Positions 1 to 64,000 of a stretch of 64,000 bases of DNA are shown here, in pieces (the first letter of the stretch is position 1; every line of letters begins with the position of its first letter). This DNA comes from Actinomycetota bacterium (GTDB lineage Bacteria; Actinomycetota; Thermoleophilia; Solirubrobacterales; Solirubrobacteraceae). The stretch spans positions 62,001 through 126,000 of the forward strand of contig JAFDWH010000019.1 in assembly GCA_018268595.1 (NCBI GenBank), read 5' to 3'. The notes beneath the pieces are model-generated. The model did no database searches and had not been told where the DNA came from. It was given only the letters and a program-made list of their open reading frames with translations. Both the position numbers and the translations under genes were made by a program.

Positions 1-125
1 CCGTCCAGCGCCGGCGGGAGGTTGAGCGGCGCACCGTCCTCAGGGGCGGGGCCGGAGGGGGAGGGAGGCGCCTCGCCGATCAGGCGCGGGGCGGGAGTGG
101 TGTCCTGCTCGATCGTCGCGCTCAT
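1..125 (-). CDS. N-terminus of an unknown protein (partial)
   Basis: Only the first 41 codons are inside the window; the gene runs off the left edge. The ATG is the complement of 123-125 and the reading begins MSATIEQDTTPAPRLIGEAP. It continues as a Pro/Ala/Gly-rich, probably disordered segment that gives no family clue. It is divergent from the DUF1330 gene at 209, and the 83-base spacer holds three short inverted repeats, so both genes may share an operator. The start is supported only by ORF continuity and the intergenic signals; the function is unknown. Confidence 0.5.
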   Translation of the reverse strand, partial: MSATIEQDTTPAPRLIGEAPPSPSGPAPEDGAPLNLPPALD

Positions 126-132
126 CGTCCGA

Positions 133-193
133 TTGAACCAAAGTCAATACAGTGTCGCGACAGTCCGGCCCGGACTGTGTCCGATCTCACACA
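133..193. promoter_or_regulatory. Divergent promoter/operator region with three inverted repeats
   Basis: Three dyads lie in 61 bases. TTGA-N7-TCAA at 133-147 is the half-site layout common for MarR-type regulators. The perfect palindrome TGTCGCGACA is at 153-162. TGTGT-N8-ACACA is at 176-193, next to the ribosome-binding site AGGAGG (193-198). A possible -10, TACAGT (148-153), for the rightward gene abuts the palindrome, so a bound repressor would block initiation. No regulator gene lies beside it within the window. Confidence 0.4.
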
Positions 194-208
194 GGAGGCC
201 CTGCCGCG

Positions 209-610
209 ATGGACGTCACGACGCTCCCCGAGCCGCCGAACGAGCAGGGCCTCGCCGCCTTCGCGCAGCGCGCCGCTGCCGCCGGCGGCGACGGCCCCGT
301 CACGATGCTCAACCTGCTCGCGTTCGCGCCCGACGGCGGCCGCGAGCGCTACGAGCAGTACGGCGCCGCGGTCGCGCCGCTGCTCGAGCGTGTCGGCGGG
401 CGGGTCGTCTACGCGGGCGATGCGGCGCCGGCGCTGCTCGGCGCCGAGCGCTGGGACCTCGTCGCGCTCGTCGAGTACCCGAGCCGGCAGGCGTTCCTCG
501 AGATGGTCGGCTCGCCCGAGTACGAGGCGATCGCGCACCTGCGCACGGAGGCGCTGGCGAAGGGCGAGCTGCACCCGCTCGACACGCTGGCGGTGACGCT
601 CGACCGGTAG
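209..610 (+). CDS. DUF1330-family small protein
   Basis: The protein has 133 residues and matches the DUF1330 (dimeric alpha/beta barrel) pattern. It has an N-terminal strand VTMLNLLAF, a middle segment YEQYGAAVAPLLERVGGRVVYAG, and a C-terminal VALVEYPSRQAFLEMVGSPEY segment. The ATG at 209 is chosen over an upstream in-frame ATG because AGGAGG at 193-198 is correctly spaced. Members of this family are small, often stand-alone proteins of uncertain activity. It ends 11 bases before trpS, which has its own promoter signal. The divergent operator region suggests single-gene regulation rather than an operon with trpS. Confidence 0.75.
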   Translation: MDVTTLPEPPNEQGLAAFAQRAAAAGGDGPVTMLNLLAFAPDGGRERYEQYGAAVAPLLERVGGRVVYAGDAAPALLGAERWDLVALVEYPSRQAFLEMVGSPEYEAIAHLRTEALAKGELHPLDTLAVTLDR

Positions 611-613
611 CCT
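608..613 (+). promoter_or_regulatory. -10 element TAGCCT of trpS
   Basis: TAGCCT lies 8 bases before the trpS GTG and overlaps the upstream stop codon. There is no Shine-Dalgarno sequence between it and the GTG. This fits a leaderless mRNA that begins at or next to the start codon. Confidence 0.5.
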
Positions 614-621
614 GCGCCGCC

Positions 622-1608
622 GTGCGGATCTTCTCCGGCATCCAGCCGACCGGGCGCAAGCACCTCGGCAACTTCATCGGGGCGATCGAGCAGTACGTCC
701 ACCATCAAGATCAGGGCGAGGCGATCTACTGCATCGTCGACCTGCACGCGACGACCGTCAGATACGACCCGACCGAGCTGCGCGAGCGGCTCTACGACAC
801 GGCCGCGATCCTGCTCGCCGCCGGGATCGATCCCGCCCGCGCGATCTTCTTCCGCCAGGGCGACGTGCTGGAGCACAGCGAGCTGGCGTGGCTGCTCTCC
901 AGCGTGACCGCGTTCGGCGACCTCAACCGCATGCACCAGTTCAAGGAGAAGTCCGGCGCGCAGCGGGACCTCGCCTCCGCCGGCCTCTTCACCTACCCGG
1001 TGCTGATGGCCGCCGACGTGCTCGCCTACCGCGCCGACACGGTCCCCGTCGGCGACGACCAGCGCCAGCACGTCGAGCTGATGCGCGACATCGCGCAGCG
1101 CTTCAACGCGCGCTTCGGCGAGACGCTCGTCGTCCCGAGAGGCGTCTACCGCGAGATCGGCGCGCGCATCATGGACCTGCAGGAGCCGGCGCGGAAGATG
1201 TCCACGACCGGCGGCACCGAGCAGGGGACCGTCTACGTGCTCGACGACGCCGCGACGATCGAGCGCAAGTTCAAGCGCGCCGTCACCGACTCCGGTGCGG
1301 AGATCGTCCGCCGCCCCGACAAGCCGGGCATCTCGAACCTGATCGAGATCCTCGCGGCGGTGACCGGCAGATCGTTCGAGGACGTCGAGCGCGCGCACGC
1401 CGCGTCCCGCTACGGCGACTTCAAGGCGGCCGTCGCGGAGGCCGTGGTCGAGCGCCTGCAGCCGGTCCACGAGCGCTACGACGCGCTGCGCGCCGACGAG
1501 CCGGCGCTCGAGCGCGTGCTGCGCGAGGGCGCCGAGAAGGCGCGCGCGATCGCCGCGCCCGTGCTGGTCGACGTGCGCCGCGCGATGGGCGTCGGCCCGG
1601 TCGGCTGA
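622..1608 (+). CDS. trpS: Tryptophanyl-tRNA synthetase
   Basis: This class I aminoacyl-tRNA synthetase of 328 residues charges tRNA-Trp with tryptophan in the cytoplasm. The protein starts VRIFSGIQPTGRKHLGNF, which carries the GxQPTG and HLGN (HIGH-type) ATP-binding motifs within the first 20 residues. The KMSKS-equivalent loop KMSTTGG is near residue 191. Length and motifs match the bacterial TrpRS family. The GTG at 622 is used; an upstream in-frame ORF extension only shadows the previous gene. It is followed by scpA after about 100 bases, a gap with a separate -10. Confidence 0.96.
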   Translation: MRIFSGIQPTGRKHLGNFIGAIEQYVHHQDQGEAIYCIVDLHATTVRYDPTELRERLYDTAAILLAAGIDPARAIFFRQGDVLEHSELAWLLSSVTAFGDLNRMHQFKEKSGAQRDLASAGLFTYPVLMAADVLAYRADTVPVGDDQRQHVELMRDIAQRFNARFGETLVVPRGVYREIGARIMDLQEPARKMSTTGGTEQGTVYVLDDAATIERKFKRAVTDSGAEIVRRPDKPGISNLIEILAAVTGRSFEDVERAHAASRYGDFKAAVAEAVVERLQPVHERYDALRADEPALERVLREGAEKARAIAAPVLVDVRRAMGVGPVG

Positions 1609-1696
1609 CGCGCCGCCCGCCCGCGCACGACCGCCCCGCTCGTTACTCGCGGGTGGCGGCGACGGCCACATGGCCGTCGACCGCCGGGTCCCGCGT

Positions 1697-1702
1697 TACC
1701 CT
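1697..1702 (+). promoter_or_regulatory. -10 element TACCCT of scpA
   Basis: TACCCT is 6 bases before GTG 1709, with no Shine-Dalgarno sequence. The position supports GTG 1709 as the scpA start rather than ATG 1670, because the hexamer would otherwise lie inside the coding region. Confidence 0.45.
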
Positions 1703-1708
1703 CTCGCG

Positions 1709-2536
1709 GTGCGCGCCGCCGACCTGGACCTCGACCTCGACGTCTTCGCGGGGCCGTTCGACCTGCTGCTGACGCTCGTCCTGCGCGAGGAGGTCGACCT
1801 GCTCGAGGTCGACCTCGCCGACGTCGTCGTCACCTACATCGACTTCCTCGAGGCGAAGGGCGAGCTCGACCTCGAGCTGGCGACCGAGTTCCTCGTGCTG
1901 ATCGCCGCGCTGCTGGAGCTGAAGTCGCGCCTGATGCTGCCCGGCGAGGAGCAGGAGCTGCTCGACCTGGAGCCCGGCGAGGCGGCCGAGGAGCTGCTCG
2001 CGCGGCTGCTCGAGGCGCACCGCTACCGCGGCGCCGCCGAGCATCTCCAGCGCCTGCTGGAGCAGCAGTCCGGCTACCGCTTCCGCTCGGCCCCGCTGCC
2101 CCCGGCGCTGCGCCGCAGCTCGCTCGACGAGTCGGAGGCCGTCTACGACCCGGCGCTGCTCGGCAGAGCGCTCGGCGGCCTCCTGCGGATGCCGCCGGAG
2201 ATCTCGCTGCACCACGTGACGATCCAGAGAGTCACCGTGGTGGAACGGCTCAGACACCTGCGCGCGCTGCTGCGCCGGGGCCGCTTCTCGTTCGACGAGG
2301 CGGTCGCCAGAGCCGACCGGGTCACCGTCGCCGTGACGATCTGGGCGCTGCTCGAGCTGTACAAGCGCGGCGAGGCGACGTGGGAGCAGGACGAGCCGTT
2401 CGCCGACATCACCGTCGAGGCGCTCGCCGAGCGGCCGTGGCCCGACGTCGCCGGCGCGATCACCGGCGCCGAGGAGATCCGCACGCCGCACGTCGAGCCC
2501 GACCCGGTGGACGAGCATGCCGAGGTGGTGGCGTGA
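1709..2536 (+). CDS. scpA: Segregation and condensation protein A (kleisin)
   Basis: ScpA is the kleisin that bridges the SMC heads and, with ScpB, forms the bacterial condensin. The window also encodes smc (53953). The sequence has the family opening DVFAGPFDLLLTLVLREEVDLLEV and the helix FLVLIAALLELKSRLMLPG, followed by acidic linkers and a C-terminal winged-helix segment (VTVAVTIWALLELYKRGEA). It has 275 residues from GTG 1709; ATG 1670 would add 13 residues. Its stop overlaps the scpB GTG, so the two genes are translationally coupled. Confidence 0.93.
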   Translation: MRAADLDLDLDVFAGPFDLLLTLVLREEVDLLEVDLADVVVTYIDFLEAKGELDLELATEFLVLIAALLELKSRLMLPGEEQELLDLEPGEAAEELLARLLEAHRYRGAAEHLQRLLEQQSGYRFRSAPLPPALRRSSLDESEAVYDPALLGRALGGLLRMPPEISLHHVTIQRVTVVERLRHLRALLRRGRFSFDEAVARADRVTVAVTIWALLELYKRGEATWEQDEPFADITVEALAERPWPDVAGAITGAEEIRTPHVEPDPVDEHAEVVA

Positions 2537-3240
2537 TCGAGCTGGCCGGCACGCTGGAGGCGCTGCTGTTCCTCGCGCCCGACCCGCTCCCGGCCGCCGC
2601 GTTGGCCGACGCGGTGGGCATCGAGGAGGACGAGGCGGTCGAGGCGCTGCAGGCGCTCGCCGCCTCCCTCGACGCCGACGCGCGGGGCCTGGTGCTGCGC
2701 GAGCTGTCGGGCGGCTGGCAGCTCTCCTCCCACCCGGAGGCGGAGGACGCCGCGCGGCGCCTGCTGGCGAAGCCGCGCACGCCGCCGCTGACGCCGGCGC
2801 AGGCCGAGACGCTCGCGATCGTCGCCTACCTGCAGCCGGTCTCGCGGCCGGAGATCGCCCGCATCCGCGGCGTCAACGCCGAGTCGGCCGCGCAGACGCT
2901 GATCGAGCGCGGGGTGATCGAGGAGGCCGGCCGCTCGCAGTTCGGCGCGGTCCTCTACCGCACGACGGACCTGTTCCTGCGCCTGTTCGGCCTGACCGAC
3001 CTCAGCGGGCTGCCCGACGTGACGGCATGGGACCCGACGCCCGAAGTCGCCGCCTCGATCCGCGAGCGGCTGCTGAGAGCCGGCGAGGCGCGGCTCGGCG
3101 TCCCGGCCGCCGCGGCGCCGGCGGAGGGGCGCGAGGCTGAGCCCAGCTCGGACGCCGGGGTTGCCGAGGCGCCCGCCGGGGGCCACGAAGGGGAGGAAGC
3201 GGCTGAGCCGCCACCCGCCCCCGTCATCCCGATCGCCTGA
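2533..3240 (+). CDS. scpB: Segregation and condensation protein B
   Basis: ScpB is the 235-residue dimeric winged-helix partner that binds the ScpA kleisin in the SMC complex. It begins VIELAGTLEALLFLAPDPLP and carries the conserved second winged helix TPAQAETLAIVAYLQPVSRPEIARIRGVN. After about residue 180 the protein becomes an Ala/Glu/Pro-rich disordered tail, longer than in typical ScpB. GTG 2533 overlaps the scpA TGA by one base step (GTGA). The gene ends just before the hairpin at 3248-3290. Confidence 0.93.
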   Translation: MIELAGTLEALLFLAPDPLPAAALADAVGIEEDEAVEALQALAASLDADARGLVLRELSGGWQLSSHPEAEDAARRLLAKPRTPPLTPAQAETLAIVAYLQPVSRPEIARIRGVNAESAAQTLIERGVIEEAGRSQFGAVLYRTTDLFLRLFGLTDLSGLPDVTAWDPTPEVAASIRERLLRAGEARLGVPAAAAPAEGREAEPSSDAGVAEAPAGGHEGEEAAEPPPAPVIPIA

Positions 3241-3247
3241 GCCCGAC

Positions 3248-3290
3248 CACTGCGCCTTTTGCCTCGCTATGCGAGGCAAAACACGCAGTG
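3248..3290. terminator. Two-tier hairpin between convergent scpB and eda
   Basis: The outer arms CACTGCG (3248-3254) and CGCAGTG (3284-3290) enclose a perfect 11-bp inner stem, TTTTGCCTCGC (3257-3267) with GCGAGGCAAAA (3271-3281), and the loop TAT. It lies between convergent genes and can act on both strands. A degenerate relative is at 44653-44698 and a structurally similar hairpin is at 21109-21158. Confidence 0.7.
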
Positions 3291-3291
3291 A

Positions 3292-3873
3292 TCAGCCGGC
3301 GAGGGCGGCGAGCAGCTCGGGCGCTCGCTCGGGCTCCCGCGTGAGCGCGCCGCCGACGCCGACGGCGACCGCGCCCGCCGCGAGCCACGCAGCGGCGTTC
3401 GCGGCGGAGATCCCGCCGCTGGGGAGGAGCCGGGCGTCGGGCAGCGCGGCCAAGAGCGTCCGCAGGTCGGCCGGGGTGAGCCGGTCGGCGGGGAACAGCT
3501 TCACAAGGTCCGCCCCTGCACGCGTGCAGGCGTCGACCTCGGTCGGCGTGAAGGCGCCGGGCACAGCCGCCGCGCCCGCAGCGTGCGCCGCCTCGACGAC
3601 CTCCGGCCGCAGCACGGGCGACAGCAGGAAGCGCGCGCCGGCGTCAAGCGCGGCGCGCGCGTCGGCGGCGCTCATCACCGTCCCGGCGCCCACCAACGCG
3701 CCCGGCATGGCAGACAACGACGAGATCGCGTCGAGCGCCCCCGGCACGTTCAACGGGACCTCGACCACGTCCACGCCGCCCTCGATGACCGCCGTTCCGA
3801 CCGCGACCGGGTCGGCGCACCGCAGGATCGCCACCACCCGCCGCTCGGCGATGCGAGCGGCGACCGCGTTCAC
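3292..3873 (-). CDS. eda: KDPG/KHG aldolase
   Basis: This class I Schiff-base aldolase has 193 residues. It cleaves 2-keto-3-deoxy-6-phosphogluconate to pyruvate and glyceraldehyde-3-phosphate (or 4-hydroxy-2-oxoglutarate in the KHG activity). The TIM-barrel landmarks are the catalytic Glu in VVEVPLN (residue 38), VGAGTV, PGAFTPTE, and the Schiff-base Lys in LVKLFPAD (residue 125). The closing phosphate site is LLPSGGIS. The GTG start overlaps the rlmN stop (GTGA), an odd partnership for a sugar-acid enzyme. No Entner-Doudoroff dehydratase gene lies nearby, so the physiological substrate is unclear. Confidence 0.9.
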   Translation of the reverse strand: MNAVAARIAERRVVAILRCADPVAVGTAVIEGGVDVVEVPLNVPGALDAISSLSAMPGALVGAGTVMSAADARAALDAGARFLLSPVLRPEVVEAAHAAGAAAVPGAFTPTEVDACTRAGADLVKLFPADRLTPADLRTLLAALPDARLLPSGGISAANAAAWLAAGAVAVGVGGALTREPERAPELLAALAG

Positions 3874-4865
3874 GCCGCCGCGGCCTTCGCCGCCAGCTGC
3901 CCGCACGCCGCGTCGATGTCGCGGCCGCGCGTGAGCCGGACCGTCGCCTCGACGCCGCGCGACTCCAGCGCCTCGCGGAACGCCGCGATCGCCTCGCGCC
4001 CCGAGCCTTCGTACACCGAGCCGGTCGGGTTGTACGGGATCAGGTTGACCTTGTAGATCCGCCCGTCGAGCAGGTCGCCCAGCGCGAGCGCCTGCTCGTA
4101 GCGGTCGTTGACGCCGGCGAGCATCACGTACTCGACGAAGATCTTGCGGCGCTTGGCCTCGTAGAACTCCTCGCACGCCTCCAGCACCTGCTCCAGCGGA
4201 TAGCGCTCGTTCACCGGCATGATCTGCGAGCGCAGCTCGTCCTCCGGCGCGTGCAGCGACAGCGCGAGCCGCAGCGGCAGCGGCGAGTCGGCCAGCCGCA
4301 GGATCCCCGGGATCCACCCGACCGTCGACACGGCCGTGCGGCGCGAGCTGATCCCGACGTCCGGCAGCCGACGGCACGCGGCCAGCACGTTGTCGAGGTT
4401 CATCATCGGCTCGCCCATGCCCATGAAGACGCAGTGGTCGACCTCCGTCATGCGGCGGAAGTGCAAGGCCTGGTCGAGGATCTCCGACGCGGTCAGGTTG
4501 CGGCCGAACTTCATCTGGCCCGTCGCGCAGAACGTGCACGTCAAAGGGCAGCCGGACTGCGAGGAGAGGCACAAGGACCGCCGCCCATCGCGGTAGCGCA
4601 TCAACACCGCCTCGACCGGGCGGCCGTCCGCCGTCGAGAACAGCGCCTTCACGGTCCCGTCGGACGCATGCGCCTCGTGCTCCAACGTCAGCGACGAGAG
4701 CGGCACCTCCTCCGCCAGCGCCGAGCGCAGCGCCGCCGGAAGGTTCGTCATCTCCTCGTAGCCGCTCGCCCCGCGCGCCAGCCACTCCCACACCTGTCTG
4801 GCGCGGAAGGCAGGCTGGCCATGCGCCTCCAGCGTGCGGTCGAGCAGTTCGAGATCCACACCCAT
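3870..4865 (-). CDS. rlmN: 23S rRNA/tRNA (adenine-C2)-methyltransferase RlmN
   Basis: This radical-SAM enzyme methylates C2 of A2503 in 23S rRNA and A37 of some tRNAs. The protein has 331 residues. The radical-SAM cysteines are C106, C110 and C113 in SGCPLTCTFCATG. The two mechanistic cysteines are C99 (SLCLSSQ) and C321 (DIDAACGQL). MGMGEPMMNLDNV and the SLHAPEDELR segment are also typical. Only 12 bases separate its ATG from the divergent rluB ATG at 4878. It is translationally coupled to eda downstream. Confidence 0.96.
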   Translation of the reverse strand: MGVDLELLDRTLEAHGQPAFRARQVWEWLARGASGYEEMTNLPAALRSALAEEVPLSSLTLEHEAHASDGTVKALFSTADGRPVEAVLMRYRDGRRSLCLSSQSGCPLTCTFCATGQMKFGRNLTASEILDQALHFRRMTEVDHCVFMGMGEPMMNLDNVLAACRRLPDVGISSRRTAVSTVGWIPGILRLADSPLPLRLALSLHAPEDELRSQIMPVNERYPLEQVLEACEEFYEAKRRKIFVEYVMLAGVNDRYEQALALGDLLDGRIYKVNLIPYNPTGSVYEGSGREAIAAFREALESRGVEATVRLTRGRDIDAACGQLAAKAAAA

Positions 4866-4870
4866 AGAGT
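4865..4870 (+). promoter_or_regulatory. -10 element TAGAGT of rluB
   Basis: TAGAGT is followed by exactly 7 bases and ATG 4878, with no Shine-Dalgarno sequence. The hexamer begins on the complement of the rlmN start codon. The rightward promoter therefore overlaps the leftward gene. Confidence 0.55.
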
Positions 4871-4877
4871 GACAGCG

Positions 4878-5606
4878 ATGCGCCTCGCCAAGTACCTCGC
4901 CCACGCGGGCGTCGCCTCGCGGCGCGCCGCCGAGCAGCTGATCGCCGAGGGTCGCGTCACCGTGAACGGCGCGACCGTCACCGATCCCGCCCGCGACGTC
5001 GGCGACCACAGCGCCGTCGCGTTCGACGGCGAGCCGGTCAAGGGCGCCGAGCCGCGCGTCGCCTACGCGCTGCACAAGCCGGCCGGCGTCGTCTCGACCT
5101 CCAGCGACACGCACGGCCGCAGAACGGTCGTCGACCTCGTGCCGAAGGAGCGCCGCCTCTACCCGGTCGGCCGCCTCGACGCGGACAGCACGGGCCTGAT
5201 CCTGCTCACGAACGACGGCGAGCTGGCCAACCGCCTCACGCACCCGCGCTACGAGGTCCCGAAGACCTACCGCGCCACGCTCGGCGGGCCGGCGATCACC
5301 GACCGGGCCTTGAAAGCCCTGCGCGAGGGCGTCCAGCTCGAGGACGGCCTGACCGCGCCGGCGCGCGTCCGCCGCCTCACCCCGCACCAGCTCGAGCTGA
5401 CGATCCACGAGGGCCGCAACCGCCAGGTGCGGCGCATGTGCGAGGCGGTCGGGCGGCCCGTGAAGCAGCTCGTCCGCATCCGCTTCGGCCCGCTCGAGCT
5501 GGGCGACCTCAGACCGGGGAAGTCGCGGCGCCTGACGGCGACGGAGCTGGCCGCGCTCGCCGCCGCAGCGCCCAACGGCGCAGCTCGTCCGCGCCCCAGA
5601 CGATGA
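4878..5606 (+). CDS. rluB: RsuA/RluB-family rRNA pseudouridine synthase
   Basis: This enzyme isomerises uridine to pseudouridine in rRNA, probably position 2605 of 23S rRNA if it is a true RluB. The 242-residue protein has an N-terminal S4 RNA-binding domain ([22 protein letters not shown]). The catalytic domain carries [19 protein letters not shown], whose Asp is the catalytic residue, and [15 protein letters not shown]. In many actinobacteria this gene follows scpB; here rlmN and eda have been placed between them on the other strand. Its last 98 bases overlap the 3' end of the convergent ATPase gene. Confidence 0.92.
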
Positions 5607-8175
5607 GCGGGAACGGCAGCGTCAGCGCGACCATCCACGGCTCCAGCGCGGCCGTCCCCAGCACCTCCTGGCAGACCGGCACGTAGATCAGCAGCGCCGC
5701 GAGCGCCAGCTCGAACGCGATCCCCCACAGCAGCAGCCGGTTGGAGAAGACCCCGATCGCGCGCAGCGAGGCGCGCTCGGTGCGGGCCGCGAACGCGGTG
5801 CCGACCTGCCCCATCACCATCCCGAGGAACGTCATCGTCGTCGCCTGGCGGTAGGCGTGGTGCAACGCCGTGCCCTTGCCGGTCGGGTCGCCCGGCGACC
5901 AGCCGGCGCGCGTCAGCACGACGAAGAACCCCGCCATCGCGAGCGCCGCGCCGATCGCACCGAGGAACAGCCACGCGCGCAGCAGCATCGGCGGCTGGAT
6001 CACGCCCTGCGAGCGGGGACGCGGCGGGCGCCGCATCGCGCCCGGCTCGGCGGGCTCGCGGCCGAGCGCAAGCGCCGGCAGCGTCTCGGTCCCGAGGTCG
6101 ATCGCCAGGAGCTGCAGGATCGTCAGCGGCAGCGGGATCGCGCCGCCCCCGAGCGCGTACACGACGTAGGGGACGATCTCCGGCGTCGCGTGGGCGAAGA
6201 TGTACGTGATGAACTTGCGGATGTTGTCGTAGACGCGGCGCCCCGCCTCCACCGCCGTCACGATCGTCGCGAAGTTGTCGTCGGCGAGCACCATCTCGGA
6301 CGCCTCGCGCGCCACGTCGGTGCCCGAGCGGCCCATCGCCACGCCGATGTCCGCACGCCGCAGCGCGGGCGCGTCGTTGACGCCGTCGCCCGTCATCGCC
6401 ACGACGTGGCCGTCCTCCTGCAGCGCGTGCGCGATCCGCAGCTTCGCCTCCGGCGAGGCGCGGGCGAAGATCACCTCGTCGTGCGCGCGCAGCAGCGCCG
6501 CGAGCGCCGCGTCGTCGAGCGCGTCGACGTCGGCGCCGCCGACCACCTGCGGCGCCGGCCCGCGCACGATCCCGACCGCGCGCGCGATCGCCGCGGCCGT
6601 CAGCGCGTGGTCGCCGGTCACGACGACGATGCGGATCCCGGCCTCGTGGCAGCGCGCGACCGCCTCGGCGACCTCGGCGCGCGGCGGGTCCATCATCGCG
6701 ACGAGGCCGAGGAAGCGCAGCTCGCGCTCGGCGTCCTCCCGTCGCCGCGGCACCGGCTCGCCGTCGCCGAGCGCGCGCCGCGCGACGGCGAGCACCCGCA
6801 GCCCCTGCGCCGCCAGCTCGCCGACGCGCCGCTCCAGCCGGGCGCGCTCCGCGTCGGCGAGCGCGCAGCACGGCAGCAGCGCCTCGGGCGCGCCCTTCGC
6901 ATGCACCCACAGCGCGCCGTCCGCGCCGGCGTCGACCGTCGACATCAGCTTCAGCACCGGGTCGAAGTGGAACTGGCGGCGCCGGCCCGCGAGCCGCGCG
7001 TCGGCGTCGGCCGGGGCGCCGAGCCGCACGGCCTCGACCAGCATCGCGACCTCGGTCGGATCGCCGATCGGGCCGTCGTCGCCGCCGGCGAGCCGCGCGT
7101 TGTTGCAGGCCGCCATCGCGTGCGCCAGCGCGAGCGGATCGGCCGCGTCGACCTGCGTCACGCGCATGCGGTTCTCCGTCAGCGTGCCGGTCTTGTCGGT
7201 GCAGATCACGTCGGCCGAGCCGAGCGTCTCGACCGCCGAGAGCCGCTTGACGACCGCGCCGCGCCGCGCGAGGTCGCGCACGCCGACCGCCAGCGCCAGC
7301 GTGATCACCGGCAGCAGCCCCTCCGGCACGTTGCCGACGAGCAGCCCGACCGCCAGCACGACCGCGTCGCCGACCGACAGGCCGGCGGCGAAGACGCCGA
7401 GCGGCACGAACGCGATTCCCATCGCGACGGCGATACCGGCGATCAGCCACGCCACGCGGCGCACCTGCGCCTCCAGTGGGGACGCCTCCGTCTCGACGCG
7501 CTGCGACAGCGCAGCGATGCGGCCGAGCTGCGTATGCATCCCGGTCGCGAACACGAGCGCGCGCGCCTCGCCCTCGGTGCAGGCGGTCCCCGAGAAGACC
7601 AGCTCGCGCGCCTGCAAGAGCGGCATGTGCGTGTCGGCGAAGTCGGCCGCGCGGAAGGCCGGCAGCGACTCGCCCGTGAGCGTCGAGAGGTCGACCTCGA
7701 CGCCGCCGCTGAGGAGGCGCGCGTCGGCGGAGATGCGGTCGCCCTCGTGGATCGCGAGCACGTCGCCGGGCACGAGCCGCTCGGCGTCGACCGCCTGCTC
7801 GCGCCCGTCGCGCAGCACCGTCGCGCGCGCCGGCAGGTACCGCGCGAGCGCCTCGACGGCGCGCTCGGCCTGCTGCTCCTGCACGAACGCGAACGCGGCG
7901 TTGAGCACGATCACCGCGACGATCGCGACCGCGATCGCGACGATCCCCGCGATCCACGCGAGCGCCGCCGCCGCCCACAGCAGCAGCGCGAGCGGGTGGA
8001 CGAACTGCTGCGCCAGCTCGCGCGGCCAGCGCCGGCCGCCGCGCCGCCGCAGCACGTTCGGGCCGTACTGCAGCAGGCGCCGCTCGGCCTCCGCGCTGGA
8101 GAGGCCGGCGGGCGTCGCGCGCAGGTCGCGCAGCAGGCGCTCGACGCGCTCGGTCGGGTCGGGCGTCTCCGCCAT
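5509..8175 (-). CDS. P2-type cation-transporting ATPase (P2C-like)
   Basis: This membrane cation pump has 888 residues. Visible parts are an N-terminal cation-ATPase domain, the actuator loop [12 protein letters not shown], and M4 with NVPEGLL near residue 282. The phosphorylated Asp is D327 in [12 protein letters not shown], followed by the hinge [22 protein letters not shown] and six C-terminal membrane helices. PEGLL in M4 and IDLGTE in M6 resemble the Na+/K+-ATPase (P2C) group more than SERCA. The ion is not certain. The ATG has GGAGG one base upstream, and TAGCGT lies 8 bases before it. The C-terminal 98 bases run antisense to rluB. Confidence 0.88.
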
Positions 8176-8183
8176 CCCTCCGC

Positions 8184-8189
8184 ACGCTA
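8184..8189 (-). promoter_or_regulatory. -10 element TAGCGT of the P-type ATPase
   Basis: On the minus strand TAGCGT precedes the ATG by 8 bases, the same spacing as in other leaderless candidates here. The GGAGG between them is too close to the ATG to work as a normal Shine-Dalgarno sequence. Confidence 0.4.
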
Positions 8190-8271
8190 GGGCCCGCCGG
8201 CGCGCCCGCCATCCGCGCCCGTCCGCGCTCGCACCCCGTAGAACGCCGAGCCTGCGAGAATCGCGCCCGCC

Positions 8272-8637
8272 ATGCGACTGTTCGCGCTGCGCGGCGCCAT
8301 CACCGTCGAGCACAACGACGCCGAGGAGATCCTCGCCGCGACGGACGAGCTGATGCGCGAGCTGATGGCGCGCAACGCGCTGGAGCCGGCCGCGCTCGTC
8401 TCCTGCCTGTTCACGCTGACGGAGGACCTCGACGCCGAGTTCCCGGCGGTCGCGGCGCGGCGGATGGGGCTGAGCGCCGTGCCGCTGATGTGCGCGCGCG
8501 AGGTGCCGGTGCCGGGCGCGCTGCCGCGCGTGATCCGCGTGCTGGTGCACTACTACGCCGACGACGACCACGTCTCGCGGCACGTCTACCTGCGTGCGGC
8601 GAAAGCGCTCCGCGCCGACCTCGAGTCGGCACAATAA
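8272..8637 (+). CDS. aroH: Chorismate mutase, AroH class
   Basis: This is a monofunctional chorismate mutase of the trimeric AroH fold, 121 residues. It converts chorismate to prephenate, the branch point to Tyr and Phe. The whole family pattern is present: [53 protein letters not shown], and the C-terminal IRVLVHYY...[11 protein letters not shown]. It opens an aromatic cluster (hisC, leader peptide, DAHP synthase, tyrA, aroA). hisC starts 5 bases after its stop. GAGAAT about 10 bases upstream may be the -10. Confidence 0.93.
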
Positions 8638-8642
8638 GGCCG

Positions 8643-9737
8643 ATGTCGATCGAGTTCGCCGACAAGATCCGCCGCCTGCCGACCTACCCGACGGCGGGCG
8701 GCTACGCGCTGGGCGACGAGTACGCGATGCTCGCCTCCAACGAGGCGCCGTACGGGCCGCCGTCCGGCGTCCAGGAGGCGGTCGATCGCGCGATGCGGAA
8801 CATCAACCGCTACCCCGACCCGTCGAACATGCGGCTGCGCAGAGCGCTCGCGGCCCGCTACGACCACGACCCCGGCAAGATCGCGATAGGCAGCGGCTCG
8901 TGCGACATCCTGCTGAGCGCGGCGGAGGCGCTGCTGGAGCCGGGCGCCGAGATCGTCTACGCGTGGCCGTCGTTCAGCGTCTACCCGCACATGGCGGCGG
9001 CAACCGGCGCGCGCGCGATCAGAGTCCCGCTGAACGCGGAGCATGCGCACGACCTCGACGCGATGCTCGCCGAGATCACCGTCGCGACGCGGCTCGTGAT
9101 CGTCTGCAACCCCAACAACCCGAGCAGCACCGCGCTGCCGCTCGACGAGATCAGCGCGTTCGTCGAGCGCGTCCCGCGCAACGTCTGCGTGCTGATCGAC
9201 GAGGCCTACTGCGAGTTCAGCGTCCTCGACGACCCCGACGCCTCGCTCGACCTCGCGCGGCGCCACTCGAACGTCGTGCTGCTGCGCACCTTCTCGAAGG
9301 TCTACGGGCTCGCCGGCCTGCGCTGCGGCTACGCGCTGTGCGGCGACGAGCGCTTCCGCGTCGCCGTCGAGCAGGTGCGCCAGCCGTTCTTCTGCAACGC
9401 GCTCGCGCAGGCCGCCGCCGAGGAGGCGCTCAAGCACCAGGACGAGATAACGCGGCGCGTCGAGCAGACGATCGCCGAGCGGATCGGGCTGGAGGAGGAG
9501 CTGCGCGGCATGGGCCTTGAGGTCGCCGACGCGCAGGCGAACTTCCTGTGGCACTCGCTCGGGTCGAACGGGGACGTCGACGCCACGCGCGAGCGGGAGA
9601 TCCTCGACGGCCTCGCCGAGCGCAAGGTGCTGATCCGCGCGGGCGGCGCGCTCGGCCGCGAGGGCTGGGCGCGCACGACGATCGGCACGCCGGCCGAGAA
9701 CCGCCGCTTCCTCGACGCGCTGCGCGAGCTGGTCTAG
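8643..9737 (+). CDS. hisC: Histidinol-phosphate/aromatic aminotransferase, HisC family
   Basis: This fold-type I PLP aminotransferase has 364 residues. HisC enzymes transaminate imidazole-acetol phosphate, and many also act on prephenate, phenylpyruvate or 4-hydroxyphenylpyruvate. The substrate loop [11 protein letters not shown], the PLP contacts NPNNPSS and DEAYCEF, and the Schiff-base Lys in [16 protein letters not shown] (near residue 219) are visible. Its neighbours are chorismate mutase, DAHP synthase and prephenate dehydrogenase. I therefore infer a role in Tyr/Phe synthesis, perhaps besides histidine. Its stop codon overlaps the -10 of the leader peptide. Confidence 0.9.
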
Positions 9738-9740
9738 AAT
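9735..9740 (+). promoter_or_regulatory. -10 element TAGAAT before the aromatic leader peptide
   Basis: TAGAAT overlaps the hisC stop codon and lies 12 bases before the leader-peptide ATG. No convincing -35 is seen. It would give DAHP synthase and the genes after it their own regulated transcript. Confidence 0.5.
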
Positions 9741-9752
9741 CCGTCGAGCGCC

Positions 9753-9860
9753 ATGTCCGACGACAGCCGCCACACGACGATCGCTGACACCGCCGGCCTC
9801 GCCGGTCGCACGTCGTACTCCCGTGGCTCTTGGCGCTACTACGCCTGGCGATTTATCTAG
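9753..9860 (+). CDS. Aromatic leader peptide (putative attenuator)
   Basis: This short ORF of 35 codons starts at ATG 9753 and stops at TAG 9858. The first 20 residues are ordinary; the end reads TSYSRGSWRYYAWRFI. It holds Tyr22, Trp27, Tyr29, Tyr30, Trp32 and Phe34, so all three aromatic amino acids lie within 14 codons of the stop. Trp codons are at 9831 and 9846, and the TTT at 9852 is rare in this GC-rich DNA. It lies directly upstream of DAHP synthase, the first enzyme of the pathway. The composition matches a ribosome-stalling sensor for aromatic aminoacyl-tRNA shortage. No promoter or ribosome-binding site other than the nearby -10 is obvious, so it may be leaderless. Confidence 0.7.
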   Translation: MSDDSRHTTIADTAGLAGRTSYSRGSWRYYAWRFI

Positions 9861-9962
9861 GCGCTCGGCCTGGGACTCCGCCGTTCCCCTCTGGGGAGCC
9901 TCTGAGACCGGGCGCCGACCCGGGGTGGGTGCACTTTCCCTAGATTTCCAGGCTCGAGAGGA
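9855..9962 (+). promoter_or_regulatory. Attenuator-like leader RNA of DAHP synthase
   Basis: Four competing pairings can be drawn. A: 9860-9868 with 9908-9916 (9 bp, one G-U). B: CCGGG 9908-9912 with CCCGG 9919-9923. C: CTCGGCCTGG 9864-9873 with CCAGGCTCGAG 9948-9958 (one bulge), which reaches the ribosome-binding site GAGAGGA 9956-9962. D: ATCTAGG 9855-9861 with CCTAGAT 9939-9945. A small hairpin CCCC-TCT-GGGG (9886-9896) nests in A. No U-run follows any stem, so control is more likely translational than by intrinsic termination. A ribosome stalled on the Trp/Tyr codons would mask the 5' arms of A, C and D. Confidence 0.5.
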
Positions 9963-9971
9963 CTTCTGAAG

Positions 9972-11000
9972 ATGATCGTTATGAAGCAGGACGCGACGGA
10001 GGAGCAGATCCAGGCCGTCATGGATCGAATCGAGGCGGTCGGCGCCCGCGCGCACCGATCTCCCGGCGCCGAGGTGACGGTGATCGGCGCGATCGGCGAC
10101 CTCGAGCACGTCTCACGGCTCGAGCTGGACGGCGCCCCGGGCGTCGACCGGGTGATGCCGATCCTCAAGCCGTACAAGCTCGCCTCGGCCCAGATCCGCC
10201 ACGGGGCGCCGAGCGTCCTCGAGATCGGCGGGCGCAAGATCGGCGGCGAGCACTTCGCGCTGATCGCCGGGCCGTGCACGGTCGAGTCGCGCGAGCAGGT
10301 GATGACGGCGGCCGAGGTCGTGAAGGGGGCGGGCGCGACGCTCTACCGCGGTGGCGCGTACAAGCCGCGCACCTCGCCGTACGCCTTCCACGGGCTCGGC
10401 GAGGAGGGCCTGAGGCTGCTGGCCGAGGCGAAGGAGCGCACCGGCATGCCGATCGTCACCGAGCTGATGGACGTGCGCGACCTCGAGCCGGTGCTGGAGG
10501 TGGCCGACGTGATCCAGGTCGGCGCGCGCAACATGCAGAACTACACGCTGCTGACGGAGCTGGGCCGCGCCGGCCGTCCGGTGCTGCTCAAGCGCGGGCT
10601 CTCCTCGACGCTGGAGGAGTGGCTGAACGCCTCCGAGTACATCCTCAAGGAGGGCAACGAAGCGGTGATGCTGTGCGAGCGCGGCATCCGCACGTTCGAG
10701 ACGGCCTACCGCTTCACGCTCGACCTGACGGCGGTGCCGGTGCTGAAGGAGCTGACGCACCTGCCGGTGATCGTCGACCCCTCGCACGCGGCGGGGCGGC
10801 GCGCGCTGGTGGAGCCGCTGTCGCTCGCGGCGGCTGCGGTCGGCGCGGACGGGATCATCGTCGAGGTGCATCCGAGACCGGAGGAGGCGATCTGCGACGG
10901 CCCGCAGCAGCTCGTCGCCGCCGACTTCCCGGCCTACGCGGCGAAGGTCGAAGCGGCGGCTGCAGTCGCCGGCAAGCGGCTCTCCGCGGTGTCGGCGTAG
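9972..11000 (+). CDS. aroF: 3-deoxy-7-phosphoheptulonate (DAHP) synthase, type I-beta
   Basis: This enzyme condenses phosphoenolpyruvate and erythrose-4-phosphate, the first step of the shikimate pathway. The 342-residue protein has an N-terminal ferredoxin-like regulatory domain of about 70 residues starting [13 protein letters not shown], as in Thermotoga-type I-beta enzymes. The TIM barrel carries [42 protein letters not shown] and the metal site [15 protein letters not shown] 9972 has GAGAGGA 10 bases upstream; ATG 9981 is a weaker alternative. It is preceded by an aromatic leader peptide and followed by tyrA. I use aroF loosely for the DAHP synthase. Confidence 0.95.
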
Positions 11001-11015
11001 GGAGCGCAGCCGCTC

Positions 11016-12092
11016 GTGCGCATCGCGATCGTCGGCGTGGGCCTGATCGGCGGCTCGATCGGGCTCGCGGCGCGCGAGCGGCTCGGAGCGTCGGTGAGCG
11101 GCTGGAGCCGCTCGCGCGCGACGCTGGAGCGCGCGCTGGAGCTGGGCGCGATCGACCGCGCCGGCGACTCGCTCGCGGCCGCGGTCGGCGACGCCGAGGC
11201 CGTGTTCGTGTGCGCGCCCGTCGGCGTGCTGCCCGACGTCGTGCGCGACGTGCTGGCGGCCGCGCCGGCGGACTGCGTCGTGACCGACGCCGGCTCGACC
11301 AAGCGGTCGGTGGTCGAGGCGATCGACGACCCGCGCTTCGTCGGCGGCCATCCGCTCGCGGGCGCCGAGACGGCGGGCGTCGAGCATGCGCGCGCCGACC
11401 TGTTCCAGGACGCGACCTGGTACCTGACGCCGACGCCGGGCGCGACCGGCGTGCTGTTCGAACGGCTGCACCGCCTGATCAGAGAGCTCGGCGCGCGGCC
11501 GGCGACGATCGACGCCGCCACGCACGACACGATGCTCGCGGCGGTGTCGCATCTGCCGCACGTGCTCGCGAACGTGCTCGTCGCGCAGGCCGCGAGCGCG
11601 CTCGCCCGCGACGGGGAGGCGGACCGGCTCCCGGCCACCGGCCCGTCGTTCCGCGACGCGACGCGCGTCGCCGGCGCCAACAGCGCGATCTGGACCGACA
11701 TCTACCTCGCCAACCGCGACGCCCTGGTGGAGCGGATCGACGACGTCGCGCGCCGGCTGCGGGACGTGCGCGCCGCGTTGACCGCGGCGGACGCCGACGC
11801 GGTGACCGCCTGGAACGACGCCGCCCGCGACGACCGCCGCCGCCTGCTCGAGGCGCAGCTCGCCGGCGGGCCGCTGCACGAGCTGCGCGTGTCGGTCCCG
11901 AACGAGCCGGGGGTCGTCGCGACGCTTGCGCTGGAGCTGGCGAGAGCCGGCATCGACATCGCCGACATGGCGCTCTACCCGACGCCCGACAACAGCGAGG
12001 GCGTCGTCGCGCTGTGGATCGCCGGCGAGGAGCCGGCGGCGCGTGCGGAGGCGCTCGTCGCCGAGCGCGGCTTCCCGGTGGCGCGGGCATGA
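11016..12092 (+). CDS. tyrA: Prephenate dehydrogenase with C-terminal ACT domain
   Basis: TyrA oxidatively decarboxylates prephenate to 4-hydroxyphenylpyruvate, the committed step to tyrosine. The 358-residue protein opens with a Rossmann NAD site (IVGVGLIGGSIG). It has the GSTK and GGHPLAG catalytic segments and a helical dimer domain (SHLPHVLANVL). After about residue 285 comes an ACT domain, HELRVSVPNEPGVVATLALELARAGI, that probably senses tyrosine. GTG 11016 has GGAG at 11001. The stop overlaps the aroA ATG (ATGA). Confidence 0.95.
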   Translation: MRIAIVGVGLIGGSIGLAARERLGASVSGWSRSRATLERALELGAIDRAGDSLAAAVGDAEAVFVCAPVGVLPDVVRDVLAAAPADCVVTDAGSTKRSVVEAIDDPRFVGGHPLAGAETAGVEHARADLFQDATWYLTPTPGATGVLFERLHRLIRELGARPATIDAATHDTMLAAVSHLPHVLANVLVAQAASALARDGEADRLPATGPSFRDATRVAGANSAIWTDIYLANRDALVERIDDVARRLRDVRAALTAADADAVTAWNDAARDDRRRLLEAQLAGGPLHELRVSVPNEPGVVATLALELARAGIDIADMALYPTPDNSEGVVALWIAGEEPAARAEALVAERGFPVARA

Positions 12093-13420
12093 ACGGCGGC
12101 GCCGCCGCGACGACGGCACGCTTCGACCCGCCGGGCGGCGGCCTGCGCGGATCGCTGCGCGTCCCGGCCGACAAGTCGATCTCGCACCGCGCCGCGCTGT
12201 TCGGCGCGATGTCGTCGGGTGCGGTGCGGGTGCGCAACTACCTGCACGCGGCCGACACGGACTCGACGCTCGCCGCCGTGCAGGCGCTCGGCACGCGCGT
12301 CGAGCAGAGCGGCACGCCGGGCGAGCTCACGCTGCACGGCGTCGGCCTGCGCGGCGCGCGCGCGCTCGACGGCGCGCTCGACGTCGGCAACGCCGGCACG
12401 CTGATGCGCTTGATCTGCGGCTGGCTCGCCGGACAGCCGGCGGGGACGTGGACGCTCGACGGCGACGACTCGATCCGCTCGCGCCCGATGGACCGGGTCG
12501 TCGCGCCGCTGCGCCTGATGGGCGCGCGGATCGACGCGCGCGAGGACCGCTTCGCGCCGCTGACGATCCACGGCGGCTCGTTGCACGGGATCGCGTACGC
12601 GTCGCCGGTGGCGAGCGCGCAGGTCAAGTCGTGCGTGCTGATCGCCGGGCTGGCGACGCCGGAGGGCGCGTCGGTGACCGAGCCGCACCCGAGTCGCGAC
12701 CACACCGAGCGGCTGCTCGCGAGCGCAGGCGTGCCGCTCTCGCGCGACGGCCTGCGCGTGACCGTCGCGCCGGTCGACGCGCTGGAGCTGGGGGACGTGG
12801 ACGTGCCGGGCGACCTCTCCTCGGCCGCCTTCTTCGTCGCGGCCGCGCTGCTCGTGCCCGGCTCGCGGGTCGTGCTGGAGAACGTGAACGTCAACTGGAC
12901 GCGCACCGGCTTCCTGCGGATCGCCGAGCGGATGGGCGCGCGCATCGGCGGCCAGCTGGAGCCGCCCGGCGGCTTCACCGCCGGCGAGCCGGTCAGCGAC
13001 CTGGAGGTCGCGCACGGCCCGCTGCGCGGCACGACCGTCGAGGCGGACGAGGTCCCGCTCGCGATCGACGAGCTGCCGCTCGTCGCGCTGCTCGGCTGCT
13101 GCGCCGAAGGCGAGACGGTCGTGCGCGGCGCGCAGGAGCTGCGCGTGAAGGAGTCCGACCGTATCGCGACCGTGGTCGAGGGACTGCGCGCGCTCGGCGC
13201 CGAGATCGAGGCCACGGACGACGGCTTCGTCGTCCAAGGCCGCGGCGCGGGCGCGCTGCGCGGCGGCCGCATCGCCTCCCACGGCGACCACCGCCTCGCG
13301 ATGCTCGGCGCCGTCGCCGGCCTCGCCTCGCGCGCGGGCGTCGAGGTCGACGGGATGGAGGCCGCGGCGGTCTCGTATCCGGGCTTCGCCGCGGACCTCG
13401 CCGGCCTGATCGCGCGCTAG
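12089..13420 (+). CDS. aroA: 5-enolpyruvylshikimate-3-phosphate synthase
   Basis: AroA transfers enolpyruvate from PEP to shikimate-3-phosphate. The 443-residue protein shows RVPADKSISHRAALFG, DVGNAGTLMRL, SAQVKSCVLIAGL, HPSRDHTERLL, NVNVNWTRTGF, ELRVKESDRI and GDHRLAM. RDHTE, SAQVK and NWTR are the residue patterns usually cited for class II EPSP synthases, many of which tolerate glyphosate. However, the GDK motif reads ADK and the loop has Gly rather than the CP4-type Ala, so tolerance cannot be claimed. It is translationally coupled to tyrA. Confidence 0.95.
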   Translation: MNGGAAATTARFDPPGGGLRGSLRVPADKSISHRAALFGAMSSGAVRVRNYLHAADTDSTLAAVQALGTRVEQSGTPGELTLHGVGLRGARALDGALDVGNAGTLMRLICGWLAGQPAGTWTLDGDDSIRSRPMDRVVAPLRLMGARIDAREDRFAPLTIHGGSLHGIAYASPVASAQVKSCVLIAGLATPEGASVTEPHPSRDHTERLLASAGVPLSRDGLRVTVAPVDALELGDVDVPGDLSSAAFFVAAALLVPGSRVVLENVNVNWTRTGFLRIAERMGARIGGQLEPPGGFTAGEPVSDLEVAHGPLRGTTVEADEVPLAIDELPLVALLGCCAEGETVVRGAQELRVKESDRIATVVEGLRALGAEIEATDDGFVVQGRGAGALRGGRIASHGDHRLAMLGAVAGLASRAGVEVDGMEAAAVSYPGFAADLAGLIAR

Positions 13421-13423
13421 CCT
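13418..13423 (+). promoter_or_regulatory. -10 element TAGCCT of cmk
   Basis: TAGCCT overlaps the aroA stop codon and is 8 bases from the cmk ATG, without a Shine-Dalgarno sequence. The same hexamer precedes trpS and rpmF. Confidence 0.4.
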
Positions 13424-13431
13424 CCCGCGCC

Positions 13432-14043
13432 ATGGTCGTCGCGATCGACGGGCCCGCCGGGGCCGGCAAGTCCACCGTCGCGCGGGCCGTGGCCGACGCG
13501 CTCGGCTTCACCTACCTCGACTCCGGCGCGATGTACCGCTGCGTCGGGCTGGTCGCGCGCGAGCAGGACCGCCCGCCGGCCGAGGTCGCGCCGGAACTGC
13601 GGATCGAGCTGGGGGAGCGGGTCCTGTGCGACGGGCGCGACGTGACGGACGCGATCCGCACGCCGGAGGCGAGCGAGGCCGCCTCGCGGGCCGCCGCCGA
13701 CCCGGCGGTGCGCCGTGCGGTCGTCGAGCAGCAGCGCCGCATCGTCGCGCACGGCGACTGGGTCGCCGAGGGCCGCGACATCGGCACGGTCGTCGCGCCC
13801 GACGCCGCCGTGAAGGTCTTCCTCACGGCCAGCCCCGAGGAGCGCGCCCGCCGCCGCGCCGCGCAGCTCGGCGCCGACGTCCGGACGGTCCTCCAGGAGC
13901 AGGCGATCCGCGACCAGCGCGACACGACGCGCGAGCACTCCCCGCTCGTCGCCGCCCCCGACGCCGTCCAGCTCGACACGACCGGCCTCACGCTCGACGA
14001 GGTCATCGCCCGCGTCGCCGCGTTGGTCGACGCCGTCCGCTGA
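13432..14043 (+). CDS. cmk: Cytidylate kinase
   Basis: Cmk phosphorylates CMP and dCMP to the diphosphates. The 203-residue P-loop kinase has [17 protein letters not shown] (residues 5-21), the CMP-binding YLDSGAMYR, and [16 protein letters not shown]. The lid and C-terminus carry RRAAQLGAD and [13 protein letters not shown]. Length and motifs are standard. The order aroA-cmk-der is common in bacteria. It starts 11 bases after aroA. Confidence 0.95.
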
Positions 14044-14049
14044 CATACT
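14044..14049 (+). promoter_or_regulatory. -10 element CATACT of der
   Basis: CATACT is 7 bases before ATG 14057, with no Shine-Dalgarno sequence. It matches TANNNT except for the first base. Confidence 0.35.
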
Positions 14050-14056
14050 CGCCGTC

Positions 14057-15427
14057 ATGAAGATCGCCGTCGTCGGCTACCCGAACGTGGGCAAGTCCTC
14101 GCTCGTGAACCGCCTCACGCAGTCGCGCGAGGCGATCGTGCACGAGCGGCCGGGCCTCACGCGCGACCGCAAGGAGCTGCGCACCGAGTGGAACGGCCGC
14201 AGAGTGACGTTGATCGACACCGGCGGCGTCGACCTCGACGACCGCGACGAGATGGCGCGCTCGATCCAGGAGCAGGCGCGCGCGGCGCTCGCCGACGCGC
14301 AGGCCGCGCTGTTCGTGGTCGACGCGCGCGCCGGCGTGCGCCCGGGCGACCTCGAGATGGCGGACCTGCTGCGGCGCACCGCGAACGGGCGCCCGGTGAT
14401 CGTCGCCGCCAACAAGGTCGACACCGCGGCCGACATCCCGCTCGCGGCCGAGTTCCACCAGCTCGGCCTGGGCGAGCCGGTGCCCGTCTCCGCCGCGCAG
14501 GGGCTCGGCACCGGCGACCTGCTCGACCGCCTCACCGCCGCCGTCCCGCCGGACGCGGACGCCGGGGAGGAAGACGAGGACCTCGTCCGCCTCGCGCTGA
14601 TCGGCCGCCCGAACGTCGGCAAGTCGAGCATGGTCAACCGCATCCTCGGCGACGAGCGGGTGATCGTGTCCGAGGTCGCCGGCACGACGCGCGACGCGAT
14701 CGACCTGCCGTTCACCTACGACGGGCCGCCTGCCCGCAGAGTGATCCTCGTCGACACCGCCGGCCTGCGCCGCCAGGCGAAGGTCGGCGACTCGATCGAG
14801 TACTACACGGCGCTGCGCAGCCGCCGCGCCGCCGAGCGCGCCGACGTCGCGCTCGTGATCTGCGACGCGACCGACGGCGTCACCGCGCAGGACCTGCGGG
14901 TCGCCGAGCTGGCGATGCAGTCCGGTTGTGCGACCGCGCTCGTCCTCAACAAGTGGGACCTCACCGGCGGTGACGACTTCGACCTCGACCACGAGCGCGC
15001 GCGCGTCGCGCAGAAGCTGCGCCTGCGTCCCCGCGTGCTGACCGCCAGCGCCCTCACCGGCCGCCACGTGCAGCGCCTGCTGCAGGAGGCGATGGCGCTC
15101 GCCGACCGCACCTCCGGCCGCATCCCGACGCCGCAGCTCAACCGCTTCCTCTCCGAGATCCAGGAGATCCGCCAGCCGCCGGCCAAGCAGAACCACCGCC
15201 TGAAGCTGATCTACATGACGCAGACGGGCGAGCGGCCGCCGCGCTTCTCGATCCAGGTCAACTCGCGCCAGCGCGTCACGCGCGACTACGCCTACTTCAT
15301 CGAGAACCGGCTGCGCGAGCGCTGGCGGCTCGAAGGGATCCCGCTGATCGTCGACTTCGTCGAGCGCAAGGAGCGCCGCGGGGAGGGGCGAAGCAATCCC
15401 CGCCGGTCGCGCACCGCCGCAGGCTGA
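14057..15427 (+). CDS. der: Ribosome-assembly GTPase Der (EngA)
   Basis: Der is a tandem-GTPase factor for late 50S ribosome assembly. The 456-residue protein has two G domains. The first has [15 protein letters not shown] (residue 6 on), DTGGVD and NKVD. The second, from about residue 178, has [23 protein letters not shown] and LNKWD. A KH-like C-terminal domain follows ([25 protein letters not shown]). Spacing to metK is 50 bases and includes a separate promoter-like hexamer. Confidence 0.96.
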
Positions 15428-15433
15428 CACCGG

Positions 15434-15439
15434 TACTCT
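15434..15439 (+). promoter_or_regulatory. -10 element TACTCT of metK
   Basis: TACTCT lies 38 bases before ATG 15478, so metK would have a short untranslated leader. The leader is too short for a SAM riboswitch and shows no strong hairpin. Confidence 0.4.
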
Positions 15440-15477
15440 TGGCCGATCCAATCGACCGCGGAGCCGACTTTCAGCCC

Positions 15478-16707
15478 ATGACCACGCTTTCCGACAACGA
15501 GTTCCTGTTCACGTCCGAGTCGGTGACCGAGGGTCACCCGGACAAGATCGCCGACCAGATCTCCGACGGCGTGCTCGACGCGGTCATGGCCGCCGACCCG
15601 GGCGGCCGCGTCGCCTGCGAGACGCTCGTCAACACCGGCCTGATCGTCGTCTCCGGCGAGATCACGACCGAGACGTACGTCGACATCCCCGAGATCGCGC
15701 GCGAGACGGTGCGCAGGATCGGCTACGACAACGCCACCTACGGGTTCGACTGCAACACCTGCGCGGTCATCAACGCGATCGACAAGCAGTCGCCCGACAT
15801 CGCTCAAGGGGTCGACTCGGCCTACGAGAGCCGCCACCAGCCCGGCGACGAGGACCGCCTCGACATCGCCGGCGCGGGCGACCAGGGCATGATGTTCGGC
15901 TACGCCACGCGCGAGACGGACGAGCTGATGCCGCTGCCGATCGCGCTCGCGCACAAGCTCGCCAAGCGCCTCTCGGAGGTGCGCAAGGCCGACGTGCTCG
16001 ACTACCTGCGCCCCGACGGCAAGACGCAGGTCACCGTCCGCTACCAGGACGGCCGTCCGGTCGAGATCGTCAAGCTGCTGATCTCCAGCCAGCACCGCGA
16101 CGGCGCCGAGGAGGTCATCAAGGACGACCTGTGGGAGCACGTCGTCGAACCGGTCCTGCCGCGCGACCTGTACGACGCCCACGCGCTGCGCAAGGAGTTC
16201 CTCGTCAACCCGACCGGCCGCTTCGTGATCGGCGGCCCGATGGGCGACTGCGGCCTGACCGGGCGCAAGATCATCGTCGACACCTACGGCGGCATGGCGC
16301 GCCACGGCGGCGGCGCCTTCTCCGGCAAGGACCCGTCGAAGGTCGACCGCTCGGCCGCGTACGCCGCGCGCTACGTCGCCAAGAACGTCGTCGCGGCCGG
16401 CCTCGCCGACCGCGCCGAGGTGCAGGTCGCGTACGCGATCGGCGTCGCCCACCCGGTCTCGATCATGGTCGAGACGTTCGGCACGGAGAAGATCGGCCGC
16501 GGCCAGATCGAGGCGCTCGTGCGCGACCACTTCGACCTGCGCCCGGGCGCGTTCCGCGAGTACCTCGACCTGCACCGGCCGATCTACCAGAAGACCGCGG
16601 CGTACGGCCACTTCGGCCGCGACGACCACGACTTCACGTGGGAGAAGACCGACAAGGCGGACGCGCTGCGCGCCGCCGCCGGCATCGACGCCGCGTCGGT
16701 CTCCTAG
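15478..16707 (+). CDS. metK: S-adenosylmethionine synthetase
   Basis: MetK makes S-adenosylmethionine from methionine and ATP. The 409-residue protein has [20 protein letters not shown] near its start, [12 protein letters not shown], and the P-loop-like [16 protein letters not shown]. The ends of all three repeats are intact. ATG 15478 is chosen; a TTG 39 bases upstream is in frame but lies next to the -10. SAM feeds the radical-SAM and methyltransferase genes in the window (rlmN, rsmB, rsmD, trmD). It has no AGA arginine codon that I noticed, unlike most neighbours. Confidence 0.97.
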
Positions 16708-16711
16708 CTCG

Positions 16712-17209
16712 CTAGAACCCGCCCGCGGCCTGATCGCGCACCGCCGCCTCGCGCTGGCGGTGCGCGTCGTCGACCGCGCGCACCACGCGCGCGGGGTCGG
16801 CGACGCCGTGGAACGTGAAGTCGGAGTCGTCGGTGCCGGCGGTGTCGAAGTCGACCTTGCCGACATTCAGCATGCGGTCGAGGAACGACTGGTCGGTGTT
16901 CACGTTCTGCACCCGCTCGATGCGCGTCTCCTGCACGTGCTTGGCGAGGACGCCGCGACGAATCGTGAGCCGCTGGTTCGTGATCGTGTAGCGCGTCGCC
17001 AGCCGCAGCAGCCAGCCGGTCAGCACGATCAAGATGACGAGCGCGAGGTAGATCCCAACGCCGTCCGCGACCGAGACGCCCGCCAGCACGGCCACGATCG
17101 GCGGCACGACGGCGAGCAGCGCCCACCGCAGGTAGAAGCTGAGCGTCGAGCGCCACGACGGGTGGCCCTCGAAGATGACGTGCTCGCCCTGGTGCAGTTC
17201 GCGCGGCAC
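16712..17209 (-). CDS. Membrane protein with bacterial PH domain (DUF304/bPH2)
   Basis: The protein has 165 residues. A short cytoplasmic start (VPRELHQGEHVIFEGHPSW) is followed by two adjacent membrane helices (about residues 25-70). The PH-like domain then reads TRYTITNQRLTIRRGVLAKHVQETRIERVQNVNTDQSFLDRMLNVGKVDF, typical of YdbT/YdbS proteins. The biochemical role is unknown. Its GTG has TACGCT exactly 7 bases upstream. The gene is convergent with metK, 4 bases apart, and divergent from priA, 50 bases apart. Confidence 0.85.
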   Translation of the reverse strand: MPRELHQGEHVIFEGHPSWRSTLSFYLRWALLAVVPPIVAVLAGVSVADGVGIYLALVILIVLTGWLLRLATRYTITNQRLTIRRGVLAKHVQETRIERVQNVNTDQSFLDRMLNVGKVDFDTAGTDDSDFTFHGVADPARVVRAVDDAHRQREAAVRDQAAGGF

Positions 17210-17216
17210 GTGACGC

Positions 17217-17222
17217 AGCGTA
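17217..17222 (-). promoter_or_regulatory. -10 element TACGCT of the PH-domain gene
   Basis: On the minus strand TACGCT is followed by 7 bases and the GTG start codon, a leaderless layout. Confidence 0.5.
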
Positions 17223-17243
17223 CGTCACGACGCGGTCGCCATC

Positions 17244-17249
17244 TACTGT
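17244..17249 (+). promoter_or_regulatory. -10 element TACTGT of priA
   Basis: TACTGT is 10 bases before ATG 17260 and faces away from the PH-domain promoter. No Shine-Dalgarno sequence is present. Confidence 0.4.
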
Positions 17250-17259
17250 GGGACGCCGC

Positions 17260-19452
17260 ATGCCGCCGATCGCCCGCGTCGAGCCGCTCACCACCACCCG
17301 CGCGTTGCGCGGGCCGTTCGATTACCGCCTGCCGCCCGCGCTGGCCGACGTCGCCGTCGGGACGCTGCTGGCGGTGCCGTTCGCCGGGCGCGAGCTGCTG
17401 GGGGTCGTGGTCGAGCGGGCGGCGCAGTCGGACGTGCCCGACGAGCGGCTCGCCGAGCCGCGCGCGCGCGTCGAGCCGGCGATCCCGGCGGAGCTGGTCG
17501 AGCTGGCGCGGTGGATCGCCGCCGAGTACTGCTCGACCTGCTCGCGCGCGCTGCAGCTCGTGCTGCCGCCCGGGGCCGGCCGCGGCGTCGCGCCGCGCGT
17601 GCGCGCCCGCACCGCGCTCGTCGCCGAGGTCAGCGCGCAGGGGCGCGCGGCGCTGGCGGACGGCGCGTCGGAGCGCCTGACCGCGCGCCAGCGCGACGTG
17701 CTCGCGCGCCTCGCCGCCGACGGGCCGCTGCCGGCGACCGAGACCGGCGCCGACCACGGCGGCCTGCGCCGCCTCGCCGCGCGCGGCCTGCTGCTGCTCG
17801 AGCCGCGCGCGCAGCGCCGCCGCCCGCTCGTGCAGGCGGTTGGGGCGCGCTCGCCGCACGCGCCGGCGCTGACGGACGAGCAGCGCGCGGCGCTCGAGCC
17901 GATCCTCGCGGCGCTCGCCGCCCCGGCCGCGGACGCGCCGGCCCGCTTCCTGCTGCACGGCGTGACCGGCTCCGGCAAGACCGAGGTCTACCTGCAGGCG
18001 GCGGAGGCGGCGCTCGCAGCCGGCCGCTCGGTGCTCGTGCTGGTGCCGGAGATCGCGCTCGCGCCGCAGACGGTCGCGCGCTTCCAGGCGCGCTTCGGCG
18101 ACACGGTCGCCGTGCTGCACTCGCAGCTCGGCCAGGGCGAGCGCTACGACGAGTGGCTGCGGCTGGCGAGCGGCGAGGCGCGCATCGCGGTCGGCCCGCG
18201 CTCCGCCGTCTTCGCCCCGCTGGGCGCGCTCGGGCTCGTGATCGTCGACGAGGAGCACGAGTCGGCCTACAAGCACGAGGGCGACCCGCGCTACGACGCG
18301 CGCCGCGTCGCCGCCAAGCGCGCCGCCGTCGCGGGCGCGGTGCTGCTCGCCGGCAGCGCCACGCCGCGGCCCGAATCGGTGCACGCGCTTGCGCGGATCC
18401 GCCTGCGCAGACGGGTCGACGGTCGCCCGCTGCCGCCGGTCGAGGTGCTCGACATGCGCGACGCGCGCCACCCGCTGCATCCGGTCACGCGCGAGGCGCT
18501 CGGCGACGTGCGGCGCGCCGGGCGCAAGGCGATCGTGCTCGTCAACCGGCGCGGCTGGTCGAACTTCCTCTCCTGCCGCCACTGCGGCCACGTGTGGGAG
18601 TGCCCGCAGTGCGACGTCGCGCTCGTGCTGCACCAGCGCGAGGGCGCGATCGCCTGCCACCACTGCGGCCACCGCGAGCGCATCCCCACGACCTGCACGC
18701 AGTGCGGCTCGGCGAGCGTCGCGCGCCACGGCGCCGGCACCGAGCGGATCGAGACGGAGCTGGCAGAGGCGCTGGGCGACCCGGACTTCCCGATCCTGCG
18801 GCTCGACGCCGACACCGCGCGCGGGGGGAAGGGCGCCGTCGCGCGCGTGCTGGAGCGCTTCGACGTCGCGCGCGCGGGCGTGCTGGTCGGCACGCAGATG
18901 GTCGCCAAGGGCCACGACTTCCCGGACGTCACGCTCGGGGTCGTGCTCGACGCCGACCAGACGCTGCGCTTCCCCGACTTCCGCGCCGAGGAGCGCACGT
19001 TCGCGCTCGTCGCGCAGCTCGCGGGCCGCGCCGGGCGGGGCGGGGAGGGGAACGGCCGCGTGCTGGTGCAGACGCTCTCGCCCGACGCGCCGTCGATCGC
19101 CGCCGCCGCGCGGCACGACGCCGACGGCTTCCTCGCCGGCGAGCTGGAGCGCCGCCGCGCGCTCGCCTATCCGCCGTTCGCGTCGCTGATCCGCGTCACC
19201 TGCTCGGCGGAGGAGGCGGCCGACGCCGCCGCTGCGGCGGAGGCGGTGCGCGAGCGGATCGGCGCGGCGGACGCGCTCGTGCTGGGACCTGCGCCGCTGT
19301 TCCGCCTGCGCGGGCGCGAGCGCAGCCAGCTCGTCGTGAAGGCGGCGCGGCGGCGGCCGGCGATCGCCGCGGTCGCCGGCGCCGTCGATGCGGTCGCGCG
19401 CTCGGCGCTCGGCCGCCGCGTGCAGCTCAGCGCGGACGTCGATCCGCAGTAG
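17260..19452 (+). CDS. priA: Primosomal protein N' (replication restart helicase)
   Basis: PriA recognises stalled forks and reloads the replisome. The 730-residue protein has the N-terminal DNA-binding domain (RVEPLTTTRALRGPFDYRLPP). The helicase core has Walker A GVTGSGKTEVY (about residue 233) and DEEH in IVDEEHESAYKHE (about 330). The zinc-binding cysteines are in CRHCGHVWECPQC and CHHCGHRERIPTTCTQCG (about 438-490). VGTQMVAKGHDFPDVTLG follows. Many actinobacterial PriA proteins have lost helicase motifs; this one keeps them. ATG 17260 is preferred over GTG 17248, which overlaps the -10. Confidence 0.95.
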   Translation: MPPIARVEPLTTTRALRGPFDYRLPPALADVAVGTLLAVPFAGRELLGVVVERAAQSDVPDERLAEPRARVEPAIPAELVELARWIAAEYCSTCSRALQLVLPPGAGRGVAPRVRARTALVAEVSAQGRAALADGASERLTARQRDVLARLAADGPLPATETGADHGGLRRLAARGLLLLEPRAQRRRPLVQAVGARSPHAPALTDEQRAALEPILAALAAPAADAPARFLLHGVTGSGKTEVYLQAAEAALAAGRSVLVLVPEIALAPQTVARFQARFGDTVAVLHSQLGQGERYDEWLRLASGEARIAVGPRSAVFAPLGALGLVIVDEEHESAYKHEGDPRYDARRVAAKRAAVAGAVLLAGSATPRPESVHALARIRLRRRVDGRPLPPVEVLDMRDARHPLHPVTREALGDVRRAGRKAIVLVNRRGWSNFLSCRHCGHVWECPQCDVALVLHQREGAIACHHCGHRERIPTTCTQCGSASVARHGAGTERIETELAEALGDPDFPILRLDADTARGGKGAVARVLERFDVARAGVLVGTQMVAKGHDFPDVTLGVVLDADQTLRFPDFRAEERTFALVAQLAGRAGRGGEGNGRVLVQTLSPDAPSIAAAARHDADGFLAGELERRRALAYPPFASLIRVTCSAEEAADAAAAAEAVRERIGAADALVLGPAPLFRLRGRERSQLVVKAARRRPAIAAVAGAVDAVARSALGRRVQLSADVDPQ

Positions 19453-19461
19453 CGCTCGACG

Positions 19462-19630
19462 TAGGGCCTGTCCCGGTAGGCCCGCGGCCGGAGGGGAGCC
19501 GTCTCGCGGCGCCGGACGCCGGCCGGCTGCTTGCCAAGGCCGCCGGCCTTGGCTGCGCAACCACCCGGCGTCCGGCATCCACGATCCGGCTCCCTCCGAC
19601 TCGCGCTCCTAACTAACGGGACAGGCCCTA
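19462..19630. mobile_element. MITE-like long inverted-repeat element
   Basis: The ends TAGGGCCTGTCCCG (19462-19475) and CGGGACAGGCCCTA (19617-19630) are perfect inverted repeats. The arms keep pairing inward: GGAGGGGAGCCG (from 19490) with CCGGCTCCCTCC (19586-19597), GCCGGACGCCGG (19511-19522) with CCGGCGTCCGGC (19565-19576), and GCCAAGGCC (19533-19541) with GGCCTTGGC (19545-19553). The element without the flanking TA is 165 bp and has no coding potential. TA at both edges is the target duplication expected for IS630/Tc1-type or some IS5-type transposases. A structured RNA is the alternative reading. Confidence 0.6.
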
Positions 19631-19634
19631 ACCT
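19629..19634 (+). promoter_or_regulatory. -10 element TAACCT of def at the repeat border
   Basis: TAACCT is 7 bases before ATG 19642 and there is no Shine-Dalgarno sequence. Its first two bases are the TA flank of the inverted-repeat element, so insertion may have created or preserved this promoter. Confidence 0.45.
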
Positions 19635-19641
19635 TCCCGCC

Positions 19642-20220
19642 ATGGCCGACGAGACCGAGCAGCTCGACGAGGAGCAGGAGTCCCGCCTCGACCCCGAGGT
19701 CGCCGCGCGCCGCCAGGCGGCGCTGCGCTTCGTGCGCCAGTGGGGCGACCCGGTGCTCAAGAGCCGCGCGCGCGAGGTCGACCGCTTCGACGACGAGCTG
19801 CGCACGCAGATCGCGACGATGGGCCAGATCATGGAGGACGCGCTCGGGATCGGGCTCGCGGCGACGCAGGTCGGCAAGCTCCAGCGCATGCTGGTCTACC
19901 GCGTCGAGCCGGACTCGCCCGTCAACGCCGTCGTGAACCCGGTGCTCGAGTGGTCCGGCGACGAGCTGGACACCGTCGAGGAGGGCTGCCTGTCGCTGCA
20001 GGGCGTGCTGGTCGACGTCGAGCGGCCGGTGCACGTGCGCGTGAGCGCGCAGGACGAGCATGGCGAGGCGATCACGATCGAGGCGTCGGGCCTCGAGGCG
20101 CGCGTGCTGCAGCACGAGATCGACCACCTCGACGGCGTGCTGATCCTCGACCGCACCTCGCGCGACCAGCGCAAGGCTGCCCTGCGGCTGCTGCGCGAGG
20201 CCGCCGAGCAGGCCGCGTGA
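19642..20220 (+). CDS. def: Peptide deformylase
   Basis: Def removes the N-formyl group from nascent proteins and is an Fe/Zn hydrolase. The 192-residue protein has all three motifs: GIGLAATQVG, EGCLSL with the metal Cys, and QHEIDHLDG with two metal His and the catalytic Glu. About 25 acidic residues precede the usual start of the fold. The stop overlaps the fmt GTG (GTGA), so the deformylase and formyltransferase are coupled, as is common. Confidence 0.96.
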   Translation: MADETEQLDEEQESRLDPEVAARRQAALRFVRQWGDPVLKSRAREVDRFDDELRTQIATMGQIMEDALGIGLAATQVGKLQRMLVYRVEPDSPVNAVVNPVLEWSGDELDTVEEGCLSLQGVLVDVERPVHVRVSAQDEHGEAITIEASGLEARVLQHEIDHLDGVLILDRTSRDQRKAALRLLREAAEQAA

Positions 20221-21110
20221 GGACGGTCTACCTCGGCACCTCGGACTTCGCGGCCGAGGTGCTCGAGCGGCTGGCGAACTCGCCGCACCGGCCAGCGCTC
20301 GTGGTGACGCGGCCGGACCGGCCGGCGGGGCGGGGGCAGCGCTTGTCCTCGCCGCCCGTCGTGCGCTCCGCTCAAGCGCTCGGACTCGGCGTGATCCAGC
20401 CGGACGACGTCAACGAGGAAGCGGCTCGGGCGCGGATCGCCGCGGTCGACCCCGACGTGGTCGTCGTGTGCGCGTTCGGCGCGCTGATCCGCGCCGAGCT
20501 GCTCGCCGCGCACGACATGCTCAACGTCCACCCGTCGCTGCTGCCGCGCTGGCGCGGGGCGGCGCCGATCGAGCGGTCGATCATGGCCGGCGACGCCGAG
20601 ACCGGCGTCGCGATCATGCGCGTCACCGCGGGCCTCGACAGCGGGCCGGTGTGCCTCGTGGAGCGCGAGCCGATCCGCGACGACGACACGTTCGGCACGC
20701 TCTCCGCGCGGCTCGCCGCCCTGGGCGGCGAGCTGCTGGTGCGGGCGCTGGACGAGCGGCCGTCGTTCGTGGAGCAGGACGAGTCGGCGGTGACCTATGC
20801 GGAGAAGATCTCCGCCGAGGATCGGGTGCTCGACCCGCTCGCGCACCCCGCCGCGCAGCTCGCCCGCACCGTCCGCGCGCTCACGCCGCACGTCGGCGCG
20901 CGGCTGGCGCTGCCGGGCGGCTCGGGCTACCTCGGCGTCTGGGGCGCCGAGCTCGCGGCGCCCGTCGCGCACCAGCCCGGCTGGCTGGGCAACGAGGGAG
21001 GACGGCTCGTGCTGGCCACCGCGGACGGCGCCCTCGACCTCACGCTCGTCCAACCGCCCGGGAAGCGCGCGATGCCCGCCGCCGACTACCTGCGCGGCCA
21101 CTCGCTTTGA
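20217..21110 (+). CDS. fmt: Methionyl-tRNA formyltransferase
   Basis: Fmt formylates initiator Met-tRNA using 10-formyl-tetrahydrofolate. The 297-residue protein begins VRTVYLGTSDFAAEVLERL. It has the folate-enzyme signature NVHPSLLPRWRGAAPIERSI (catalytic Asn, His and the downstream Asp in TAGLDSGP). A smaller C-terminal tRNA-binding barrel ends PPGKRAMPAADYLRGHSL. It is coupled to def and ends inside the arm of the hairpin 21109-21158. Confidence 0.96.
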   Translation: MRTVYLGTSDFAAEVLERLANSPHRPALVVTRPDRPAGRGQRLSSPPVVRSAQALGLGVIQPDDVNEEAARARIAAVDPDVVVVCAFGALIRAELLAAHDMLNVHPSLLPRWRGAAPIERSIMAGDAETGVAIMRVTAGLDSGPVCLVEREPIRDDDTFGTLSARLAALGGELLVRALDERPSFVEQDESAVTYAEKISAEDRVLDPLAHPAAQLARTVRALTPHVGARLALPGGSGYLGVWGAELAAPVAHQPGWLGNEGGRLVLATADGALDLTLVQPPGKRAMPAADYLRGHSL

Positions 21111-21158
21111 GCTGTGTCCTTTTGGGGGTCGTATGGACCCCCTAAACCGACACAGCTC
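21109..21158. terminator. Two-tier hairpin between convergent fmt and cydB
   Basis: The outer stem GAGCTGTGTC (21109-21118) pairs with GACACAGCTC (21149-21158). The inner stem GGGGGTC (21124-21130) pairs with GACCCCC (21136-21142), extended by TTT/AAA, with the loop GTATG. The right arm overlaps the cydB stop codon. The design resembles the hairpin at 3248-3290. Confidence 0.75.
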
Positions 21159-22368
21159 ACGGCGCGTCGACCGGTAGCGCCGCGCGGAAGCCGGTCACCA
21201 CCGCGGCGAACAGCGTGAGGACGCCGACGGCGTGGGCCCAGCCGGCGTCGGCGAGCGTCAGGAATCCGACGGTCAGCACGAGGCAGGCGAGCGCGACGCG
21301 CGCGAGCAGCCCGGCGCGCGCGGCGCTCAGCGCGCGCAGCGGGCCGGGCGGCGTGACCGGGGCGCCGTCCTCCTCGTAGCCCAACCGCCCGCGCAGCGTC
21401 AACGTGAACAGCAGCGCGAGCGACGGCGCCAGCACGAGCGTCCCGGCGCCGACCGACACCAGCACCGCCACGAGCACGTCGTCGCTCGCCGCGGCCTGCG
21501 AGACCGTCAGGCCCGGCAGCAGCACCGGCTGCTGCGCCACCGCCCAGCCCGCCACGACGGCGGCGACCGCCACCGCCGCCGAGTAGCGCGCCGCCTCGTA
21601 GCGCCGCACCCACACCAGCGCGAGCGTCGCCAGCCCGGCGGCGCCCGACACGACCAGCGCCGGCAGCGCGTCGCCGACGAGGCCGTCGTACAGGCTGCGC
21701 GCGTCGGCCCGCACGACCAGCAGCCCGGCGACCGCGAGCGCCCCCGCGAGGACGCCCGCCGCCAGCGCCCGCGCGCGGAACGCCCGCTCCAGCTCCGGCG
21801 TCCCGCGCCGCACGGCGTCCGCGGCGAGGTAGACCGCGGCGAGGTACGCGCCCAGCGCGACCGCCATCACCCCGATCGTCAGCGGCACGGCGCCGGTCCA
21901 GCTCGTCCACAGGTCGCCGGCGGCGTTGCCGACGGGCACCGCGCCGTCGGCGATCGCGCCGACGACCGTCCCGAGCGCGAACGGCGTCAGCACCGAGGCG
22001 ATCCCGAACGCCGTGTCGACCGCACGCTGCTCGCGCACGCGGGACGTCCCCGCCCGCAGCGCGTACGCCGTGCCGCGGAAGATGATCCCGACCGCCGCCA
22101 CGAACAGCGGGATCGCAAGCGTCGAGACGATCGAGCCGAACGCGACCGGATAGCACGTCCACATCACGACCAGCACGAAGATGAGCCACACGTGGTTGGC
22201 CTCCCACACCGGCGCCATCGCCGCGTGCGCGTGCTCGCGGATCCGCTCGCCGCGCGCGCCGCGGCCGGCGAGCAGCTGCCACAGGCCGGCACCGAAGTCC
22301 GCCCCGCCCAGCACGACGTAGAGCGCCAGGCCGACGAGCGCCAGCACGAGCGGCGCGGCCTGCAGCAT
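21157..22368 (-). CDS. cydB: Cytochrome bd-type quinol oxidase subunit II
   Basis: This is the membrane subunit II of a cytochrome bd oxidase, which reduces O2 using quinol without pumping protons. The 403-residue protein has about eight or nine membrane helices. It opens APLVLALVGLALYVVLGGADFGAGLWQLL with the GGADFGAG family signature, and APVWEANHVWLIFVLVVMWTCYP follows. The ATG overlaps the cydA stop (ATGA). No cydC or cydD assembly transporter is nearby. Confidence 0.93.
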   Translation of the reverse strand: MLQAAPLVLALVGLALYVVLGGADFGAGLWQLLAGRGARGERIREHAHAAMAPVWEANHVWLIFVLVVMWTCYPVAFGSIVSTLAIPLFVAAVGIIFRGTAYALRAGTSRVREQRAVDTAFGIASVLTPFALGTVVGAIADGAVPVGNAAGDLWTSWTGAVPLTIGVMAVALGAYLAAVYLAADAVRRGTPELERAFRARALAAGVLAGALAVAGLLVVRADARSLYDGLVGDALPALVVSGAAGLATLALVWVRRYEAARYSAAVAVAAVVAGWAVAQQPVLLPGLTVSQAAASDDVLVAVLVSVGAGTLVLAPSLALLFTLTLRGRLGYEEDGAPVTPPGPLRALSAARAGLLARVALACLVLTVGFLTLADAGWAHAVGVLTLFAAVVTGFRAALPVDAP

Positions 22369-23762
22369 CAGGACGGCTCCCCGGCCGCGGCGCCGGTCGG
22401 CTGCGGATCGCCGGGGCCGCCGAGCGGCGCGCGCGCGAGCCGGCGCAGGATCCACCACACCGCCACAGCCAGTCCGAGGTACACGGCCGCCAGCGTCGCG
22501 TAGCCGACCGGGACGCCGCCCGCGCCCGTCACCGCCTGCGACGTGCGCATCACCCCGTACACGACGAACGGCTGGCGCCCGACCTCCGTCACGACCCAGC
22601 CGCACAGCAGCGCCACGAGCGACAGCGGCCCGCACAGCACCAGCGCGCGGTAGAGCCAGCGCGACTCCGGCAGCCGCCCGCGCCGCCAGCGCACCCACAG
22701 CACGACGACGCCGACGACGGCCAGCAGCGTCCCGATCCCGACCATCGCCTGGAACGCGAAGCGGATCGCGTTGATCGCCGGCGGGCGATCGTCGGGCGGG
22801 ACCGAGTCGAGCCCCTGCACCGTCGCGTGCGGGTCGTGGTAGGCGAGCAGCGACAGCAGGTCGGGGATCGCGATCCCGCCCTTCACCTCGCCGCTGTCCG
22901 CCTGGTACCAGCCGCCGATGTGCTCGCTCGCCCCGCTCGTCGTCTGCTGCAGCCCCTCGAACGCGGCCAGCTTGACCGGCTGCTGCGCGGCGACCTCACG
23001 CGCCGCCCAGTCGCCGACGAGCAGTTGCGCGGGCGCCGCGAGGGCCGCGATCGTGAGCGGGATCGCCAGCGCGGTGCGCTCGTAGCGCCCCCAGCGTCCA
23101 TGCCGCAGCTTGCCCCACGCGTAGACGGCCGCGAGCGTGAAGCCGACGACGATGTAGGCGGCGACGTACATGTGCACGAGCTCGTGCCAGAAGAAGCCGT
23201 TGCCGAACAGCGCGCTCCACGGGTGCACGTCGGTCACGACCCCGGCGCTCGTGAGCCGGAACCCGCCCGGGTGGTTCATCCAGCCGTTGACCGCGATCAC
23301 CATCGCCGAGCCGGTCAGCCCGGTCGCGACGATCGGCAGCCCGCACAGGAGGTGCGCGCGGGGGGAGAGGCGGTCCCAGCCGTAGACGTAGATCGCGATG
23401 AAGATCGCCTCGAGGAAGAAGGAGAAGCCCTCGAGCGCGAACGCGAGCCCGAACACCGACCCGAACGTCGCCATGAAGTCGGGCCACAGCATCCCCAGCT
23501 CGAACGACAGGATCGTGCCGGTCACGACGCCGACGGCGAACAGCGCGACCATCACGCGCGTCCAGCGGCGCGCGAGCGTGCGGTGCACCGGATCGCCGGT
23601 CCGCATCGCCAGCCACTCGACGAACACGACGAGCGCCGGGAACGCGACGCCGAAGCACACGAGCGGGATGTGCACGGCGAACGACATCGCCTGCATCTGC
23701 CGCGCCTCCAGCAGGTGCTCCTGCTGGACCGGTTGCAGCGCGGCGGCGAGCACGGCGTGCAC
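22368..23762 (-). CDS. cydA: Cytochrome bd-type quinol oxidase subunit I
   Basis: CydA carries the haems and the quinol site. About nine membrane helices are visible. AVHIPLVCFG holds the expected haem His, GWMNHPGGFRL is a conserved loop, FWHELVHMYVAAY carries further conserved His, and GWVVTEVGRQPFVVYGVMRTSQAV is near the C-terminus. The Q loop is short. The start is uncertain: GTG 23762 (464 residues) lies 7 bases after TACGAT, whereas GTG 23825 would overlap the divergent rsmB start and ATG 23798 has no signal. I prefer 23762. Confidence 0.92.
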   Translation of the reverse strand: MHAVLAAALQPVQQEHLLEARQMQAMSFAVHIPLVCFGVAFPALVVFVEWLAMRTGDPVHRTLARRWTRVMVALFAVGVVTGTILSFELGMLWPDFMATFGSVFGLAFALEGFSFFLEAIFIAIYVYGWDRLSPRAHLLCGLPIVATGLTGSAMVIAVNGWMNHPGGFRLTSAGVVTDVHPWSALFGNGFFWHELVHMYVAAYIVVGFTLAAVYAWGKLRHGRWGRYERTALAIPLTIAALAAPAQLLVGDWAAREVAAQQPVKLAAFEGLQQTTSGASEHIGGWYQADSGEVKGGIAIPDLLSLLAYHDPHATVQGLDSVPPDDRPPAINAIRFAFQAMVGIGTLLAVVGVVVLWVRWRRGRLPESRWLYRALVLCGPLSLVALLCGWVVTEVGRQPFVVYGVMRTSQAVTGAGGVPVGYATLAAVYLGLAVAVWWILRRLARAPLGGPGDPQPTGAAAGEPS

Positions 23763-23769
23763 GCCGCCG

Positions 23770-23775
23770 ATCGTA
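23770..23775 (-). promoter_or_regulatory. -10 element TACGAT of cydAB
   Basis: On the minus strand TACGAT is followed by 7 bases and GTG 23762. This fits a leaderless start and argues against the longer cydA reading frames. Confidence 0.45.
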
Positions 23776-23805
23776 TCTGCGGCCTCGGCTGCGACCATCT
23801 CGGCC

Positions 23806-25143
23806 GTGACCGCCCGGCGCGCCACCGCTCAAGCCGTCTCGCCCGCGCGCCGCGTCGCCGCCGCGGTGCTGCGGCGCGTCGAGCAGGAGGGCGCGTACGC
23901 CGACCGCGCGCTCGCGGCCGAGGCGACCCGCGCCGGGCTCGACGCGCGCGAGCGCGCGTTCGCGACGCGGCTCGCCTACGGCGCGGTGCAGCGGCGCCGC
24001 ACGCTCGACCACGTGATCGCGGCGTGCGCCGGCCGCCCCGTCGAGCGGCTCGACGCGCCCGTGCGCGACGCGCTGCGGCTCGGCGTGCTGCAACTGCTGT
24101 TCCTCGACGGCGTCGCGCCGCACGCCGCCGTCGACCAGAGCGTGGAGCTGGCGAAGGCGGACGGCGGGCCGGGCTTCAAGCTCGTCAACGCGGTGCTGCG
24201 GCGGGCGCAGCGCGACGGGCCGGCGTTGCTGGCCGCGCTCGACGACGCGTCGCCGCACGGCGCCGCGCTGCGCCACTCGGTCCCCGACTGGCTCGCCGCG
24301 CTGTGGTGGGACGCGCTCGGCGCAGAGGATGCGCGCGCGCTGCTCGCGACCGTCAACGAGCCGGCCGAGGGCGCGCTGCGCGTCAACACCCTTGCGGCCG
24401 AGCCGGCGGCGGTCGCGGCGAAGCTGGCGGAGCGCGGCGTGGCGACGCGGCCGGCGCCGGCCGCGCTCGACGGCGTCCCGCTGCCCGAGGGCCTGCTGCT
24501 CGACTCGCCGCTCGACCCCAGCACGGACCCGCTGTGGGCGGCGGGCGCGCTCGTCGCCCAGTCGCGCGCCGCGATCAGCGCCGCGCGCCTGCTGGCGCCG
24601 CCGCCCGGCGCCCGCGTGCTCGACCTGTGCGCCGCCCCGGGCGGCAAGGCGACGCACCTGGCGGCGCTCGTCGGACGCGGCGGCGAGGTCGTCGCGGTCG
24701 AGCGCAACGCGAGACGCGCCGCCGTGCTGCGCGCCACGGTCGAGCGCCTGCGCGCCGACTCGATCGTCCGCGTGCAGACCGCCGACGCGGCCGTCCCGCG
24801 CGACGACGGCCCGTTCGACGCGGTGCTCGTCGACCCGCCCTGCAGCGGCCTCGGCACGCTGCAAGGGCGCCCCGACCTGCGCTGGCGCGCACGGCCCGAG
24901 GCGATCGCCGAGCTGGCCGAGCTGCAGCTCCGCATCCTCGCCGCGGGGGCGGATGCGCTGCGGCCCGGCGGCGCGCTCGTCTACTGCACGTGCACGATCT
25001 CGCCACACGAGAACGAGCGGGTCGTGGAGCGCTTCCTCGCCGCGCGCGACGGCTTCGCGCTCGACGGCGCGACCCGCCGCACGCTCCCGCACCGCGACGG
25101 CACCGACGGCTTCTTCTACGCCCGCCTGCGCCGCGAGGTCTGA
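23806..25143 (+). CDS. rsmB: 16S rRNA (cytosine-C5)-methyltransferase RsmB
   Basis: RsmB methylates C967 of 16S rRNA. The 445-residue protein has an N-terminal NusB-like helical domain (about residues 10-140). The NOL1/NOP2/Sun methyltransferase domain has the SAM motif VLDLCAAPGGKATHLA, and both cysteines are present: DPPCSGLGT and YCTCTISPHENE. GTG 23806 is the only plausible start near the divergent cydA gene. It is followed after 29 bases by a zinc-ribbon gene. Confidence 0.94.
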   Translation: MTARRATAQAVSPARRVAAAVLRRVEQEGAYADRALAAEATRAGLDARERAFATRLAYGAVQRRRTLDHVIAACAGRPVERLDAPVRDALRLGVLQLLFLDGVAPHAAVDQSVELAKADGGPGFKLVNAVLRRAQRDGPALLAALDDASPHGAALRHSVPDWLAALWWDALGAEDARALLATVNEPAEGALRVNTLAAEPAAVAAKLAERGVATRPAPAALDGVPLPEGLLLDSPLDPSTDPLWAAGALVAQSRAAISAARLLAPPPGARVLDLCAAPGGKATHLAALVGRGGEVVAVERNARRAAVLRATVERLRADSIVRVQTADAAVPRDDGPFDAVLVDPPCSGLGTLQGRPDLRWRARPEAIAELAELQLRILAAGADALRPGGALVYCTCTISPHENERVVERFLAARDGFALDGATRRTLPHRDGTDGFFYARLRREV

Positions 25144-25172
25144 TATCACCGACCGATGCGGAGAGCCGGGGC

Positions 25173-25409
25173 ATGACCGAGCAGACGGAGCGGAAGGTCG
25201 ACCTCGGCCCGGAGTGCCCGGGCTGCCACGAGCCGTGGCTGCGCCCGACGACGATGCCGGGCCGCTACCGCTGCGTCTACTGCCTGCGCCGCTACGAGCT
25301 GTCGTCCGTCTGCCCCAACTGCGGCGAGCACTCGACGATCGTGCGGATGTCGAGCACGGCGATCCTCACCTGCAACCACTGCAGAGCGTCGATGCTCACG
25401 CAGGTCTGA
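25173..25409 (+). CDS. Small zinc-ribbon protein (YfgJ/DUF1407-like)
   Basis: The protein has 78 residues and four CxxC knuckles: CPGC, CVYC, CPNC and CNHC, spaced as two zinc ribbons. Basic and hydrophobic residues lie between the knuckles, with a C-terminal ASMLTQV. The layout resembles the YfgJ family, whose function is unknown. GGAGAG at 25160-25165 precedes ATG 25173. It lies between rsmB and rpe on the same strand. Confidence 0.7.
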   Translation: MTEQTERKVDLGPECPGCHEPWLRPTTMPGRYRCVYCLRRYELSSVCPNCGEHSTIVRMSSTAILTCNHCRASMLTQV

Positions 25410-25449
25410 GCGCGTTCGCGCCGCCGCATCGGCGACACTTCGCGGCGCG

Positions 25450-26133
25450 ATGACCGCCTCGGACCTGCTGCACGCGCGCCGCGTCGCGCCCTCGATCCTG
25501 TCGGCCGACTTCGCGCGCCTCGGCGCGCAGGTCCAGACCGTCATGGAGGCCGGCGCACGCGTGATCCACGTCGACGTGATGGACGGCCACTTCGTCCCGC
25601 CGATCACGATCGGCCCGCTCGTCGTCTCCGCGCTCGCCGACCAGGTCCACGACGCGGGCGGCATGCTCGACGTCCACCTGATGATCGAGCGCCCGGAGCG
25701 CCACGTCGCCGAGTTCGCGCGCGCGGGCGCCGACCTGATCACCGTGCACGCCGAGGCGACGCCGCACCTGCACTACGCGCTCCAGGCGGTCAAGCAGGCC
25801 GGCTGCGCGGCCGGCGCGGCGATCAACCCGGGCACGCCCGTGGAGGCGCTCGCCGACGTCGGCGAGCTGCTCGACCTCGCGCTCTGCATGTCCGTCAACC
25901 CGGGCTGGGGCGGCCAGCCGTTCATCGGCTCCTCGCTCGCGAAGCTCGCGCGGCTGCGCGAGTTGCTGCCGGCCGACGTCGCGATCGAGGTCGACGGCGG
26001 CGTGGACGCCACGACTGCTGGACCATGCGCCGAGCAGGGCGCTAGGCTGCTGGTCGCCGGGTCCGCCATCTTCGGCGCCGCAGATCCGGCCGCGGCCTAC
26101 GCGCAGATCGCCACGGCCGCCGGCGCCGCGTAG
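25450..26133 (+). CDS. rpe: Ribulose-phosphate 3-epimerase
   Basis: Rpe interconverts ribulose-5-phosphate and xylulose-5-phosphate. The 227-residue TIM barrel has VAPSILSADFARLG, the metal and catalytic segment HVDVMDGHFVPPITIGP, HLMIERP, MSVNPGWGGQPFI and IEVDGGVDATT. The family is unmistakable. It follows rsmB in many actinobacteria, and ribulose-5-phosphate is also a precursor for the ribBA product encoded at 40971. Confidence 0.96.
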   Translation: MTASDLLHARRVAPSILSADFARLGAQVQTVMEAGARVIHVDVMDGHFVPPITIGPLVVSALADQVHDAGGMLDVHLMIERPERHVAEFARAGADLITVHAEATPHLHYALQAVKQAGCAAGAAINPGTPVEALADVGELLDLALCMSVNPGWGGQPFIGSSLAKLARLRELLPADVAIEVDGGVDATTAGPCAEQGARLLVAGSAIFGAADPAAAYAQIATAAGAA

Positions 26134-26198
26134 CGCGCGGGGCGCACGGAGCTTCTCGCGCGCGGCGCAGATCGCGCAGAGAGCGAAAGGATCCGCCC

Positions 26199-26927
26199 GT
26201 GACCCCCACCCCGATCGTGACCGCCGTGGACCTGCGCCGCCGCTTCGGCGAGGGGGAGGCGGCCGTGGACGCGCTCGACGGCGTCTCGCTCGAGCTGCCG
26301 CAGGGGGCCTTCACGGCGATCATGGGCCCGTCGGGGTCCGGCAAGTCGACGCTGATGCACTGCCTCGCCGGCCTCGACAAGCCGACCGGCGGCAGCGTCT
26401 CGATCGACGGCGTCGACCTCAGCACGCTCGACGACAAGAAGCTCACCGAGCTGCGCCGCGACAAGGTCGGCTTCATCTTCCAGTCATTCAACCTGCTGCC
26501 GGTGCTGACGGCGCAGGAGAACATCGAGCTGCCGCTGAAGATCGCCGGGCGCGACGTCGACGCCGCGTGGCGCGACCGGCTGATCGACACGGTCGGCCTG
26601 CGCGACCGGCTGACGCACCACCCGTCGGAGCTGTCGGGCGGCCAGCAGCAGCGCGTCGCGGTGGCGCGCGCGCTGATCTCGAAGCCGGCGGTCGTGTTCG
26701 CCGACGAGCCGACCGGCAACCTCGACTCGCAGTCGAGCGCCGAGGTGCTGCGGCTGCTGCGCCAGTCGGTCGACGAGCTCGGCCAGACGGTCGTGATGGT
26801 CACGCACGAGGCGAACGCGGCGGCGATCGCCGACCGCATCCTCGTGCTGGCCGACGGCAAGATCGTGCACGACGGCCACGCCGGCTCCGCTGACGAGGTC
26901 CACGACCTCATGCGGACGGTCGGCTGA
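26199..26927 (+). CDS. ABC transporter ATP-binding protein (MacB/LolD type)
   Basis: This nucleotide-binding subunit has 242 residues. Walker A is MGPSGSGKSTLMHCLAGLD, the Q-loop FIFQSFNLLPVLTAQENI, the signature LSGGQQQRVAVARAL, Walker B VVFADEPTGNLDS, and the H-loop His is in VTHEANAAA. GTG 26199 has GAAAGGA upstream. The stop overlaps the permease ATG. MacB-type pairs act as mechanotransmitters or exporters from the outer face of the membrane; the substrate here is unknown. Confidence 0.93.
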   Translation: MTPTPIVTAVDLRRRFGEGEAAVDALDGVSLELPQGAFTAIMGPSGSGKSTLMHCLAGLDKPTGGSVSIDGVDLSTLDDKKLTELRRDKVGFIFQSFNLLPVLTAQENIELPLKIAGRDVDAAWRDRLIDTVGLRDRLTHHPSELSGGQQQRVAVARALISKPAVVFADEPTGNLDSQSSAEVLRLLRQSVDELGQTVVMVTHEANAAAIADRILVLADGKIVHDGHAGSADEVHDLMRTVG

Positions 26928-29491
26928 TGCTCGCGCTCTCGCTGCGGGGCATCGCGACACGCAAGCTGCGCACCGCGCTGACGGCGTTCGCAGTCGTCCT
27001 CGGCGTCGCGCTCGTGTCGGGCACGTACCTGCTGACGGACACGATCAACCACGCCTTCGACGAGGTCTTCCAGACGGCCAACAAGAGCGTCGACGTCGTC
27101 GTCACGCCGGCCAGACTGTTCGGCACGGGCAACGACCAGGCGTCCGTCGCGCCGAATCCGCTGCCCGCGTCGGTGCTCGACCAGGTGCGCCGCGTCCCGG
27201 GCGTCGCGTTCGCGTCCGGCGCGGTGCAGGGCATCGGCCAGATCTACGACAAGCACGACAAGCCGATCGTCACGAGCGGCCCGCCGATGTTCATCTTCGA
27301 CGTGCCGGCCAAGCGCTTCGACCCCTTCGTGTACGTCGACGGGCACGCGCCCCGCACGGCGGGCGAGGTCGCGCTCGACAAGTTCAGCGCCGACAAGGCC
27401 GGCTTCAAGCTCGGCGACAGCGTGCGGCTCTCCGGCGAGGGACCGCAGGAGCGCTTCAGACTCGTCGGGATCGCGAAGTTCGGCGACGCCAACTCGCTCG
27501 GCGGCGCCGCCATCTCGCTCGTGACGCGGCCGGTCGCCGAGCGCCTGCTCAACAGACACGACGAGTTCACGACGATCGACGTCGCCGCCGAGCCCGGCAC
27601 CACGCCGGACCAGCTCGCCGCGGCGATCCGCGCGGTGCTGCCGGCGAGAGTCGCGACGGTGCGCACCGGCCAGCAGCAGGCGAGATCGGACTCGCAGGAC
27701 ATCAAGGACAACCTCAAGTTCCTGCGCACGTTCCTGTTCGTGTTCGCGGGGATCGCGCTGTTCGTCGGCGCCTTCCTGATCGCCAACACGTTCTCGATCA
27801 CGGTCGCCCAGCGCGTGCGCGAGTTCGCGCTGCTGCGGATCATCGGCGCGAACCGCCGGCAGGTGCTGCGCGCGGTGATCGGCGAGGCGCTGCTGATCGG
27901 GCTGGCGGGGTCGCTCGTCGGCCTGCTCGCCGGCTTCGTGATCGCCCCCGGGCTGAAGGGGCTGTTCAAGGCGCTCGGCGCGGACCTGCCGTCGGCCGGC
28001 ACCGTGATCGAGTCGCGCACGGTGATCGTGTCGCTGCTGATCGGGACGGTCATCACGCTCCTCTCGGCGCTGGCGCCGGCGCTGCGCGCGACGCGCGTCC
28101 CGCCGATGGCGGCGCTGCAAGCGGCCGCGAGCCTGCCGCGCGGGCGCACGGCGCGCTGGCGCACGCCGCTGGCGGGCGCCGTCGCGCTGCTCGGCGTCGT
28201 GCTGGTGCTGCTCGGCCTGTTCGGCTCGGCGAGCGGCGGCGGCGCCGCCGGCCTCGTCGGCGCCGGCGCGGCGGTGATCTTCATCGGCGTCGGGCTGCTC
28301 GCCGCGCACATCGTCAAGCCGTTGTCGCTCGCGGTCGGGCTGCCGGTCGAGCGCCTCCGCGGCGTGTCGGGCCGGCTCGCGCGCGAGAACGCCTCGCGCA
28401 ACCCGCGCCGCACGGCGTCGACGTCCGCCGCGCTGATGATCGGCGTCGCGTTCGTCGCGTTCGTGACGATCTTCGCCGCGGGCCTGAAGGCGTCGATCGC
28501 AGACGCCGTGAACGTCGGCCTGAAAGGCCAGTTGATCGTGCAGACGAGCAACTTCCAGCCGGTCCCGGCGTCCGCCTCCAGAGCCCTCGCCGGGGTGCCG
28601 GGCGTCGGCACCGTGTCGGGCATCCGCTTCACGAAGGCGATCGTCGCCGGCAAGGGCAGACCGACCGTCACCGGCGTCGACCCCGCGACGATCGACGACG
28701 TCTTCAAGGTCGACTGGAAGCAGGGCTCGACCGCCACGCTGGCCGGGCTCGCGCCCGGCCAGGCGGTCGTCTCGAAGAGATGGGCGGACGGCAACGGCGT
28801 GCGCGTCGGGCAGCGACTCGCGCTCACCTCGCCGACCGGCGCGCACCTGACCGCAACCGTCACGGGCATCTACGACGACAAGGCGAACCTGCTCGCGGAC
28901 CTGACGGTGCCGAACGCCGTCGTCGTGCGGGACTTCAACGTTCCCGGCAGCGCCTTCCTGATGGCGACGACCGTCCCGGGCCTCGACGTGAAGGCGGTCA
29001 GAACGCGCGCCGAGCGGATCATGAGAGCGGCGTACCCGAGCCTCAAGGTGCAGACCGAGAGCGAGTTCGTCGCCGACCAGAAGGGCCAGGTCAACAGACT
29101 GCTCGCGCTCGTCTACGTGCTGCTCGCGCTGACGCTGCTGATCGCGCTGTTCGGGATCCTCAACACGCTGTTCCTGACGATCCACGAGCGCACACGCGAG
29201 CTGGGCATGCTGCGCGCGATCGGCACCTCGCGCAGGCAGGTCAAGCAGATGGTGCGCTGGGAGGCGGTGATCACCGCGCAGATCGGCGCGGTGCTCGGCG
29301 TCGTGCTGGGCGCGGTCTTCGCCGTGCTGGTGACGATCCCGCTCGAGAGCGAGGGCTTCACGATCTCGATCCCGATCGTGCAGCTCGTGGTCCTGCTGCT
29401 GCTCGCCGCCCTCTTCGGCGTCGTCGCCGCGATCTGGCCCGCGCGCCGCGCCGCGCGGCTCGACGTGCTGCAGGCGCTCGCGTACGAGTAA
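26927..29491 (+). CDS. ABC transporter permease with two FtsX domains
   Basis: The protein has 854 residues. An N-terminal helix (about 15-40) precedes a large extracellular MacB-like domain. The first FtsX domain is at about 265-400 and includes VREFALLRIIGANRRQVLRAV. A linker membrane pair follows (about 420-470), then a second extracellular domain and the second FtsX domain at about 720-850, with TRELGMLRAIGTSRRQVKQMV. Such duplicated permeases are common in actinobacteria. The gene starts inside the ATPase stop (TGATG). Unusually many AGA arginine codons are used. Confidence 0.92.
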   Translation: MLALSLRGIATRKLRTALTAFAVVLGVALVSGTYLLTDTINHAFDEVFQTANKSVDVVVTPARLFGTGNDQASVAPNPLPASVLDQVRRVPGVAFASGAVQGIGQIYDKHDKPIVTSGPPMFIFDVPAKRFDPFVYVDGHAPRTAGEVALDKFSADKAGFKLGDSVRLSGEGPQERFRLVGIAKFGDANSLGGAAISLVTRPVAERLLNRHDEFTTIDVAAEPGTTPDQLAAAIRAVLPARVATVRTGQQQARSDSQDIKDNLKFLRTFLFVFAGIALFVGAFLIANTFSITVAQRVREFALLRIIGANRRQVLRAVIGEALLIGLAGSLVGLLAGFVIAPGLKGLFKALGADLPSAGTVIESRTVIVSLLIGTVITLLSALAPALRATRVPPMAALQAAASLPRGRTARWRTPLAGAVALLGVVLVLLGLFGSASGGGAAGLVGAGAAVIFIGVGLLAAHIVKPLSLAVGLPVERLRGVSGRLARENASRNPRRTASTSAALMIGVAFVAFVTIFAAGLKASIADAVNVGLKGQLIVQTSNFQPVPASASRALAGVPGVGTVSGIRFTKAIVAGKGRPTVTGVDPATIDDVFKVDWKQGSTATLAGLAPGQAVVSKRWADGNGVRVGQRLALTSPTGAHLTATVTGIYDDKANLLADLTVPNAVVVRDFNVPGSAFLMATTVPGLDVKAVRTRAERIMRAAYPSLKVQTESEFVADQKGQVNRLLALVYVLLALTLLIALFGILNTLFLTIHERTRELGMLRAIGTSRRQVKQMVRWEAVITAQIGAVLGVVLGAVFAVLVTIPLESEGFTISIPIVQLVVLLLLAALFGVVAAIWPARRAARLDVLQALAYE

Positions 29492-29503
29492 GCGTTCTCT
29501 CCG

Positions 29504-29526
29504 CCGGGCGGCTTCGAGCCGCTCGG
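29504..29526 (+). terminator. Strong GC hairpin after the ABC permease
   Basis: CCGGGCGGC (29504-29512) pairs with GCCGCTCGG (29518-29526) around a TTCGA loop: nine base pairs including one G-U. No U-run follows, as is usual for terminator hairpins in GC-rich actinobacteria. Confidence 0.55.
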
Positions 29527-29648
29527 CGACGGGCGGCCCTGTCCTGGCTGGCCGACCGGCCGGCAATTCAACGCCGGCGTCCTTGATGTTGAGAAGTCGT
29601 TATGCGCTCGATCGCCTGGATTGGCGCTTTTCCGACGAGCGTTGGCCT

Positions 29649-29702
29649 AAATCAAATTTGGACGAATTGATTTGACAAACCGTCCGCTACGCCGCTTAGG
29701 AT
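29649..29702 (+). promoter_or_regulatory. Promoter and operator of the RHS gene in an AT-rich island
   Basis: The 29585-29720 stretch is much AT-richer than its surroundings. TTGACA (29672-29677) and TAGGAT (29697-29702) are 19 bases apart, or 18 if TTAGGA is used. An inverted repeat AAATCAA (29649-29655) with TTGATTT (29667-29673) overlaps the -35, a good position for a repressor. The untranslated leader would be about 50 bases and ends in the ribosome-binding site GAGGAG (29747-29752). Confidence 0.5.
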
Positions 29703-29757
29703 TCCCTTAGCAATCAACGCTCGTGCGGGTCGCGCGCGGGCCGATCGAGGAGTGCGA

Positions 29758-32700
29758 ATGGGGACCACCGTGCACCGGCGGCTGCGGCTGCTCATGCTTG
29801 CAATCGCGGTCGCGCTGGCAGGCGCGGCAGCATGGGCGCTGGCCGGCGGGCGCGGAGACGCGTCCGCCGCGGATCCAGGCGGCGGGCCGCCGCGCATGGA
29901 CGTCACCGCGCCGTTCCGCGGCGGGCATGAGATCCCCAGCCTGCGCACGGCCAATTCGCGCACGTACGTCGCGCCGAACGGCATGCACGTCGCGCGCGTC
30001 TCGGCAGGGCCGGTCAACTTCAAGGACGCCGACGGCAACTGGCAGCCGATCGACCCGCGCCTCGAGCGCGAGGGGTCGAGCTGGGTCAATCGCGCCAACG
30101 CGTTCCAGATCCAGATCCCGACCAGCCTCGGCGACGGCCCGGTGCGCGTCGCGCGCCACGGTCGCTGGATCGCGATGCGCCTGCGCGGCGACGACGTCCC
30201 CGCGACGGTCGACGGCTCCTCGGCCACCTTCAGCGGCGTCGCCGACGGCGTCACCGCCCGCTGGACCTCGCAGGCCCAGCAGCTCAAGGAGGACCTCGTG
30301 CTGGCCGACGCTGGCGCGCCGGCCTCCTACCTCTTCGACGTCTCGCTCAGCGACGGGCTGTTGCTGCGCGACGCGGCCGACGGCAGCGTCGAGGCGGTCG
30401 GCCCGCACGGCGGCGTCGCGTTCACGCTCGCCGCGCCGTTCGCGGTCGACGCCTCCGGCGACCGCGCCCCGGACGGCGCGGTGACGATGCGCGCACAGCG
30501 CGACGGCGCCGACTGGGTCGTGCGCGTCGCCGTCGCGCCGCGCTGGCTGCGCGCCGACGACCGCGCCTTCCCGGTCACGATCGACCCGAGCGTCTACGCC
30601 TACCCGGTCGGCGACTGCACGATCGACCAGGAGACGCCGACGACGGCCAACTGCAGCTCCACGACGCTGACAGTCGGACACGAGAACGGCACGACGCTGC
30701 ACGACCACCGCGCGCTGCTGTGGTTCGACGTCGCCAACGCCGTCCCGAGTGCCGCGAACGTGCTGTCGGCCACGCTGTGGGCGCACGCCAGCGCGAAGTC
30801 CGGCACGAGCACGTCGCCGATCGACGCGTACCGCGTCACACGCGACTGGTCGGCCGACGTGACCTGGAACAACGCGGACAGAGCGACGAGCTGGACGAGC
30901 GCCGGCGGCGACGTCGCCGCCAGCCCCGAGGACACCTCCGCGGCGCCGGTCGTCAACGACTGGACCGGCTGGAACGTCACCGACCTCGTGCGCGAGTGGC
31001 TCGACGGCAGCTACCCCGACTACGGGGTGCTGCTGAAGGACCAGGGCTCCGCCAGCGTCAACGCGACGAGATTCGACTCGAACGAGGTCCTCGGCGGCTC
31101 GACGCGGCCCGGGATCGACATCACCTACTTCCCGCGCACCGGGCGGCAGGACGACTACACGTTCGACACGCAGGCGCTGTCGGACCGTCAGACGCTGTCC
31201 GTCAACCCCGCCGGCGGCAACATGCTGCTGAGCTCGCGCGACCTCGAGATCAGAGGCACCGGCCTCGACCTGTCGCTCGAGCGCGCGTTCAACTCGACCG
31301 ACGACTGGACCGGCGCGCTCGGCTTCGGCAATCGCCTGTCGGTCGGCACGGACGTGACGCTGCTCGAGTGCGACAGCACCGAGTCGATGTGCTTCTACGG
31401 CCCGAGCGGCACGCACGTGCGCTTCAAGAAGCTCGCCGACGGCAGCTTCGAGGCGCCGCCGGGAGCGAACGCGAGACTCGTCAGAAACAGAGACGGCAGC
31501 TACGCGCTGACGTTCCTGCGCAGCGGCCTCGTCTACAGATTCTTCTCCGGCCAGAACACGTTCGTGACCGACATCGTCGACCCGAACGGCAACACGCTGC
31601 ACTTCGACTACACGTCGAGCCGCCTGTCCCAGATCGTCGACTCGCAGGGCCGCAGAATCGCGGTCAGCCGCAACGGCTCGGGCGACATCACGCAGATCCA
31701 GGATCCGAGCGGGCGGGCGTGGAGATACGGCTACTCGCTGACCGGGCGCAAGCTCACGTCGGTGACCGACCCGGAGGGGAACGTCACGCAGTACCAGTTC
31801 GACAGAAGCGACAACATCGACCTCATCACCGACGCGCGCGGCAACGCGATCCACGTCGCGTACGACGGCTCGGACCGCGTGACGAGCGTCACGCGCACGG
31901 TCGACGGCGGCTCGAACGACGTCGTCACGTCGTTCGCGTACAGCAGCGCGAGTAGCCCGTGCGGCGCGAGAGGCGACGTCGGCAAGACGGTCGTCACGAA
32001 CCCGCGCAGCAAGACGACGACGTACTGCTGGAACGCGCTCGGCCAGGTCACCAGCACGTTCGACGCGCTCGGGCGCAAGACGACGCAGTCGTTCACGAGC
32101 AACCTCGACCACAACCAGATGACCGACTACGCGGACACCGCGAACCCGGCGACGACGGACCTCGACTACAACGCCAACAACGACCTCACCAGAGCGGCGC
32201 AGCCGTCGGGCGAGCAGCAGACGGTGTCGTACTGGTCGGCGGCGAGCAACACGAACGACCCGCTGCGCGACCACCGCGTGCAGAGCACCACGGACGCGAA
32301 CGGCGTCGACCAGTACTTCGACTACGACAATGCCGGCAACCTGACGTCGGTGAAGGACGACACGACGACGCCGCGCAACCAGGCGACGTTGACGTACAAC
32401 GGCAACGGCACGCTCGCCTCGTTCACCGACGGCGAGTCACACAGAACGTCGTTCTCGTACGACGCCAGCGGCAACCTCAGAGAGGTCACGCCGCCGAGCG
32501 TCAGCTCACCCGGGACGCTGGGCACCACGCAGTACACGTACGACTCGCTCAGCCGCGTCGACACCGTCACAGACGGCCGCGGGGAGACGCTCACGTACAG
32601 CTACGACGGGCTCGACCGGATCACGAGAGTCGAGGCGGAGGACGGGAGCTGGATCGCGTACACGTACGACGCGAACGGCAACCTGGCCACGCGCGAGGAC

Positions 32701-34149
32701 TCCGGCGGGTCGAGAACGAGCTACACGTACGACAAGCTCAACCGGCAGACCGAAGAGGACCTGCCTGGAGCGGCCTACAACCAGTACGGCTACGACAAGA
32801 ACGGCAACGTCACGAGCATCATCGACCAGTCCGGCACGGTCACGTACGGCTACGACGACGTCGACCGCGTGACCTCGACCGTCTCCCCGAAGCCGGGCGG
32901 CGGCACCGACACCGTCACGTACTCCTACACCGACCCGGACGCGAGAAGCGCGGTCACGGTGCGCACGGCGACGCTGCCGGGCTCGACGACCCAGCGAGTC
33001 GAGCGCGACCTGTCCGGCAAGATCACCGACGTGCTGCTGAAGGACAGATCGAGCGCGACGTTGCAGGAGCGCAGCTACAGCTACCTCAACGGCTCGACGC
33101 AGACCGATCTCGTGCAGACGATGCTCGACGAGGCCGGCAACAGAACGACGTACACCTACGCCGACAGAACGGAGAACAGCGGCCGCCTGCTGAAGGCGCG
33201 CACGGAGGACGGATCGAGTGCGCTCGTGACCGAGTACCGCTACGCCTACGACAAGGCCGGCAACCGCCTCACGCGCGAAGTCGAGACCGGCAGAGGCACG
33301 ACCACCACGACGTACGCGTACAACGCGGCCAACCAGCTGTGCTGGCGCTACGTCGGCACATCCTCGAACGACTGCGCGACCGCCCCCGGCGGCGCGACGA
33401 CGTTCACCTACGACGCCGCCGGCCAGCAGCTCACCGGCGACAACACGCTCACGTGGGACCGCTACGGCCGGCTCGCGAGCGTCGACAGAACGAGCCTCGG
33501 CTTCTTGTCGCGCACGAACGATGCCCTCAGCGCCTTCGGCTCGACCGCGCTGCAGGACAACGCGCTCGGCTTCAGCCGCAGCGATGACGGCAGAACGGTC
33601 ACGAGCATCGTGCGCGACCCCAACACCAACGCGGTCGTGAGCCAGAACGACGGCACGAACAAGCGCTGGTACACCGGGGACAACGTCGGCTCGACGATCG
33701 GCCTCACGGACGACACCGGAGCGCTGGTTCGCACGTACGGCTACGACCCCGACGGGACCTCGACCACCAGCGGAAGCGGCCCCGTCGCGCTCGCCGGCTT
33801 CGCCGGCGGCCAGTCGGTCGGCTCGAGCGGGCTCTACCACTTCGGCGCCCGCTTCTACGATCCGCGGACCGGGCGCTGGACCTCGATCGACCCGCTCCGC
33901 CACGACTCGGATCTGACGCAGGCGAACCTGTACGGCTACGTCGGCCAGAACCCGATGAACCTCGTGGACCCAACCGGAGCCGGCCTCTTCCGCTGGATCG
34001 AGAAGATCGCGGTCAAGGTCGGGCTGCGCGGCGGCGGTGGGGTCATGTACGCCGCTTGCTACGGCTGGACGATCTCCAAGAAGGGCGTCAACGTGCACAA
34101 CGCGATCCTGACCGGCGTGCAGTGCTCGCCGATCGGGTTCTTCTTCTAG
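29758..34149 (+). CDS. Secreted WapA-like RHS/YD-repeat protein (putative polymorphic toxin)
   Basis: The protein has 1463 residues. A signal peptide (basic start, hydrophobic LLMLAIAVALAGAAAWALA, cleavage near ASA) leads to a domain with VNFKDADGNWQPIDPRL. A DNRLRE-type domain follows at about residues 282-455 (VTDLVREWLDGSYPDYGVLLKD). Many YD repeats lie between about 560 and 1290 (YTYDANGNLATRED, YGYDKNGNVTSI). The RHS core starts near 1359 (FGARFYDPRTGRWTSIDPL and YGYVGQNPMNLVDPTG). Only about 55 hydrophobic residues remain after DPTGA, an unrecognised tip. The architecture is like Bacillus WapA contact-dependent toxins. ATG 29758 follows GAGGAG. AGA codons are very frequent. Confidence 0.88.
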   Translation: MGTTVHRRLRLLMLAIAVALAGAAAWALAGGRGDASAADPGGGPPRMDVTAPFRGGHEIPSLRTANSRTYVAPNGMHVARVSAGPVNFKDADGNWQPIDPRLEREGSSWVNRANAFQIQIPTSLGDGPVRVARHGRWIAMRLRGDDVPATVDGSSATFSGVADGVTARWTSQAQQLKEDLVLADAGAPASYLFDVSLSDGLLLRDAADGSVEAVGPHGGVAFTLAAPFAVDASGDRAPDGAVTMRAQRDGADWVVRVAVAPRWLRADDRAFPVTIDPSVYAYPVGDCTIDQETPTTANCSSTTLTVGHENGTTLHDHRALLWFDVANAVPSAANVLSATLWAHASAKSGTSTSPIDAYRVTRDWSADVTWNNADRATSWTSAGGDVAASPEDTSAAPVVNDWTGWNVTDLVREWLDGSYPDYGVLLKDQGSASVNATRFDSNEVLGGSTRPGIDITYFPRTGRQDDYTFDTQALSDRQTLSVNPAGGNMLLSSRDLEIRGTGLDLSLERAFNSTDDWTGALGFGNRLSVGTDVTLLECDSTESMCFYGPSGTHVRFKKLADGSFEAPPGANARLVRNRDGSYALTFLRSGLVYRFFSGQNTFVTDIVDPNGNTLHFDYTSSRLSQIVDSQGRRIAVSRNGSGDITQIQDPSGRAWRYGYSLTGRKLTSVTDPEGNVTQYQFDRSDNIDLITDARGNAIHVAYDGSDRVTSVTRTVDGGSNDVVTSFAYSSASSPCGARGDVGKTVVTNPRSKTTTYCWNALGQVTSTFDALGRKTTQSFTSNLDHNQMTDYADTANPATTDLDYNANNDLTRAAQPSGEQQTVSYWSAASNTNDPLRDHRVQSTTDANGVDQYFDYDNAGNLTSVKDDTTTPRNQATLTYNGNGTLASFTDGESHRTSFSYDASGNLREVTPPSVSSPGTLGTTQYTYDSLSRVDTVTDGRGETLTYSYDGLDRITRVEAEDGSWIAYTYDANGNLATREDSGGSRTSYTYDKLNRQTEEDLPGAAYNQYGYDKNGNVTSIIDQSGTVTYGYDDVDRVTSTVSPKPGGGTDTVTYSYTDPDARSAVTVRTATLPGSTTQRVERDLSGKITDVLLKDRSSATLQERSYSYLNGSTQTDLVQTMLDEAGNRTTYTYADRTENSGRLLKARTEDGSSALVTEYRYAYDKAGNRLTREVETGRGTTTTTYAYNAANQLCWRYVGTSSNDCATAPGGATTFTYDAAGQQLTGDNTLTWDRYGRLASVDRTSLGFLSRTNDALSAFGSTALQDNALGFSRSDDGRTVTSIVRDPNTNAVVSQNDGTNKRWYTGDNVGSTIGLTDDTGALVRTYGYDPDGTSTTSGSGPVALAGFAGGQSVGSSGLYHFGARFYDPRTGRWTSIDPLRHDSDLTQANLYGYVGQNPMNLVDPTGAGLFRWIEKIAVKVGLRGGGGVMYAACYGWTISKKGVNVHNAILTGVQCSPIGFFF

Positions 34150-34150
34150 C

Positions 34151-34486
34151 GTGAGGGCCACGCGGCGAGCGGTCGAGCATGTTCCGGCCTGCGTCCTGAC
34201 GCAGGGCTACGTGCTCGGCCTGCTCGCCGCACGGCTGCTGGGAGATCCGGAGACGCAGCTCGCGCCGCTGTTGGCGTCGATCCTCGTCTCGTGCCTCGGC
34301 CTCGGCCTCGTGCTGATGCGCCGCAGGCAGGCCGGGGAGATCCTCGGCATCCTGTTCGTCGTCGCCGGCGCGGTCGCCGTGGTGCCGCTCCCGACGCCGG
34401 CGCGACTCGCGATCGTCCTGGTGGCGCCGGCGACGCTCGTCTACCTGGCGTGCGACCGGCGACCGGAGACCGGCGGCCAGCCCTAA
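34151..34486 (+). CDS. Small membrane protein, candidate immunity partner of the RHS protein
   Basis: The protein has 111 residues and three or four hydrophobic segments, including YVLGLLAARLLG, LLASILVSCLGLGLVLM, ILGILFVVAGAVAVVPL and LAIVLVAPATLVYLA. GTG 34151 is one base after the RHS stop. Immunity genes of polymorphic toxins usually sit exactly there, and a membrane immunity protein would suit a membrane-active tip. No family is recognised and no direct evidence of immunity exists. Its TAA overlaps the stop of the convergent flippase gene. Confidence 0.6.
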   Translation: MRATRRAVEHVPACVLTQGYVLGLLAARLLGDPETQLAPLLASILVSCLGLGLVLMRRRQAGEILGILFVVAGAVAVVPLPTPARLAIVLVAPATLVYLACDRRPETGGQP

Positions 34487-35868
34487 CCGCGCCGGTACAA
34501 CCCCAGCAAGAGACCGCTGAGCAGGAACGTCGCGCCGAAGTAGCCGGTCTCGACGCGCAGCACCTCGTCGGCGACGATCGGGGAGAGCATCCAGGCGACG
34601 AACAGGGCCGCGCTCAGCAGCCACGCCACCGCCGCGAGGGCGGCGCGGTTGCGGGCGAGGGCGGCCTGGTTGAGCGTGCCGGCGATCAGGTGGAAGCCCA
34701 TCCCGATCGCGACGAGCGCGAGCCCGCCGCGCTGGTACGTGAAGCCCTTGTCGCCCAGCACGGCGGTCATCACGGCCGGGCCGATCGCGAGCAGGCCGAG
34801 TGCGCAGGCGCCCGCGAAGCCGGCGATCGCGAGCACCGTCTTGCGCACCGCCGCGGCGAACTCGTGCTCGCTGCCCTGCGCGGTCATCGCCGTGAGGTGG
34901 GGGAGGATCGAGGTCTGGATCGCCTGGAACAGCTGCAGCGGCGCGCGCACGATCATCAGCACGTTGAAGACGAAGCCGGCGAGCGCGGCCGTCGTCTTGG
35001 CATTGACGATCAGCACCGCGGCGTTCATCAGCGCCTGCTCGGCGAGCATGATCGCGAAAACGGCGACCGCGAAGCGCGAGCCGCGCGCGATCGAGAGGTC
35101 GGCGACCGCCTCCTCGACGTCCGCGTGCGCCGGGCCCTCGCCCGCCGCGTCGATCACCGGCGCTTCGCGCTCGGAGACGGACGGGCGGTGCGTCTGCGCC
35201 TGCACATGCCCGAACGCGAACGGCACGACCACGAGCGAGACGAACGGCGCGACCGCCATGCCGGTCGCGATCGCCGTCTGGCCGGACGTGATCCCGATCA
35301 CGGCCGCGACGGCGAACAGGAAGCGCGAGGTCGACTCGAGGAACACGAGCCCGCCGTAGAGGCCGAAGCGCTGGTGCCCGGCGAGCCAGCCGCGCGCGAA
35401 GTAGCTGCCGGCGTAGGCCAGCACGCCGACGACGAGGATCCAGTAGAGCGCGCTCTGGCCGCTGAACAGGTGCGCCTCGATGCGCGGCCGCAGCGGCAGC
35501 ACGACGGCCAGGAACAGCAGCGCGAACGTGAGCTGGATCGTCGCCGGCACGCGCAGCGGATGGCCCTCCAGCCCGCGCGCGCGGCGGTCGGCGATCGTGC
35601 GCGAGAGCAGCTGCTCGATCGGCCGGTAGATCACGCACAGGATCACGTACATGACCGACCACAGCAGGCTCACCTGCCCGTAGGCGGTCGAGTCGAGCTG
35701 ATGGCTCGCGAGCGCGAGGTAGAGGAACGTGAAGATGCCGGTCGAGGCGATCCCGACCGTCAGGATGCGCGCGCCGGAGCCGTACGAGCGCGCGCCGCCC
35801 CCGTCGGGCGCGGCGGCCGGCCGGCCGGCGGCGTCCGCGCTCGTCGAGCTAGGTGCCGAGCCGGACAA
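34483..35868 (-). CDS. Polysaccharide flippase-like membrane protein (MATE/Wzx superfamily)
   Basis: The protein has 461 residues and about 12-14 membrane helices, with a first segment ILTVGIASTGIFTFLYLALASHQL and a WSVMYVILCVIYRPIEQLLSR loop. A long cytoplasmic loop rich in acidic residues splits the two halves near residue 215-250. It resembles lipid-linked oligosaccharide flippases. The only start found is TTG 35868, which overlaps the upstream methyltransferase gene by 20 bases; a shorter form is possible. With its neighbours it probably exports a cell-surface glycan. Confidence 0.75.
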   Translation of the reverse strand: MSGSAPSSTSADAAGRPAAAPDGGGARSYGSGARILTVGIASTGIFTFLYLALASHQLDSTAYGQVSLLWSVMYVILCVIYRPIEQLLSRTIADRRARGLEGHPLRVPATIQLTFALLFLAVVLPLRPRIEAHLFSGQSALYWILVVGVLAYAGSYFARGWLAGHQRFGLYGGLVFLESTSRFLFAVAAVIGITSGQTAIATGMAVAPFVSLVVVPFAFGHVQAQTHRPSVSEREAPVIDAAGEGPAHADVEEAVADLSIARGSRFAVAVFAIMLAEQALMNAAVLIVNAKTTAALAGFVFNVLMIVRAPLQLFQAIQTSILPHLTAMTAQGSEHEFAAAVRKTVLAIAGFAGACALGLLAIGPAVMTAVLGDKGFTYQRGGLALVAIGMGFHLIAGTLNQAALARNRAALAAVAWLLSAALFVAWMLSPIVADEVLRVETGYFGATFLLSGLLLGLYRRG

Positions 35869-36475
35869 GCAGCATCGTCCACGGGAAGGGCGAGCGCTTC
35901 TCGACGACCTCGCCGTGCTGCGAGAGCAGCCGCACGAAGGAGCGCTTCGACCAGTGGTTGACGTGTCCGGGGGTGTTGCCGAGGTCGGAGAGATACGCGC
36001 CGCGCGCCATGTTCAGCATGCGCCACAGCGGCTCTCGGGGGACCGACACGAGCAGGTGCCGTCTCGCGACGCGCGCCATCTCGGCGACCGTGTGCGCAGG
36101 GTCGGGCACATGCTCCAGCACCTCGATCGCGCACGCCATGTCGAACTCGCCGTCGACGAACGGCATGTTCTCCGCGAGCATCGTGCGGTACTCGAGGTTC
36201 GGCCGCTGGCGCGTGGCCCACTCGGCCTTCAGCTTCTCGTCGTCGAGGTCGATCCCGACGATCCGCCGCTCGCCGAGCTGCTCCGCCCACTGGTGCGTGA
36301 GCACCCCCTCGCCGCAGCCGACGTCCAGCACCGACTGCGGCGCCGCCTGCGCGAACAGCTGCGCGAGCGTGCCCTCGAAGTTCGCCATCAACCGCCGCAC
36401 GACGGGGTTCGTCGAGCCGTACTTGTCGAACGTGTTGCCGGTCGGAACGGCTTCGGTCGCGTGCGTCGCGCTCAT
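35849..36475 (-). CDS. Class I SAM-dependent methyltransferase
   Basis: The protein has 208 residues. Motif I is SVLDVGCGEGVL (about 48-59), motif II VGIDLDDEKL, and the post-motif is EFDMACAIEVLEHVPDPAHTVAEMARV. The family is that of small-molecule or sugar methyltransferases; the substrate is unknown. The ATG overlaps the glycosyltransferase stop (ATGA) and its end overlaps the flippase start. It forms a three-gene operon likely to modify and export an envelope glycan or lipid. Confidence 0.85.
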   Translation of the reverse strand: MSATHATEAVPTGNTFDKYGSTNPVVRRLMANFEGTLAQLFAQAAPQSVLDVGCGEGVLTHQWAEQLGERRIVGIDLDDEKLKAEWATRQRPNLEYRTMLAENMPFVDGEFDMACAIEVLEHVPDPAHTVAEMARVARRHLLVSVPREPLWRMLNMARGAYLSDLGNTPGHVNHWSKRSFVRLLSQHGEVVEKRSPFPWTMLLVRLGT

Positions 36476-37488
36476 ACCTCGATCGTCTCCCGCTTGAGCT
36501 TGTCCTCGCTGCTCTCGGCGCCGCGCTCGTAGTGCGACGGCGCGATCCCGAGCGCCAGCTCGATCCGCCGCACGCGCTCGAACGTGCGCTGCGAGAGCGT
36601 GCGCTGCGCGGCCAGCAGGTCGCCGATCACGCCGAGCGCGCCCAGCAGCATCGCGGCGATGAACAGCACCGCCCCGAGGATCAGCGACTGCACGTGGCCG
36701 GCGCCCTCGCCGCCGATGTACGCGACGAGGAAGCGCACCCACACGCCCAGCGCGAGCAGTCCCATCAGGACGGCGCCGCCCCAGAACACCTTCAGCGGCT
36801 CGTACTGCGCGTAGATGCGGAAGATCGAGATCGCGTTGCGGCGCACGTAGGCGCCCATCGACGGGAACAGGCGCGATTCGCGCGTCTTCGGGTTCGTGCG
36901 GATCTGGACGTGGTCGACCGCGACGAGCTGCTTGCCGGCCTGGATGATCGTCTCGAGCGTGTAGGTGAATCTGGAGACGACCTGCATCTGCAGCGCGGCC
37001 TCGCGGTTGTAGGCGCGGAAGCCGGAGGTCGTGTCGGGGACGGTCGTCTCGGACGCCTGGCGCACGACCCACGAGCCGAGCTTCTGGAGCGACTTCTTGA
37101 GCGGGGAGAAGTGCTCGATCTGCTCGACCTGGCGGTCGCCGACGACCATGTCGGCGCGCCCGGCGACGATCGGCGCGACGAGCTTCGGGATGTCGCGCCC
37201 GTCGTACTGGTTGTCGGCGTCGGTGTTGACGATCACGTCCGCGCCGAGCTTGAGCGCGGCGTCGAGCCCCGCCTGGAAGCCGGCCGCGAGGCCCTTGTTG
37301 TTCGTCAGCTTGACGATGTGGTCGACGCCGTTCGCGCGCGCGACCTCGATCGTGCGGTCGCGCGAGCCGTCGTCGATCACGAGCCACTCGACCGTCTCGA
37401 AGCCGTCGACCGCGCGCGGCAGGTCGGCGAGCGTCCCGGGCAGCGTCTGCTCCTCGTTGAAGCAGGGAATCTGGATGATCAGCTTCAT
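36472..37488 (-). CDS. Family 2 glycosyltransferase with C-terminal membrane helices
   Basis: The protein has 338 residues. The GT-A domain starts MKLIIQIPCFNEEQTLPGTL and has WLVIDDGSRDRTIEVA, IVNTDADNQYDGRDIP (metal-binding DxD) and DTTSGFRAYNREAAL. Two hydrophobic segments at about 235-300 anchor it. It resembles dolichol/polyprenyl-phosphate hexose synthases. It is the first gene of the minus-strand glycan operon. It is divergent from the membrane glycosyltransferase at 37537, and the two share a 48-base promoter region. Confidence 0.9.
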   Translation of the reverse strand: MKLIIQIPCFNEEQTLPGTLADLPRAVDGFETVEWLVIDDGSRDRTIEVARANGVDHIVKLTNNKGLAAGFQAGLDAALKLGADVIVNTDADNQYDGRDIPKLVAPIVAGRADMVVGDRQVEQIEHFSPLKKSLQKLGSWVVRQASETTVPDTTSGFRAYNREAALQMQVVSRFTYTLETIIQAGKQLVAVDHVQIRTNPKTRESRLFPSMGAYVRRNAISIFRIYAQYEPLKVFWGGAVLMGLLALGVWVRFLVAYIGGEGAGHVQSLILGAVLFIAAMLLGALGVIGDLLAAQRTLSQRTFERVRRIELALGIAPSHYERGAESSEDKLKRETIEV

Positions 37489-37513
37489 GGCAGGGCGAGG
37501 TCGACCGCGTGGT

Positions 37514-37519
37514 CTAGAC
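37514..37519 (+). promoter_or_regulatory. -10 element TAGACT in the divergent glycosyltransferase promoter
   Basis: TAGACT is 17 bases before ATG 37537 and lies in the palindrome GTCTAGAC (37512-37519). No clear -10 was found for the leftward gene. Confidence 0.3.
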
Positions 37520-37536
37520 TCGCGCCGCAGTATTCC

Positions 37537-39246
37537 ATGCGCCGCCCCGACCGCACGACCCTCGCGCTGGCCGGCGTGCTGCTGGGGGCGCTCGCACTCC
37601 GCCTGTGGGGCATCGGGCACGGCCTGCCGTTCTCCTACAACGCCGACGAGGAGGGGCATTTCGTCCCCGTCGCGATCGGCTTCTTCGGCCACGACCTCGA
37701 CCCGGGCTACTTCCTCAACCCGCCCGGCTACACCGAGCTGCTGTACGCGATCTACGCGGTCTGGTTCGGCGGCCGCGGGGCGGTCGCGCACGCGTACCTG
37801 AGCGACCCCTCCGAGGTCTTCCTGATCGCGCGCGCGACGGTCGCGCTGCTCGGCGTCGCGGCGGTCTGGCTGCTGTACCTCGCGGGCGCGCGCCTGTTCG
37901 ACCGCGCCGTCGCGCTGCTGGCCGCGGCGCTCGCCGCGGTCGCGTTCCTGCCCGTCTTCTACAGCCACCTGGCGCTCAACGACGTGCCGGCGACGGCGCC
38001 GGCGACGCTCGCGCTGCTGGGCGCCGCGCTGGTCCTGCGCGGCGGCGGCACGAAGGCGGCGCTGCTGGGTGGGCTGGGCGCCGGCCTCGCGGCCGGCACG
38101 AAGTACACGGCAGGGATCGTGCTGCTGCCGCTGCTGACCGCGGTCGCGGTCACGGCACGCGGGCAGCGCGAGCCGCTGCGCCGCGTGCTGCTCGCGCCGG
38201 CGGCCGCCGCGTGCGCCGCCGCGCTCGCCGGCTTCCTGCTCGCGAACCCGTACGCGCTGCTGGACTTCGAGGCGTTCCACGCGGGCGTCGCCAGACAGCG
38301 CCGCCTGACGAGCGCGGACGAGCTCGCCAAGCTCGGCCTCACGCAGCGCAACGGGATCGTCTACTACCTGTGGTCGCTGACGTGGGGGCTCGGCTGGGTC
38401 CCGGCGCTGGCCGCGCTCGGCGGAGCGCTGCGGCTGCTGGCGCGCGACCGCCGGCTCGCGCTCGTGCTGCTGCCCGCGCCGTTCCTGTACGTCCTCTACA
38501 TGGGCGCGCAGGAGCGCTACTTCGGCCGCTGGCTGCTGCCGGTGCTGCCGCTCGCGATCCTGCTCGCCGCGTACGCCGGCGTCGCGCTCGCCCGCGCGCT
38601 CGCCACCCGCGCGCCCCGCCTCGCGGCGCCTGCCGCGGCGCTCGTCGCGCTCGCGCTGCTGGCGCAGGGGCTCGTCGCCTCGCTGCACGTCGACCGGGTG
38701 CTCGCGCGCCCGGACACGCGCGGCAGCGCGCGCACGTGGCTGCTCGCGCACGTGCCGGCCGGCGCGAAGGTCGTGATCGAGCCGTTCGTGCCCGCGCGCT
38801 GGCTGGAGGACCCCGACCGCGCCGACCCCGCCACCCCGGGCGGCGGCCGCTGGCGCCTGTGGGACACGGCGCGCGCCGACGTCGACGACGCCGGCCGGCC
38901 GTTGCCGCACGGCCGCACCCGCTTCGTGAAGGTCGACAAGTACGAGCGCACGCTGCGCCCCGCGCTGATCGACGCGTACGTCGCGCAGGGCTACTGCTGG
39001 GTCGTGACCGGCTCGACGCAGTTCTCGCGCGCGTACGTGCAGCCGCGGGAGGTGCCGCAGGCGCTCGCCTACTACGCCGCGCTGCGCCGCCGCGCCGACA
39101 CCGTCGCGCGCTTCACGCCCTACCGCGACGGCGCGACGGCACCCCGCTTCAACTTCGACTGGTCGTTCGACTACTACCCGCTCGCGTACGCGCGGCCGGG
39201 CCCGCTGATCGTCGTGCACCGCCTGCGCGGCGGGGTCTGCGGCTGA
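37537..39246 (+). CDS. Integral membrane glycosyltransferase (ArnT/PMT-like)
   Basis: The protein has 569 residues and about eleven membrane helices. The first extracytoplasmic loop has the acidic YNADEEGHF and LNPPGYTELLY segments seen in GT-C enzymes that use polyprenyl-phosphate sugars. A soluble C-terminal part from about residue 390 contains KVDKYERTLRPALIDAYVAQGYCWVVTGSTQFSRAY. The donor is plausibly made by the divergent GT2 enzyme. The acceptor is unknown. It ends 22 bases before the ribD ATG. Confidence 0.82.
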   Translation: MRRPDRTTLALAGVLLGALALRLWGIGHGLPFSYNADEEGHFVPVAIGFFGHDLDPGYFLNPPGYTELLYAIYAVWFGGRGAVAHAYLSDPSEVFLIARATVALLGVAAVWLLYLAGARLFDRAVALLAAALAAVAFLPVFYSHLALNDVPATAPATLALLGAALVLRGGGTKAALLGGLGAGLAAGTKYTAGIVLLPLLTAVAVTARGQREPLRRVLLAPAAAACAAALAGFLLANPYALLDFEAFHAGVARQRRLTSADELAKLGLTQRNGIVYYLWSLTWGLGWVPALAALGGALRLLARDRRLALVLLPAPFLYVLYMGAQERYFGRWLLPVLPLAILLAAYAGVALARALATRAPRLAAPAAALVALALLAQGLVASLHVDRVLARPDTRGSARTWLLAHVPAGAKVVIEPFVPARWLEDPDRADPATPGGGRWRLWDTARADVDDAGRPLPHGRTRFVKVDKYERTLRPALIDAYVAQGYCWVVTGSTQFSRAYVQPREVPQALAYYAALRRRADTVARFTPYRDGATAPRFNFDWSFDYYPLAYARPGPLIVVHRLRGGVCG

Positions 39247-39255
39247 CGTGCCGCG

Positions 39256-39261
39256 TATCCT
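39256..39261 (+). promoter_or_regulatory. -10 element TATCCT of the riboflavin operon
   Basis: TATCCT is exactly 7 bases before ATG 39269, with no Shine-Dalgarno sequence. The gap leaves no room for an FMN riboswitch. Confidence 0.55.
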
Positions 39262-39268
39262 CACGGAC

Positions 39269-40390
39269 ATGCCGTTGGGGACCGAGACGGATCGCCTGCA
39301 CCTCGCGCGCACGCTGGAGCTGGCGGCGCAGGGGCGCGGGCGCGTCAGCCCGAACCCGCTGGTCGGCGCGGTGATCGCGCGCGAGAGCACGGTGCTGGGC
39401 GAGGGCTGGCACACCGCCTACGGCGAGGCGCACGCGGAGGTCGAGGCGCTGCGCGCCGCCGCCGGGTCGGACCTGAGCGACGCGACGCTGTACGTCTCGC
39501 TCGAGCCCTGCTGCCACACCGGCAAGCAGCCGCCGTGCACCGACGCGATCGTCGCGTCCGGCATCCGCCGCGTCGTCGTCGCCTCCGACGACCCGACGGA
39601 GAAGGCGTCCGGGCGCGGGCTCGGCATCCTGCGCGACGAGGGGATCGACGTCGAGGTCGCCGACGGCGAGCTGGCCGCGCGCGCCCGCCTGCTGAACCAG
39701 CCGTTCCGCAAGCTCGCGCGCACCGGCCGCCCGTGGGTCCTGTTCAAGTCGGCGATGACGCTCGACGGCAAGGTCGCCACGCGCGCGGGCGACTCCAAGT
39801 GGATCTCCAACGAGGACAGCCGCCGCCGCGCGCACCGCTGGCGCGCCGAATGCGACGCGGTCGCGGTCGGGATCGGCACGGCGCTCGCCGACGACCCGCA
39901 GCTGACGGCGCGCCTGCCCGACGTGGCGCGCCAGCCGCGCCACGTCGTGTTCGACGCGACCGCGCGCCTGCCGCTCGACTCGCAGCTCGTCGCCGCCGCG
40001 CCGGAGATCCCGCTGACGGTCGTCGTCTCGCGCGCGGCGCCGCGCTCGGCGACCGACGCGCTCGAGACGCACGGCGCGGAGGTGATCGTCGCGACCGGCG
40101 AGCACGAACAGGCGCGCGTGCAGTCGGCGCTCGACCAGCTCGGCGCGGCGGGCGTCAGCTCGATGCTGCTGGAGGGCGGCCCGAGGCTGGCGGGCGCGTT
40201 CTTCGACGCCGGCGAGATCGACGAGCTGCGGCTGTTCCTCGCGCCGCTCGTGCTGGGCGGGCGCACTGCGCGCGACCCGCTCGAGGGCGAGGGCGTCGAG
40301 ACGATCGCCGACGCCGTGCGCGCGCTGACGCTCGAGTGCGAGTGCGTCGCGGGCGACATCCTCGTCTCCGCGCGCCTGAGGGAGTGGTGA
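39269..40390 (+). CDS. ribD: Bifunctional pyrimidine deaminase/reductase
   Basis: RibD deaminates and then reduces the pyrimidine product of GTP cyclohydrolase II. The deaminase half has [17 protein letters not shown] and the zinc cysteines in [15 protein letters not shown]. The reductase half has [27 protein letters not shown] and [16 protein letters not shown] 39269 (373 residues) is preferred over GTG 39248 because TATCCT lies between them. The stop overlaps the ribE ATG (TGATG). Confidence 0.95.
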
Positions 40391-40974
40391 TGTTCACGGG
40401 GCTCGTGCAGGGGCTGGGCACCGTCGAGGCCGTCGAGCAGACGGACGACGGCGTGCGCCTCGCGATCGCGACGCCGCTCGCGTCCGAGCTGGCCGAGGGA
40501 GACTCGATCGCCGTCAACGGCGTCTGCCTGACGGCCGTCGCGCCGGCGCCCGAGCGCTTCGCCGCCGACGTCATGAACGAGACGCTGCGCCGCTCCTCGC
40601 TCGCGCAGGCGAGCGCCGGCGCGCAGGTGAACCTGGAGCTGCCGCTGCGCGCGCACGACCGCCTCGGCGGCCACGTCGTGCAGGGCCACGTCGACGGGCT
40701 CGGCACCGTCGCGGAGGTCGCGCCGGACGGCTTCGCGCGCCGCATCCGGATCGCGGCGGCGCCGGATCTGCTGCGATACGTGGTCGAGAAGGGCTCGATC
40801 GCGGTCGACGGGGTGAGCCTCACCGTCGCGGCCGTCGACGACGAGTCGCTCACCGTCTCCCTGATCCCCGAGACCCTGGAGCGCACGAGCCTCGGAGCTG
40901 CCGCGCCCGGACGAACCGTCAACCTGGAGGTGGACGTGCTCGCGAAATACGTCGAGAAGCTGGTGGCGCGATGA
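40390..40974 (+). CDS. ribE: Riboflavin synthase alpha chain
   Basis: RibE dismutates 6,7-dimethyl-8-ribityllumazine to riboflavin. The 194-residue protein contains two lumazine-binding barrels. The first has [23 protein letters not shown] and [11 protein letters not shown]; the second has [27 protein letters not shown]. It is coupled to ribD upstream (TGATG) and ribBA downstream (ATGA). Confidence 0.96.
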
Positions 40975-42239
40975 GGCAGGAGACGAGAGCCGTGTTCGCG
41001 ACCGTCGAGGAGGCGATCGAGGACATCCGCCAGGGCAAGATGGTCGTCGTCTGCGACGACGAGGACCGCGAGAACGAGGGCGACCTCACACTCGCCGCGC
41101 AGTTCGCGACGCCGGAGGCGATCAACTTCATGGCGAAGGAGGGGCGCGGCCTGATCTGCCTCGCGCTCACCCCCGAGCGTTGCGACGAGCTGGACCTCGA
41201 CCTGATGGCGGCGAAGAACGAGTCGCCGTTCGAGACGGCCTTCACGGTCTCGATCGAGGCGCGCGAGGGCGTCACGACGGGCATCTCCGCGCACGACCGC
41301 GCGCACACGATCCAGGTCGCGATCGACCCCGGCTCGCGCCCGCGGGACGTCGTGCAGCCGGGCCACGTGTTCCCGCTGAAGGCGAAGCGCGGCGGCGTGC
41401 TGGAGCGCGTCGGCCAGACGGAGGCGGCGGTCGATCTCGCGCGGCTCGCCGGCCTCAACCCGTCCGGCGTGATCTGCGAGATCATGAACGACGACGGGAC
41501 GATGGCGCGCGTCGACGACCTCGTCGGCTACTGCGCCCGGCACGGGCTGAAGATGATCACCGTCGCCGACCTCGTCGCCTACCGGCGCCGCCATGACAGG
41601 CTCGTCGAGCGCGTCGTCTCGACCGCGCTGCCGACCGCGTTCGGCGACTTCGAGGTCGTCGGCTACCGCTCGCTGGTCGACGACAAGCACCACGTCGCGA
41701 TGGTCAAGGGCGACGTCTCGGCGGTCGACGACGTGCTCGTGCGCGTGCACTCGGAGTGCCTCACCGGCGACGTCTTCCACTCGCTGCGCTGCGACTGCGG
41801 CGAGCAGCTCGAGTCGGCGCTCGCGATGATCGAGGAGGCCGGCGCGGGCGTGCTGCTGTACCTCGCGCAGGAGGGACGGGGGATCGGCCTGCTGAACAAG
41901 CTGAAGGCGTACAAGCTGCAGGAGGAAGGGCTCGACACGGTCGACGCCAACCTCAAGCTCGGCCTGCCGGCCGACCTGCGCGACTACGGCATCGGCGCGC
42001 AGATCCTCGTCGACCTCGGCCTCTCCTCGATCCGCATCCTCACGAACAACCCGAAGAAGATCATCGGCCTGGAGGGCTACGGGCTGGCGGTCACCGGCCA
42101 GGTGCCGATCCAGCCGACGCCGAACCCGCACAACGAGGCGTACCTGCGCGCCAAGCGCGACCGCATGGGCCACACGCTGCACCACCAGGGCCTGCCGCTC
42201 GACGAGGAGCTGATCCAGGAGGAGCGCCGCGATGGCTGA
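40971..42239 (+). CDS. ribBA: Bifunctional DHBP synthase/GTP cyclohydrolase II
   Basis: The N-terminal half makes 3,4-dihydroxy-2-butanone-4-phosphate from ribulose-5-phosphate ([11 protein letters not shown] and the catalytic His/Glu in the GHVFPL region). The C-terminal half opens GTP to the pyrimidine precursor (zinc cysteines in [20 protein letters not shown], then [14 protein letters not shown]). The protein has 422 residues and both halves look intact. It overlaps ribE by 4 bases and ribH by 8 bases. Confidence 0.97.
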
Positions 42240-42693
42240 CAGACGCTTCGCGCTCGTCGTCGGGCGCTTCTACGAGGAGCTGGCGGAGAAGCTGGTCGCG
42301 GGGGCGCGCGAGGTGCTCGACCCGCACGGCGAGGTCGACGTCTACGACGTGCCGGGCGCGTTCGAGCTGCCGCTGGCGGCGAAGTACGCGGCCGAGTCGG
42401 GCCGCTACGCGGCGATCGTCGCGCTCGGCGCCGTGATCCGCGGCGAGACCGACCACTACGACTACGTCTGCGGCGAGGCGGCGCGAGGGATTCAGCAGGT
42501 GCAGCTCGCGACCGGCGTGCCGGTCGGCTTCGGCGTCCTCACGGTCGACTCGATGGAGCAGGCGCTGGCGCGCGTGCGGGGCGGCGGCAAGCGCGACTCC
42601 GGCGTGCACGCGGCCGAGGCCGTGCTCGCGTCGCTGGCGATCAAGGACGAGCTGAGCAAGCGCCCCCGCGCGGCCGGCTTCAGCGTCTCCTGA
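42232..42693 (+). CDS. ribH: 6,7-dimethyl-8-ribityllumazine synthase
   Basis: RibH condenses the RibD product with dihydroxybutanone phosphate and usually forms icosahedral shells. The 153-residue protein has [49 protein letters not shown] and the phosphate loop [16 protein letters not shown]. It is the last gene of the riboflavin operon. GCCGCGC-CC-GCGCGGC (42698-42713) after the stop could terminate transcription. Confidence 0.96.
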
Positions 42694-42697
42694 CGGC

Positions 42698-42713
42698 GCC
42701 GCGCCCGCGCGGC
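42698..42713 (+). terminator. GC hairpin after ribH
   Basis: GCCGCGC and GCGCGGC form a near-loopless palindrome of 16 bases directly after the ribH stop (probably 6 bp with a 4-base loop in RNA). No U-run follows. Confidence 0.4.
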
Positions 42714-42722
42714 GAGCCTGCG

Positions 42723-42728
42723 TATACT
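42723..42728 (+). promoter_or_regulatory. -10 element TATACT of rpmB
   Basis: TATACT is one of the best -10 matches in the window. It lies 9 bases before ATG 42738, with no Shine-Dalgarno sequence. Confidence 0.6.
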
Positions 42729-42737
42729 GCCCGAGCC

Positions 42738-42926
42738 ATGCCAAAGGTCTGCCACGTCTGCAACAAGGGTCCTGCCTTCGGGCAGAGCCGCAGCCACTCG
42801 AGAGTCGCGACGAAGCGCCGCTTCGATCCGAACCTCCAGCGCGTCCGCGTCGACGTGGCCGGCGCGCCGCGCCGCGTGTACGTCTGCACGCGCTGCCTGA
42901 AGGCCGGCAAGGTCACGAAGGCGTAG
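42738..42926 (+). CDS. rpmB: 50S ribosomal protein L28
   Basis: L28 is a component of the large ribosomal subunit. The 62-residue protein has a zinc-ribbon pair of knuckles, CHVC near the N-terminus and CTRC in YVCTRCLKAGKVTKA, so it is the zinc-containing (C+) type. SHSRVATKRRFDPNLQRVRV is the family core. It is followed by a hairpin (GCCGCG-CCGT-CGCGGC, 42934-42949) and then by the DAK gene. Confidence 0.95.
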   Translation: MPKVCHVCNKGPAFGQSRSHSRVATKRRFDPNLQRVRVDVAGAPRRVYVCTRCLKAGKVTKA

Positions 42927-42933
42927 GCGAGCC

Positions 42934-42949
42934 GCCGCGCCGTCGCGGC
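42934..42949 (+). terminator. GC hairpin after rpmB
   Basis: GCCGCG (42934-42939) and CGCGGC (42944-42949) pair around CCGT, 8 bases after the rpmB stop. There is no U-run. Confidence 0.4.
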
Positions 42950-42996
42950 GCCGGCCTCCCGTTCGTCGCCCCCAGGCGCTACGGTCTCCGGCGCCC

Positions 42997-44649
42997 GTGT
43001 CCGATCCAAGCCTTCTCCGTTTCCGCGCCGCCGTCGAGGGCGCGCTCGCCCAGCTCGAGGCGCGCCGCGACGAGGTCAACGAGCTGAACGTCTTCCCGGT
43101 CGCCGACGGCGACACCGGCGACAACATGGCGCTCACGCTGCGTGCCGTGCTGCAGGAGCTGGACCGCCTCGGGGCCGCCGCGCAGGAGCGCACGCTCGAC
43201 GAGATCGGCCGCGACGAGATCGTCAGATCCGTTGCCCGCGCGGCGCTGCTCGGCGCGCGCGGCAACAGCGGAGTGATCCTGTCGCAGCTCATCCGCGGCG
43301 CGGCCGAGGAGCTGGCGAGCCGCCCGGGCGAGCTGGTCGACCCGGTGCTGATCGGGGCCGCGATGGCGCGCGCGGCCGAGCAGGCGTACGGGTCGGTTCG
43401 CGAGCCGGCGGAGGGGACGATCCTGACCGTCGTGCGCGAGATGGCGAGCCGCATCGCCTCCGAGCTGGCGCACATGCCGGAGACGCGGCTCGACCGCAGC
43501 GCGGGCGACGAGCGGCAGGACACGCTGATCGCCGACGTGCTGGAGCGCGCGCTGGAGACCGGCCAGGAGTCGGTCGCGCGCGGCCCCGAGCTGCTTCCGG
43601 TGCTGCGCGAGGCCGGCGTGGTCGACGCCGGCGGCTACGGCTTGACCGTGCTGTTCGCCGGCGTGATCGCCGCGCTGCGCGGGAGCGAGCCGCCGGAGGT
43701 CGCGCACCACCGGGCTGCGCGGGTCACCCATCCGCAGCACGAGTCCTCGACCTACCGCTACTGCACGAACTTCGCCGTCACCGGCAGCGGGTTGAGAGCG
43801 CGCGAGTTCGTCGAGGCGCTCGAGCGGATGGGCGACTCGGTGCTCGTCGTCGGCGACGAGACGACGCTCAAGGTGCACGTCCACACCGACGACCCCGACG
43901 CCGCGACTGCGCTGTTCGACGGCGCCGGCGCGGTCTCGCACCTCGACGTCGCCGACATGCACCAGCAGGTGCAAGAGCGCGACGCGAAGCTCGCCGCGGC
44001 CACCGAGAGCGCGGCCACGTCGGCCGCCTGCGGCGCGCTCGCGGTCGTCTCCGGCGACGGCATCCGCGGGCTCTTCGAGGGCTTCGGCTTCCACACGCTC
44101 GACGGCGGCGCGACGCTCAACCCGTCGACGTACGAGCTGCTCGCCGGCATCCACGCGGTGCCCGCCGAGCAGGTCGTCGTCTTGCCGAACAGCTCGAACG
44201 TCTTCATGTCGGCCGAGCGCGCCGCCGAGCTGTCGGAGAAGACGGTCCACGTCGTGCGCTCGCACTCGCAGCAGGCCGGGCTCGCGGCCGCGGTCGCGTT
44301 CGACCCGGCGCAGGGCGCGGAGGCCAACGCCGCCGCGCTCGCGGGCGCGCTCGAGCGAGTCCGCACGGGCGCGGTCGCGCCGGCCGCACGGGACGACGTC
44401 AACGGCCGCTTCCGCGTCGGCGAGGCCGTCGGGTTCGTCGGCGACGAGTTGGTCGCATGGGGCGAGCCGGCCGACACGCTGCGCTCCGTCCTCGCCGCGC
44501 TCGCCGACGAGTCGGAGCTGGTGACGTGCCTCAGCGGCGACGGCGCCCCGCTCGCCCACGCCGACGTCGCCGCCCTCTCCGACGGCGCCGAGCTCGAGGT
44601 CGTCGCCGGCGGGCAGCCCGCCTACTGGTGGCTGCTGTCGGCCGAGTAG
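42997..44649 (+). CDS. DAK2-domain protein, fatty-acid kinase FakA-like
   Basis: The protein has 550 residues. The N-terminal DAK2 domain carries the phosphate-binding VNELNVFPVADGDTGDNMALT and LLGARGNSGVILSQ. The C-terminal half has DegV/FakA-like features (VTGSGLRAREFVEALERMGDSV and HVHTDDPDAA). FakA proteins phosphorylate fatty acids bound to FakB; whether this one does is inferred. The position between rpmB and recG is conserved in many Gram-positive bacteria. TACGGT (42980-42985) is 11 bases before GTG 42997. Confidence 0.87.
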   Translation: MSDPSLLRFRAAVEGALAQLEARRDEVNELNVFPVADGDTGDNMALTLRAVLQELDRLGAAAQERTLDEIGRDEIVRSVARAALLGARGNSGVILSQLIRGAAEELASRPGELVDPVLIGAAMARAAEQAYGSVREPAEGTILTVVREMASRIASELAHMPETRLDRSAGDERQDTLIADVLERALETGQESVARGPELLPVLREAGVVDAGGYGLTVLFAGVIAALRGSEPPEVAHHRAARVTHPQHESSTYRYCTNFAVTGSGLRAREFVEALERMGDSVLVVGDETTLKVHVHTDDPDAATALFDGAGAVSHLDVADMHQQVQERDAKLAAATESAATSAACGALAVVSGDGIRGLFEGFGFHTLDGGATLNPSTYELLAGIHAVPAEQVVVLPNSSNVFMSAERAAELSEKTVHVVRSHSQQAGLAAAVAFDPAQGAEANAAALAGALERVRTGAVAPAARDDVNGRFRVGEAVGFVGDELVAWGEPADTLRSVLAALADESELVTCLSGDGAPLAHADVAALSDGAELEVVAGGQPAYWWLLSAE

Positions 44650-44652
44650 CCC

Positions 44653-44698
44653 GATCACTGCATCTCTGACCCCGCATAGCGAGGCAAAAGCTGCAGTG
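44653..44698 (+). repeat. Degenerate copy of the two-tier hairpin element
   Basis: CACTGCA (44656-44662) pairs with TGCAGTG (44692-44698). Inside lies CGCATAGCGAGGCAAAAG (44673-44690), identical over 18 bases to the reverse complement of the hairpin at 3248-3290. The left inner arm has decayed, so the inner stem no longer forms. It lies between the DAK gene and recG, which point the same way. Confidence 0.65.
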
Positions 44699-44737
44699 CT
44701 CGGCTCGACCGCCCCGCCGGGCATAGTTGGGCGGCCG

Positions 44738-46891
44738 ATGGCCGCCCCCTCGATGCCCCTGCAATTCGCCAGCGCCGAGCCTGCCGGCGCGGCCGAGATC
44801 GCCGGCGCGCCGGTCCACCTCCCGCGCCCGTCCCGCCTCGAACGCCCGCTCCCTGGCGACCTCGGCCCGAGAGCGGCCAGAGCGCTCGACACGCTCGGCC
44901 TGCACACCGTCGGCGACCTGCTGGAGCACCTGCCTCGTGCGCGGGGAGAGGCGCGCACGATCGCGACGCTCCAGCGCGGCGAGACGGCCACGCTGCTCGT
45001 CGAGGTGCGCACGATCACCTCGAAGCCGGTCCGCCGCCGCGGGATGAAGCCGCGCGTCGAGGCGACCGTGGCCGACCACACCGGCTCGACACGGGTCTCC
45101 TTCTTCAACCAGCCGTGGCTCGTGCAGCGCTACCCGCCGGCGACGCGGCTGCTGCTGACCGTCCGCACCGATCCGCAGGGACGGATATCCGTCACCGCGC
45201 ACGCCCCGACGGACCTGCACGTCGCCGCCGAGGCGCAGGTCGCGCAGTACCCGGCGAGCGAGGGGATCGACTCGACGCGCATCCTCGCGCTCGTCCAGGA
45301 GCACCGCGACGCGATCGCCGACACGCTGGAGCCGCTGCCGGCGGCGATCCGCGCACAGGAGCGCCTGCCCGACCGCCCGGCGGCGCTGAGCGCGCTGCAC
45401 TTCCCCGGCAGCGAGGGGGATCCCGAGGGCGGCCGCCGCCGCCTCGCCTTCGACGAGCTGTTGCTGACCCAGCTCGCGCTCCTGCGCCGCCGCGCGCGGC
45501 GCGAGCGGGCGGCCAAGGCGCCTCCCCTCGATGCCCAACGAACCCTCACGGAGCGCTGGCTCACCACCGGCCTCCCGTTCGCGCTCACGGACGACCAGGC
45601 CAACGCGCTCGCCGACATCGACCAGGACCTCGCTCGACGCCACCCGATGCAGCGCCTGCTGATGGGGGAGGTCGGCTCCGGCAAGACCGTCATCGCGCTG
45701 TTCGCGCTGCTGCGCGCGGTCGAGCAGGGCTGGCAGGGCGCGCTGATGGCCCCGACCGAGACGCTCGCCGAGCAGCACTTCGCGACGATCCAGGCGCTGA
45801 TGCCGGGGGAGGCCGTCCCGGCCGCGCTGCTGACCGGCTCGACCACCGCCGCCCGCCGCGCCGACGTGCTCGGCAAGCTGGCGTCCGGAGAGCTGAGCCT
45901 CGTCGTCGGCACGCACGCGCTGATCGAGCCCGACGTGCGCTTCGCGCGGCTCGGCGTCGCGGTCGTCGACGAGCAGCACCGCTTCGGCGTGCGCCAGCGC
46001 GCCGCGCTCGACGCGAAGGGGCCCGCCGACCCGGGCGGCGGCGACCGCCTCACCCCGCACGTCCTGCACATGACCGCCACGCCGATCCCGCGCACGCTCG
46101 CGCTCGTCCAGTACGGCGACCTCGAGCAGACGGTGCTGAAGCAGCTGCCGCGCGGGCGCCAGCCGATCGAGACGTACGTCGCGAGCGGCGAGCGCGAGCG
46201 CACGCGGGCCTACGAGCGCATCCGCGAGGAGCTGCGCGCCGGGCGTCAGGCGTTCGTCGTCTGCCCGCTCGTCGAGGAGTCGGAGGCGCTCCAGGCGAAG
46301 GCCGCGCGCGCCGAGTTCGAGCGGCTGCGCGACAGCGAGTTCAAGGACTTCCGCGTCGTGCTGATGCACGGCCAGCTGCGCCCCAGAGAGAAGCAGGAGG
46401 CGATGGCCGCGTTCGCCGCCGGCGGCGCCGACGTGCTCGTCGCCACGTCGGTGATCGAGGTCGGGATCGACGTGCCGAACGCGACCGTGATGCTGGTCGA
46501 GGACGCCGAGCGCTACGGCATCAGCCAGCTCCACCAGCTGCGCGGGCGGATCGGCCGCGGTCGGCATCCGTCGCTGTGCCTGCTGTTCGGCGCGAAGGAC
46601 TCCGCCCGCCTGAAGGCGCTCGCCGCGCACCGCGACGGCTTCGAGCTGGCGCAGATCGACCTGCGCCTGCGCAAGGAGGGGGAGCTGATCGGCGGCGTGC
46701 GCCAGCACGGCCTGCAGCAGTTCCGGATCGCGCAGCTGCCGGACGACGAGCTGCTGCTCGACCGCGCGCGCCGGCGCGCGGAGGCGATCCTGCATGCCGA
46801 CCCGGAGCTGGAGCGGCCCGAGCACGCACTGCTCGCGCACGCGCTCGACGCCGCCTACGGCCCCGCCGCGACGGCCGCCGTGGCGGCATGA
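44738..46891 (+). CDS. recG: ATP-dependent DNA helicase RecG
   Basis: RecG regresses stalled forks and branch-migrates Holliday junctions. The 717-residue protein has the N-terminal wedge/OB domain (LGPRAARALDTLGLHTVGDLLEHLP). The helicase domains have LTDDQANAL, Walker A GEVGSGKTVIA, DEQHRFGVRQR, HMTATPIPRTLAL, VATSVIEVGIDVPNAT and QLRGRIGRG. ATG 44738 is chosen; GTG 44696 lies inside the repeat element. CATAGT (44722-44727) may be its -10. It overlaps rsmD by 4 bases. Confidence 0.96.
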   Translation: MAAPSMPLQFASAEPAGAAEIAGAPVHLPRPSRLERPLPGDLGPRAARALDTLGLHTVGDLLEHLPRARGEARTIATLQRGETATLLVEVRTITSKPVRRRGMKPRVEATVADHTGSTRVSFFNQPWLVQRYPPATRLLLTVRTDPQGRISVTAHAPTDLHVAAEAQVAQYPASEGIDSTRILALVQEHRDAIADTLEPLPAAIRAQERLPDRPAALSALHFPGSEGDPEGGRRRLAFDELLLTQLALLRRRARRERAAKAPPLDAQRTLTERWLTTGLPFALTDDQANALADIDQDLARRHPMQRLLMGEVGSGKTVIALFALLRAVEQGWQGALMAPTETLAEQHFATIQALMPGEAVPAALLTGSTTAARRADVLGKLASGELSLVVGTHALIEPDVRFARLGVAVVDEQHRFGVRQRAALDAKGPADPGGGDRLTPHVLHMTATPIPRTLALVQYGDLEQTVLKQLPRGRQPIETYVASGERERTRAYERIREELRAGRQAFVVCPLVEESEALQAKAARAEFERLRDSEFKDFRVVLMHGQLRPREKQEAMAAFAAGGADVLVATSVIEVGIDVPNATVMLVEDAERYGISQLHQLRGRIGRGRHPSLCLLFGAKDSARLKALAAHRDGFELAQIDLRLRKEGELIGGVRQHGLQQFRIAQLPDDELLLDRARRRAEAILHADPELERPEHALLAHALDAAYGPAATAAVAA

Positions 46892-47439
46892 GGATCGTCG
46901 CCGGACGCTACGGCGGGCGCCGCCTGAGCGCGCCGCCCGGGAGCGCCACGCGGCCCACGAGCGACCGCGTGCGCGAGGCGCTCTTCCAGCGCCTCGGCCC
47001 GCTCGACGGCCTCGCCGTGCTCGACCTGTTCGCCGGCTCCGGCGCGCTCGCGCTCGAGGCGCTCTCGCGCGGCGCGGCCCGCGTCACGCTCGTCGACAAC
47101 GGGCCCGCCGCGATCAAGGCGATCCGCGCGAACGCGAGCGCGCTCGGCCTCACCTCCGCACAGGCGGACGTCCGCCGCCAGGACGCGCGCGCGTTCCTCC
47201 GCAGCGCACGGGTCGCCGGTCACGAATACGATCTCGTGCTGCTCGACCCTCCATACCGACTCGCGGCCGAGCTGGGACGCGAGCTCTCGCCCTTGATCGC
47301 CGCCGTGCTCGCGCCCGGCGGCCGCGTCGTCAGCGAGAGCGACCGCCGCATGCCGCTCGACCTCGATCCCGACCTGCCGCTGACCGACGAACGCCGCTAC
47401 GGCGACACCCTGATCCGAACCCATGAGCGAACTGAGTAA
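46888..47439 (+). CDS. rsmD: 16S rRNA (guanine-N2)-methyltransferase RsmD
   Basis: RsmD methylates G966 of 16S rRNA. The 183-residue protein starts MRIVAGRYGGRRLSAPPG and has RPTSDRVREALFQRL, the SAM motif VLDLFAGSGALALEALSRGA, and the catalytic LVLLDPPYRL. It starts on the recG stop (ATGA) and overlaps coaD by 17 bases. The rsmD-coaD pair is widely conserved. Confidence 0.95.
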   Translation: MRIVAGRYGGRRLSAPPGSATRPTSDRVREALFQRLGPLDGLAVLDLFAGSGALALEALSRGAARVTLVDNGPAAIKAIRANASALGLTSAQADVRRQDARAFLRSARVAGHEYDLVLLDPPYRLAAELGRELSPLIAAVLAPGGRVVSESDRRMPLDLDPDLPLTDERRYGDTLIRTHERTE

Positions 47440-47923
47440 CCGCATCGCCGTCTGCCCGGGCAGCTACGACCCGATCACGAACGGCCACCTCGACGTGATC
47501 GGCCGCGCCTCGAAGCTGTTCGAGGAGGTCGTCGTCGCGGTCGTGAACGTGCCGGTCCGCAAGGGCAGAACGCTGTTCTCGACCGAGGAGCGCATCAGCT
47601 TCGTCGAGAGAGCCACGGCGCACATGGGCAACGTGCGCGCCGAGCCGTTCAGCAACCTCGTCGTCGAGTTCGCGCAGGGCGTGGGGGCGCGCGCGATCGT
47701 CAAGGGCCTGCGCGCGATCTCCGACTTCGAGTACGAGCTGGAGATGCACCAGCTCAACCGCCGCGAGGCGCCGGAGATCGAGTCCGTCTACCTGATGGCC
47801 TCCTCGCAGTACAGCTTCCTGCGCTCCAGCGGCGTCAAGGAGCTGGCCACGTTCGGCGGGAACATCGACGATCTCGTGCCAGACTATGTGGCCTCCCGGT
47901 TGAAGGAAGAGCTCGGCCGCTGA
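47423..47923 (+). CDS. coaD: Phosphopantetheine adenylyltransferase
   Basis: CoaD carries out the penultimate step of coenzyme A synthesis. The 166-residue protein has the nucleotidyltransferase motif CPGSYDPITNGHLDVIGRA and the C-terminal SSQYSFLRSSGVKELATFGG. The Lys/Arg residues that bind phosphopantetheine are present (VKGLRAISDFEYE). It overlaps rsmD. Confidence 0.96.
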   Translation: MSELSNRIAVCPGSYDPITNGHLDVIGRASKLFEEVVVAVVNVPVRKGRTLFSTEERISFVERATAHMGNVRAEPFSNLVVEFAQGVGARAIVKGLRAISDFEYELEMHQLNRREAPEIESVYLMASSQYSFLRSSGVKELATFGGNIDDLVPDYVASRLKEELGR

Positions 47924-47939
47924 CGAAACAGAGGTTCCG

Positions 47940-48404
47940 ATGGACGTCCTGGTTCTGATCGACAAGCTGGACGACCTCGTCCACAACGCCAAGCCCGTCC
48001 CGCTGACGGACCAGGTGCGCGTGGACAAGGAGGAGATCTACGACATCCTCGACCAGATGCGCGCGACGATCCCCGAGGAGATCAAGCAGGCGCGCTGGAT
48101 CGTCAAGGAGCGTCAGGAGATGCTCGCCGAGGCCAAGCGCGAGGCGGAGCGGATCGTCAGAGAGGCGCGCGAGCGCCAGGAGCGCCTGATCTCCGAGGAG
48201 GAGGTCACCAAGCAGGCCGAACGCGCGGCCGAGGACATCATCGAGGACGCGCGCGCCCGCGAGCGCGAGATCCGGCTCGGCGCGGAGGACTACGCCGACG
48301 AGATCCTCAACACGCTCGAGGTCAACCTCTCGAAGTTCATCGCGGCCGTCCAGCGTGGTCGCGAGCGCCTGCAGGGCAAGGAAGAGACCGCAGACGTCTC
48401 CTAG
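47940..48404 (+). CDS. DivIVA/SepIVA-like coiled-coil protein
   Basis: The protein has 154 residues. A short N-terminal segment (MDVLVLIDKLDDLVHNAKPVP) precedes a long acidic/basic coiled coil (about 45-125: ERQEMLAEAKREAERIVREARERQERL). It resembles the actinobacterial protein encoded near coaD and rnc, called SepIVA in mycobacteria, which influences septation and cell-wall metabolism. The homology assignment rests on length, coiled coil and location. An AGAGG lies before ATG 47940. Confidence 0.65.
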   Translation: MDVLVLIDKLDDLVHNAKPVPLTDQVRVDKEEIYDILDQMRATIPEEIKQARWIVKERQEMLAEAKREAERIVREARERQERLISEEEVTKQAERAAEDIIEDARAREREIRLGAEDYADEILNTLEVNLSKFIAAVQRGRERLQGKEETADVS

Positions 48405-48527
48405 CGCCCCGCGCGAACCCGACCCCGGACGGCGGACGATCTCGTAGGGTTCGGCGCGCTCCTGCCGCGCGGCCCTCTCGACGCCATCCCCGCCTCGAAC
48501 GACCTCCCGACGACGCGTCTCGGCAGC

Positions 48528-49463
48528 GTGCTGGCCGAGGCCGGCGGCCTGCGCGCGCCGCGCGAGCGCGCGGCGCAGCTGCGCGCCGAGCTGCTCGACG
48601 CGCTCGCCGACGGCGCCGACGAGCTGTCGCTGCCGCGCTCCGGCTACGGCACGCCGGTCCCGGTCGCGGTCGCGGCCTTCGGGGAGGCGCTGCTGGCGGT
48701 CGCGCCCGCGGACCCGGCGCTGCGCGCCGACCCCAACGCGGCCAACGACCGCGCCTGGACGCTCGTCGCGCTCGTCGTCGGCGCGCTCGTCGAGGGGGCC
48801 GCGGCGATGGCCGCGGGCGCGCCGCAGGACCTGCAGCTGCAAGCGGGCGCGTGGGAGGGCTGGCTGACGCTGGCGTTCCCGGTCGCGGCGGACGACGTGC
48901 TCGTCGCGGTCGAGCTGGCGGTCGAGGCGTTCGAGGAGTCGCTCGCCGACGTCGACCGGCTCAAGGCGCGCGCGTACGCGCTGCCGACGACGGCGCTCGG
49001 CGACCTCGTCGGCGAGCTGCGTCCGCCGATCGGCGAGCTGCACCCGCTGCGGATCGCGGAGACGGTCGCGCGGCTCGGCGGCCGGCCGGCCGACGCGCGC
49101 TCGATCGAGGAGCACGAGGAGGCGGTCCTGACGGTGCTCGACCCGACGCCCGAGGTCGCGCGGCCGCACGCGGAGGCCGACCCGTCGCTGCGCGTCGCGC
49201 GCCGCATGCTGCAGCGGCTGATGGGGATGGGGAAGTGGGGCGGCTACCACACCGAGATCGCGCATCTCGCGCGCGGCTTCGCCGGTCACGACCGCGCGCT
49301 GGCGCTGGCGATCGGCGAACGGCTCGTGAACGCCGGGCTGCTGGTCGAGAAGACGAGCGTCCACCAGCGCCACGTGCGGCTGAACCCCCGCCGCGTCGCC
49401 GAGATCCACGCGCTCGTCGACCGCGGCGAGCTGCCGCCCGGCCTCGAGCTGCCCGCGCCGTGA
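48528..49463 (+). CDS. Unknown protein with a winged-helix-like C-terminus
   Basis: The protein has 311 residues from GTG 48528, the only usable start. The first 200 residues are Ala-rich helices without a known motif. The C-terminal 80 residues look like a winged helix (WGGYHTEIAHLARGF, RLVNAGLLVEKTSVHQRHVRLNPRRVAEIHALV). A DNA-binding role is possible but not shown. It and the next gene interrupt the usual coaD to DUF177-rpmF neighbourhood. Confidence 0.6.
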   Translation: MLAEAGGLRAPRERAAQLRAELLDALADGADELSLPRSGYGTPVPVAVAAFGEALLAVAPADPALRADPNAANDRAWTLVALVVGALVEGAAAMAAGAPQDLQLQAGAWEGWLTLAFPVAADDVLVAVELAVEAFEESLADVDRLKARAYALPTTALGDLVGELRPPIGELHPLRIAETVARLGGRPADARSIEEHEEAVLTVLDPTPEVARPHAEADPSLRVARRMLQRLMGMGKWGGYHTEIAHLARGFAGHDRALALAIGERLVNAGLLVEKTSVHQRHVRLNPRRVAEIHALVDRGELPPGLELPAP

Positions 49464-49496
49464 CGGCGTCACGGTGAAAGTGACTGGCACGTCACC
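49461..49496. promoter_or_regulatory. Cluster of TGAC/GTCA half-sites before the acyl-CoA synthetase
   Basis: TGACG-G-CGTCA (49461-49471) is a perfect dyad that includes the previous stop codon. GTGAC (49480-49484) and GTCAC (49491-49495) form a second dyad, extended by GGTGA/TCACC. Together they look like operator sites for a dimeric repressor acting on the gene at 49524. Confidence 0.35.
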
Positions 49497-49523
49497 ATTC
49501 GCCTTCGTGCTGGAATACCGCCC

Positions 49524-51131
49524 GTGCCCGGACCCGCAGACAAGCTCCTCCACCACACCCGCGTCGCCAAGACGCTGCTCGGCGCCGGCCTGATCGAGCC
49601 GACGCGCCCCGACCGCCTCGTGCAGGCGGGCCGCTCGCTGCTGCGCTGGGGGACCAGCTCCGGCGGCGCGGTCGCCGTCACCGCCGCCAGAGCGCCGCAC
49701 CAGACGGCCGTGATCGACGAGCTGGGCGCGCTCAGCTACGGCGAGCTGCACCGCCGCGCCAACGCGCTCGCCTCCTCGTTCGCCGCGCACGGCGTCCGTC
49801 CCGGCGACGGAATCGCGATCATGTGCCGCAACCACCGCGGCTTCATGGACGCGACCGTCGCCGCCTCGCGGCTCGGCGCCCACGCGCTCTACCTCAACAC
49901 GATGTTCGCCGGGCCACAGCTCGCCGACGTGGTCGCGCGCGAGGGCGCGAGAGCGATCGTCTACGACGAGGAGTTCGCCGCGCTGCTCGGCGACGTGAGC
50001 GGGATCGACCGCCGTTTCATCGCCTGGCACGACGGGGAGGGGACCGCCGCCGACCCGCTGCTCGAGGACCTGATCGCCGCCGGCGACCCGGCCGGCGTCC
50101 CGCCCGCGCAGGAGCCCGGCCGCGTCGTGATCCTCACGTCCGGCACGACCGGCACGCCGAAGGGCGCGCGCCGCAGCCACGCGGGCCTCTCGTCGGCCGC
50201 CGCGCTGCTGTCGAAGATCCCCTACCACGCACGCGAGCGGACGATGATCGCGGCGCCGCTGTTCCACTCCTGGGGCCTGGCGAACTACACGCTCGGCGTC
50301 CCGCTCGCGACGACGTTCGTGCTGCGGCGGCGCTTCGACCCGGAGGGGACGTTGCGCGCGATCGCCCGCCACCGCGCGACCGCGCTCGTCGTCGTGCCGG
50401 TGATGCTGCAGCGGATCCTCGAGCTGCCGCAGGAGACGCTCGACCGCTACGACACCTCCTCGCTGCGGATCATCGCGGTCAGCGGCTCGGCGCTGCCCGG
50501 CCCGCTCGCGACGCGCGTGATGGACCAGTTCGGCGACGTGCTCTACAACCTCTACGGCTCGACCGAGGTCGCGTGGGCGACGATCGCCACGCCGGAGGAC
50601 CTGCGCGCCGCCCCGGGCACCGCCGGCAGACCGCCGCTGGGGACGGTCGTGAAGCTGTTCGACGAGCACGACCGCGAGGTCGCGTTCGGCCAGACCGGCC
50701 GCATCTTCGTCGCCAGCGGCTTCCCGTTCGAGGGCTACACCGGCGGCGACACGAAGGCGACGATCGGCGAGCTGATGTCGTCCGGCGACGTCGGCCACTT
50801 CGACGCGGCCGGCCGCCTGTTCGTCGACGGGCGCGACGACGACATGATCATCTCCGGGGGCGAGAACCTGTTCCCCGGCGAGGTCGAGGACCTGCTGGCC
50901 GGCCACCCGGCGATCCGCGAGGTCGCGGTCGTCGGCGTCCCCGACGAGGCGTGGGGGCAGCGGCTGAAGGCGTTCGTCGTGCTGCAGGAGGGCGCGAGCG
51001 CCGACGCGGACGAGCTGAAGGGCTACGTCAAGCAGAACCTCGCCGCGTTCAAGGTCCCGCGCGAGATCGCGTTCGTCGACGCGCTGCCGCGCAACGCGAC
51101 CGGCAAGGTCCTCAAGCGCGATCTGGCGTAG
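49524..51131 (+). CDS. AMP-binding acyl-CoA synthetase (FadD-like)
   Basis: This ANL-superfamily enzyme has 535 residues and activates a carboxylic acid with ATP and couples it to CoA. Motifs are LTSGTTGTPKGARRSH (P-loop), APLFHSWGLANY, LYNLYGSTEVAWA, DGRDDDMIISGGENLFPGEVE and the C-terminal catalytic Lys in PRNATGKVLKRDLA. The substrate is probably a fatty acid, but chain length cannot be read. GTG 49524 is used; a cluster of inverted repeats lies upstream. It is followed by DUF177 after 26 bases. Confidence 0.88.
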   Translation: MPGPADKLLHHTRVAKTLLGAGLIEPTRPDRLVQAGRSLLRWGTSSGGAVAVTAARAPHQTAVIDELGALSYGELHRRANALASSFAAHGVRPGDGIAIMCRNHRGFMDATVAASRLGAHALYLNTMFAGPQLADVVAREGARAIVYDEEFAALLGDVSGIDRRFIAWHDGEGTAADPLLEDLIAAGDPAGVPPAQEPGRVVILTSGTTGTPKGARRSHAGLSSAAALLSKIPYHARERTMIAAPLFHSWGLANYTLGVPLATTFVLRRRFDPEGTLRAIARHRATALVVVPVMLQRILELPQETLDRYDTSSLRIIAVSGSALPGPLATRVMDQFGDVLYNLYGSTEVAWATIATPEDLRAAPGTAGRPPLGTVVKLFDEHDREVAFGQTGRIFVASGFPFEGYTGGDTKATIGELMSSGDVGHFDAAGRLFVDGRDDDMIISGGENLFPGEVEDLLAGHPAIREVAVVGVPDEAWGQRLKAFVVLQEGASADADELKGYVKQNLAAFKVPREIAFVDALPRNATGKVLKRDLA

Positions 51132-51144
51132 CGCCGCGCCTCGC

Positions 51145-51150
51145 TACATT
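51145..51150 (+). promoter_or_regulatory. -10 element TACATT of the DUF177-rpmF genes
   Basis: TACATT is exactly 7 bases before ATG 51158, a leaderless layout. A GAGG between them is too close to the ATG to be a normal ribosome-binding site. Confidence 0.5.
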
Positions 51151-51157
51151 GCGAGGC

Positions 51158-51673
51158 ATGCGCCCGCGCGCCGACAGCTTCGACCTCGCCGCGCTGCGCC
51201 TGACCGCGGGCGAGGCGCGCTCGCTCGAGCTGTCCGAGCCGGTCGAGCCGTTCGAGCTGGGCGGGCAGCGGTACGCGGTGACGCCCTCCCCGGTGCCGAT
51301 CTGCCTCGACGTCTCGCGCACGAGCCACCAGGGCTGGGCGCTGCGGCTGCGCTTCGAGGCGGCGCTGGAGGGCCCGTGCATGCGCTGCCTGGAGCCGGCC
51401 GCGCCGCGCTTCGCGATCGACGCGCGCGAGTTCGACCAGCCGGGCGGGGGCGAGGAGCTGGAGAGCCCGTACGTCACCGAGCAGGAGGTCGACCTCGCCG
51501 CCTGGACGCGCGACGCGCTCGCGCTCGCTCTGCCGCCGCAGCTGATCTGCCGCGAGGACTGTGCCGGGCTGTGCCCGGTGTGCGGGGAGAACCTGAACGC
51601 CGCGGGGCCGGATCACCGCCACGAGTCCGCGCCCGATCCGCGCTGGGCGAAGCTGCGCGAGCTCGAGCTGTAG
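51158..51673 (+). CDS. DUF177 (YceD) family protein
   Basis: The protein has 171 residues. YceD/DUF177 proteins have cysteine pairs and lie before rpmF throughout bacteria; plant relatives are needed for 23S rRNA maturation. Here CMRCLEP sits mid-protein and CREDCAGLCPVCGENLN near the C-terminus, so metal binding is likely. The opening region LRLTAGEARSLELSEPVEPFELGG is typical. A role in 50S assembly is inferred from the family and from its place before L32. Confidence 0.9.
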   Translation: MRPRADSFDLAALRLTAGEARSLELSEPVEPFELGGQRYAVTPSPVPICLDVSRTSHQGWALRLRFEAALEGPCMRCLEPAAPRFAIDAREFDQPGGGEELESPYVTEQEVDLAAWTRDALALALPPQLICREDCAGLCPVCGENLNAAGPDHRHESAPDPRWAKLRELEL

Positions 51674-51718
51674 CGGGCGCGTCGCCGTTCCGGCGCGCCG
51701 CCTGCGCAGGTCGCCTGG

Positions 51719-51724
51719 TAGCCT
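51719..51724 (+). promoter_or_regulatory. -10 element TAGCCT of rpmF
   Basis: TAGCCT is 10 bases before ATG 51735, with no Shine-Dalgarno sequence. The same hexamer precedes trpS and cmk. Confidence 0.4.
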
Positions 51725-51734
51725 GCACGATCTC

Positions 51735-51923
51735 ATGGCCGTCCCGAAGCAGAAGCAATCCCACGCGCGCACGAACAAGCGCCGCTCGCAGCACAAGATC
51801 TCGGCGCCGTCGATCCACGCGTGCCCGCAGTGCCACAGCCCGCGCATGCCGCACCGGGTCTGCCCCACGTGCGGCACGTACGCCGGGCGTGACGTGGTCG
51901 CCGCCTCCGGCGACGACGCCTAG
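51735..51923 (+). CDS. rpmF: 50S ribosomal protein L32
   Basis: The protein has 62 residues and starts MAVPKQKQSHARTNKRRSQH. The zinc knuckles CPQC and CPTC mark it as the zinc-containing form. It ends 19 bases before the plsX GTG. The order DUF177-rpmF-plsX is one of the most conserved in bacteria. Confidence 0.96.
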   Translation: MAVPKQKQSHARTNKRRSQHKISAPSIHACPQCHSPRMPHRVCPTCGTYAGRDVVAASGDDA

Positions 51924-51942
51924 ACCCCGGGCGCACCGCCTC

Positions 51943-52998
51943 GTGCCGCCGATCACCGTCGCCGTCGACGCGAACGGCGCGGACCTCGGTCCCGCCGAGG
52001 TCGCGGCCGGCGCCGCGATCGCGGCCGAGCAGGGCGTGCGCGTGCTGCTGTTCGGGCCGAAGGGCGCGATCGGGCCGACGCCCGGCGGCGTCGAGGTGAT
52101 CGACGCGCCCGTGTCGATCGCGAAGGCGCCGGATCCCGCGCTCGCCGTCCGCTCGACGCCGGACGCCTCGATCGTGCTGGCCTCCAAGGCGGTCGCCGAC
52201 GGGCGCGCGGACGCGCTCGTGTCGGGCGGCTCGACCGGCGCCGCGCTCGCGGCCGGCCTGTTTCACGTCAAGCGGGCGCGCGGCGTCCACCGTCCGGCGC
52301 TTGCGATCGCGATGCCGGTCCCGGGCGCGCCGGTGCTGCTGCTCGACGTCGGCGCGAGCGTCGAGGTGCGGCCCGAGCATCTCGTCCAGTTCGCCTACAT
52401 GGGCGCGGCGTTCGCGCAGGCGGTGCTGGGCGTGCGCGACCCCCGCGTCGCGCTGCTGTCCAACGGCGAGGAGCCGGACCGCGGCACGCCCGACGTCGTC
52501 GCCGCGCATCAGCGCCTCGCCGGCAGCGCCCGCGGCCGCCTCAACTTCGTCGGCAACGTCGAGGGGACGCAGATCACCGAAGGCGTCGCCGACGTCGTCG
52601 TGATGGACGGCTTCACCGGCAACATCGCGCTGAAGCTGATGGAGGGCGTCTCCGCGAAGCTGATGCGCACGATCCGCGACGTCGCGACGGCGAGCCCGCG
52701 TGGGCGCGTCGGCGGCCTGCTGCTGCGCGGCCCGCTGCGCGGCCTGCGCGACGACATCGACCCGGAGCTGGCGGGCGGCGCCTACATGCTGGGCCTGCGC
52801 CGCACCGGCGTGGTGGCGCACGGCCGCTTCTCGCGCACCGGCTTCGCGCGCGCGATCGACGTCGCCGCGCGCGGCGTGCGCGAGGACGTCGTCGGCCGCA
52901 CGCTGGCCGCGCTCGAGCAGGCGGGCGCGCTGCGCGGCGCGCCGGCCGCCGCCGGGGAGCCGCCGTCCGAGGCGCCGGCTAGCGTCCCGGCGCAATGA
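51943..52998 (+). CDS. plsX: Phosphate acyltransferase PlsX
   Basis: PlsX converts acyl-ACP to acyl-phosphate for phospholipid synthesis. The 351-residue protein has ITVAVDANGADLGPAEV, the phosphate loop LVSGGSTGAALAAG, LLLDVGASVEVRPEHLVQFA, NVEGTQITEGVADVVVMDGFTGNIALK and GGAYMLGLRRTGVVAHG. Asn replaces the usual Met in the opening motif (DANGAD for DAMGGD). It is coupled to acpP (ATGA). Confidence 0.94.
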   Translation: MPPITVAVDANGADLGPAEVAAGAAIAAEQGVRVLLFGPKGAIGPTPGGVEVIDAPVSIAKAPDPALAVRSTPDASIVLASKAVADGRADALVSGGSTGAALAAGLFHVKRARGVHRPALAIAMPVPGAPVLLLDVGASVEVRPEHLVQFAYMGAAFAQAVLGVRDPRVALLSNGEEPDRGTPDVVAAHQRLAGSARGRLNFVGNVEGTQITEGVADVVVMDGFTGNIALKLMEGVSAKLMRTIRDVATASPRGRVGGLLLRGPLRGLRDDIDPELAGGAYMLGLRRTGVVAHGRFSRTGFARAIDVAARGVREDVVGRTLAALEQAGALRGAPAAAGEPPSEAPASVPAQ

Positions 52999-53267
52999 CC
53001 CGCGAGCAGGTCCTCGAGCGCGTGCGCGCGCACCTCGCAGACGAGCTGGCGATCGACCCCGAGCAGATCGGCGAGGGGACGCGCTTCCGCGAGGACCTGG
53101 AGGCTGACTCGCTCGACCTCTACACGCTCGTCCAGGAGCTGGAGGACCAGTACGCGATCCGCATCTCCGACGAGCAGGCGGCGAAGATCCTCACGGTCGG
53201 CCAGGCCGTCGACTTCGTGATGACCTCGTCCGCCGTCGCGACCGACGACCGCGAGCCGAGGCCCTGA
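52995..53267 (+). CDS. acpP: Acyl carrier protein
   Basis: The protein has 90 residues. The phosphopantetheine Ser is in EADSLDLYTLVQELED, inside an otherwise typical four-helix acidic protein. The usual DSLD motif is intact. The C-terminus adds about 12 residues to the family length. It overlaps the plsX stop and precedes rnc, as in many bacteria. Confidence 0.93.
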   Translation: MTREQVLERVRAHLADELAIDPEQIGEGTRFREDLEADSLDLYTLVQELEDQYAIRISDEQAAKILTVGQAVDFVMTSSAVATDDREPRP

Positions 53268-53324
53268 CCGCTGAGCGCCCTCGCGGAACTGCTCGATCGG
53301 CTGCCGGACGACCTCGCCCGGCAG

Positions 53325-53942
53325 GTGGTCACACATTCGTCGTGGACGGAGCGCCGCTCGGACTCGTACGAGCGGCTCGCGTTCCTGGGCGACAGCGTCC
53401 TGTCGCTCGCCGTCACGACGCACCTCTACCCGCGCCTGGAGGCGGAGCGCTTCGGCGCCGGCCGGCTCACGAAGATCCGCGCGCAGGCGGTCTCAGGCCG
53501 CTCCTGCATGGCGGTCGCCGAGCGGATCGGGATGCCGGAGCGGCTGCGTGCGGCGGCGCCGGACGGGACGGGGCAGAACGCGGACGCGTTGGTTCGCACG
53601 GAGCGGGTGCTGGCGTCGGTGATCGAGGCGGTGATCGGCGCCTGCTACCTCGCGTTCGGGTACGAGGAGACCGCCGCCGCCGTGGTGGACGCGTTCGCGC
53701 CGGAGGTCGAGGAGGCGCTGGAGCATCCGGTCGACTTCAAGTCGGCCTTGCAGGAGCGGCTCGCGCGCCGCGGCGAGCTGGTCGCGTACACCGTGACGGA
53801 CGAGCAGGGGCCGCCGCACGACCGCGTCTTCACGGTCGAGGCGAGCGTCGCGGGCGTCGAGGTCGGACGCGGCCAGGGACGTTCGAAGAAGGACGCCGAG
53901 CAGGAGGCCGCTCGCGTCGCGTTGGAGGCCATGGGAGAGTGA
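53325..53942 (+). CDS. rnc: Divergent ribonuclease III
   Basis: The protein has 205 residues. The N-terminal RNase III domain has YERLAFLGDSVLSLAV and RVLASVIEAVIGACYLAFG. The C-terminal double-stranded-RNA-binding domain (DFKSALQERLARRGEL to SKKDAEQEAARVALEAMG) is normal. Of the usual acidic residues, the signature Glu and Asp of ERL-FLGD and the last Glu (IEA) remain. The second signature Glu, the EG Glu and the Asp before TVEA are replaced by Ala, Ala and Ser. GTG 53325 drops part of the first helix. The ORF is open to a CTG at 53271 (LSALAELLDRLPDDLARQVV), which may be the true start. Confidence 0.82.
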   Translation: MVTHSSWTERRSDSYERLAFLGDSVLSLAVTTHLYPRLEAERFGAGRLTKIRAQAVSGRSCMAVAERIGMPERLRAAAPDGTGQNADALVRTERVLASVIEAVIGACYLAFGYEETAAAVVDAFAPEVEEALEHPVDFKSALQERLARRGELVAYTVTDEQGPPHDRVFTVEASVAGVEVGRGQGRSKKDAEQEAARVALEAMGE

Positions 53943-53952
53943 GGCACCTCCG

Positions 53953-56900
53953 ATGCACCTGAAGTCGCTCAGCCTCAAGGGCTTCAAGTCCTTCCCCGAC
54001 CGCACGAAGCTGTCCTTCGGCGAGGGCGTCAGCGTGATCGTCGGCCCGAACGGCTCGGGCAAGTCGAACGTCACCGACGCGGTCCTGTGGGCGCTTGGCG
54101 AGCAGTCGCCGCTGGCGGTGCGCGGCCAGACGATGCAGGACGTGATCTTCGGCGGCGGCCACGGTCGCAAGGCGAGTCAGGAGGCGGAGGTCGAGCTGGT
54201 GCTCGACAACTCCGACGGCACGCTCGGGCTCGACTTCTCCGAGGTCTCGATCCTGCGCCGGCTCGACCGCTCGGGCGACGGCGAGTATCGCTTGAACGGC
54301 GCGCGCTGCCGGCTCGTCGACGTGCTGGAGCTGCTGTCGGACACGGGCCTCGGCAAGGAGGCGCACTCGGTCGTCTCGCAGGGCCGCGTCGAGGCGATCG
54401 TCACCTCCAAGCCGCGCGACCGGCGCCTGCTGATCGAGGAGGCGGCCGGGCTCGGCAAGCACCGCAAGCGCCGCCGCCGCGCGCAGCTCAAGCTCGCGCG
54501 CACGCAGGACAACCTCGACCGCGCGCTCGACGTCGAGCGCGAGGCGCGCTCGCGGTTGCGGCCGCTCAAGCGCCAGGCCGAAGCGGCCGAGCTGCACGCG
54601 CGGCTGGAGCGCCAGACGCTCGAGGCGCGCTGGGAGCTGGGCCGCGACGCGCTGCGCGCCAGCCGGCTCGAGCTGGAGCAGGCGGAGGCGGCCGCGCGCG
54701 CCGCGCGCGAGCGCAGCGCGGAGGCCGAGCAGGCGCTCGCCGCCGTCGCTAGACGCCGTGAGGCGGCCGAGGAGGCGCTCGCCGCGCGCAGCGAGCAGCG
54801 CGAGGAGCTGTCGGAGCGCGCCTACCGCGCGCGCTCGGCCGGCGAGCGCGTCGGCATGCGGCTCGATGCCGCGCGCACGACCGTCTCGTCGCTGGGCGAG
54901 CGGCTCGTGCGCCACGAGGCCGAGCTCGAGACGCTGCGCGAGCAGGCGGCAGCCGACGTGCCCGACGCCGACGCGGCCCACCGTGTCGCCGCGCTGGAGG
55001 CCGAGCTGGTCGCGCTGGAGCAGGACCGCAGAGCGGCGCTGGAGCGCGAGCTGGCGGAGCTGGAGCAGCGCCGCGCCGCCGCCGCGGCCGAGGCGCAGCG
55101 CCTGCACGCCGCCGCCGCGGCGGCGCGCGCCGAGCTGGCGACGGCCGAGGAGGCCGCCGAGGCGGCGCGGGGGAGACGGCGCGAGGCCGAGCGCGCGGTC
55201 GAGGCGGCGCGCCGCGAGGCGGCGCGCGTGGGCGGCGAGCTGGCGGCCGCGAACCACTTCCTGCGCGCCCACGCCGGCGCGCCCGGCGGCGCGCCCGCGC
55301 TCGCCGACGCGCTCGAGGTCGCCGGCGGCTACGAGTTGGCGCTCGCGGCCGCGCTCGACGGCCGCCTGCGCGCCGCCGTCGTCGCCGACCGCGCGGCCGG
55401 CGCGGAGCTGCTGGAGCGGGCCGGGCGCGACGGTGGCGCCGCGCTCGTGACCGCCTCCGCGACGCAGTCGCCCGCGCCCTCGAAGCCGCCGACGCCCGAC
55501 GCCGAGCGGCTGCTCGACCACGTGCGCGGCCCGGCCGACACGCTCGCGCTCGCGTCCGCGCTGCTCGCCGACACATGGGTCGTCGGTGACGTCGCCGACG
55601 TGCGCGAGGACTTCGGCGGCACCGCCGTCACGCGCGAGGGCCGCGTCTGGATCGGCGCCTGGGGCGAGCTGCGTCAGGTCCCCGCCGGCGGCGAGGAGCG
55701 CGTGCTGGCCGAGCGCAATCGCCGCGACCAGCTCGTCGCCGAGAGCGAGGCGGCGGCGCGCGCCGAGCACGAGGCGGCCCAGCACGTCGAGGGGCTGCTC
55801 GCCGCCGTGAGCGCCGCCGACGGCGCCCGCGACGAGGCCGAGGCCTCCATGCGCGCGGCCGTGCGCGCGCACGACGAGGCGGCCGAGCAGGAGGCGCGCG
55901 TCGTGCGCCTGATCGAGCAGCGCCGCTCCGCCGGCGACGAAGGTCCGGGCGCCGTGCGCAGAGCGCAGATCGAGGCCGAGCTGACGGCCGAGCGGCGCCT
56001 CGCCGAGCGCGCCGAGCGCGACCGCGCCGAGCGCACCGCGCGGATCGCCGCCGCCGAGCAGCGCCTGCAGCGCGAGCGCGCGCTCGTCCCCGGCGCCGAG
56101 CGGCTCGTCGAGGTGCTGGCCGAGGCGGCCTCCGCGATCGCCGCGCGCGTCGAGGTCTTCGACGCCGAGCTGGCCGCGCACCGCCAGGCGGGCGAGCACG
56201 TCGCCGTCGAGCTGCGCGCCTGCGCGCGCGAGGAGGCCGAGCTGCAGGGCCGCCTCAAGCGCGACGGCGAGGCCGTCACCGGCGCTGAGGTGCGCGCGCA
56301 GCAGGCACGCGACCGGATGGCGGAGGCCGACGCCGAGCTGAGAGCGCTCGCCGAGCCGCTCGGGCTGGAGCCGCAGCCCGCCGAGCAGCCGCTGCCGGAG
56401 GAGGAGCGCGCCCAGCTCGCCGACCGCATCGCGCGCCTCCAGCGCCGCCGCGAGCAGCTCGGGCCGGTCAACCCGCTCGCGCAGGACGAGTACGAGGAGG
56501 CGGTCGCGCACGTCGAGGAGCTGGAGCGCCAGCGCGCCGACCTCGAAGCGGCGCTGCGCGAGCTGGGCACGCTGATCAAGGACACCGACCGCCAGATCCG
56601 CGAGACGTTCGAGGCGACGTTCGAGGCGGCGGCGAGAAACTTCGAGGAGCTGGCCGAGCACGTGTTCCCGGGCGGCCGCGGGCGCCTGCGGCTCGTGCGC
56701 GAGGACGCCGGTCCGCGGCCGGTGCTGGGCGGCGCGAGAGCCGACGCCGACCCGGACGCGGCCGCCTCCGCCGACGACGCGGACGCCGCCGCCGACCTGG
56801 AGGAGCGCGAGGAGGACGACCTGCTCGGCGTCGAGATCGAGATCACGCCGGCCGGCAAGTCGATGAAGCGCCTGTCGCTGCTGTCGGGCGGCGAGAAGTC

Positions 56901-57192
56901 GATGACCGCGCTCGCCTTCCTGTTCGCGATCTTCCTCGCGCGGCCGTGCCCGTTCTACATCCTCGACGAGGTCGAGGCCGCGCTCGACGACCTCAACATC
57001 GACCGCTTCCTGACGCTGCTGCGCAAGTACGCCGAGCGCGCGCAGTTCATCGTCGTCACGCACCAGAAGCGCACGATGGAGGCGGCCGACAGCCTCTACG
57101 GCGTCTCGATGGGCGGCGACGGCATCTCGAAGGTCATCAGCCGCAAGCTCCCGCCCGCGCAGCCGGCCCAAGAGCCGGCGACCGCCGCCTAG
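53953..57192 (+). CDS. smc: Chromosome segregation protein SMC
   Basis: SMC is the condensin ATPase that works with ScpA and ScpB (1709-3240). The 1079-residue protein has Walker A VGPNGSGKSNVTDAVLWALG (about residues 31-50). A coiled coil runs to about 430, the hinge is at about 435-560, and the second coil runs to about 900. The C-terminal head has the signature LLSGGEKSMTALAF (about 975) and Walker B FYILDEVEAALDDLN (about 1000). It is shorter than the typical 1150-1200 residues, mainly in the coils. An acidic Asp/Ala insert precedes the signature. Its TAG shares bases with the stop of the convergent GNAT gene. Confidence 0.96.
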   Translation: MHLKSLSLKGFKSFPDRTKLSFGEGVSVIVGPNGSGKSNVTDAVLWALGEQSPLAVRGQTMQDVIFGGGHGRKASQEAEVELVLDNSDGTLGLDFSEVSILRRLDRSGDGEYRLNGARCRLVDVLELLSDTGLGKEAHSVVSQGRVEAIVTSKPRDRRLLIEEAAGLGKHRKRRRRAQLKLARTQDNLDRALDVEREARSRLRPLKRQAEAAELHARLERQTLEARWELGRDALRASRLELEQAEAAARAARERSAEAEQALAAVARRREAAEEALAARSEQREELSERAYRARSAGERVGMRLDAARTTVSSLGERLVRHEAELETLREQAAADVPDADAAHRVAALEAELVALEQDRRAALERELAELEQRRAAAAAEAQRLHAAAAAARAELATAEEAAEAARGRRREAERAVEAARREAARVGGELAAANHFLRAHAGAPGGAPALADALEVAGGYELALAAALDGRLRAAVVADRAAGAELLERAGRDGGAALVTASATQSPAPSKPPTPDAERLLDHVRGPADTLALASALLADTWVVGDVADVREDFGGTAVTREGRVWIGAWGELRQVPAGGEERVLAERNRRDQLVAESEAAARAEHEAAQHVEGLLAAVSAADGARDEAEASMRAAVRAHDEAAEQEARVVRLIEQRRSAGDEGPGAVRRAQIEAELTAERRLAERAERDRAERTARIAAAEQRLQRERALVPGAERLVEVLAEAASAIAARVEVFDAELAAHRQAGEHVAVELRACAREEAELQGRLKRDGEAVTGAEVRAQQARDRMAEADAELRALAEPLGLEPQPAEQPLPEEERAQLADRIARLQRRREQLGPVNPLAQDEYEEAVAHVEELERQRADLEAALRELGTLIKDTDRQIRETFEATFEAAARNFEELAEHVFPGGRGRLRLVREDAGPRPVLGGARADADPDAAASADDADAAADLEEREEDDLLGVEIEITPAGKSMKRLSLLSGGEKSMTALAFLFAIFLARPCPFYILDEVEAALDDLNIDRFLTLLRKYAERAQFIVVTHQKRTMEAADSLYGVSMGGDGISKVISRKLPPAQPAQEPATAA

Positions 57193-57665
57193 CCCAGCGC
57201 CTTCTCGAACCAGTGGGTCGCCGTCGGCGACCCGTTGTAGTCGTCGATCTCGGCGTACCCGGTCGCCGCGTACAGCTCCAGCGCCTCGGGCTGCGCCGCG
57301 TTCGTGTCGAGTCGCAGGCGCGCATGCCCAAGCTCGCGCGCACACGCCTCCAGCTCGGCCAGCAGCCGCCGCGCATGGCCCCGCCGCCGCGCCGTCGGCA
57401 CCACGTACATGCGCTTGATCTCGCCGACTCGCGCCGCCGCGTCGAGCGTCCGCAGTCCGCCGCAGGCGACCGGCTCGCCGTCCTCCAGCGCCACCAGGAA
57501 CGTGCCGCCGGGCGGCTCCATCTCGTGCACCTCGACGCGCTTGCCGCCGCTGCCGGCCGGGGGGTCCAACGGCGAGAACGGCCGCCCGCGCGCCATCAGC
57601 TCGGCCTCGTACTCGGCCAGCAGCCGGGCCGCCTCGGGCGCGTCGGCGCTGACCCGGCGGATCAC
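57189..57665 (-). CDS. GNAT-family N-acetyltransferase
   Basis: The protein has 158 residues from GTG 57665. Motif A is MYVVPTARRRGHARRLLAELEACA with the acetyl-CoA-binding RRxGxA. The strand VALEDGEPVACGGLRTL comes before it, and LRLDTNAAQPEALELYAATGYAEIDDYN follows. The substrate is unknown. It is inserted on the minus strand between smc and ftsY, which normally adjoin. Its start lies 40 bases from the ftsY start. Confidence 0.85.
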   Translation of the reverse strand: MIRRVSADAPEAARLLAEYEAELMARGRPFSPLDPPAGSGGKRVEVHEMEPPGGTFLVALEDGEPVACGGLRTLDAAARVGEIKRMYVVPTARRRGHARRLLAELEACARELGHARLRLDTNAAQPEALELYAATGYAEIDDYNGSPTATHWFEKALG

Positions 57666-57688
57666 GATGGAGGGCGACGACACGCTGG

Positions 57689-57694
57689 TATCGT
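57689..57694 (+). promoter_or_regulatory. -10 element TATCGT of ftsY
   Basis: TATCGT is 11 bases before ATG 57706, with no Shine-Dalgarno sequence. It supports ATG 57706 over ATG 57667. Confidence 0.4.
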
Positions 57695-57705
57695 CGCCGA
57701 TCGCG

Positions 57706-58701
57706 ATGGCACGTGACTGGACGGACCTCTTCATCATCGGTGACGGCGGCGTCGTCACCGCGTCCGAGGACGCGCCCGAGCAGCAGGAGCAGCGCCGCGG
57801 CTTCTTCAGGCGGCTGCGCGAGAACATGCGCAAGACGCGCGAGGCGCTCACGAGCGAGCTGCAGGCGACGCTGTTCGAGAACCTCGACGACGAGACGTGG
57901 GAGCGCCTCGAGGAGGCGCTGATCATGGCCGACGTCGGCGCCCGCACGACGGCCGAGATCGTCGAGCGGCTCGAGCAGGAGGCACAGGCCGGCGAGCTGA
58001 CCGGCGGCGAGCAGCTCAGCGCCCGCCTCACGGAGCTGCTGGCCGAAGCGGCCCGCACGGGCGAGGACACGATCGACCTCACCGCCAAGCCGACGGTGAT
58101 CCTCGTCGCCGGCGTCAACGGCACCGGCAAGACGACCTCGCTCGGCAAGCTCGCCTGGCACCTGCGCAAGGAGCTGGGCCAATCCGTCGTGCTGGGCGCC
58201 GCCGACACGTTCCGCGCCGCCGCGGTCGAGCAGCTCGAGCAGTGGGCGCAGCGCGCCGACGTCGCGTTCGTGAAGGGCGCGCCCGACGCGGACCCCGGCG
58301 CGGTCGCCTACGACGCGGTCCAGCAGGGCGTGCGCGACGGCGCCGACGTCGTCCTGATCGACACGGCCGGGCGCCTGCACACGCAGGACAACCTGATGGC
58401 CGAGCTGGCGAAGATCCGCCGCGTCGTCGCGAAGCAGCTGCCCGAGGCGCCGCACGAGGTCCTGCTCACCGTCGACGCGACGACGGGGCAGAACGGCCTG
58501 CGCCAGGCGAAGCTGTTCTCCGAGGCGGTCGAGGTCGACGGGATCGTCCTGACGAAGCTCGACGGGACCGCCAAGGGCGGCATCGCGCTCGCGATCGCGC
58601 GCGAGCTGGGCATCCCGGTCAAGCTGATCGGGATCGGCGAGCAGCTCGAGGACCTGCGCCCGTTCGACGCGGACGACTTCGCCCGCGCGCTGCTCGGCTG
58701 A
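57706..58701 (+). CDS. ftsY: Signal recognition particle receptor FtsY
   Basis: FtsY is the membrane-bound SRP receptor GTPase. The 331-residue protein has a short N-terminal segment (no long acidic A domain), the N domain at about 35-110, and the G domain. The G domain has LVAGVNGTGKTTSLGKLAW, AADTFRAAAVEQL, DTAGRLHT, TKLDGTAKGGIAL and GIGEQLEDLRPF. It pairs with Ffh (60125). It follows smc as in most bacteria, apart from the inserted GNAT gene. Confidence 0.96.
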   Translation: MARDWTDLFIIGDGGVVTASEDAPEQQEQRRGFFRRLRENMRKTREALTSELQATLFENLDDETWERLEEALIMADVGARTTAEIVERLEQEAQAGELTGGEQLSARLTELLAEAARTGEDTIDLTAKPTVILVAGVNGTGKTTSLGKLAWHLRKELGQSVVLGAADTFRAAAVEQLEQWAQRADVAFVKGAPDADPGAVAYDAVQQGVRDGADVVLIDTAGRLHTQDNLMAELAKIRRVVAKQLPEAPHEVLLTVDATTGQNGLRQAKLFSEAVEVDGIVLTKLDGTAKGGIALAIARELGIPVKLIGIGEQLEDLRPFDADDFARALLG

Positions 58702-58719
58702 ATCGCCCGCTCACAGCAG

Positions 58720-58725
58720 TATTCT
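58720..58725 (+). promoter_or_regulatory. -10 element TATTCT of the nfeD-SPFH genes
   Basis: TATTCT is 11 bases before ATG 58737, with no clear Shine-Dalgarno sequence. Confidence 0.4.
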
Positions 58726-58736
58726 CGAATCCAGAG

Positions 58737-59168
58737 ATGGACTCGTGGGTGATCTGGATTCTCGTGGCGGTCGCGTTCGGCATCGGCGAGGTGCTGACGA
58801 CGACGTTCGTGTTGGCGCCGTTCAGCGTCGGCGCGCTCATCGCGGCGCTCGTCGCAGCGATCGGCGGCGGCGCCGTCGGCTCGTGGTCCGTCTTCATCGT
58901 CGTGTCGCTGCTGATGCTGTGGGTCGTGCGCCCGATCGCGCGAGCGCACATGAGAACGCCCGCGCAGCTGCGCACCGGCACGGCGGCGCTGATAGGGCGC
59001 CGCGCAATCGTGCTTGAGCGCATCGCGAACGACGAGGGCGTCGGCTGCGTGAGAATCGACGGCGAGGTGTGGACCGCCCGCGCCTATGACGAGGAGAGCG
59101 TCATCGAGGCCGGCACGCCCGTGCAGGTCATTGAGATCCGGGGCGCCACGGCGCTCGTGAGCGAGTAG
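58737..59168 (+). CDS. NfeD-family membrane protein
   Basis: The protein has 143 residues, two or three membrane helices (VIWILVAVAFGIGEVLTTTFVL, VGALIAALVAAIGGGAVG, VFIVVSLLMLWVV) and a C-terminal OB-fold (LRTGTAALIGRRAIVLERI to IEIRGATALVSE). NfeD-like proteins are encoded next to SPFH/stomatin proteins and act with them in the membrane. The next gene, 17 bases away, is exactly such a protein. Confidence 0.9.
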   Translation: MDSWVIWILVAVAFGIGEVLTTTFVLAPFSVGALIAALVAAIGGGAVGSWSVFIVVSLLMLWVVRPIARAHMRTPAQLRTGTAALIGRRAIVLERIANDEGVGCVRIDGEVWTARAYDEESVIEAGTPVQVIEIRGATALVSE

Positions 59169-59185
59169 AGGTAGAGGGAGCCCCC

Positions 59186-60085
59186 ATGGCCGCACTGATC
59201 GTGCTCGTCGTCGTCGCCTTCTTCGTGCTGATCGTCGCGATCCGCACCATCCGCATCATCCCGCAGGCGAAGGCCGGCGTCGTCGAGCGGCTCGGCCGCT
59301 ACAGCCGGACGCTCAACCCGGGCCTGACGATCGTCATGCCGTTCATCGACCGCGTCCGCCCGCTCGTCGACCTGCGCGAGCAGGTCGTCTCGTTCCAGCC
59401 GCAGCCGGTCATCACCGAGGACAACCTCGTCGTGCAGATCGACACGGTCCTCTACTTCACGATCACCGACGCGAAGTCCGTCACCTACGAGGTCGCCAAC
59501 CCGTTGCAGGCGATCGAGCAGCTGACCGTCACGACGCTGCGCAACGTGATCGGCGGCCTCACGCTCGAGCAGGCGCTGACGAGCCGCGACAACATCAACT
59601 CGCAGCTGCGCGTCGTGCTCGACGAGGCGACCGGCAAGTGGGGGATCCGCATCAACCGCGTCGAGCTGAAGTCGATCGACCCGCCGGGGACGATCCAGGA
59701 GGCGATGGAGAAGCAGATGCGCGCCGAGCGCGACCGCCGCGCCGCGATCCTCACCGCCGAGGGCGTCAAGCAGTCGCAGATTCTCACGGCGGAGGGCGAG
59801 CAGCAGGCGGCCGTGCTGCGCGCGACCGGCGAGCGCCAGGCGGCGATCCTCAGAGCGGAGGGCGAGGCGAGAGCGATCCAGACCGTCTTCCAAGCGATCC
59901 ACGAAGGCCGCCCCGACGCCGAGCTGCTCAGCTACCAGTTCGTGCAGGCGCTGCCGAAGATGGCCCAGGGGGAGGGCGCGACCATCTACATGGTCCCGTC
60001 CGAGGTGACCCGCGCGCTCGAGGGGCTCGGGCAGGCGTTCGTCAGACGCGGCGACGCGCCGCTGCCACCCGCTCCGCCGGCATAG
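59186..60085 (+). CDS. SPFH/stomatin-family membrane scaffold protein (QmcA-like)
   Basis: The protein has 299 residues. An N-terminal membrane helix (ALIVLVVVAFFVLIVAI) is followed by the SPFH domain (IIPQAKAGVVERLGRYSRTL, VSFQPQPVITEDNLVVQIDT, IDPPGTIQEAMEKQMRAERD). An Ala/Glu/Arg coiled coil with repeated TAEGE/RAEGEA units comes next. These proteins form membrane microdomain cages and often pair with NfeD, as here. AGGGAG precedes the ATG. Confidence 0.93.
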   Translation: MAALIVLVVVAFFVLIVAIRTIRIIPQAKAGVVERLGRYSRTLNPGLTIVMPFIDRVRPLVDLREQVVSFQPQPVITEDNLVVQIDTVLYFTITDAKSVTYEVANPLQAIEQLTVTTLRNVIGGLTLEQALTSRDNINSQLRVVLDEATGKWGIRINRVELKSIDPPGTIQEAMEKQMRAERDRRAAILTAEGVKQSQILTAEGEQQAAVLRATGERQAAILRAEGEARAIQTVFQAIHEGRPDAELLSYQFVQALPKMAQGEGATIYMVPSEVTRALEGLGQAFVRRGDAPLPPAPPA

Positions 60086-60109
60086 CCCGCGCGCCGCGCG
60101 CCCGCCAGC

Positions 60110-60115
60110 TAACCT
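60110..60115 (+). promoter_or_regulatory. -10 element TAACCT of ffh
   Basis: TAACCT is 9 bases before ATG 60125, with no Shine-Dalgarno sequence. The same hexamer precedes def. Confidence 0.45.
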
Positions 60116-60124
60116 CGACCGTCC

Positions 60125-61459
60125 ATGTTCGACTCCCTGGCCGAGAAGCTGCAGGCCACGCTCGCCGACGTGCGCGGGCGGGGCACGCTGACCGAGGACG
60201 ACGTCAACGCGGCGATGCGCGAGATCCGCCTCGCGCTGCTCGAGGCCGACGTCAACTTCAGAGTCGTCAAGTCGTTCACCTCCGCCGTCAAGGAGCGCGC
60301 GCTCGGCAGCGACGTGATCGGCCAGCTCAACCCCGGCCAGCAGGTCGTCAAGATCGTCAACGAGGAGCTGTCGGAGCTGATGGGCGGCGCCGCGCGCGAG
60401 CTGGCGTTCGCGTCCAGCCCGCCGACGGTGATCCTGGTGGCCGGGCTGCAGGGCTCCGGCAAGACGACGGCGACCGGCAAGCTCGCCCGCTACCTGCGCG
60501 ACCAGCACAGAGCATCGGTCGCCGTCGCCGCCTGCGACGTCTATCGCCCGGCCGCGGTCGACCAGCTCGTGAAGGTCGCCGGCCAGGTCGGCGCCGACGT
60601 CTACGAGAGAGGCACGGACGCGAGCCCGGTCGAGATCGCGAAGTGGGCCCGCGAGCGCGCCGAGCGCGAGGGCAAGGACGTGCTGATCGTCGACACCTCC
60701 GGCCGCCTGCACGTCGACGAGGCACTGATGCAGGAGCTGGCCGAGATCAAGCGCGTCACGAAGCCGACGAACGTGCTGCTCGTCGTGGACGCGATGACCG
60801 GCCAGGACGCCGTCAATGTCGCCGAGCAGTTCGCCGAGGTCGCGCAGTTCGACGGCGTCGTGATGAGCAAGCTCGACGGCGACGCGCGCGGCGGTGCTGC
60901 ATTGAGCGTCAAGGCCGTCACCGGCAAGCCGATCCTGTTCGCCTCCACCGGCGAGAAGCTCGACCAGTTCGAGCGCTTCCACCCGGACCGCATGGCGCAG
61001 CGCATCCTCGGGATGGGCGACGTCATGACGCTGATCGAGAAGGCGGAGCGCCAGTTCGACGAGGATCAGGCGAAGGAGCTGGAGCGCAAGATCCGCAAGT
61101 CGGAGTTCGGCCTCGACGACTTCCTCGACCAGATGCGCCAGATCCGCAAGCTCGGCCCGCTTCAGAACCTGCTCGGGATGCTGCCCGGCCTCGGCGGCCA
61201 CCAGCTCTCGAAGATGAGAGTGGACGAGCGCGAGTTCGACCGCATCCAGGCGATCATCCTGTCGATGACGCCGGAGGAGCGGCGCAATCCCGAGGTCATC
61301 AAGGGCTCGCGTCGCATCCGCATCGCGAGAGGCTCCGGCACGAACGTGCAGGCCGTGAAGGCGCTGATCAGACAGTTCGGCCAGATGCAGAAGCTGATGA
61401 AGGCGATGTCGCAGGGGAAGGCGCCGGACATCGGGGCACTCATGCGCCAGGCGCGCTGA
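60125..61459 (+). CDS. ffh: Signal recognition particle protein Ffh
   Basis: Ffh binds the 4.5S RNA and signal peptides emerging from the ribosome and docks on FtsY. The 444-residue protein has the N domain (MFDSLAEKLQATLADVRGRG), the G domain (LVAGLQGSGKTTATGKLARY, ACDVYRPAAVDQL, DTSGRLH, SKLDGDARGGAALS), and the methionine-rich M domain from about residue 310 to the end (MRQIRKLGPLQNLLGMLPGL). No 4.5S RNA gene was recognised in the window. Confidence 0.97.
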   Translation: MFDSLAEKLQATLADVRGRGTLTEDDVNAAMREIRLALLEADVNFRVVKSFTSAVKERALGSDVIGQLNPGQQVVKIVNEELSELMGGAARELAFASSPPTVILVAGLQGSGKTTATGKLARYLRDQHRASVAVAACDVYRPAAVDQLVKVAGQVGADVYERGTDASPVEIAKWARERAEREGKDVLIVDTSGRLHVDEALMQELAEIKRVTKPTNVLLVVDAMTGQDAVNVAEQFAEVAQFDGVVMSKLDGDARGGAALSVKAVTGKPILFASTGEKLDQFERFHPDRMAQRILGMGDVMTLIEKAERQFDEDQAKELERKIRKSEFGLDDFLDQMRQIRKLGPLQNLLGMLPGLGGHQLSKMRVDEREFDRIQAIILSMTPEERRNPEVIKGSRRIRIARGSGTNVQAVKALIRQFGQMQKLMKAMSQGKAPDIGALMRQAR

Positions 61460-61464
61460 GTCGG

Positions 61465-61499
61465 TACTCTCCTTCGTCGGTCTTCACCGAAACTGCGAA
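61465..61499 (+). promoter_or_regulatory. rpsP promoter and leader hairpin
   Basis: The -10 TACTCT (61465-61470) is followed by TTCG (61473-61476), the hairpin TCGGT-CTTC-ACCGA (61477-61490) and CGAA (61496-61499), so two nested stems can form. AAAGGA then leads to GTG 61508. It could be a small ribosomal-protein leader or a stabilising 5' hairpin. Confidence 0.4.
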
Positions 61500-61507
61500 A
61501 GGAACCC

Positions 61508-61750
61508 GTGGCAGTACGACTTCGTCTGACCCGCGTCGGCGGGCGCAAGAACCCGATCTGGCGCGTCGTCGCCGCCGATCAGCGCTCCAAGCGCGACGGC
61601 CGCGTGCTCGAGACGCTCGGGCACTACAACGCGCAGACGCAGCCGTCGACGATCGTGCTCGACGAGGAGCGCGTCCGCCACTGGCTGGCGAACGGCGCGC
61701 AGCCGTCGCAGACCGTCTCCAAGCTGCTCAAGACGCAGGGCATCAACTGA
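61508..61750 (+). CDS. rpsP: 30S ribosomal protein S16
   Basis: The protein has 80 residues and starts VAVRLRLTRVGGRKNPIWRVVAAD. The family ending LANGAQPSQTVSKLLK is present. GTG 61508 follows AAAGGA. The order ffh-rpsP-khpA-rimM-trmD-rplS is the standard Gram-positive arrangement. Confidence 0.97.
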   Translation: MAVRLRLTRVGGRKNPIWRVVAADQRSKRDGRVLETLGHYNAQTQPSTIVLDEERVRHWLANGAQPSQTVSKLLKTQGIN

Positions 61751-61781
61751 TCGCCCTGCCCTCCGTCCCGCCGGCTGCGTG

Positions 61782-62015
61782 ATGAAGGAGCTGCTCGAGT
61801 ACCTCGCCCGCGAGCTCGTCGACGAGCCCGGCGAGGTCCAGGTCGAGGAGTTCGAGGAGGACGACGGCACGCTCGTGTTGGAGCTGTCCGTCGCCGACGA
61901 GGACTACGGCAAGGTGATCGGCCGCGGCGGCCGCACCGCCAACGCGCTGCGCCTCGTCGTGAAGGCGGCGGCGGTGAAGGAAGACCGCCGCGTGCTCGTC
62001 GACATCGTCGACTGA
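61782..62015 (+). CDS. khpA: KH-domain RNA-binding protein KhpA
   Basis: The protein has 77 residues with a single KH domain; the GxxG loop is in KVIGRGGRTANALRLVVKAAA. KhpA proteins bind RNA and influence cell elongation and division in Gram-positive bacteria. ATG 61782 or the in-frame GTG 61779 could start it. The gene lies between rpsP and rimM, its conserved place. Confidence 0.93.
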   Translation: MKELLEYLARELVDEPGEVQVEEFEEDDGTLVLELSVADEDYGKVIGRGGRTANALRLVVKAAAVKEDRRVLVDIVD

Positions 62016-62018
62016 GCC

Positions 62019-62516
62019 GTGGCCGACGACCTGCTGCACGCGGGCCGGGTCGGCAGACCGCACGGGCTTGACGGCAGCTTCCACGTGACCCGTCCCCAGT
62101 CGGTGCTGCTCGCCGCCGGCCGCCGGCTGCTCGTCGGCGACGGCGAGGACGAGATCGTCCGCCGCGCCGGCACCGACGCACACCCGATCCTGCGGCTCGC
62201 GAGCTGCACGACGCGCACCCAGGCGGAGGCGCTGCGCGGCCGCGACCTGCTCGTGCCGGCCGACGAGGCGCCCGAGCTGGAGGAGGACGAGTGGTGGCCC
62301 GAGGAGCTGGAGGGCTGCGCCGTCCACGACGGCGCGCGCGAGGTCGGCACGGTCCGGCGCCTGCTCGCGCTGCCGTCCTGCGAGGTGCTCGAGGTCGCGC
62401 GGCCGGCGGGCGCCGGCGGCGAGCTGCTCGTCCCGCTGATCCACGACGCCGTCCGCTCGGTCGACGTCGAGGCGCGGCGGATCGAGATCGACCTCGCGTT
62501 CCTGGGGGAGAGATGA
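62019..62516 (+). CDS. rimM: 16S rRNA-processing protein RimM
   Basis: RimM binds S19 and helps 30S head maturation. The 165-residue protein has LLHAGRVGRPHGLDGSFHVT, the linker EALRGRDLLVPADEAPEL, and the PRC-barrel (EELEGCAVHDGAREVGTVRRLL to VPLIHDAVRSVDVEARRIEID). GTG 62019 starts 3 bases after khpA. The stop overlaps the ATG of a tiny ORF that leads into trmD. Confidence 0.94.
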   Translation: MADDLLHAGRVGRPHGLDGSFHVTRPQSVLLAAGRRLLVGDGEDEIVRRAGTDAHPILRLASCTTRTQAEALRGRDLLVPADEAPELEEDEWWPEELEGCAVHDGAREVGTVRRLLALPSCEVLEVARPAGAGGELLVPLIHDAVRSVDVEARRIEIDLAFLGER

Positions 62517-62572
62517 CCCCGCGCCCCCGCCGCTCCGCCATCGCCCGCCGCGCCGCCACCGCACGCGCCTGA
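62513..62572 (+). CDS. Tiny bridging ORF between rimM and trmD
   Basis: This ORF of 19 codons begins MTPRPRRSAI and is rich in Arg and Ala. Its ATG overlaps the rimM stop (ATGA) and its TGA overlaps the trmD ATG (TGATG). Ribosomes finishing rimM could therefore translate it and be delivered to trmD, which lacks its own Shine-Dalgarno sequence. It may be a coupling relay with no product function, or chance. No known family is recognised. Confidence 0.35.
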   Translation: MTPRPRRSAIARRAATARA

Positions 62573-63288
62573 TGCAGATCGACGTCTTCACGCTCTTCCC
62601 CGAGGCGTTCGACTGGTTCCGCAACCAGCGCCACGTGACCAACGTGCTCGCGCACGGCCACGCGCTCGACTGCGTCGACTACCGCGACACGACGCCGCTG
62701 ACCGGCGGGCAGGTCGACGACATGCCGTTCGGCGGCGGCGCCGGGATGGTGCTGCGCGTCGACGTCGTCGAGGCTGCGCTGCGCGCCCGCTACGACATCG
62801 ACCCGGTCGAGCTGCGCGCGCGTCGGCGCGTGATCGCGCTCGCGCCGAGCGGCCGCCTGCTGGACGACGCGCTCGTCGACGAGCTGGCGGCCGAGCCGGC
62901 GCTGACGCTGCTGTGCGGGCGCTATGAGGGCTTCGACGAGCGCATCGTCGAGCACTTCGCGACCGAGTCGGTCTCGATCGGCCGCTACGTGCTGGCCGGG
63001 GGGGAGCTGGCGGCGATGGTCGTCGCGGACGCGGTGCTGCGCAAGCTGCCGGGCGCGCTCGGCCACGAGCACTCGGCGCTGGAGGAGTCCTACAGCGCCG
63101 CGCTCGAGGGCGCGCCCGAGTATCCGCACTACACGCGCCCGGCCGAGTGGCGTGGCTGGGGCGTGCCGGAGGTCCTGCTGTCCGGCCACCACGCGCGCGT
63201 CGAGGAGTGGCGCCGCGAGCAGAGCCGGCTGCGCGCCCGGGCCGAGCGCGACGCGCACGACGCCGCCCGTGCCGGGCGACGCCCATGA
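62572..63288 (+). CDS. trmD: tRNA (guanine-N1)-methyltransferase
   Basis: TrmD methylates G37 of tRNAs to prevent frameshifting. The 238-residue protein has MQIDVFTLFPEAFDWF, DDMPFGGGAGMVLR, and the trefoil-knot segment LLCGRYEGFDERIVEHFATESVSIGRYVLAGGELAAMVVADAVLR. HYTRPAEWRGWGVPEVLLSGHHARVEEWRRE closes it. ATG 62572 overlaps the stop of the tiny upstream ORF. Confidence 0.97.
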   Translation: MQIDVFTLFPEAFDWFRNQRHVTNVLAHGHALDCVDYRDTTPLTGGQVDDMPFGGGAGMVLRVDVVEAALRARYDIDPVELRARRRVIALAPSGRLLDDALVDELAAEPALTLLCGRYEGFDERIVEHFATESVSIGRYVLAGGELAAMVVADAVLRKLPGALGHEHSALEESYSAALEGAPEYPHYTRPAEWRGWGVPEVLLSGHHARVEEWRREQSRLRARAERDAHDAARAGRRP

Positions 63289-63431
63289 CGCCGCCCGGCA
63301 CGCCCGGCGCGCTCCGCATCCCGATCCGGCCTCGTCCGGCGCGGACCCGCCCGGTCACGACGCCCCCCGCTGAGCGTCTCCGCTACCATTGCGCAGCCGG
63401 CGGCCACGAGGCCGCCACTTCTACGCTATGA
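63285..63431 (+). CDS. Small bridging ORF between trmD and rplS
   Basis: This ORF of 48 codons begins [20 protein letters not shown]. Its ATG overlaps the trmD stop and its TGA overlaps the rplS ATG, both as ATGA. It is Pro/Arg-rich and ends in a His/Cys-containing stretch encoded by the rplS leader hairpin. It may couple translation of trmD and rplS, or be a fortuitous frame through a GC-rich spacer. A separate -10 for rplS lies inside it. Confidence 0.3.
63384..63416 (+). promoter_or_regulatory. rplS promoter and leader hairpin
   Basis: The -10 TACCAT (63384-63389) predicts a start near 63396. Almost at once the perfect hairpin GGCGGCC (63399-63405), loop ACGA, GGCCGCC (63410-63416) follows, leaving only 11 bases before ATG 63428 and no Shine-Dalgarno sequence. 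A 5' hairpin this close to the start could regulate L19 synthesis or stabilise the mRNA. Confidence 0.45.
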
Positions 63432-64000
63432 GCACGGTCATCGAAAGTCTCGAGCGCGCGCAACTGCGCCGCCTTCCCTCCTTCGACGCGGGTGATCGCG
63501 TCCGCGTCCACTTCCAGGTGATCGAGGGCACGCGTCGCCGCACGCAGGTCTTCGAGGGCGTCGTCATCAAGCGCCAGGGCCACGGCGTGCGCGAGACCTT
63601 CACGGTCCGCAAGCAGTCGTTCGGCGTCGGCGTCGAGCGCACGTTCCCGCTGCACTCGCCGAAGATCGAGAAGATCGAGGTGGCGGCCCGCGGCGAGGTG
63701 CGGCGCGCGAAGCTCTACTACCTGCGCGGCCGCGTCGGCAAGCGCGCCCGCGTGCGCGAGCGCCGCTCGATCGGGCCCGAGGAGGTCGTCGAGCGCGAGC
63801 TGCTGCACGCGGCGGTGCCCGACGAGCCCGAGGCCGCCGAGCCGGAGATCGCCGACGCCGAGGCGCTCGCCGCCGACGCGGCGACGGAGGCCCCCGAGGT
63901 CGAGACGCCCGCTGTGCCCGAGGCCGAGGTCGCCGACGCTCCCGCAGCCGACTCCGCCGAGACTGACGCGCCCGCCGAGGCCGAGGCCCCGGCCGAGGCA
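63428..64000 (+). CDS. rplS: 50S ribosomal protein L19 with acidic C-terminal extension (partial)
   Basis: L19 lies at the 30S/50S interface. The first 115 or so residues are typical: [66 protein letters not shown] and [22 protein letters not shown]. The ORF then continues at least 70 residues as an Ala/Glu/Asp/Pro-rich acidic tail and runs off the right edge. Normal L19 ends near the RVRERR segment. The tail is probably disordered. Confidence 0.93.

What the first reader, a model, noticed from the sequence alone, without database searches (positions are those of the whole stretch)
29758..34486. WapA-like secreted RHS protein with an unrecognised tip and an adjacent membrane protein
Signal peptide, DNRLRE-type domain, YD repeats and RHS core define a secreted polymorphic toxin scaffold. 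The tip after DPTGA is only about 55 residues, hydrophobic, with two Cys. The next gene begins 1 base later and encodes a 111-residue membrane protein. A short hydrophobic tip plus a membrane partner suggests a membrane-targeting toxin and its immunity protein, or a truncated toxin module.
Basis: partly seen in the sequence, partly recalled or inferred. Interest (0 to 1): 0.55.

Follow-up and report, generated by a model that had tools for sequence, protein, structure and literature searches.

The report
RHS toxin tip with membrane partner
A soil bacterium carries a large secreted protein that ends in a short, cysteine-containing, probably membrane-attacking toxin tip, and the small membrane protein encoded right after it travels with that tip between different carriers, as expected of a toxin and its antidote.

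Summary
Observation confirmed. Window 29758-34149 encodes a secreted WapA-like RHS protein (signal peptide, DNRLRE, DUF6531, YD repeats, Rhs core) with a 56-residue tip; the next ORF (34151-34486) starts one base later and encodes a hydrophobic 111-residue protein. The tip has two clear homologues: Conexibacter arvalis (an orphan cassette behind another RHS gene) and a Solirubrobacteraceae MAG. Each is followed by a membrane protein ending in [YF]xxCDR, as here. The partner was not found without the tip in 146 family genomes. The pair sits between two conserved genes whose gap lacks it in 4 of 4 relatives. All three tips end in the same CxPxGF motif, so the tip is complete, not truncated.

Tip and partner match no Pfam, NCBIfam, PHROGs or PDB entry. 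In this bacterial family short tips with at least 2 Cys are followed by a small membrane ORF in 17 of 22 cases, against 7 of 65 for longer tips; an independent phylum sample agrees only weakly (5 of 9 against 19 of 86).

Best reading: a new membrane-directed toxin tip with membrane immunity, working like Rhs Tse5/Tsi5. Toxicity and mechanism are inferred, not shown.

The parts
29758..34149 (+). Secreted WapA-like RHS protein, 1463 aa (scaffold plus tip)
29758..29874 (+). Putative N-terminal signal peptide (Arg-rich start, hydrophobic core, AxA-like site); hydropathy and eye only
30613..31125 (+). DNRLRE / Disaggr_repeat domain (residues 286-456)
   Evidence: NCBIfam NF033679 E 8.8e-28, Pfam PF06848 E 1.4e-11
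31201..31425 (+). DUF6531 (residues 482-556)
   Evidence: Pfam PF20148 E 2.6e-8
33742..33978 (+). Rhs-associated core, ends in DPTG
   Evidence: TIGR03696; the preceding Asp motif is DPLR, so DPxGx18DPxG is only partly matched
33979..34146 (+). Toxin tip, 56 aa: basic N-half, then AACYGW...CSPIGFFF
   Evidence: homologous tips in C. arvalis and a Solirubrobacteraceae MAG
34151..34486 (+). Partner membrane protein, 111 aa, 3-4 predicted membrane segments, C-terminal YLACDR; proposed immunity protein
26927..29491 (+). Upstream conserved ABC permease (FtsX/MacB), left border of the variable site
34483..35868 (-). Downstream conserved convergent gene (flippase-like by eye; no Pfam match at E 1), right border of the variable site

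Best explanation
The locus is a polymorphic toxin unit. The RHS scaffold is exported through Sec and carries a short C-terminal tip behind the Rhs core. On contact with a neighbouring cell the tip is released; its basic segment and its two-cysteine core then insert into, or act at, the cytoplasmic membrane and depolarise or permeabilise it. The adjacent small membrane protein sits in the producer's own membrane and blocks the tip. Shown here: the architecture, the homologous tips, the co-occurrence of tip and partner on different carriers, their joint absence at the empty site, and the association of short Cys-containing tips with membrane partners. Inferred: toxicity, membrane target, role of the cysteines, immunity, and delivery.
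For: Tip homology: a query from the RHS end found the C. arvalis tip, E 0.0035 for that genome; pairwise BLAST E 3e-8; a two-row profile then found the MAG tip, E 2.1e-5; shuffle z 9.6-11.4, 0 of 2000 shuffles as good, for each of 3 pairs. Partner: directly downstream in 3 of 3 (+1 base, 4-base ATGA overlap, about +94 bases); BLAST window vs C. arvalis E 3e-4; [YF]xxCDR near the C-terminus in 3 of 3, in 0 of 16 other membrane partners and in 1 of 4,994 six-frame stretches of window and survey loci, that one being the window's partner. Partner profile: 3 of 146 family genomes strong, the same three, the rest E 0.013 or worse. Empty site: no RHS or partner match in 4 of 4 relatives. Class trend: 17 of 22 short Cys>=2 tips against 7 of 65 long tips, Fisher p 1.1e-8; random positions 43 of 2000.
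Against: Partner similarity is weak beyond window-C. arvalis: z 3.4 and 1.5 for the other two pairs, no better than unrelated membrane partners (controls up to 5.1). Only three members of the tip family are known, and two of them are orphan or frame-disrupted cassettes. The tip has no clear transmembrane helix, so it may act at a membrane surface or on a membrane protein. The length and distance limits of the survey were set after looking at part of the same data; the independent phylum sample is weaker (5 of 9 against 19 of 86, p 0.042). AlphaFold models are of low confidence (pLDDT 54 and 60).
Confidence: 0.72

Rival explanations
1. Toxin-immunity pair, but the tip is not a pore former: it binds and blocks a membrane-embedded target (a transporter, lipid II cycle enzyme or secretion protein), and the partner masks that target or the tip.
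For: The tip has no stretch hydrophobic enough for a typical membrane helix and a specific conserved motif (AACxGW, CxPxGF), more like a binding surface than a generic pore.
Against: The basic N-half (net +5, +18, +16 for the three tips) and the membrane partner fit direct membrane action equally well. There is no target evidence.
Confidence: 0.17
2. Truncated or decayed toxin module: the original tip was lost and the short C-terminus is a remnant.
For: The tip is short and matches no domain library.
Against: Three divergent tips end with the same motif right before the stop; many other short tips with their own membrane partners exist in the family; codon composition is normal.
Confidence: 0.05
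3. The downstream ORF is an unrelated small membrane protein, or not a gene; its position is coincidence.
For: An ORF with two hydrophobic segments starts near a random position in 43 of 2000 draws; partner similarity is modest.
Against: Co-occurrence in 3 of 3, the shared [YF]xxCDR end, absence elsewhere in 146 genomes.
Confidence: 0.05

Closest known systems
Tse5/Tsi5 (P. aeruginosa Rhs pore-forming effector and two-segment membrane immunity protein; PMC9637101 and PMC10684867, passages read)
   Same: RHS/YD-repeat carrier, C-terminal membrane-acting tip, membrane immunity protein
   Different: T6SS-delivered, tip of about 149 residues (1169-1317), Gram-negative; here a Sec-type WapA-like protein with a 56-residue Cys-containing tip in an actinobacterium; no match in the PDB profile search
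WapA of Streptococcus suis and Bacillus (PMC12704120, passages read)
   Same: Sec-exported YD-repeat carrier, exchangeable tip, downstream immunity gene, truncated orphan cassettes downstream
   Different: B. subtilis tips named there are tRNases; membrane-acting WapA tips were not described in the passages read
Tox-WTIP (Zhang et al. 2012, PMC3482391, section 36 read)
   Same: Small hydrophobic non-enzymatic tip on RHS/PVC carriers, proposed pore former
   Different: Defined by RxxR and Wx[ST]IP, seen only in proteobacteria; Wx[ST]IP is absent in all three tips
Ntox38/Imm56 (same paper and section)
   Same: Very short (33-43 aa) actinobacterial tip without catalytic residues, with a conserved C-terminal Pro-Gly signature
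   Different: PXhhG signature and WXG/T7SS carrier; here P-x-G-F and an RHS carrier; no Pfam match
Membrane-depolarising T7SS toxins with membrane immunity, e.g. EsxX, TspA/TsaI (PMC12744356, passages read)
   Same: Gram-positive antibacterial toxins that depolarise membranes, membrane-bound immunity
   Different: LXG/T7SS carriers with an extended glycine zipper; this tip has only a short GGGG run
CDI ionophore toxins (PMC11630599, abstract and part 1 of the discussion read)
   Same: Fast-diverging membrane toxins with equally diverse immunity proteins (~30% identity within groups)
   Different: Five-helix ionophore domain plus entry domain on CdiA; much larger

Membership tests
WapA-like RHS polymorphic toxin | YD repeats and Rhs core domain before a variable C-terminus | tested here: met
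   tips behind similar scaffolds differ
WapA-like RHS polymorphic toxin | N-terminal Sec signal peptide | tested here: inconclusive
   hydrophobic stretch after Arg residues; no predictor available
WapA-like RHS polymorphic toxin | Aspartyl autoprotease motif DPxGx18DPxG (defined for T6SS-type Rhs) | tested here: inconclusive
   both Asp-Pro pairs present but the first is DPLR and the spacing is longer (residues 1378 and 1404)
WapA-like RHS polymorphic toxin | Specific immunity gene directly downstream that moves with the tip | tested here: met
   3 of 3 tips have a similar partner; protection itself not tested
WapA-like RHS polymorphic toxin | Growth inhibition by the tip, rescue by the partner | not testable with these tools
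   bench work needed
Tox-WTIP | RxxR in helix 1 and Wx[ST]IP in helix 2 | tested here: not met
   all three tips read: GWTIS, GWKLS, GWRVS; no Wx[ST]IP
Ntox38 | C-terminal PXhhG and WXG carrier | tested here: not met
   P-[IVF]-G-F end and RHS carrier; no Pfam match at E 5
Tse5 toxin family | Sequence relation to Tse5-CT | tested here: inconclusive
   profile search of PDB chain sequences gave only chance hits; Tse5 itself was not fetched
Glycine-zipper toxins | Repeated GxxxG in a hydrophobic helix | tested here: not met
   one GGGG run only, no hydrophobic 19-residue window

The most novel reading that the evidence does not exclude
In Solirubrobacteraceae the RHS/WapA scaffold serves as a carrier for a large, fast-evolving set of bacteriocin-like peptides: short (about 50-116 residues), cysteine-containing tips that attack the membrane, each paired with a tiny membrane immunity protein whose gene overlaps or abuts the tip's stop codon. 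This would join two worlds kept apart so far, peptide bacteriocins and giant polymorphic toxins, with the window's tip family as one of many.
Probability: 0.4. Interest if true: 0.65.

Novelty: new variant of a known kind. Interest (0 to 1): 0.5.

Why it matters
The 2012 survey of polymorphic toxins listed one pore-forming tip type, from proteobacteria (PMC3482391, abstract passage and section 36). Here a little-studied actinobacterial lineage shows a new short tip family with its own membrane partner, and signs of a whole class of such pairs. If confirmed, each pair is a compact, testable membrane toxin and antidote, and the RHS shell would be a delivery device for peptides that look like bacteriocins. 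It also gives a simple genome rule (short Cys-bearing RHS tip, abutting small ORF with two to four membrane segments) for finding more.

Tried and rejected
Truncated-toxin reading: rejected because three divergent tips share the same end. Domain libraries gave nothing for tip or partner at curated cut-offs: Pfam, NCBIfam, PHROGs; PADLOC gave nothing for the RHS protein and the partner. Weak partner hits such as TgpA_N are below cut-off and read as generic membrane similarity. PDB profile searches gave no useful match. Wider tip searches in order and class samples (232 and 399 genomes, overlapping each other and the family sample) added no member beyond the three; weaker hits there (E 0.0005-0.05) were not followed one by one. 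The fetched loci from calls up to 36 were screened by protein motif and showed only the three. A DNA pattern scan of genomes of 84,980 species found the two known relatives and one Omnitrophota stretch (L126), which the protein motif screen did not recover in an open frame and which I read as chance; the pattern needs TGC and a Phe/Tyr codon, so it misses variants. AlphaFold models were too poor for a fold search, so none was run. Promoter and terminator scans gave nothing above shuffles. Partner homology by alignment score alone was not accepted as proof: unrelated membrane partners reach z 5.1. Glycine-zipper membership was considered and rejected for this tip.

Full report
What is there. 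The window lies in a 3.57 Mb genome of 31 contigs. The RHS gene runs from ATG 29758 to 34149 and encodes 1463 residues. It has a hydrophobic N-terminus read as a signal peptide, a DNRLRE domain, DUF6531, YD repeats and an Rhs core that ends in DPTG. The tip is the last 56 residues, 1408-1463, with two Cys and net charge +5. The next ORF, GTG 34151 to 34486, starts one base after the RHS stop and encodes 111 residues with several hydrophobic segments. A low-confidence AlphaFold model shows four helices (mean pLDDT 54), which fits four membrane spans by eye. GC by codon position fits coding.

The tip is a family. A 102-residue query from the RHS end matched 28 of 100 relatives, nearly all by the core; one match was confined to the tip: C. 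arvalis, query residues 55-101, E 0.0035 for that genome. Pairwise BLAST gives E 3e-8 over 44 residues. A two-row profile then found a third tip, E 2.1e-5, among 146 family genomes; it lies in a Solirubrobacteraceae MAG, contig JAUYGN010000050.1. The other matches had E 0.003 or worse; the next best ones that I read (L056, L057, L058, L060) showed no RHS tip. Local alignment scores of the three pairs lie 9.6 to 11.4 standard deviations above shuffles (0 of 2000 each). Invariant columns are AAC-x-GW-xx-S and C-x-P-x-GF, the last motif two to four residues before the stop in all three. The tip is therefore complete. A strongly basic stretch precedes the motif in the two relatives (net +18 and +16 for 93 and 92 residues), more weakly here. 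Samples of the order (232 genomes) and class (399) gave no further member that I could confirm. A DNA pattern scan of 84,980 species found only the two known relatives and one unrelated-looking stretch.

The partner moves with it. In C. arvalis the tip's stop and the partner's start overlap (ATGA) and the partner has 105 residues. In the MAG a membrane ORF of 96 residues begins about 94 bases after the stop; another ORF begins at +2 there and the RHS frame itself is broken, so that locus may be decayed. All three partners end in a last hydrophobic segment followed by [YF]xxCDR. That motif is in 0 of 16 other membrane partners and in 1 of 4,994 six-frame stretches of 40-300 residues from the window and survey loci, the one being the window's own partner. 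The motif was picked after seeing the sequences, so this is support, not a blind test. By alignment score only the window-C. arvalis pair stands out (z 6.4, 0 of 2000; BLAST E 3e-4); window-MAG (z 3.4, 19 of 2000) and C. arvalis-MAG (z 1.5, 165 of 2000) do not exceed what unrelated membrane partners give (up to 5.1). Fast divergence of immunity proteins is not unusual: CDI ionophore immunity proteins typically share about 30% identity within a group (PMC11630599, abstract). A partner profile found these three in 146 family genomes and nothing else below E 0.013. The single partner sequence had no match better than E 1.9e-4 in 100 relatives, and all seven weak hits lay in longer open frames.

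Different carriers, empty site. The window's tip ends a full-length RHS gene. In C. arvalis it ends a 174-codon frame behind a full-length RHS gene with another tip (107 residues, 4 Cys, own two-segment partner of about 62 residues) and a further fragment. Such displaced cassettes are known as Rhs orphans (PMC12704120, passages). In the window's genome the pair lies between a permease gene and a convergent flippase-like gene. Both are close neighbours in 4 (G003-G006) of the 6 other genus genomes searched; one has matches on separate contigs and one has neither at the cut-off. Gaps between the matches are about 5.0 kb here and about 3.4, 0.77, 0.71 and 0.06 kb in the four. A translated search finds neither the RHS protein nor the partner in any of these 4 gaps at E 0.1. 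The unit is thus gained or lost as one.

A wider class. In 146 family genomes, Rhs core ends give 102 hits in 43 genomes. Of these 97 were usable (4 had no stop before the end of the contig or stretch, 1 was not fetched); 91 distinct tips have at least 46 residues. Of 22 tips with 46-116 residues and at least two Cys, 17 are followed, within -40 to +60 bases of the stop, by an ORF of 40-200 codons with at least two hydrophobic segments; of 65 longer tips, 7 are (Fisher p 1.1e-8). Most spacings are -4, -1 or +1 to +15. The five misses are G039:C12, G049:C1 (one segment), two in G135, and the MAG member itself, whose partner lies at about +94. Of 4 short tips with fewer than two Cys, 1 qualifies. 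Random window positions give 43 of 2000. The limits were set after viewing about 30 of these loci. I therefore repeated the test with fixed limits on 107 hits outside the family, chosen by hand from the rows that one search printed (more were not printed): 105 usable, 102 distinct; 5 of 9 short Cys tips against 19 of 86 long tips, p 0.042. The direction holds, but the effect is smaller and n is low.

How it most likely works. By analogy with Tse5, whose Rhs shell holds a membrane-active tip and whose immunity protein Tsi5 has two predicted membrane segments (PMC9637101 and PMC10684867, passages), the scaffold would deliver the tip to a neighbour's cytoplasmic membrane and the partner would protect the producer. 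The two conserved Cys could form a disulfide outside the cell (inference). Whether the tip forms a pore or binds a membrane protein is open: its core is not hydrophobic enough to call a membrane helix.

Known or new. Tip and partner match no curated family searched. Tox-WTIP, Ntox38 and glycine-zipper toxins were compared on their defining motifs and these were not met. Paper searches for Conexibacter with Rhs (0 papers), WapA with immunity and membrane depolarisation (4 listed, none on WapA membrane tips by title and abstract start), and YD-repeat with toxin, immunity protein, Actinobacteria and transmembrane (0) found no report; some searches listed related systems only, judged by title and abstract start except for the papers named. 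The library holds open-licence papers only. I file it as a new variant of a known kind: an RHS polymorphic toxin with a new, short, Cys-containing, membrane-directed tip.

Noticed in passing
Window site 29492-34482; L355, L356, L357: The same permease-flippase gap holds type II toxin-antitoxin genes in relatives: an RHH antitoxin plus PIN toxin in C. arvalis and a Phd/YefM antitoxin plus PIN toxin in G003 (Pfam), and a similar antitoxin-like ORF in G004 (by eye). It looks like a landing site for small toxin modules.
   Followed up: partly
L359 (G005:C2:56000-75000), minus strand: C. arvalis RHS array: a full-length gene with a 107-residue Cys-containing tip and a ~62-residue membrane ORF, then two orphan core-tip fragments, the last being the window's tip family.
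   Followed up: partly
G000:C13:324378-324611 (L048) and G000:C22:59297-59524 (L147): Two other RHS core ends in the same genome: a 177-residue tip without an abutting membrane ORF, and a 134-residue tip followed at -11 by a 149-residue ORF with four hydrophobic segments.
   Followed up: no
L020 (G050:C179), L177, L178, L189 (G011:C115, C114): Short contigs packed with repeated RHS core ends, each with a different short Cys-bearing tip and a 52-90 residue two-segment ORF near or over the stop; a good place to watch cassette shuffling.
   Followed up: partly
G159 (10 Rhs core matches in one genome): Several G159 tips share an almost identical start (SSWNPFSESFWTEGNFISES...) but differ in length and have different downstream ORFs, suggesting recombination inside the tip.
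   Followed up: no
Window, e.g. 26042-29566 (-) and 36472-39414 (-): High GC (about 70%) gives many long open frames on both strands; several listed ORFs of over 500 codons overlap real genes and are unlikely to be genes.
   Followed up: no
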